A stretch of DNA of 27,500 bases, from the NCBI GenBank assembly GCA_018398765.1, contig JAHBMJ010000802.1:1-27500 (forward strand). The letters run 5' to 3'. Numbering within the stretch: position 1 is the stretch's first letter; each line of letters opens with the position of its first letter. Source of the DNA: Chromera velia. Taxonomy: Eukaryota > Sar > Chromeraceae. Below the pieces are notes generated by a model. That model was not told where the DNA came from, made no database searches, and saw only the letters and a program-made list of their open reading frames with translations. This document shows, in pieces, positions 1 through 27,500 of this stretch. The position numbers were made by a program, and so were the translations under genes.

Positions 1-261
1 GAGAGGCAACAGAGACGGGCAGAAAAGTCTGAGAAAGTCTGCGAACTATTCCGAAGAAAGAGACCTGCCAAAACAAGAACGCGATGAGGCAGGTGAACTT
101 ACACGCACTCGATCTGAGCTTGTGGGGGTGCCAAAGGCTCGTGCAGGAGAGCGAGCGACTGCAGAGAAAGACGAGCGGCACAGAGGATGCTCTTTCAACA
201 TGCATGCATGCAACGAATTTTAACGGTCTTAAAATAGGCCAAAATAGGCCCAAGTACCGAT

Positions 262-446
262 ACAGAAATCTGACAAAAAGTCTGACGGCTATATAGGTCC
301 TGGAAATCTGCTCGCGGGTTTATGCCCTTCGCGTGGCGCCTTCATAGGCGTCAGATTCGCGTTGATGCCTCGCGATTTGCGGTCAGACCCTATATAGGGT
401 CCGTCAGATTTCAGAAATCTTTCGCCCGTCAGATTTCCTATATAAT
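262..446. repeat. Cluster of inverted TCAGATT and TATATAGG motifs
   Basis: Seen directly: AAATCTGAC at 266-274, GTCTGACGGCTATATAGG at 280-297, CGTCAGATT at about 350, a perfect 16-bp palindrome GACCCTATATAGGGTC at 386-401, and CGTCAGATTT at 402-411 and 428-437. The left motifs are the reverse complement of the right ones, so the block could fold back on itself as a small inverted-repeat element. It could equally be an array of binding sites in the promoter of the downstream gene. No coding potential is evident. Confidence 0.55.
438..446 (+). promoter_or_regulatory. Possible TATA box (CTATATAAT)
   Basis: The motif lies just after the last TCAGATTT copy and about 185 bases before the candidate start ATG at 630. 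The only support is motif and position; in AT-rich stretches such matches arise by chance. Confidence 0.22.
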
Positions 447-629
447 CGGTTGTGGGCATGCACGCGCCTTAATTTAAATTCTAATTACTTTTCGCTTGAG
501 CGCAGTTAACGGTTTTACTGAGAGCCTCACGCAGAACATCGGAGTTTCCCTCTTAATTCTCAAATCCATTCAAATTCGATCTGCACTGATCTACTTGGAC
601 GCCGAAGAAGGAAGAAAATTCAAGACAAA

Positions 630-686
630 ATGGTCCGACGCCTGCTCTGTCTGCTGGTTTCTGCGGCTGCGTGGATGGACGACTGA
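630..686 (+). CDS. Candidate signal-peptide first exon of the peroxidase (tentative)
   Basis: The ATG at 630 follows an A-rich context (caagacaaaATG). It encodes 18 residues: two arginines, a hydrophobic core LLCLLVSAAAW, then acidic residues, before a stop. That is a typical secretory signal layout and would suit a peroxidase with a mucin-like segment. Against it, the only donors before the stop are weak (GTGGAT at 671, wrong phase for the acceptor at 1149). The link to the exon at 1150 is inference. Confidence 0.25.
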   Translation: MVRRLLCLLVSAAAWMDD

Positions 687-1149
687 CCTTGCTAACCTCT
701 GCATTGGAGGTCAGTGTATATATGCTCCACCATTTGTCAGACATTCTTATGAAGTGTAAAATTATGACAAAAGAGACTGAGTTGCAGTATCATGTGTCTG
801 CTTGAACTCGTTGGGTGAATGTACAGAACTGCAGACATGCAACAGCAAAATGTTGCGCAACGCTTCTACCCTGTTGTATACTGTTGTTGCCTTGTAGTCA
901 CTCACGCAAGAATTCAAAACCATGACCAGTAACGCTCCTGCGGCATGTGCCCTTTTACTTGAGACCCCGTTGTGCTTTGGCGTGGTGAGAAGGCACACCA
1001 TGACCGTCCACGCGTGCCCATCAACGAAAATTGCTGTTCATGCATCCTTTGTGATGCCTCCTTGATGTAAATATTGATGTATGTGATTGATTGATGATTG
1101 ATTGATGTATGTGTCTTCACCATTTCTTCCTTCCCCTATCTGCCTGCAG

Positions 1150-1783
1150 ACATTCAGAGAGCAATAGAGGACTCTGCAGAGAGCAGAAGGATGCTGCGAA
1201 GAGGTGGAGGAGGAGGAGGACGAGGCGACAGAGACAGAGACCGCGACCGTGACAGAGACAGGGACCGATCTTCCACCACAACCACTACCACAACCACCAC
1301 AACCCCAACCACCACTTTACCCCCAGCAACCACGACAACCACCACTACTACCACGACGACGACCACTACCACCACCACACCCTCTTCCCCAACAATCACA
1401 CCCTCCAGCACCACAACTACTACTACCACCACCTCTACCACCACTACCCCCAGCACCACCACCACAACAACGGGCCCGCCTGTGCCCTCCCCTGTGCCCT
1501 CTCCCCGCCCGGGTGCAGACACGCGCCGTCTCATTCCTCAGCTCGTCCGTCTGTCCTTCCACGATTGTGTGGGCGGCTGCGACGGCTGTGTGAATCTAGA
1601 TGATCCCGACAACGCCGGTAGGTGCTCATAGCTTGGTTCAAATTTAAGCAAATCAGTGATGGATTTTCTTGATCGAGGGAGGCACCAGGGACTCATAGCA
1701 GATTTCCAAAAAGGATGTGTGTCGTATTTTACCCCTCCTTTTTTCTTTCTTTCTTTCTTTCTTTCTTTCTATCTATCTTTCTT

Positions 1784-1817
<34 letters not shown>

Positions 1818-4420
1818 CTTCTTTCTTTCTTTCTTTCTTTCTTTCTTTCCTTCTTTCCTTCTTTCCTTCTTTCCTTCTTTCCTTCTTTCCTTCCTTCCTT
1901 CTTTCTTTCTTTCTTTCTTTCTTTCTGCCAACAGAAGAATCGGTTCTACCTCTTGTACGCCAGCCAACATGCGCACATGTGAGTCTTGCTCTGCATACAT
2001 ACCTCCACATCCTCCCCTCTTCTTTGCCTAGATGCAGGTCTAGCTCCCCCCCGAGACGTGCTGGAGATGATCTACATCACCCGAGGTCTGCCAATGCAGG
2101 GCGTCTCTCGAGCAGACTTGTGGGCTCTCGCTGGTCGGTGTGGGCCTTTTTGGTTTAATTGGGTGGGTATGGTCGTTTTTTTCTTTCTTTCTTCGTTGCT
2201 CTGCTTCTTCATTTAATTATTTTGTCTCGATCGCTATCCAATACCTCAATTATTCTTGGCAAAACGCTTAGTGGTGCACACATGGATCAATTTTCTTGAA
2301 GACGCATACTGCCCAGCTCGGTCTCACTCAACCTTCTTTGTTCACCAAAGTCCCTTTTTTGTTCACCAAAGTCCCTTTTTTGTTGTCTCCTTTAATTTGT
2401 GCAATGCAGCTAGTTTTGCTCCCCCATAACAGCCAAAGAAACAAAGTCTGCCAGTGTCTATCTCTGTGTACGCATGGATGGATGGATGGATGGATGCAGG
2501 GAAGGTGGCGGTGGAATACGCAGCGCTTCTTGCAGGTGTGTTTTTTTGCCTGTCTGTTTTTAGTTCTCTCCCCCCCCTCTCTCTCTCTTTCTTTCTTTCC
2601 CTCTCTCTCTCTCCCCGCGCTTTCGTTGCACCAATTTGTCTGCTTGTCTGTGTGTCTGTTTGGCGTCACCTCCGTAGGGCTTTCACATGTACAGAAGAAA
2701 AGAAGGCGGCAAAGTAAAACTCCACGGAGCCCAATTTTGTGTTCAAAAGAGTGTGGTAGGAGAATTGGTTTGGCTTTCTCCCTGTATTTTAGCATGGCTG
2801 TATCTTTCTCTTCAGATGCAGTGTGTCAGCACGTTCGTGTCAAATGATGAAAGATACGAATGAATAAATGAAAACAAAAATGTATGAATGAGTAACGGGT
2901 GCAGGTTCGACAGTGACGATCCCTTTTCTGACCGGCCGCGTCGACTGTCCGGAGAGTCCCTCAACCTCCAGTATCGACGGGATGCCTTCTGCAAATATGG
3001 ACGTCAGTCCTGCATGCGGCATTCATTTTTATCTGGTTTTCTTTCGTTGTTCGTGTTCTTTCTTTCTCTTTTTCTTTCTTTTTTTCTTTCTTTCTTTCTT
3101 TCTTTCTTTCTATCTTGGCTCTGTGCGAGTCAGACAGTGACTTCCCCTTCCAGACTGCACATGACAAACATGCGAGATGTCCGTTCTTCATCTGGGATCC
3201 TCTCCAGACTCATCGATCATTCATTCATATCAAAGATGGACACAAGCTGCGGTCTACGCGTTTTGTTTTTGTTTCACTGTGTGGGTAGTCGAGTGCAACT
3301 GTACATACATGTTGCTTCCTGCATGTCAGAGTACATAAACGACTAGGCAGGTGCACAGATGAAGAAAGAAACAAATCCACGCAAATGAATGTCTGCAGAG
3401 CTCCGGAGTGGTGTCCTTCTTCGCGAATGAATTCGGTTTCACAGAGCGAGAATCGGTGGCGATCATGGGAGCACACACGCTCGGAAGGTCAGTGTCTAGA
3501 GACCTGTGACTGCCAGGCAAGCATGAGAATAAGGGAGGGATTAAGTGACGGACGGATTGCATGAGAAAGACTGCACATTGCAGAGCGCTCGATGAGATGT
3601 CCGTGCATCAGCATCACCTGTATCAACCTCTGAAGCTGATCGTTTGTCTGTCGGGGGAATCTTCCTACAACGCGTTTTCGTTGCTGCTGCGTCGACATGC
3701 CCCCGGAGAACGTTTCCGTTCTCCTTCACCCCACATATCCTCGTGTATCTCCCTACCTGCATGTCAGTAACAGCAGTACTCAACCCACGAAAGAAAGACC
3801 AAAATGATACAAGTTGACCACTGTTTCTGTAAATTCCATCTATCTGCATGATGCAGAGCCAACATCCAGAACAGCGGGTACAACGGGGGGTGGGTGGATC
3901 AGGTGGAAGACGAGGACCGACTGGATAACGAGTTCTACGGGTAGGTAGCTGTGTATGTATTAATATGTGTATGGGGAGGGGGGGAGGAAGAGAAGCACGT
4001 GGAGGGAAACGGAATGAAGATTCTCGTTATCTTCATGAGTGGATGGGGGGGTACTTTATGTACGAGTCTTTAGGCATCTCCTCTCATGCACGCATTTTCT
4101 CTTTGATCATGCAAATGAATTAATCTCTGTATGCATGCCCATATGGGTGGGTGCAGAGACATGGCCAACGAGAGATGGACACAGGACGTCAGCCCTGCAG
4201 GTTGGTTCGTTCTTGCGTTGGTCTCTCTCTCTGTTGCGCGTTTGAGGGGGAGTTATGTTTCGCGCCGTTTGTCTCAGTTCTTCTTTCCACTTTCGTCAAT
4301 TTTTCGCTGCTGTCAGTCTGGCTGTTTGTTGATCCTCGCAGGTGAAATGCCCTTCAAGCAGAGACTTTGAATTGCACTGTGAATTTTGCACGTGCGAGAA
4401 CTCTCTCTCTCTCCCCATTG

Positions 4421-4454
<34 letters not shown>

Positions 4455-4482
4455 CGTGTGTTTGTGTGTGTGTGTGTGTTTA

Positions 4483-4525
<43 letters not shown>

Positions 4526-5688
4526 GAAAATGGCAGTGGAAATGGGGACGCAACAACAGCCTGGGTCTGATGCTGAACGCGGTACGTCGAAATGCACAGC
4601 CAGCAAGACGGGGCGAGACTTTCTTCTGTTCTTTCCGCATGAGTGGCACTTTCTGTGCTACAGACAAGCACAGCGTTCTTTTTCTACCAGCCCTAGCAGG
4701 CTGAGGAGTCATCTTGAATTCTCTTTTTGGCAATCCATTTGTGCATCTAGATGCTGCAATTGTTTTTCAACCTCTGCGTAAAGAGTAAAGTCACTTTGGC
4801 TCTAAAAGAGCTAGTCGGAGTTCAGTACATTTGTCAGTTTTACTCACTGTGTCCTCCATATAGAGGCATGACTCTTGACCTACAATCCACTCTCTATCTG
4901 TCTGTTTGTCTTCTCATCTCCCTTCCTCTCCACTCCTGTGGTTATCTGCTTGATTGCAGGACATGGCCCTCCTGCAATTATTTTCATAAAAATTCTGTAT
5001 GAAAGAAAATAAATTCATTGCTTGATTGCAGGACATGGCCCTTCTGAAGGACTTCACGATGGTGACTGACGGGAGATCCTTGACTTTCCCGAGAGATTCG
5101 AATGTGAGTGAGTCGTTCTTCTTCTTAATTCTTTTTTGTAAGCTGGGGAGGAGAGAGGGGAGTCAGGAGCCTCAGCGGTCGTTCAGTGTGGCTGTCTTTT
5201 AAAGATGCACTTCTCAAAAGCATGCAACGATTAATGAATTCTTCTTTGGATTCTGCAGTCCAGAAAGAAAACAGACAGATGGGACGGTTGGGAGCAGAAG
5301 AGATCTGCAGAGGCAGAGAAGGATCTTTCTTGCCTTGTTCGACCATTCTCTTAATTCATCTCGTGTGGTGCAAGTGGGGTGGATACCTCTCTTTCTTTCG
5401 TGCTGTCTGTCTGCATGCAGGATTGTTCGGACTCAGGCACTGGAGACATCGTGAGAGAGTACGCCCGCAACAACGCCGCCTGGCTGTCCGACTTCGCAGA
5501 TGCCTTCGCGAAAATGGTGCAGAACAAAAATGCAGGACTGCTGCCGCTCTCTGTCACAACGTGAGGACAAAGGGGTGAGGGAAGGATCAGACGGAATGAG
5601 GTCACATGGACCTCTTTGCTTGGTCTTGAGGGGGTGTCTTCTCTGATAACTCTTCATGGGTAGAATGTTTTTGTTGGTACGCGTAGGC

Positions 5689-5731
<43 letters not shown>

Positions 5732-5740
5732 CGTGTGTGC

Positions 5741-5777
<37 letters not shown>

Positions 5778-6206
5778 TGTGTGTGTGTGTTTGTGTGTGT
5801 GTGTGAGTGTGTGTGTTTATCTGTGCGTGTGTGTGCATGTGTGTGCCTGCTGTTACGTGTCTGTCTGTCTGTATGTTTGTCTCTGCGTCTATATGTGTGC
5901 ATGTGTGTGCGTGCGTGTGTGTGTGTGTGGGTGGGTGGGTGACACTGTCCTGTGTCTGGCTCTTGTGTGCGCTTTCTTGTTGACTGTCCGTTTGCAATTT
6001 CTGAGTGTGTGAGAATCCGTGGGTCTTTCTTTGTGCCAGAGAGCGTATTTCCATTTAACCAACCGTGCTCGTTCCCTTCGTCTGCATGTCCGTGTGCATC
6101 TGATTGAATGAAGAATCCGATTGATGAATGCAGCACCGTGCTGGGAGGAGAAGAGGCCCCTCGCCTCGTACCTGCAATGATGGCACCTCCCATGATGCTT
6201 CCGTGA
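1150..6206 (+). CDS. Plant-type heme peroxidase, CCP/APX-like, spliced
   Basis: Heme-dependent H2O2 reduction is the expected activity. Inferred exons: 1150-1617, 2038-2133, 2500-2535, 2905-3002, 3399-3487, 3857-3940, 4157-4200, 4526-4581, 5032-5103, 5421-5560, 6134-6206; all have GT/AG ends and matching phases. Catalytic residues are visible: distal Arg (1548-1550) and His (1560-1562) in VRLSFHDC, distal Asn in DPDNAG (1611-1613), proximal His in MGAHTLGR (3474-3476), and the Asp hydrogen-bonded to it in LLKDFTMV (5050-5052). Between these lie DLWALAG, IPFLTGRVD, NSGYNGGW, NEFYG and IVREYARNNAAW, which follow yeast cytochrome c peroxidase almost segment by segment. The distal side instead has FHDC and GCDGC, as in class II/III enzymes. 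The first exon is not resolved. Without the last splice the protein would end at 5564. With it, 24 more residues follow, to the stop at 6204-6206. The low-complexity insert in exon 1150-1617 is described separately. Confidence 0.85.
1222..1473 (+). repeat. Coding low-complexity insert: Arg-Asp repeats, then threonine-rich mucin-like tract
   Basis: Inside the first resolved peroxidase exon, GAC/CGN alternation encodes about eight Arg-Asp pairs (to 1268). ACN triplets then encode roughly sixty residues that are nearly all Thr, with some Pro and Ser. The tract sits between a helix-A-like segment (DIQRAIEDSAESRRML) and the distal helix carrying the catalytic His. It is therefore an insertion inside the catalytic domain, not a simple N-terminal tail. 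Thr/Pro tracts in secreted proteins are usual sites of O-glycosylation; that role is inference. Confidence 0.8.
1738..1926 (+). repeat. (CTTT)n microsatellite in peroxidase intron
   Basis: About 185 bases of CTTT/TTTC with CCTT and CTAT variants, within the intron 1618-2037. The open frames across it are pure low-complexity Phe/Leu/Ser artefacts. Confidence 0.95.
2332..2384 (+). repeat. Short tandem duplication in peroxidase intron
   Basis: The unit TTGTTCACCAAAGTCCCTTT is repeated twice head to tail with a short T spacer, inside the intron 2134-2499. Confidence 0.85.
3047..3113 (+). repeat. (TTTC)n microsatellite in peroxidase intron
   Basis: A pyrimidine repeat in the intron 3003-3398. 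The open frame downstream of it was considered as an exon and rejected, because the flanking exons join without it to match the known peroxidase spacing. Confidence 0.9.
4423..4522 (+). repeat. (TG)n microsatellite ending at a splice acceptor
   Basis: About 100 bases of TG with few interruptions run directly into the acceptor TGCAG of the exon at 4526. The repeat therefore forms the whole 3' end of the intron in place of a normal pyrimidine tract. Confidence 0.95.
4947..5046 (+). mobile_element. Mini palindromic insertion, copy A, with 28-bp target duplication over an acceptor site
   Basis: Left repeat 4947-4974 and right repeat 5019-5046 match at 27 of 28 bases. Both contain the intron end TTGATTGCAG and the first 15 bases of the exon. 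Between them is a 44-bp AT-rich insert (4975-5018) with imperfect inverted ends (ATTATTTTCATA and TATGAAAGAAAATAAAT) and the core AATTCTGTATGAAA shared with copies B and C. The right-hand acceptor (5029-5031) is the usable one: reading from the left copy hits TAA within the insert. The insertion is thus hidden in the intron. There is no coding capacity; it would have to be mobilised in trans. Confidence 0.75.
5692..5938 (+). repeat. (TG)n compound microsatellite in the last peroxidase intron
   Basis: About 250 bases of TG with GTGC, TGTC and TGGG variants, inside the intron 5561-6133. It produces long but meaningless Cys/Val and His/Thr reading frames on both strands. Confidence 0.95.
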
Positions 6207-7199
6207 GGCATGAAGGGGAGCTGAGTGCTTCAAGCCTGTTGGATGGACTGAGAGGCGCCTCAGTCTGAAGTCAAATAAGAGGAAAGGAAGGAGCGAGAAG
6301 ACAAGGGGGTCCACTTGAAAGGAGCTAGTGCCTTTGCTTTACGAGTAATTAGAGAAGACGCAAGTACGTCGTCCCTTTTTCTTCGATTTGAATCCCTCTT
6401 GGAATTGCTCAAAGAGAGAGAGAGAGAGAGAGAGAGGGAGGGAGGGAGGGAGGGAGCGATCGAGAGAGAGAGAGAGAGGGGTGTCAAAGAAATTGATGAT
6501 AAAATGATTCTGAAAGATACTTGCTGATGGCTTATCCAAACGTCAGGAATGCTTTTTATATTTCTCACTCTTGTCTTTTCACAAGGGACGAGAGACATTT
6601 TGTGAAAGCGCCACTTCCTTCCCGTCGTTTTCCTTTTTCTTGTCTTTGCTTGGACCGTCGCCTGTCAAAAAGCTGACAAGTGGGGGCGAAGGCGAGAGAT
6701 AGGGAGGAGTATTCAGCTGCAGCTGCACAGTGTGATTCTGGATGGATGCCTGCACACAAAGAGGCGCACGCATGACTGACTGCATGTAAGTGAGAGAAAT
6801 TACAAGTGAATGTAGAGAAATGCATGGATGATTCGTCAATTAAGTGAATGGATGAATGAATACATGAAAGGTCATGGATGCACCGCATACACGAATGCAT
6901 AGATGCGTAAATGGATGATTGGTTGAGAGGTGGGTGAACGGGTGAGTGAGCTTTCGGACGAAAGGATTCCGAAGAGGAGTCGGACTGGAGGCGGGCCTAA
7001 GGAGGCACCCACAGTCGCGTCTCGATCACTCAACTGCCCCCTTGCCTGGATGGATGGAGGGATGCATTTATTCGATCGATCTGGAGGAATGCGCTCGAGT
7101 GTCAGGAACAGAGTACAACGTCACATCGTGCACCGAAAGCAGCTGTGCTGCCTACAGGCGAAACAAAGGGGGACACAGAGAGGAAAAGCGATAGAGGAA

Positions 7200-7234
<35 letters not shown>

Positions 7235-8194
7235 TGGGAAGCAGGGAGGGAGGTAGACAGCTAGAAGGGCGTCTTCGGTCTAGTAAGCACTTTGACGGGA
7301 GCGTCAGTGGCCTGTCTGTCTTTCTTTCTTGCTGCTTCTCTGTCCTCTCTTTGTCTGTCGATCGACTCATTCTTTGTCTTGCCGTTCTTGAATGGAGCCC
7401 CGATCTGGAAGCAGCCAGGCATGTGCATGTGCACAATGAGTGGCCACACGGATGACTGGTTTCCAGCCCCACACGGTGAAAAGAAAGTCTTCTTCTCGTC
7501 GTATTTCTAAATGCAAGCGCAGACACCAAAGTGTGTGTGTGTGAGAGAGAGAGAGAGTCGCAGAGAGAAGAAAGGAATCATATTCGGAAACGGCCGTCCA
7601 CCATTTTCTGCGTGCAAGCGCTTTCAATCGACACGATTGGATGCGTTGTGTGAGTGTAGCAATGGAAAGATTGGGGGAAAGAGAGCGATTAAGGGAATGA
7701 AGCGTAGGCGGCGGTCCAGATGTGACAGTGCGCGTTCCCTGTGTATGTCATTTTGTCAGCTAGACCGTGTGCCCGCCATTTCTTTTTTCTTTTTGTTTGT
7801 TTTTTTCAGGACGTGTGATGTGAGTTGTAGCAGTCACCCACTGGATCGGGTCGGTTCTCCACTAGAAACTATATCGCTGATCGAAAGGAACGAGAAGGAT
7901 GGGGGGATTGGAGTGGAGACCGCCGCCGCGGCGGATTTGATTGCTTGCTTGCTTGATTAGCCAAATCCCGAGACTGAGGGCAGTAAATGAGGGCGTCATC
8001 GTTTGGGCAAGACAAGCTACATGGACGAAGACCGGAGGGGCTTTTCTTTCTCCAATCTTCTCCGCAGTATGTTATGTTTTGCTTGCATACGAACGTGTGT
8101 CTTGGCTTGCCACCTTGCTTGCTGCAATTCAGCCTGCTCTGAAAAGCCTAGGGTGGCTAAGGATGGCTTTTATATCACAATCAGACACAGTCTA
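6207..8194. other. Gap between convergent genes; no gene supported
   Basis: This holds the 3' flank of the peroxidase, (GA)n and (GGGA)n tracts (about 6413-6480, 7203-7234, 7530-7560) and scattered (TGGA)n and (TGAA)n repeats. A short cysteine-rich + strand frame at about 7040-7170 (CIYSIDLEECARVSGTEYNV, then further Cys) has no visible start or partner exon and could be chance. Nothing else looks coding. Confidence 0.6.
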
Positions 8195-9048
8195 AATTTC
8201 ACATTAGTTATATAAGATCATATCACTACAACTGTAATATTAATTCATTTTAAAATTAATTTTGATAATTTATATTGTCAAAGCATCGGAATTGTTTGAA
8301 ATTGGAGTTAATTTGATTATAACGACAGAGGCCTAGACACAGTCTCACACAGATGATTTAAAAAATCAAGATTTATGTATGTTTGGAGATTGTTCTAAGT
8401 TTCTTTCCATATAATATCCTAGTAAATTATTATGATACGGTTTTACTCTACGATTAATTGCATTTTGAACTTTATGTATCTCAGGCCGGTTGACTCATAA
8501 TATAAGTGTCAGCCAAACACTGAGTCTTGCACTTAGGCGTTGCACTGTGATGGACCAAATATTACAACTTGATTGGTAAGAAAACTAGCTCAATCAAAAT
8601 TAGCAAAAACGACTTGGCATGACGTCAAACTTGCATAGAATGCACGATTAAACTTGAAATTATTATTTATCCTAAAAAATTGGTTAGGGGCTGTCAGAAG
8701 GGCTGCATGCACAGTAAAATTAAGTTGTAATTAATTATAACATATGTCAAAAAATAGAAGAAAAAAATCAAACTATTGAACTACTAATATTTTTTGAACC
8801 ATTTTAAACTTCACATTCACATCAAAAAAGGATTCTATATACTTTTTGATCAAAAGAATAATCGGACAGTATTAATTTCGGGACATCATATACATACTAT
8901 ATTAAAATGTCTCTATATGTAAAACACCACGCTTGAAAATAGAAACATTGTATGATTGAATTAAAATATAAAGATAATTAATAACTTTGAAACCACCCGA
9001 TCATTAATGAAATTGATTTAATTGAAACTGCTTGAATTGTTCAAGGGA
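8195..9048. other. AT-rich island between the two genes
   Basis: Composition changes sharply near 8195 and returns at the stop codon of the - strand gene (9051). For example, 8221-8280 has only 9 G or C in 60 bases, while both flanks are near balanced. There is no reading frame of 60 codons on either strand and no simple repeat. The block differs from the repeat-rich introns around it. It could be an old non-coding insertion, nuclear-inserted organelle DNA, or the AT-rich 3' flank of the two genes. I see no clear terminal repeats. A short hairpin, CTTGAATTGTTCAAG, lies at 9031-9045. Confidence 0.6.
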
Positions 9049-9807
9049 TTAATAAGGAAGGGGGTTCAACTTTCGTGCAGGCCGCACAGCACCGCCACCT
9101 CCCGTTCCTGCAGGGTTTGACGTCCCAAAAACTCTCGGTGTCTGTTTGGCAGAGGCTGCTTGAGCTTGTGCCTGCGCCTTTCCTTTTCCTTGTCCATACT
9201 GGAGATTGACTCTAAAGCGCGAACTCGCCGAAGCAGACGAAGGTCCCCCCCCTTCTCCCTCACTAAACCCCACCCCTCCACCCCCCGGCCGCTGCGAGGA
9301 GAGAGCCCTCACGCCTGTTGCTGAATACAGGCGGCTCCCCTGCGAAGGGGCAGCAGGAGACGTGGCTGCGGGGTCAAGGCCTAGAATCTCCTCAACGTTC
9401 ATCCCCCCTGACGCTGCCCGCCCCGCAGATGCTCCACCCCCACCTCTGACGGGAGGAGCGCGGCGGCCGAAGGCAAGAGGGGCGCCTTGTCCCCCCATGC
9501 CTCCGCTTCTCCCCGGAACGTGAAATGGCGAAGAGCCCAAAGACACTGCGGCTGAACGGCTTGTCAACGGGATACCCGTTCCCCCCCCAACCTGACGCGC
9601 AGTGCCGCCGGCCTGCTGCGGGATTTCCCCGTACGCAAACTGCGCAGCTGCTGCGTTTCTGGGAACTGAAGGGGGCGCTCTCGGATCTGCAGCAGGGTTG
9701 TTTAACTCCTGTACCCTCGTTGCCGCAGGGCTCACCGAAGCTGCCGTTTGGGTAGGATAAATGCCCGTCAGGTCAGACATTTCTGCCCGGAGTTGCTGGT
9801 TATCGTC
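9049..9807 (-). CDS. Last exon of the giant gene: coiled-coil end and disordered Gly/Ala/Gln tail
   Basis: The exon opens after TTGCAG with DDNQQLRAEMSDLTGIYP, the end of the preceding coiled coil. About 230 residues rich in Gly, Ala, Ser, Pro and Gln follow, including GGMNVEEILGLDPAATSPA and a basic terminus ARKLNPLPY. The stop TAA is at 9049-9051. The tail has no recognisable fold and is likely disordered. The GC-rich coding DNA meets the AT-rich island exactly at the stop codon. Confidence 0.85.
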   Translation of the reverse strand, partial: DDNQQLRAEMSDLTGIYPTQTAASVSPAATRVQELNNPAADPRAPPSVPRNAAAAQFAYGEIPQQAGGTARQVGGGTGIPLTSRSAAVSLGSSPFHVPGRSGGMGGQGAPLAFGRRAPPVRGGGGASAGRAASGGMNVEEILGLDPAATSPAAPSQGSRLYSATGVRALSSQRPGGGGVGFSEGEGGGPSSASASSRFRVNLQYGQGKGKAQAQAQAASAKQTPRVFGTSNPAGTGGGGAVRPARKLNPLPY

Positions 9808-10532
9808 CTGCAAATAGAGGGAGAGTGGAACGAACATGTAAAAATGTGGATTCTGGAAATTCACGTTCGTGAAGCCAAACGCATACAAATGAAGCTCGCG
9901 GTTTCCGCCTTGAGAGAAAGCAGACAGATAAGCACACAGAGACTCAAAGCCACAGACAGACGTTGTACTGAGCAAGAAGGGAGACTGACTCGGAAAGAGA
10001 CAAGCAGGACAGATAGAAAGAGAAAGAGATAGAGGGAGACTCTCTCGACCACCTAAGCTTACCAAGCAAAGAGGGGAGGGGACAGAATTATCGAAGGCCC
10101 AGACAATGTCTGATGCCCGTCTCTCTCGGTCCCCCAAAGAGAAAGGCAAAGAAAGATAGGGGGGATGAAGAGGGAAGAAGGGAAGAGGACAACCGATTTC
10201 GTTCCTTCCACTCATCGACTCATTCTCTTGCCTACTCTCTGACTGACCTGAAGTTGCTGCATCAGGTCTGCCATCTCTTCACACCGGGCCCTCCACAAGG
10301 CCGCCACTTTGTCGGGGTCGAATCCTCCCTCCTCAAGTTCTGACCTGAACAGATTCAGTTTGGAGAAAGCCTCCTCCTTCAACTCGCGCTCTCGGCTGAC
10401 CTGCTTCTTCAGTCGTTTGTCTGCACGCACACAGGCATGAACATCCGTACACATGTACACATAAAAAGAAACATCTACACAGACAGAAACACGCACATTG
10501 AAAAGTCTAAAAATTACTCTCTCTCTTTCCTC

Positions 10533-10608
<76 letters not shown>

Positions 10609-11986
10609 CGCGACACCAAAGAAGAAAAAGAATCGATCCAGGCGGACATTGCTATCGCAACAGTGGGATTGCTGCGCTGAAAGGAGATTTTCCGCAATTC
10701 TGTTTCTGCCCTCAACTGGTTGACTGACTCGCCGAGTGACTGACTGACTGACTGACTGACTGACTTTCCAAGATTAATTTATCATTCTCGTGCTTGAGTG
10801 CGACCATATTCCTCTGGGGGCTTCTCTCCACGGCGCTCATCTCCGGCGATCCCGCCGCAGAGGGGCGTGAGGTTTTTGTCCCCCCCCCATCTCCCGGGCC
10901 CCCCCCCTGCCCGTCCTTGTGCTGCTGCCCTCCCTGCTGCGGTTGCTGCTGTGCTTTGTTCCCCTCGGGACCGATTCCTGTATTCAAAAAAACACACACA
11001 CACACATACACACACACACTCACTCAATCACTCACTCACCGACAAATGTGTATACGCATCAAGTGTACAATATGGACCTAATCCACGCAAGCGAAGGAAC
11101 GCGGGGAGGCCTGCGGGAGTGCAGGAAGCGACCCACAGATTCTCGACTGGCTGATTGATTGAGAGGATGTGTGAGTGATTAATCTACTCAGCGATTCATC
11201 GAGTGAGTGAGTGAGTGAGTGAGTGAGTCAATGATTGATTGAACGAGGCTTTCAACAGACTGACAGACAGACAAAGAGACAGAGAGGAGAATAGACAAAC
11301 AGAATACCTGCAGCAGCCATGAGGCTTTCCAGTTCCCTGATGCGTTCCTCTTTTTTCTGCAGGATCTTCATCAGCTTCTCAGCATTGAAGCCTCGAAGCT
11401 TCTCATTGGCCGCGACCTCTCCCTCGAGCTCGGTCAGACGTCTGAATTCAACCAGGAAACAGACCATGCATAAGAGAGAAGGCAATCTGACAGATTCAAA
11501 TTATGAAAGGAGGAAGAGAGCCGTCTGACAGCTCCACAAGATCAGACAAAAAGGAAAAAGGCTTGACACAACAGTGGAGAGGGTCCACACAGAATTTATC
11601 AATATACCAACAATCTCTCTCATAAAAGGCGATCATTTGGTCGCTCCTTTGACCAACCAAACCTGTTCATGGATTCTTCAATACATTGGGTGCTTGGCAA
11701 CACACTAAATGCGTCTGCTGCGCGTTTGGACATGCACGGAATGTTTTCTTATCCGCTGTCTTTCAGTGTCCGCGCCCGAATGTCTCTGCTTGAAGTCTCT
11801 GCATACGTCCGTTGACAAGTCCGGGCAGTAAGAAATTGCACGTAACAGCAATACACTCGAGCCAGGCGACTGACTTCGACTTCATCGATTTCCACGTTTG
11901 GAGTTTCTGGCACTTGTCTCTGCTGACTGCAAGCTGGAGCTTGAGGTACTCGGCTCGAGATCTTGTGACGCTGAGCTGCACACATA

Positions 11987-12017
<31 letters not shown>

Positions 12018-15000
12018 TATGCATTTCCCCAACTCCCCTGCACCGCACCGACTTACGCACAGACCCTCAGACAATGGAGAGGAATAAAGAGAACAGTGCG
12101 ATGAACGTGAGGCTTTGGGCAGGTCCATTAGAAGCAACTCGACGCGGTCTACTCTCAAAACTCCAGCAGACACGCTGAGAGGTCCCGTGACGGAATCTGT
12201 GGCATATTCTGTTTGATTTGTCCCTTTGCGTATTAGATGGGACAAGTCACATGTCGTTGAACCTGATCTGATGTTGCCGTATCATTTTTCTGCTTTCTCT
12301 GTTTATTCCCACTGGCCCTCTCCGACTGACTGCATTGGCAATCTGTCAGATAAGCATTGCTGTAGCTCTTTGCAGGATTTGAATTTGTTTTTAAGCACTC
12401 TGACATGAACAAGCTTTTTTCAAGCCCGTATGACACAACCGACCTCGTGGGATGACTTCTGGAGTTCCTCTCTTGCCATACTCTCTCGGTCTTTGAGTTC
12501 ATGCATTTTCTCCCACAGCATGAGGTTGTTTGACATCGTCAGTCGGATCTCTCGTAATTCTTTTCGCATTCTTTCTCCCATCGCGTGCGTCTTCCAAGCT
12601 GTAAATGTTCGCAGCTTCACTGCAGCAATCATCAGTTCCCGGACCATCTCCCGAAGAATCGACACCTCCGTCAAATCTCGCCCCGCCAAATTTCCTAAAA
12701 GTCTGGCAGTCGACGGAGCCATCTGATCTACTCCTTCTGCATCGAGTCCGAGTTTCTTCAACTTTCTTTTGGCAACCTTCAAATTTCGGGCATCCCACCC
12801 GACGCGGGCGCTTCTTTTCTTTTTCTTCTTTTTCGCCGCTCCTTCTTCTCCAGGAGTCTCCGAGAGTCGTCCTTCCCCTTCTTCTGACGTGTCGTCAGCA
12901 CTGTCGTCTGTCAGAAGGCCATCATCTTCCTCTTCTCTGCCATCCGTGTCCGAAGCCATCTCAAACGGATTCTCCAACTTTGTCTGCCCACTGCGCCATC
13001 CATACCTCCCCCCCCTTGTTGACGATTTGGCATCAACTCCCGCAGAGGCATTGAGTGCCTGGCCTTGTCGCTGCTTGAGGGACCCCACGGCCTCCTGCAG
13101 GCTCTTCGGCTTCGAGTACAACGGGGAGAGCAGCAACGTGTTCTTCACTTGAAACGCATTCGGGTTGTTTGGATTGCCAAGCGGGACAGCGAGGGTGTCG
13201 TTGGCAGGGAGAGCGACGGCAGAAGCCGCCAGAGGCGACATCATGCCTGTCTGGCCCCCTCTGAACGAGGCAGCGGGATCCATCGGTTTGGTCCCCATCC
13301 GGCCTCGTCTGGGACTTTTTGAGTTTGCATCTTTATCCTGTACTGCAACAAGATATTCCAACACAGGCTGTTCGTCGAACGTCAGCCTGATGGGATCCCG
13401 TTCCTTGGCAACGGACTTTGCGGAGAGGACCATGTTGTGGAAATCCGCCTTCGAGACGTCGGCCTCCTTTGCGAGGGCTGGTGCTTCCTTCTCCCTGAAA
13501 TCCGTTAGCTGCTGTTTGAGAACCTGGGGCACCCCCCCTGCCTCGTTGCAGAAACTCTCACAGATGTCCATCAACTTTGTGATGGAAGCCTCTTTCAAGT
13601 GCCGGAGGGAACCGGTGACTTCAGTGGACAGGGCGTGTTTGAACTCCTCAAAACGTCCTGAATAGAAATTGACCTGCCAGTACGGAGACGGAGAGAGGAG
13701 AATGTGAGCACTAGGAGTCAAGAAAACTGAAGGACAGCTGTGGCAGAAAGTCCATCCAGTTGCATCTTCTCAGTCTTCAAACGTTCGGTCATAGTCTGCA
13801 TGACTTTATCTTTTCAAAACTACAGCACCTGACCGTGACTTTCTTTACGAAAGACTAGAGTTATTCTTGAATGCGTTTGGGGAGAGTCCAAATTGCACCT
13901 CCAAGGAGCGTCTTCTTTCTCTGGCTACCCTTTTCAATCCGCCTTCCTTTTCCCCTTTCTGTCGAAAACACCTCTCTCACTTTGCTCGATTCTGTCGGAG
14001 CTGAAGATCCAAAGGCACGAGAGCCCTTTCTGGCTCTGCAATTTCGCATCAAGATCGAACAAGTGCTCGGGGAGACGAGCAGCAAAACCAACAAATGCAC
14101 TCATGCACGCACACGTATAGACACATGGATGCATGCATGCACAGACCGACTTGCGACTGGAGGTCTGACAATTGTTTGCATTTATTTTCATATAGAATTT
14201 TTTTACGAAAACAAATGAATGCACAGACCGACCTGCGACTGGAGGTCTGACAATTGTTGCCCGACAGCGAGTCCGATCTCGTCTCTTAGTCGTCTTTCGG
14301 TCTCTCGGGCCTCCACCCGGAGATCTCGAATGATCCTGCAGGCAGGCAAGCGCATCCGTCGATATCCAAAAGTCATATCAAATCAAATCAGGACTCAGAA
14401 GGAGAAAAGAAGAATTGTGTAATGGTTGTTCGACAAACGGGATGTCGGATGCCCCTCAGAAGAGAATTAAAGGGTGTGGAAGCGAACCGGGGGCAGTCTT
14501 TTGCCGAGAAGCCTCACACAGTTCACTCAGGAATCAAACAAGGACGGCCGAGCAGCACACAGTTCACTCAGGAATCAAACAAGGACGGACGAGCAGCACA
14601 CAGTTCACTCAGGAATCAAACCAGGACGGACGAGCAGCACACAGTTCACTCAGGAATCAAACCAGGACGGACGAGCAGCAAACAAAACCCGCCCGTGATA
14701 CGTTTTTCCGCGACAATCTATGCGAATCTCTATGCGTCCTTTCACACAGCAGTTTTTGAAGTCCAATGATCGATCATGCACCTATAGACCTACCTACCTT
14801 CGGAGTCGGTCAACTTCAAAGACCAGTGAGTGGCCCCTGTCAGTCAATTCTGCATTTACTCGAGCGTCTATCTGCTCTTTGATGGTCTCAAGAATGGCCT
14901 TTTGCCTGAAGTTTCGGAGCTCGGCGACCTGCAGGCACGCAAATTACGACTCTCCGTCTCCCATTTGTGGTTTCGGAAACAGTCAGGCACACACAGAGAC

Positions 15001-15025
15001 ATACACCGGCTTTCAAAGGCACACA

Positions 15026-15056
<31 letters not shown>

Positions 15057-18000
15057 GAGACAGAGATGCAAAGAGCGAGAAAGACACAAAGCGGCAGTGG
15101 AAGAGAAAGAAGCCTGCCTCATTTGCACTTCATCCCTTCTTCCTTCCTTTTTGCCCCTCTCTTGTACCTGGAGTCTCCGGTTGAGCATTCCAACGACGTC
15201 GTTCTCTGTTCTTGTCCTACTGGTCAGCCAGTTCACGCCCCAGACAATCAGACGACGTCCAAGGTCCTCTGTGCATTCGTTCAGGTCTTTCTCTGCAAAA
15301 ACGTATCCCCTCTCTCCAGAGGACGTCCGCACAAAAGTCCCTCGGGATCTCAGTCTGTTAATGAACTGCAGCACCACATCCACCTTGGTCACAAATGGAC
15401 GTTTCTCCATCAACTTCATCGCCGTCGCGTTGTGAAATCGGACCTCGGCAGCTGTGCGCGATTCATTGGCGCCCTGCAATGAAATCAATCATGTTGGAGA
15501 AAATAACCCATGAATTCATATTAATAGAAAAAAAAACTGGCAAGCTTCCTGAAAGAGCGGAGCAGGGTGGTCAGTCTATCAAGGCTTCGAGGATACGTTC
15601 AACGGAGTGGCTTTGAGATACATCCTGCAGCTGAATTTGTTGAAATATGAAACACAAAATGTTCAGTACGTCTTCGTTTACTGACCTGTCTGTGTCTCGA
15701 CGCCGCGCTGTGTGCAGTCATGGCGGCCCTGTAGGCTTCTTCCTCGAACTTCAGGGCACTTACTAACGCAAATTCGCGATTACAGGCCTCGGCAGCTAGG
15801 CCAATGATCATTTTATCTATCGCACAGATGAGCCTGGTGGTCTGGATGTAGATCGCCCCAAGCTCTCTGTTGATGTCCATGCATGTCGCTCTGATGGTGT
15901 CACAGGGGAGGATGTTCTGTTGGTCTGCTGCTGCCTTGTCCTTCTCCAACCCTTCTTCGTCCCCTGCAGCCACAGCACCCCGAAGAGCGTCGCTCTGCTT
16001 TCCCAAAGGACCCCCCTCCTCACCGACTGCACCCGAAGAGGAGGATGAAGACCCTCTGCCGTTTGGCTCTGTGCCGTCTCGTGAGTCTGGCACGGGAACG
16101 CCTTTCACTGTGGACCTGAGAGAAGAACAAAAAGGAAGGAGAATGCTTGGTTGGAGTCTGCAATACATGCGAAATTGTTGAAGGAGGCGACACGCCCCCG
16201 CAGTTCGGGCAGTGTACAGGAAGCAGCATAGGAAGACGTGTGGGGGAAACCGGGGGTGCAATTCATTTGACAGCAGCACCAATTTGTCCTTCCATAGGAG
16301 TTTCTCTAAAGAATCTTCTGCAATGTAGATACAACAACAGCTGGGAAAGAAAGATGGATGTTTCCTCGATTTGGCACTCTGCAGAAGGTGCTTCAAGTTC
16401 TTCTTCAATTTGTTTGCCTCTGGGTGTTTCACCTCTCTCGACTGACCAGTCTGTGTGTTTGTTGACGAAGAGTTCGAGTTCGTCTCTTGGGAGGAAGAAG
16501 AGAGTTCTGTAGATGTCCTCTCGATTAGCCTGCTCTTCCCGAGTGAGGGCCCAGGGGATTCGGGTAAGAACCGAGAGGGCAAGATCTCTCAGTCTCTCCT
16601 TGGTGAGGAGTGTGCGGAAGAATTCTTCTTCAGAAAACAAATTCTCCCACGGATGTGTCAACTTGTTGTGGCCTCTCGACTGCTCTCATGCAGAAAGAAA
16701 AGATCAAAGAGAGAGAGAGAGCAAAGAAATATCAGGAGGAGATCTGATGGGGGGTAGCGAGGGATGGATGGGAAGGCAGGAGCAAAAATGAACTCGAAGA
16801 AACGCCAGAAGAATCCCTCATTAGACCAATCGGAAAAGACCGGAGAAAATTACGAAGGGCTACAAACAGAGCATATACGTAATTTGAGCACACAGACAGA
16901 CCAGCAAAAAGTCTTGGAGCTTCACCTCCAGTTCCAGTGAAACCCCTGCTGCGTGCTGTCGTCGTGGAGGGGGTAGATGAGGAAGGAGGGCCTCCACACC
17001 CTCAAGAGAAGGAGTTGCCAGTGCCCATGGGAAGAATCCACAAGGGCCCAAAACCTTCGAAGCCCCGGCAACTGCCTCAGGCACCGTGGCTGTCCCCCCC
17101 ATTGCAGACACCGTCACCACCTCGTCGAGTTTCAGGAAGTAAGCAGCGCACTTGCTCTTGGTGGAACTCACACCCCCTGCAGCTGTGGGGCTTTCTCCAG
17201 GCATCCCTGCACCCTCACCCCCCTCTGCCCCTGCTGCTGCTGACACAGTTCCTCCTGGTCCCTGCGTCTGCTGCGACTGCAAGGGATTTCGTCTCCGAAG
17301 GTACTCAGCTCGGACTCCGTAGGAGCGGTCCAGGTCCATCATCCTCAGGGGCAGGGAGGCAAAGAAGGTCTGCTTCAGGAATGGGTGAAAGTAGGGAAGT
17401 GCAAAGTTCCTCACGTCAGGCCGTGTCTCTGCTACCCACACGCTCGTTTCGTGCTTCACCGGTGCGCCCCGGAGCGACTCCTTCTTCTGATTACTGCACG
17501 CAAGAGAAATGGGGCAGGGGAGCAGAAAAAACAGATTGTTCTTACAGAAGAAAGTTTTGGGGCAGGGGAGCAGAAAAAACAGCTTGCTCTTATAGAAGAA
17601 AGTTTTGGATAAAAGGAGCGCACCTTATTTGTCGGTGAGTGATCGATAGCCATGAAAAAAGGATATGTTTGCAATGAGAATTGAGAGAATGTGGAGCGCG
17701 ATTCATTGAGACACCAAGGAAAAGACGGAAAGCTATTGAAAAGAAGGCACGAAAGCGAACGAAGCACACCCTTCTCTTATTCTCAACATGCAGCTTGCTG
17801 ATTGGAGATGCCGCTTCAGGCATCGCAAAGCTACCTAAAGCATCAATTGAGGGGACATACCATCGTACAGTCGGCAGACAGTCGAGCTGGGGGTTATTTT
17901 TTATTCCCTTTGCGTTTGGCTCCATCGGTGTGTTGGTGGCCTGGTTGGGGTCTACCCAGGCTTGCATGCCCCCTCTTAGAGATATGTGCGGGTGCCTCTC

Positions 18001-21000
18001 TCTTACATACGTCTCATCAGTGTCACTAAAGAGGAAATACACTGAAGTGCGAGAGGGGGTCTGGTACACGGCATGCCAAGCCATGAGGTTTTCTGGCTTG
18101 CTTCCATCAATTGAAGTCGCCAGTTTGGGACTTCCGAGGACTGCAGGGATATCCCCTGGACCCACAAAGGCCCCCCCTCCCCCCCCTGCAGCTGCTGCTG
18201 CGGAGAGAAGACCCGTCTCTGCTGAGCCTCGACCCTCCGAGACCAACACCGAACTCCTGCGACCTAGCCCCTGTGCTACTCCTTGGGGGGTGTAGGTGAC
18301 CGACTCGCCATTTCTGCCAACCCCTGTGCCGACAAACGGCAGCTCGCGTGTCTGTCGGAGGTGAGGGGCTGCGCCCCCCTGCAGAGAGGCGTGTTTTGTT
18401 CGAGTGGAGGAGACGTGTAAGGTCGGGTGAGAGGCGTAGACCTCATCGAGGCTTCCCAGCACTGCGGGATCAAACATCAAAGTGACCACACTCTTTCTTT
18501 CCTTTGCCTGTGCACGAGCCGTGTCTCTCTTGGCTTCCTCCAGTGGGTCTGTGCGTGGCGCCGCCGCACTCTTCAAATCTAGGTCACCCTCCGCCAAGTG
18601 TGGGTCCTCTCCCATCACCTGTTCCGTCGGTTGAGGAACGACAACGTTGGAAGGGTCGGGGGAGTCTAGGGGCAACGCTGTCCGCAGCTGCAGCGAAGAA
18701 GCAAGGAGGTGTCTATCACCATTTTCATCACGTGAACAAGAAAGAAACTTTCTGGAGATCGGAGAATGTCGGAGAACCTTGCAAGGAGCTGCATGGTTTT
18801 TATTGTCTATTCTGGTCGGTGGAACTGGAGGATCTTCTGTAGGCATCCTTGACACTACAAGAAATGAGATGAAGAAGACTCCGAATGAATGGAATATTCT
18901 CCAACCCTGTACGTCTTTCAAAACCCTTCGACTTACCGAGAGCCCGCTTTGCCTGAGTGCCGACCCTTGAAGAAACCACTGCCACCTGAGAACCTCTGCC
19001 CCATCCTCCATCAGCCCCTTCTTCAAGAAGTGAGAGTGACAGGATCGCAAAACTACCTGCAGCTTCCAAAGTCCCGTCTGTGCTTTGCCGAACATCAGAC
19101 GGTGCTGCGCATAGACGCCGGAGGGTCTGTCTGCATCAATCCTTTTGACCTCTTGTCTGATTTCGCCCATTTCGATCATCAGGGGCTGGAGTGCCTCGAC
19201 GGCTACCTGCACACCCTTGTGGTGTGCGTGAGGAGGCATCGAATAGACCTCCTGCAGCCATTACACGAAGAATGAATGTCTGGCAACATGAGAAGGCATC
19301 GGGCAAAGCAACCGACTGAAGCCTCTTGAGGATCGCTGCATGTAAACTTTCTTGGAGGTGATTGATGCGCAGACACATAACATGGAAGGAAGAGTTTGGG
19401 TCCCCTCGGTGGAAAAAGGACTTTTCGTGCACCCAGACAGACAGTCTGAGAGGGATCGACAGGGGAGTGGACAGTCGGATCGACAAGAACCGACACATTC
19501 AGGCAGGGATCGAGTCGGAGTGAGTATGCACAGAGGCAAATACAGACATGAGCAGAGAGGCAGACAGACAAGCCGACAAATATAAAGACAACACAAAAAA
19601 AGAATCAAAAGCTATCAAGGTTACAAACCGAATTGCAATACGTCGCCTCGCCTCTAAACAACTCGGGTTGAAAGTAAGTCCATCGTTTGTGTTTGATCAC
19701 AGACGCAGCGTCAACGTCCAGCAAGGAGAGTGCTACCCTGAGTGAAATCAGGGCATGGAGAGAGGAGTAAAGACGGAGGGCAGCAAAGCAAGGCCCTCCA
19801 TACGGAACGTCCATCTCGAGGGAAAGCGCCTCAGACCCAGGAGGTGGATCGGGGGCACCGCTGGTTTGATCTTTTTTCGCATTACCGTGCGAGGTGCTGC
19901 TTTCGCCCATGAAAGCGCCGATGGAGAATGTTTTCCCAGTGGCGGGCTCCTCTGGTACGAGATCGGGCAATGCGGCGTCGGCAAGAAAGGCGATGTTGAT
20001 TGGGTCAATTCGGGCATTTGGTTCAAATGGGGACATCTCCACGATTCTGTCGACCGGGTGGAGAAAAAAGGGAAGGGCACACTGCATGGACTGGTCGACA
20101 TAGGGCGTTTCCTTCGCCTTTCGAATGGCCTTGGAGACTTCTGTCTCGCCCTCTTCCCTTCTGGTCTCCTCCTCGTTTGGCACGGCCCCCTCCTCTCTAT
20201 CGAGCATGTGGATGATTTTGCTCCGACTCGCCATTGTCGTGAATGGAGAAACTTCGACAGGGAGGAGGCGGTGCAGGTCATGCAGGGAGTTGTTCAGGAC
20301 TGCAGTCTGGTACTGTACAGCAAGACCGCAAATCTGCACGACTCAAAAGACAGCAGGAAAAAACACAAAGACGACGAAAGAGGGCTTCTCTTATTCTCTG
20401 TGTGTTCCTATGTTTATGCCTATCGGTACTCTTAGTCTCTGTCTTTCGCTTTCTCTCCCTCTGTGTGCCTGTAAGTGCGGAAAAGTCAGGATTAAAAAAT
20501 GTGCAAAAGTACTCGTCCACTCGAGATGAATGGAATGAAAAGAAAAGCGAGACAGCAGTCCACAGTCCATTCATTTCTGATTCCTTTATTTGAAGAAAAA
20601 TTCATAGGAATGCCACCGGGCTGTTTTGCTGCTCAGTCCTAATATTTCTGGACGTTCTACTAATCATGCAAGGAGCGTACCCTGTGTGCAAGTGCCATCG
20701 AGAGGAAGCTGACGATGCGGTGTTTCAACGTCCGCAGGCCTCTGCAAACAGTCAGGGAATAAACCCGAAAAGTACGCATCAGAAGTCAGACAACGAGACT
20801 GAACGAAATAAGCAAACTAAGGAGCCTGTACATTCACAACACAGGATCAGGAAAATTCAATTCGGAGAAGAAGCTGGACGTTGCGAAAGATTGCTCAGCA
20901 TTCCCATTCTCTCCCGAATAATTCGATCTGAACTGAATCTGCCCTCCCCTGCCCCTTCCCTCAGGGCCAATTGACTGACTGTTCCTGCACTTCCTCCGGG

Positions 21001-24000
21001 GACCCGAAAAAGGCCGTCCTGACTGTGACGACCCTATCCCTCCAGAGCATTGCCGCAGCTCCCTGGAGGGGCTGGAGTTCCTGGAATGGGTGCACGAAGA
21101 GTCCGTGCAGGAGACGGGAATCCTCTTTGATCCTCAGGTCAAGAGAGTGGACCAGCAGGGCAATGTCCGTCTCCTCAGAGTTTCCACTCGATGCCCCCCC
21201 TGCCCCTGCACCCCCTGAGGCCAAAAGACCTCCAATGGCAGGGTCGATCTTCCCCTGTCTCGCAAGCGTTTGATACACGGCGGAGGCTCTCCTCATCCTG
21301 TGCATGACTGGAAGACCAACAGGGTCAACGCTTTTGGGGGCAGTCATGCTTCCGACATGCACGTGTTTTGTCAGAACGTCCCGGCGCGCCTTGTCCATCA
21401 TCAGACCCGTCAACAGGACCTGATGGAGGTTTGCGCACACGACGTTCAGCCAGAGGAAAGCCCTCTCGTGCTGGAGGACCTGACACATCTCCACCAATTT
21501 CCCCGCACAGCACCCAAGCCGCAGCCCCTCTACGTCGGGGAGGCTGAACACATCGATCTCTTGGTCAATCCGGCTCGCAGCTGGGCGGAATGTCACGTTG
21601 GTCTTGAAAGGAAGAACAGAGTAGGATGGCGTCAATGCCATGTTCCGCATCTCCAGGTCAGCCTCTGCCTCCTGTTGCTGTTGCTGCTGCTGAGAAATTG
21701 ACAGGGGCTCTGCGAAGACGGTCTCGCCGTTCGGCAGCATCTTCGGCTGCAGCATCGTGAATCATGTTATTCTGTGTGAACCCTCACTCAAAAGACGTAA
21801 ACATAGAGGTAAATATTTAGTATCAGGGTCTTTAATGTTTCGTACGACGACTAGACGGAAAGCACCCTTGAGGGGTCAGAAGCCGACGGCTTTTCGTTCA
21901 TTGGACCAAGAAGGGGACAATACAAGAGTAAGCCGTAGATCAGAGCTTTCATGAATATGGGGGTTTTCCGTTGGTCTGATATTTCTGGAACACCTTCCAG
22001 CAGGCCGTTTGTGAAATTATTCATTCAGTCTTGCTGACTCACTCACTCACTCACTCACTCACTCACTGACCTGACGGAAGGAGGAATCCACGACGTGGCC
22101 GAAAAGTGCCGCCTGCCGGGTGGTGACTGACTCGAGAATAGCATTGTCAAAAAGGTACTGAGACATCTCAATGCGGAGACGGATCTGCACACAACAGTCA
22201 GAAGAAAACAGAAAATCAGACAAATCAATGTGTCACTAGGCCTTCACCTTGCACTAGAGCACCGAGTGCATAGACTGAAGGAGTTTGAAACTCTCCGTTA
22301 AAAAGCTATCGAGTTAGTCTGCGTGTGCCCTGTGAGAGGACAAACAAATCGACGCTCTGCAACTTCCCTCTCTCGGAAAGACGTCTGTCTGCCGTGCTCA
22401 TGCCAAAAGTATGCATTCATTTCACCCGCTAAGCGCCACATGCACCGAATTGACATCCAAGACGAGTCAGCGCTATCCCCTTTTCGTACACTCACTCATT
22501 TCCCAACTCACTCACTCACTCACTAACTCACTCATTCCCTCACCTGTTCAAGGAAGTTTGCATAAACAGAGAGGACCAACTCGATTCCCGACTTTTTCTT
22601 CAAGTCCCCAAGATTCCTTCTCAAAGACCCGGTCAGACGAATTTCGTCCTCGGTCATACCGAAGCCCTCCTCCCCGCCTTCGTCCCCTCCCGGACCGGCT
22701 TCGGGTGCCCCAAAAGGCCCATTTCGGACATCGTCTCCCCCTCCACCATGACGCCGTGGGGACGGGGAGTTGGGCGGAGGGGGTCCGGGGCTCTCCCCCC
22801 CTCCAAGTCTGGGGCTCCGCGGAGACCTCAGGCTTCCAGGCGCCTTGGGTCCCTGCATCTCCTCTGCAATGGAAAAGACAACTGAAGCCTGCAGGCAGGC
22901 AGGCAGGGTCGGACACAGGAAGAAGAAAACAAAAACAAAGGGAAGCAGTGGAGGTTTTTCTTTGTCTCCCTGCCTGCCTGTCTGGTTGGCTGTCAGTCTC
23001 TCCCTACGTCTTCACGCCCCCCCCATTTGTTTCAGGCACGCACAGACACACACACACACACACACACTAAAGAAAAAAAAAAAAAAGAGAGAGAGAGAGG
23101 ATGAGTCCAAATGGGAGGAAGAGACATACAAAGGGTCTCTAGAACCGCAAAAAGAACTTGTGTCTCGCTCACATATCTCGGCGACAGAAGAGACGACAGA
23201 TCCTCCTGAAAAGATCCACTCACCTGTGAGAGCAGCCAGGACGCGTGGTATTGTAAGACTTCGGCAGGGTCCGGTCTCTTTTTCAACAGTGCCATTCTGT
23301 CGGGCCGTGAGAATATCGAGTGTACCCCTGCTTTGTCCTCTGGGGCCTTTGCGATTTGTTCCAGAATCCCCAAGGGAGTCTGCATATGGATCCCCTTCTG
23401 CGCTCCGGTTCTCTCAGCCCAGAGAAGATTTGCAAAATGTACGTATGCCCTCTCTGCAATCAGGCGACGGCAATTATTTTGCAGAAGGAGGTGTAATCTC
23501 TGTGCAGAAAAATGAGATGGAGAGTCAACAGAGAAGCCGTCATAAAGCCGTTCAATCAGTCTCCAGATAATTTCCACTAGGGCCACAAAGAAACCTACCT
23601 GGATACTTACACCCCCTTTCTTTCCTTCCTTGCACGACGGAATGAGAGGTGCCTCTCGAGCACTTTCTAACTCTTCAAGAATGTCTCTCTCCGTTCTACG
23701 ATAGCGCCAAACCGCAACAGAGACAGCTTCATTCAAAACGGTGTGTACGATGCAAACAAACAAAAGACACAAGAAGTGACTGGTCCACAGGCAGGAGGTG
23801 CAGACCCACCGACGGATAACGGACAGACGAACAGACAGACAGGCAGACAAGACAAGCAGACCCACCTAAACAGTTGACGTGCTTAACAGAGGACGTCCTG
23901 AAAGAGCTCATGATTTCCTTCACGCCCTCTTCAATCAAAGTCTCACACTTCCACGCTAGTCCAACGCTCTCGTGAAAGTCCAAAATTCCTATCGAGCTTC

Positions 24001-27000
24001 CACCCTCTACCAAACGCACATCGCTCAACCCTTCCAGATTTCCTTTGCTGGTAGGGTGCAGAAAACCCTCCATCGGATGTGCAAGCCATTCGTGGACGTC
24101 CAAAAAAGTGCTTCCACCTTCCCCCACCCTGGCAAACAGCGCGTGTTTCCGACTCCCCGATGCCCTGGCACCTCCCTCGCCTTCTGTCGGTGACGCAGCA
24201 GATGCATTCAACGCATTTGATCGACGGCTTTGTGAGGTGGGTGGGGTAATCTCGATTCCTTCTGCTTCCCTCTCTGCGGCATCTAGATCGCTTGAGGAGT
24301 CTTCGTTACCCGTTCTCTGACTCTTCTCCTTTCGTCGATCTTTCTCATTCTGCACGCTGCAGTACCCCCACGAGAGCAATCAACACGCATGAGGAGAAAA
24401 CACAGGAATGAAAACGATGCGCATTTTTGATGCACGAATTTACGCAGTGCAGTATGAGGAAACCGGACGCTTTCATTGAAATATCCTTTTTGAGTCATCC
24501 AAAAACAGATAATCTGCCCAACTTCTCTCCGATTCCTCCCTTCTCAAAAGCTAACAGATGAAGAAAGAATCGTTCGTTGCAACTTCCCTCTATATGTTTT
24601 TGCATACCAGGAGGACGAGCTGATGGGTGTGGCCAGACCAACATCTTTTCATGCCAGGTGGTAGAGATTGAAAAGGACCCAGTTGTGGTGTCGTGAGATT
24701 AATTTTTGGGTCTGGTACGTTCCCCATTTATTTGGATTTGAAAACGTTGGGTGTGTCCGGAAAGTTTTTTGTAAACCCCGAGCAGGTAATTTCCTATCGC
24801 ACCTTTTTTCCTGAGCTACCCCCGGACTCACGTGAGTTTTCTTTCTCGTTTGTTCTTCATGTCCTCCGTCAACAGTGTCTCCCAGTGCCTCTCAGCATCT
24901 CCCGCCTCCTGCCTCTCTGTCTCTATCTGACAGTCAACCAGACTGCGAAGGAGACGGCGCCGCCCTTGCAGAGTGCACGTCGCAGTCGCGTACTCGTCTG
25001 CATACCAGAAGTCGACACGCATGTGCGGTCCTTGGATTCGTCAGTCCTTTACTGAGACATATCAGTCATAAAGAAGCGTTCGGTCAGAAAAGGTTTACGA
25101 CATCCAGACTACGCAAACAGACAGAAACCCCAGGGGCTCTCTGACTAACATTACTGCACCATTAATTACAGGTGCCTTACCTCCCTGCCCCCCTTCGCTC
25201 GCGCCCCACCGACCCACCGACCCCCCGACCGACCTGCGAAGTACTCATCATCAAAATCCAGTCGCGGTCTCTGAGCCATAACGTCCGTCATCCGCTGAGC
25301 AATTTCCTTTCTCTCCTTCAGATCTGATGTGTGCTCTAGGATCTCTCTGTACACGTCGATGAGTTGCCGTTTGCTGTCATGAAACGCGAACTCGGACTCT
25401 AAAATATCCAGGAGCACGCCGACCCGGTCTACTTGAGGGCTTGGTGTGTTGTCAAGGGGGGAGGGGAGGGAGGAGGGCTGGATTGCTGCTGGATCGGGTT
25501 GTTTGGATTTGAGCTTCCTTTCCTCCTCCTGCTTTCTCTCGTACTGCTGAATGAAAAATGAGCCCATCACCAACATATCTGTCTCCAGCTGCAATAAATG
25601 CATAGAAGAAAAGCAGGACAACGCTTAGTCCCGCAACGTCTGTACACGATATCTTGGATAAGAACACTAAAAGTCTTTCTATGAAGTGGTGTCACTTCAC
25701 CAATAGGCAGCCATTTTTAACTCAATGAGCAAGCCAGTCTCACTGGTGGATGAAAGAAGAAATTAAGAAAAGCATCGTGAAAGAAAAAGGCACTTCTACA
25801 AGCAACGCGCGCAGAGACATGCACAATCAGCCAAAAGAAAGAAAAGACAAAACAGGTCAACGAGGTCTCCCCACCGACCCTGTTCAAGTCTGCAAGTGCA
25901 GATTCGTGGAGAATTGGGATGTCGTGCTCGTCTCGGATAAGCGTCTCGTCGCTTTTCAGAACCTCCACAGTCTCAAGTCCTGCGGCAGCATACATTTATT
26001 TTATGTATGTATGTATATATATATATATGTATGTATGTAGGAAAAAGAGTTCTGTATGAAAATAAATGCAGAACCTCCACAGTCTCAAGTCCTGCGGTAG
26101 GCAGCATCGAAAGTCAAGGAGAAAGGGGCAAAAAAACAAAAGAAAAGAACAGAGTGAGAAGCACAGTCAGTCTGACTCAAGCTGACAGACAAAACTACAG
26201 GCAGAAGAACATGCGCACACCATCCTTGACAGAAAAGAAGAAAACAAGTTCCTACAATTTAGAAGATTCCCGCCAGAAAGAGGTTTCATACCGACACAAA
26301 TGTTCTTGTTTTATCCGGATGCGACTTTTGCCGGGTCTGTACATTTCAGTCTGAACACAACGTCGTTCGCACTCTGTGTGGGAGGGAAACAACGAATACA
26401 CAAAATAGACGAACCGAATTGCGCTTCCTTCAAGCTGATGGTGTTTCTGTTTGGCAGCGGGAAATCCTTCAAAGTCTTATGGAGAGGGTCCAGGTCTGGC
26501 ACCACAGGATTTGAGGCCCCAAAAAACTGCGAGCGGAGACGGTCAAAGACCGTGGAGGCATCATTGGAAGAAGCCGCAATTGTGTCCCCTCGCATCGCAC
26601 CACCCAGAGACTTCCGAAGGGTTTCAGTCTGGGAATCGCCCCCTGCATTCTTTTTGATGCCCATGTCGTTATTCTCGTCTCCATTTTCCCCCTCATCTCC
26701 CTCCTCCCCATCCTCTCCCTTCGTTTTCTGATTCTGCGAATGAGAAGCCTGTAACTGATGCCACTGGAGTCTCTCTTCTCCTGTCGCTCGGTCCCACCTG
26801 AAGCAGGAGAATTCATTGCGAACAAGGGAAAGATTGTGCGACAGAGAAAGAAGCAGAAACTGACAGTCCACATCCATGCATTTATGGATGTCGTTCTATG
26901 AATAAGGAGGGCAAAAACACAATCCTTCCTCCTGTCTTTCGTGCTGCGAAAGTCCAATTCACACACACCCACACACCACCAAAGCACACACCCACACACC

Positions 27001-27192
27001 ACCAAAGCACACACCCACACACCACCAAGGCACTCACCCACACACCACCAAGGCACTCACCCACACACCACCAAGGCACTCACCCACACACTACCAAGGC
27101 ACTCACCCACACACCACCAAGGCACTCACCCACCAGGGATCCCAAGGGGCCGGAGCAATGAGATGCTGCTGAGCGTCGAGGGACAAAAATCT
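9049..27192 (-). CDS. Giant coiled-coil/helical protein, 28 exons, 5' end outside window (possibly CCDC162-like)
   Basis: Exons in transcription order: 27192-27134, 26797-26415, 25979-25879, 25588-25234, 24997-24832, 24356-23866, 23726-23224, 22861-22544, 22184-22071, 21746-20976, 20333-19629, 19251-19057, 18985-18937, 18854-18778, 18687-17861, 17493-16926, 16679-16447, 16340-16167, 16115-15686, 15473-15168, 14928-14798, 14335-14233, 13673-12444, 11975-11896, 11441-11308, 10977-10765, 10420-10248, 9807-9049. Every junction is GT/AG, phases agree throughout, and the sum is 3,216 codons with the stop TAA at 9049-9051. The protein alternates conserved-looking helical blocks with Gly/Ala/Ser/Pro-rich or acidic inserts and ends in a coiled coil plus a disordered tail. 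There are no membrane segments or catalytic motifs. Segments such as ERLRDLALSVLTRIPWAL and KERKEIAQRMTDVMAQRPR remind me of the CCDC162 family, large coiled-coil proteins of flagellated eukaryotes; this is recall, not an alignment. Less certain junctions: the first donor (27134 or 27130), the exon starts at 23726 and 22861, and the donors at 20976, 19629 and 18778. The start codon lies beyond 27500. Confidence 0.75.
10248..10420 (-). CDS. Exon of the giant gene: coiled-coil segment
   Basis: Joined to the exon 10977-10765 it reads ENDKLILENKRLKKQVSRER and continues RELKEEAFSKLNLFRSELEE, a clear heptad-like coiled coil. It ends MADLMQQLQ before donor GTCAGT. The smooth run of the coil across the junction supports skipping the possible frame at 10640-10680. 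Confidence 0.8.
10509..10613 (+). repeat. (TC)n and (AC)n microsatellite in intron
   Basis: Adjacent TC and AC tracts inside the intron 10421-10764 of the - strand gene. Confidence 0.95.
10735..10764 (-). repeat. (GTCA)n tandem array starting at a 5' splice site
   Basis: On the - strand the exon end TTGGAAA is followed at once by GTCAGTCAGTCAGTCA and further copies (about seven GTCA units), so the donor is the first unit of the array. Confidence 0.85.
10765..10977 (-). CDS. Exon of the giant gene: Gln/Gly-rich linker into coiled coil
   Basis: It starts after TACAG with GIGPEGNKAQQQPQQGGQQ, runs through a Gly-rich linker to MSAVERSPQRNMVALKHEN, and ends at the beginning of the coiled coil. 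Phases are 1 at both ends. Confidence 0.75.
11308..11441 (-). CDS. Exon of the giant gene: coiled-coil segment
   Basis: Reads RLTELEGEVAANEKLRGFN and KLMKILQKKEERIRELESL, strongly charged and helical. It joins the 80-base exon 11975-11896 (RAEYLKLQLAVSRDKCQKLQ) in phase 2, which fixes the frame of that small exon among two competing open frames. Confidence 0.8.
12444..13673 (-). CDS. Largest exon of the giant gene (410 codons): helical domains, acidic patch and basic lysine run
   Basis: The order is: helical VNFYSGRFEEFKHALSTEV and KLMDICESFCNEAGGVPQVL; a Ser/Pro/Gly linker; an acidic region EEEDDGLLTDDSADDTSEEG; a lysine run AAKKKKKKRSARVG that could be a nuclear-localisation or nucleic-acid-binding patch; then coiled coil LREMVRELMIAAVKLRTFTA and ELREIRLTMSNNLMLWEKMH. 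The exon is phase 0 at both ends, and its donor is GTCGGT. Acidic-then-basic inserts like this are probably flexible linkers. Confidence 0.88.
14137..14258 (-). mobile_element. Mini palindromic insertion, copy B, with 40-bp target duplication over a donor site
   Basis: Left repeat 14137-14176 and right repeat 14219-14258 match at 39 of 40 bases. Both carry the last bases of the exon 14335-14233 and its donor GTCGGT. The single difference is at the exon's last base: the working copy reads CAG/GTCGGT, the spare copy CAA/GTCGGT. The 42-bp insert (14177-14218) starts TGCATTTATTTTCATA and ends with its imperfect reverse complement. On the - strand the core reads TTCTATATGAAAATAAATG, as in copy C. 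The working donor is the one nearest the exon, so the insertion is wholly intronic. Confidence 0.78.
14515..14679 (+). repeat. 41-bp minisatellite, four copies
   Basis: Four head-to-tail copies of a unit beginning CACACAGTTCACTCAGGAAT, starting at 14515, 14556, 14597 and 14638, with few substitutions. They lie in the intron 14336-14797. Open frames through it are a by-product of the repeat. Confidence 0.92.
14798..14928 (-). CDS. Exon of the giant gene: conserved-looking helical segment
   Basis: Reads VAELRNFRQKAILETIKEQ, DARVNAELTDRGHSLVFEV, DRLR before donor GTAGGT. Too short to stand out as a reading frame, but it has a strong TGCAG acceptor and its phases (0 in, 2 out) match its neighbours exactly. 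Confidence 0.8.
15168..15473 (-). CDS. Exon of the giant gene: helical domain
   Basis: 102 codons, phase 0 at both ends: GANESRTAAEVRFHNATAMK, then FVTKVDVVLQFINRLRSRGT and DLGRRLIVWGVNWLTSRTRT. Compact and helical, with no low-complexity insert. The flanking intron holds (CA)n at 15015-15057. Confidence 0.82.
15571..15624 (-). other. Possible alternative 3'-terminal exon of the giant gene
   Basis: After a good acceptor (TTCAGCTGCAG) an in-phase stretch reads DVSQSHSVERILEALID and then TGA. Splicing of the exon 16115-15686 into it would give a truncated protein. No phase-0 donor lies before the stop, so it cannot be an ordinary internal exon of the long form. It may be a genuine short isoform or chance. 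Confidence 0.25.
15686..16115 (-). CDS. Exon of the giant gene: Ser/Gly insert plus conserved-looking helical block
   Basis: A Ser-rich and acidic insert is followed by NILPCDTIRATCMDINREL, AIYIQTTRLICAIDKMIIGL and CNREFALVSALKFEEEAY, a dense helical block, ending RHRQ before donor GTCAGT. Phases are 2 in, 0 out. Confidence 0.85.
16447..16679 (-). CDS. Exon of the giant gene: strongly conserved-looking block
   Basis: Reads NKLTHPWENLFSEEEFFRTL, ERLRDLALSVLTRIPWAL and YRTLFFLPRDELELFVNKH. It has no low-complexity sequence and is the block I would use first to test the CCDC162-family idea. Phase 0 in, phase 2 out at GTCAGT. Confidence 0.85.
16926..17493 (-). CDS. Exon of the giant gene: N-terminal conserved part and Gly/Ala-rich linker
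   Basis: Starts KHETSVWVAETRPDVRNFAL (after a short lead) and FHPFLKQTFFASLPLRMMDL, then a Gly/Ala/Thr linker, then KCAAYFLKLDEVVTVSAMGG. It ends at GAG before GTGAAG. Phases fit both neighbours: it starts with the third base of a codon. Confidence 0.82.
17509..17610 (+). repeat. ~51-bp tandem duplication spanning an intron's pyrimidine tract
   Basis: The block GGGGCAGGGGAGCAGAAAAA plus about 30 more bases is repeated twice, just upstream (on the - strand) of the acceptor of the exon 17493-16926. The duplication doubles the polypyrimidine tract. Confidence 0.85.
17861..18687 (-). CDS. Exon of the giant gene: long Pro/Ser/Gly region ending in an ordered block
   Basis: 276 codons starting LRTALPLDSPDPSNVVVPQP. 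The first two thirds are disordered-looking, with patches KERKSVVTLMFDPAVLGSLD and SRTSVYFLFSDTDETYVRER that look folded. It ends CLPTVR before GTATGT, phase 2. Confidence 0.82.
19057..19251 (-). CDS. Exon of the giant gene: helical block
   Basis: 65 codons, phase 0 at both ends: EVYSMPPHAHHKGVQVAVEA, LMIEMGEIRQEVKRIDADR, HRLMFGKAQTGLWKLQ. Two micro-exons follow (18985-18937, 49 bases; 18854-18778, 77 bases); their phases fit, but their short length makes them less certain. Confidence 0.82.
19629..20333 (-). CDS. Exon of the giant gene: ordered N-terminal part, acidic insert, ordered end
   Basis: Reads ICGLAVQYQTAVLNNSLHDL, then an acidic stretch NEEETRREEGETEVSKAI, then YVDQSMQCALPFFLHPVDRI and SLLDVDAASVIKHKRWTYFQ, ending ATYCNS before GTTTGT (phase 0). 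The donor GCAATTCG/GTT has the same exon context as the donor at 26415. Confidence 0.82.
20976..21746 (-). CDS. Exon of the giant gene: poly-Gln insert and conserved-looking domain
   Basis: 257 codons. After PKMLPNGETVFAEPLSI comes a run of seven glutamines, then LTPSYSVLPFKTNVTFRPAA, GCCAGKLVEMCQVLQHERAF and LLHGLFVHPFQELQPLQG. The frame runs on to a stop at 20961, so a shorter protein ending here is possible. The phase-0 donor GTCAAT at 20975 joins it smoothly to the next exon instead. Confidence 0.8.
22036..22070 (-). repeat. (GAGT)n tandem array starting at a 5' splice site
   Basis: The donor of the exon 22184-22071 (CGTCAG/GTCAGTGAGTGAGT) runs straight into about eight GAGT units. Confidence 0.88.
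22071..22184 (-). CDS. Exon of the giant gene: short conserved-looking block
   Basis: 38 codons, phase 0 at both ends: IRLRIEMSQYLFDNAILESV, TTRQAALFGHVVDSSFRQ. Found only by splice sites and phase. Confidence 0.82.
22501..22543 (-). repeat. (GAGT)n tandem array at a 5' splice site
   Basis: The donor of the exon 22861-22544 (GAACAG/GTGAGGGAATGAGTGAG) opens an imperfect GAGT array of about 40 bases. Confidence 0.8.
22544..22861 (-). CDS. Exon of the giant gene: Pro/Gly-rich linker and helical end
   Basis: 106 codons. A Pro/Gly/Ser-rich stretch (GGGESPGPPPPNSPSPRR) precedes EDEIRLTGSLRRNLGDLKKK and ELVLSVYANFLEQ. The start needs the acceptor GCAGAG/GAG, two bases inside the stronger TTGCAG, to keep phase 0. 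This is the least comfortable junction of the chain. Confidence 0.7.
23036..23098 (+). repeat. (CA)n, poly-A and (GA)n tracts in intron
   Basis: Adjacent simple tracts inside the intron 22862-23223 of the - strand gene. Confidence 0.95.
23224..23726 (-). CDS. Exon of the giant gene, with an internal 99-base intron-like segment
   Basis: Reads VSVAVWRYRRTERDILEELE, FFVALVEIIWRLIERLYDGF, LHLLLQNNCRRLIAERAYVH and DPAEVLQYHASWLLSQ. Segment 23598-23500 begins GTAGGT and ends CACAG like an intron, but is 33 codons long, has no stop, and reads as good helix. I treat it as coding. The acceptor at 23727-23729 is AAG in a poor pyrimidine context; its phase fits. Confidence 0.8.
23866..24356 (-). CDS. 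Exon of the giant gene: charged linker then ordered block
   Basis: Starts VQNEKDRRKEKSQRTGNEDS, a charged and probably disordered lead, then STFLDVHEWLAHPMEGFLHP, SSIGILDFHESVGLAWKCET and IEEGVKEIMSSFRTSSVKHV. Joined directly to the exon 24997-24832 in phase 2, it needs no extra exon in the 475-base intron between. Confidence 0.8.
24832..24997 (-). CDS. Exon of the giant gene: helical segment
   Basis: Reads DEYATATCTLQGRRRLLRSL, VDCQIETERQEAGDAERHW and EDMKNKRERKLT before donor GTGAGT. Phase 1 in, phase 2 out. Confidence 0.82.
25234..25588 (-). CDS. Exon of the giant gene: helical block, candidate family signature
   Basis: Opens LETDMLVMGSFFIQQYERKQ, then a Pro/Ser linker, then RVGVLLDILESEFAFHDSKR, QLIDVYREILEHTSD and KERKEIAQRMTDVMAQRPR, closing DFDDEYFA before GTCGGT. 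The spacing and charge pattern of the last part is what suggests the CCDC162 family to me. Confidence 0.85.
25879..25979 (-). CDS. Exon of the giant gene, with its acceptor duplicated by copy C
   Basis: Reads LETVEVLKSDETLIRDEHDI, PILHESALADLNR before GTCGGT. It joins QFG of the upstream exon in phase 1. The acceptor CCGCAG and the first 23 bases of this exon are repeated at 26069-26097 by the neighbouring insertion. Confidence 0.82.
25957..26097 (+). mobile_element. Mini palindromic insertion, copy C, with 29-bp target duplication over an acceptor site
   Basis: Left repeat 25957-25985 and right repeat 26069-26097 are identical over 29 bases. They cover an intron end and the start of the exon 25979-25879 (- strand). 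The 83-bp insert (25986-26068) begins near CATACATTTATTTTA, has an internal (TATG)n/(TA)n expansion, and ends TTCTGTATGAAAATAAATG, matching copies A and B. Starting the exon at the spare acceptor would run into a stop, so the copy at 25980-25982 is used and the insertion is intronic. Its orientation is opposite to the host gene. Confidence 0.78.
26415..26797 (-). CDS. Exon of the giant gene: acidic linker and ordered end
   Basis: Reads WDRATGEERLQWHQLQASH, an acidic stretch DGEEGDEGENGDENN, then TVFDRLRSQFFGASNPVVPD and LHKTLKDFPLPNRNTISLKE. The donor GTTCGT at 26414 is chosen because it alone gives the phase needed by the next exon without creating a stop. The frame stays open to 26311. Confidence 0.75.
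26960..27129 (-). repeat. 23-24 bp minisatellite carrying repeated donor-like GTGAGT
   Basis: Head-to-tail units seen on the + strand as CACCACCAAGGCACTCACCC and the variant with AAAGCACACACC. On the - strand five units carry GGTGAGTGCC. The one nearest the exon 27192-27134 overlaps that exon's donor (27129). The other four are decoys inside the intron. Confidence 0.88.
27130..27192 (-). CDS. First visible exon of the giant gene
   Basis: After GTGCGTGCAG the best frame reads FLSLDAQQHLIAPAPWDPW. With donor GTGGGT (exon end 27134) it joins the next exon in phase as WDRATGEERL. With the stronger donor GTGAGT (exon end 27130) a different frame would be needed. The gene continues upstream beyond 27500. 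Confidence 0.55.
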
Positions 27193-27500
27193 CTGCACGC
27201 ACAAGGGGAGAAGCAGACTGAAGGGAAAACCGGACTATTTCCAAAAAGGATTGGTCAACAACGGAAGTTCTATACATATTCCATGCGATTCATATAAAGG
27301 CGAAGTCTTCAGTGTTAAATAAATACAGAGAGAGCTGAGACTGCAGGTAAAGAAAGCGACGCAGGAACGAATGCACGAGAGAGAAGAGAACAGACTGAGT
27401 CTCTAAGGAAGGAAACGAGATGTATCTATTATATGTACTTTGCCTGCCTGCCTTCCTGCTATCTATATACTTTGCCTGCCTGCCTTCCTGCTATCTATAT
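27193..27500. other. Intron of the giant gene, ending in a 29-bp minisatellite
   Basis: No exon seen. At 27431-27500 a unit containing TACTTTGCCTGCCTGCCTTC is repeated at least twice, and the window ends inside the array. Confidence 0.6.

Follow-up and report, generated by a model that had tools for sequence, protein, structure and literature searches.

Short inserts that share one arm lie between long direct repeats and are in excess at predicted splice junctions in Chromera velia

Scattered through the Chromera velia genome are short inserts, lying between long direct repeats of target sequence, which have in common only a short inward-reading arm and which fall on predicted exon-intron junctions far more often than expected. 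They are not copied from one another, and each looks freshly written. Our main reading, to which we give a probability of roughly 0.45, is that the inserts are synthesised in place at staggered breaks by copying of a short template, and that those whose duplications take in a splice site survive.

Three copies, A, B and C, lie in the window (the whole 27,500-bp stretch analysed), which holds three matches to the core sequence of the insert against a mean of 0.00 over 100 shuffles. Copy A is a 44-bp insert (4975..5018) with imperfect inverted arms, ATTATTTTCATA and TATGAAAGAAAATAAAT, between two plus-strand direct repeats of 28 bp at 4947..4974 and 5019..5046. These repeats are 27/28 identical, the sole difference being C/T, and each consists of 13 intron bases ending in TTGCAG followed by 15 exon bases; in the left repeat the intron end reads TGCTTGATTGCAG. 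Within the gene model, the left repeat is taken to be the copy remaining within the intron and the acceptor used is taken to be that of the right repeat, with the exon running from 5032 (DMALLKDFTMVTDGR...). The predicted exon at 4959-5031 (0-based, empty-site coordinates) begins at this right repeat. On re-reading, the coordinates and repeats agree with the earlier note, which had described a 44-bp insert between 28-bp repeats comprising the intron end and 15 exon bases.

Copy B has a 38-bp insert (14177..14214) with the arm TGCATTTATTTTCATATAGAA, and its 44-bp repeats (14133..14176 and 14215..14258, minus strand) are 42/44 identical. A minus-strand splice donor is predicted within its duplication, the second repeat containing both this donor and the end of the exon. 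The repeat at 14133..14176 is taken to be the copy inside the intron of the predicted minus-strand gene, and the donor used is taken to be that in 14215..14258, read as CAG|GTCGGT by eye and as TCG|GTCTGT by the gene finder. Copy C, which spans a predicted minus-strand acceptor, has an 83-bp insert (25986..26068) with a single strong arm, TTCTGTATGAAAATAAATG, at 26050-26068. Its 29-bp minus-strand repeats are identical; that at 25957..25985 carries the exon start of the minus-strand gene and is taken to provide the acceptor used, and that at 26069..26097 is taken to lie within the modelled intron. In each of the three window duplications a gene finder trained on element-free sequences predicts a splice junction, as the earlier note had claimed in saying that the family recurs twice more over exon-intron junctions. 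Its description of the insert as palindromic applies loosely to the imperfect inverted arms of copy A, but the three window inserts lack a clear excess of folding relative to shuffles (z of -0.30, +0.30 and -1.53), and no more than 26/73 of the elements described below show two recognisable arms.

The genome (177.8 Mb, 4040 contigs) contains 2,049 matches to the core at up to 2 mismatches (1014 forward and 1035 reverse), against 5 (2 + 3) for the reversed control pattern. One element may yield more than one core match; in the fetched sequences and the window, 166 matches fall into 98 clusters. All 33 copies first read (30 fetched and the 3 of the window, L004 and L005 being one array) have the insert between direct repeats of 17 bp or more, and direct repeats are likewise present at all 20 loci fetched for a sister variant of the arm, where the 20-bp repeat of L073 was read by eye, the script having misassigned it. 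Both the many further copies and, on those read, the long flanking repeats are in line with the earlier note.

With 40 further stretches added, the set comprised 98 core clusters, of which 87 had a gapped repeat score of at least 18; so, however, did 76 of 716 random positions, an effect of simple repeats, which the script left unfiltered. Filtering by repeat score (at least 15), insert length (10-130 bp), complexity and duplicate locus gave 82 elements, with a median insert length of 60.5 bp and a median repeat length of 40.5 bp (range 17-121; repeats above 65 bp were later set aside as arrays or doubtful). Restriction to non-overlapping elements with repeats of up to 65 bp and inserts of up to 112 bp left 73. 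A search for repeat-flanked inserts that made no use of the core found 113 in 297 kb, 95 of them with the arm, a share that is inflated because the loci had been fetched for the core and that we dropped as a control. The figure used instead comes from sequence away from the anchors, where the arm occurs in 12 of 23 repeat-flanked inserts (the 12 include the three window copies and that of L039) against a chance rate of 5.7% for the arm pattern. By eye, most of the 18 armless repeat-flanked inserts resemble tandem or simple repeats. The 6 non-anchor clusters in 130 kb suggest a rough figure of 8,000 copies per genome, which may be biased upwards, since the stretches were chosen around other copies. 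At several loci, repeat and insert form tandem arrays, such as five consecutive units on C709, so single insertions can grow into minisatellites. Regularly spaced arrays were noted at L042 (G000:C709:6015-6521) and on C505, C710, C3776 and C3293.

All gene structures referred to here are predictions from DNA, made by a gene finder that trained itself on empty-site sequences obtained by deleting the elements. A first self-training, which drifted to 49% coding, was discarded; simple-repeat masking and stronger penalties brought this value to 22.5%. The splice sites learned by the finder are donors near AG|GT(C/G)AGT and acceptors TTGCAG|G. Across all fetched loci, the third intron base of predicted donors is preferentially C or G (GTCAGT, GTGAGT); this is unusual and may in part be a product of self-training.

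Of the 73 elements, 32 have a duplication that covers a predicted exon-intron junction, compared with 7.7% of same-length windows from the same loci. Splice scoring without masking raises this to 38, 43 and 34 of 73 at three penalty settings, where 6.0, 7.5 and 4.5 are expected and the maxima of 300 resamplings are 13, 16 and 11. Duplications internal to an exon are rare (2-5 of 73, against about 18-21% expected). With parameters unchanged, 9 or 10 of the 20 sister-variant elements lie on a junction, against 2.4% and 10.3% of controls; this replicate is weaker because its stretches are 431 bases long and the L073 duplication was misplaced by the script. The excess at splice junctions that the earlier note had suspected is seen in both sets. 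Several elements scored as intronic look by eye like junctions missed by the finder, and are left out of these counts. The duplications are also lopsided, with medians of 9 intron and 28.5 exon bases, and the junction lies at a mean relative position of 0.24 (n = 38), as against 0.50 in 2,298 control windows (P = 2.5e-7); the mean for donors alone is 0.26 (n = 13). A simple splice-motif count in the left repeat (34/82 against 16.9 +/- 3.6), with a loose acceptor pattern, is superseded by these figures, and codon scores of single flanks were too noisy for use.

Ten gene-model slices, chosen as looking conserved, were submitted to Pfam, and eight gave matches. In seven the domain covers the element's junction (AAA, kinase (the second of two), MTHFR, histidyl-tRNA synthetase, P450, EF-hand and triose-phosphate transporter), and an EGF domain starts right at the junction of its element; the copy A protein and one other of the ten slices gave no match. 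One predicted AAA ATPase exon carries elements at both its acceptor and its donor (L034:3326-3480 and 3953-4109).

Reading frames bear on which copy of a doubled splice site is used. For 39 of the 43 junction elements, splicing at the other copy would lead to a stop or a frameshift when tested in the frame of the predicted gene, and in the remaining 4 the other copy is harmless either way. These predicted structures uphold the proposal of the earlier note that the duplicated splice site shifts the insert into the intron. A count of open frames over all six frames (27/72) was uninformative, and the gene-frame test was used in its place. The result suggests that insertions into coding sequence could be made silent if the duplication includes the whole splice site. 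Introns would then grow at exon edges with the protein unchanged, and scattered duplicated splice sites could feed alternative splicing. The junction copies lengthen predicted existing introns, and none was found to be a clear newly made intron. Having AAG|GT in each of its repeats, the element of L039 at 4226 was considered as a new intron internal to an exon of a kinase gene, and was rejected on the gene model, which gives the acceptor as TGCAG|GG.

What is common to the copies is a short arm alone (about 20-31 nt), which reads inwards as (TG)CATTTATTTTCATACAGAATTC, or as CATTTACTTTC in the sister variant. There are two arm subfamilies, T and C, whose arms by eye mostly match each other. A 31-base form of the arm starting AAAAAG occurs at 84 places genome-wide at up to 1 mismatch; the 20 of these fetched as sister-variant loci are all repeat-flanked inserts, with no template gene among them. 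Beyond the arm, similarity falls away: among 76 inserts the best full-length identity to an insert at another locus has a median of 0.77 and a maximum of 0.89, with no different-locus pair at least 90% identical, and the 35 bases beside the arm are at most 0.80 identical between the 20 sister-variant loci. Five inserts with identical repeats of 47-55 bp (L002, L057, L011, L034/3952 and L089) were searched genome-wide; such recent inserts would be expected to have siblings if they belonged to an ordinary transposon family. The next-best match to the L002 insert is 84% identical in a search that scores best candidates only, and the other four have no near copies genome-wide at up to 3 mismatches, a search that gapped siblings would escape.

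Under a loose definition of the arm, 26 of the 73 elements have both arms, 44 have one and 3 have none; the strict core occurs in both directions in only 17 of 72 inserts. The second arm of young copies ranges from good to unrecognisable and is often poor. At L073, a one-armed insert opens directly with AAAAAGAATTC, adjoining the 20-bp repeat. Neither a long element body nor poly(A) was seen in the copies, and no longer or full-length element with these ends was seen among those sampled. The label of miniature element, in the MITE sense, finds no support: a short arm is shared, the middles are unique, the ends vary and the inserts are not mutual copies.

Arms were recognised at 96 of 146 insert-target junctions, starting at offsets of -3 to +17 (-2 to +10 in the subset tested without array-linked loci). 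At the 86 junctions with offsets up to +10, microhomology to the assumed template averages 1.47 bases, against 0.54 +/- 0.11 when permuted; without array-linked loci the values are 1.25 and 0.55 (maximum 0.96 of 2000, n = 75). At least two core copies in the same direction are present in 19/72 inserts, as though copying had restarted on the template. A 10-mer is shared with the insert's own flank in 10/72 (control mean 1.76, maximum 6), clear cases being L052, L054, L058 and L070, with some of the others among the ten being arrays.

Under synthesis in place, two nicks, usually 20-60 bp apart and with an often mainly exonic segment between them, would open the DNA. One or both 3' ends would pair by a few bases, often TGCA or GCA, with a short template and be extended. 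The extension product would be (TG)CATTTA(T/C)TTTCATACAGAATTC(TTTTT), which is the arm seen in the inserts, and the template, whether RNA or DNA, would read AAAAAGAATTCTGTATGAAA(A/G)TAAATGCATG. Joining of the ends, often after slipping or jumping, would account for the observed structure, in which arms face inwards and the middle differs each time, and fill-in of the stagger would duplicate the segment between the nicks, as the direct repeats suggest. Judging from predicted structures and reading frames, most exon insertions would be lost and the survivors would be those whose duplication holds a complete splice site; the untouched exon would retain a working site and the remainder would be removed with the intron. 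Since both arms are present in only 26/73 elements and second arms are poor in young copies, two faithful copies of a fixed template would be too simple a scheme: the copying would be sloppy, or partly one-ended, or the template pool mixed. Reverse-transcriptase domains are abundant in the genome, none of them with a link to the arms, and the analysis turned up no template locus, nuclease or polymerase. A more specific version, which we put forward only tentatively, is that some enzyme makes paired nicks in exons at a spacing of about 20-60 bp, that the ends copy one dedicated template of about 31 nt, that thousands of unique "signed" scars survive where the duplication doubles a splice site, and that exon edges steadily become intron. 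Were each insert written from a template where it lands, a sequence could spread without its copies descending from one another, and element finders that use whole-copy similarity would tend to overlook such inserts.

Other origins for the inserts have some of the same evidence behind them. The inward-facing arms in 26/73, the direct repeats on the copies read, the many copies and the two arm subfamilies, which also suit an inverted-end element, would be expected of a conventional MITE, a non-autonomous DNA transposon whose ends are inverted, mobilised by a transposase that cuts with a 20-60-bp stagger. Its outer ends, however, would be fixed relative to the duplication, and here they start at offsets of -3 to +17 with microhomology; repeat length varies widely (17-121, median 40.5) rather than being short and constant; and inserts are not mutual copies even where the repeats are identical, with the proviso that gapped siblings of four of them would be missed. 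Unique interiors with variable, microhomologous ends argue against a cut-and-paste MITE, which we consider unlikely. Junction microhomology, pieces derived from the target and reuse of the arm inside inserts all point also to host repair, of a polymerase-theta-like or fill-in kind, that copies existing genomic copies, the arm being a self-propagating repair template with no enzyme of its own. The variation of the arm in young copies would then reflect a mixed template pool, and small tandem duplications made by fill-in at staggered breaks are known, as far as one account describes them (PMC8355091). Such repair leaves unexplained both the exon bias and the repeated use of one stretch of about 31 nt, the arm pattern being present in 12/23 non-anchor inserts against 5.7% by chance, and we think it more doubtful still. 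Sloppy excision of a larger inverted-end transposon might also leave an intact duplication that encloses two arms and variable filler, both ends and some filler staying behind between the target duplications. That no full-length element was seen in the sampled copies, and that outer ends vary, which is not an effect of excision, make such scars highly improbable.

The junction excess, for its part, could reflect direct recognition of splice sites, by pairing of the acceptor TGCAG with the TGCA of the arm or by coupling to the spliceosome, in place of exon-biased insertion and selection. Seven of 21 acceptor duplications begin exactly at TGCAG or CAG, TGCA stands at the edge of 18/73 duplications (8.0% of controls), control windows with a TGCA edge cover a junction in only 13.4% of cases, and the intron side is short at donors and acceptors alike. 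Against this, 55/73 duplications have no TGCA edge, the donor motif itself contains no TGCA, and the mean relative position of the junction, 0.24-0.25, is that expected of exon-centred duplications that need to include the whole splice site, so exon bias with selection is sufficient. Survival without exon bias is insufficient, because about 10% of non-exon control windows cover a junction, compared with about half of the elements. On the predicted gene structures, exon-biased insertion followed by selection would be enough to give the junction excess, and direct recognition seems to us rather doubtful. Of the "splice-junction-targeting" proposed earlier, the strong excess at predicted junctions stands; targeting itself is unproven, and the lopsided duplications suit exon bias with selection just as much.

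The inserts fit no known class among those tested, and a search by titles and abstract openings, whose coverage is thin for subscription journals and preprints, found no prior description of them. Introners, known from Micromonas, Aureococcus, Symbiodinium and others, are described as giving rise to new introns, repeats of 3-9 bp being stated for some earlier families; they are found by end-to-end intron similarity, and some recruit splice sites from the duplication (PMC9860276). The likenesses in that account are short repeated inserts, target duplications in many families, tolerance through splicing and a GC-rich or genic insertion bias (PMC9860276). The present inserts differ in having duplications of about 20-60 bp and unique interiors, and in lengthening predicted introns that already exist. 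End-to-end similarity is not found here, its maximum being 0.89 among 76 inserts, and we infer that a search based on it would miss them. With predicted existing introns extended and no clear new intron found, "introner-like" in its defining sense finds no support. In Amoebophrya, the introner elements define non-canonical introns and carry 3-5-nt direct and 8-20-nt inverted repeats (PMC7789003). They share with the present inserts the inverted and direct repeats around intron boundaries and the lack of a general transposase, and are also alike in that no family-specific inverted repeat was found (PMC7789003). Here one arm is common genome-wide.

In twin or dual priming by LINE-1, as described, one template gives rise to two fragments that face inwards inside the target duplication, with microhomology (PMC2837659). 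Here target-junction microhomology is present (1.47 against 0.54 permuted, n = 86), and paired inward arms are seen in 26/73 elements (17/72 with the strict core), the others having one arm or none. The inserts differ in that only some 20-31 nt are shared, that a long body or poly(A) is not seen and that both ends would prime at the same template end. A conserved body with a constant 3' end or tail, as in SINEs and LINEs, is not seen in the inserts, in which the arm is the only common part and the middles are unique. Entamoeba EhSINE1 has similarly long duplications of variable length, mostly 18-24 bp in its young class and 29 in one listed copy; in contrast to the present inserts, it is reported to have a body of about 500-600 bp, near-identical siblings and T-rich targets rather than exon edges (PMC2996970). 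The neointrons of Daphnia, attributed to staggered-break repair, have exon-intron direct repeats of 4-12 bp, and resemble the inserts in that repeats form at staggered breaks with inserted sequence; in the account cited they are new introns, with no genome-wide shared arm described (PMC4202315). As far as the cited accounts go, no compared system combines unique interiors behind a shared arm with duplications this long.

The remaining observations concern the window itself. An Rfam search returned nothing at gathering scores. Exons of the gene surrounding copy A extend over 1098-5560 (+) and encode what we take to be a peroxidase-like motif (LSFHDCVGGCDGC); the slice of this protein that gave no Pfam match was tested without that motif. 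Tandem repeats of 41 bp (14510-14680) and 23 bp (26962-27140) occur with the arm absent from both. At 17510-17608 there is a 48-bp tandem duplication with no insert, which could be the outcome of the same kind of staggered break minus the copied template.
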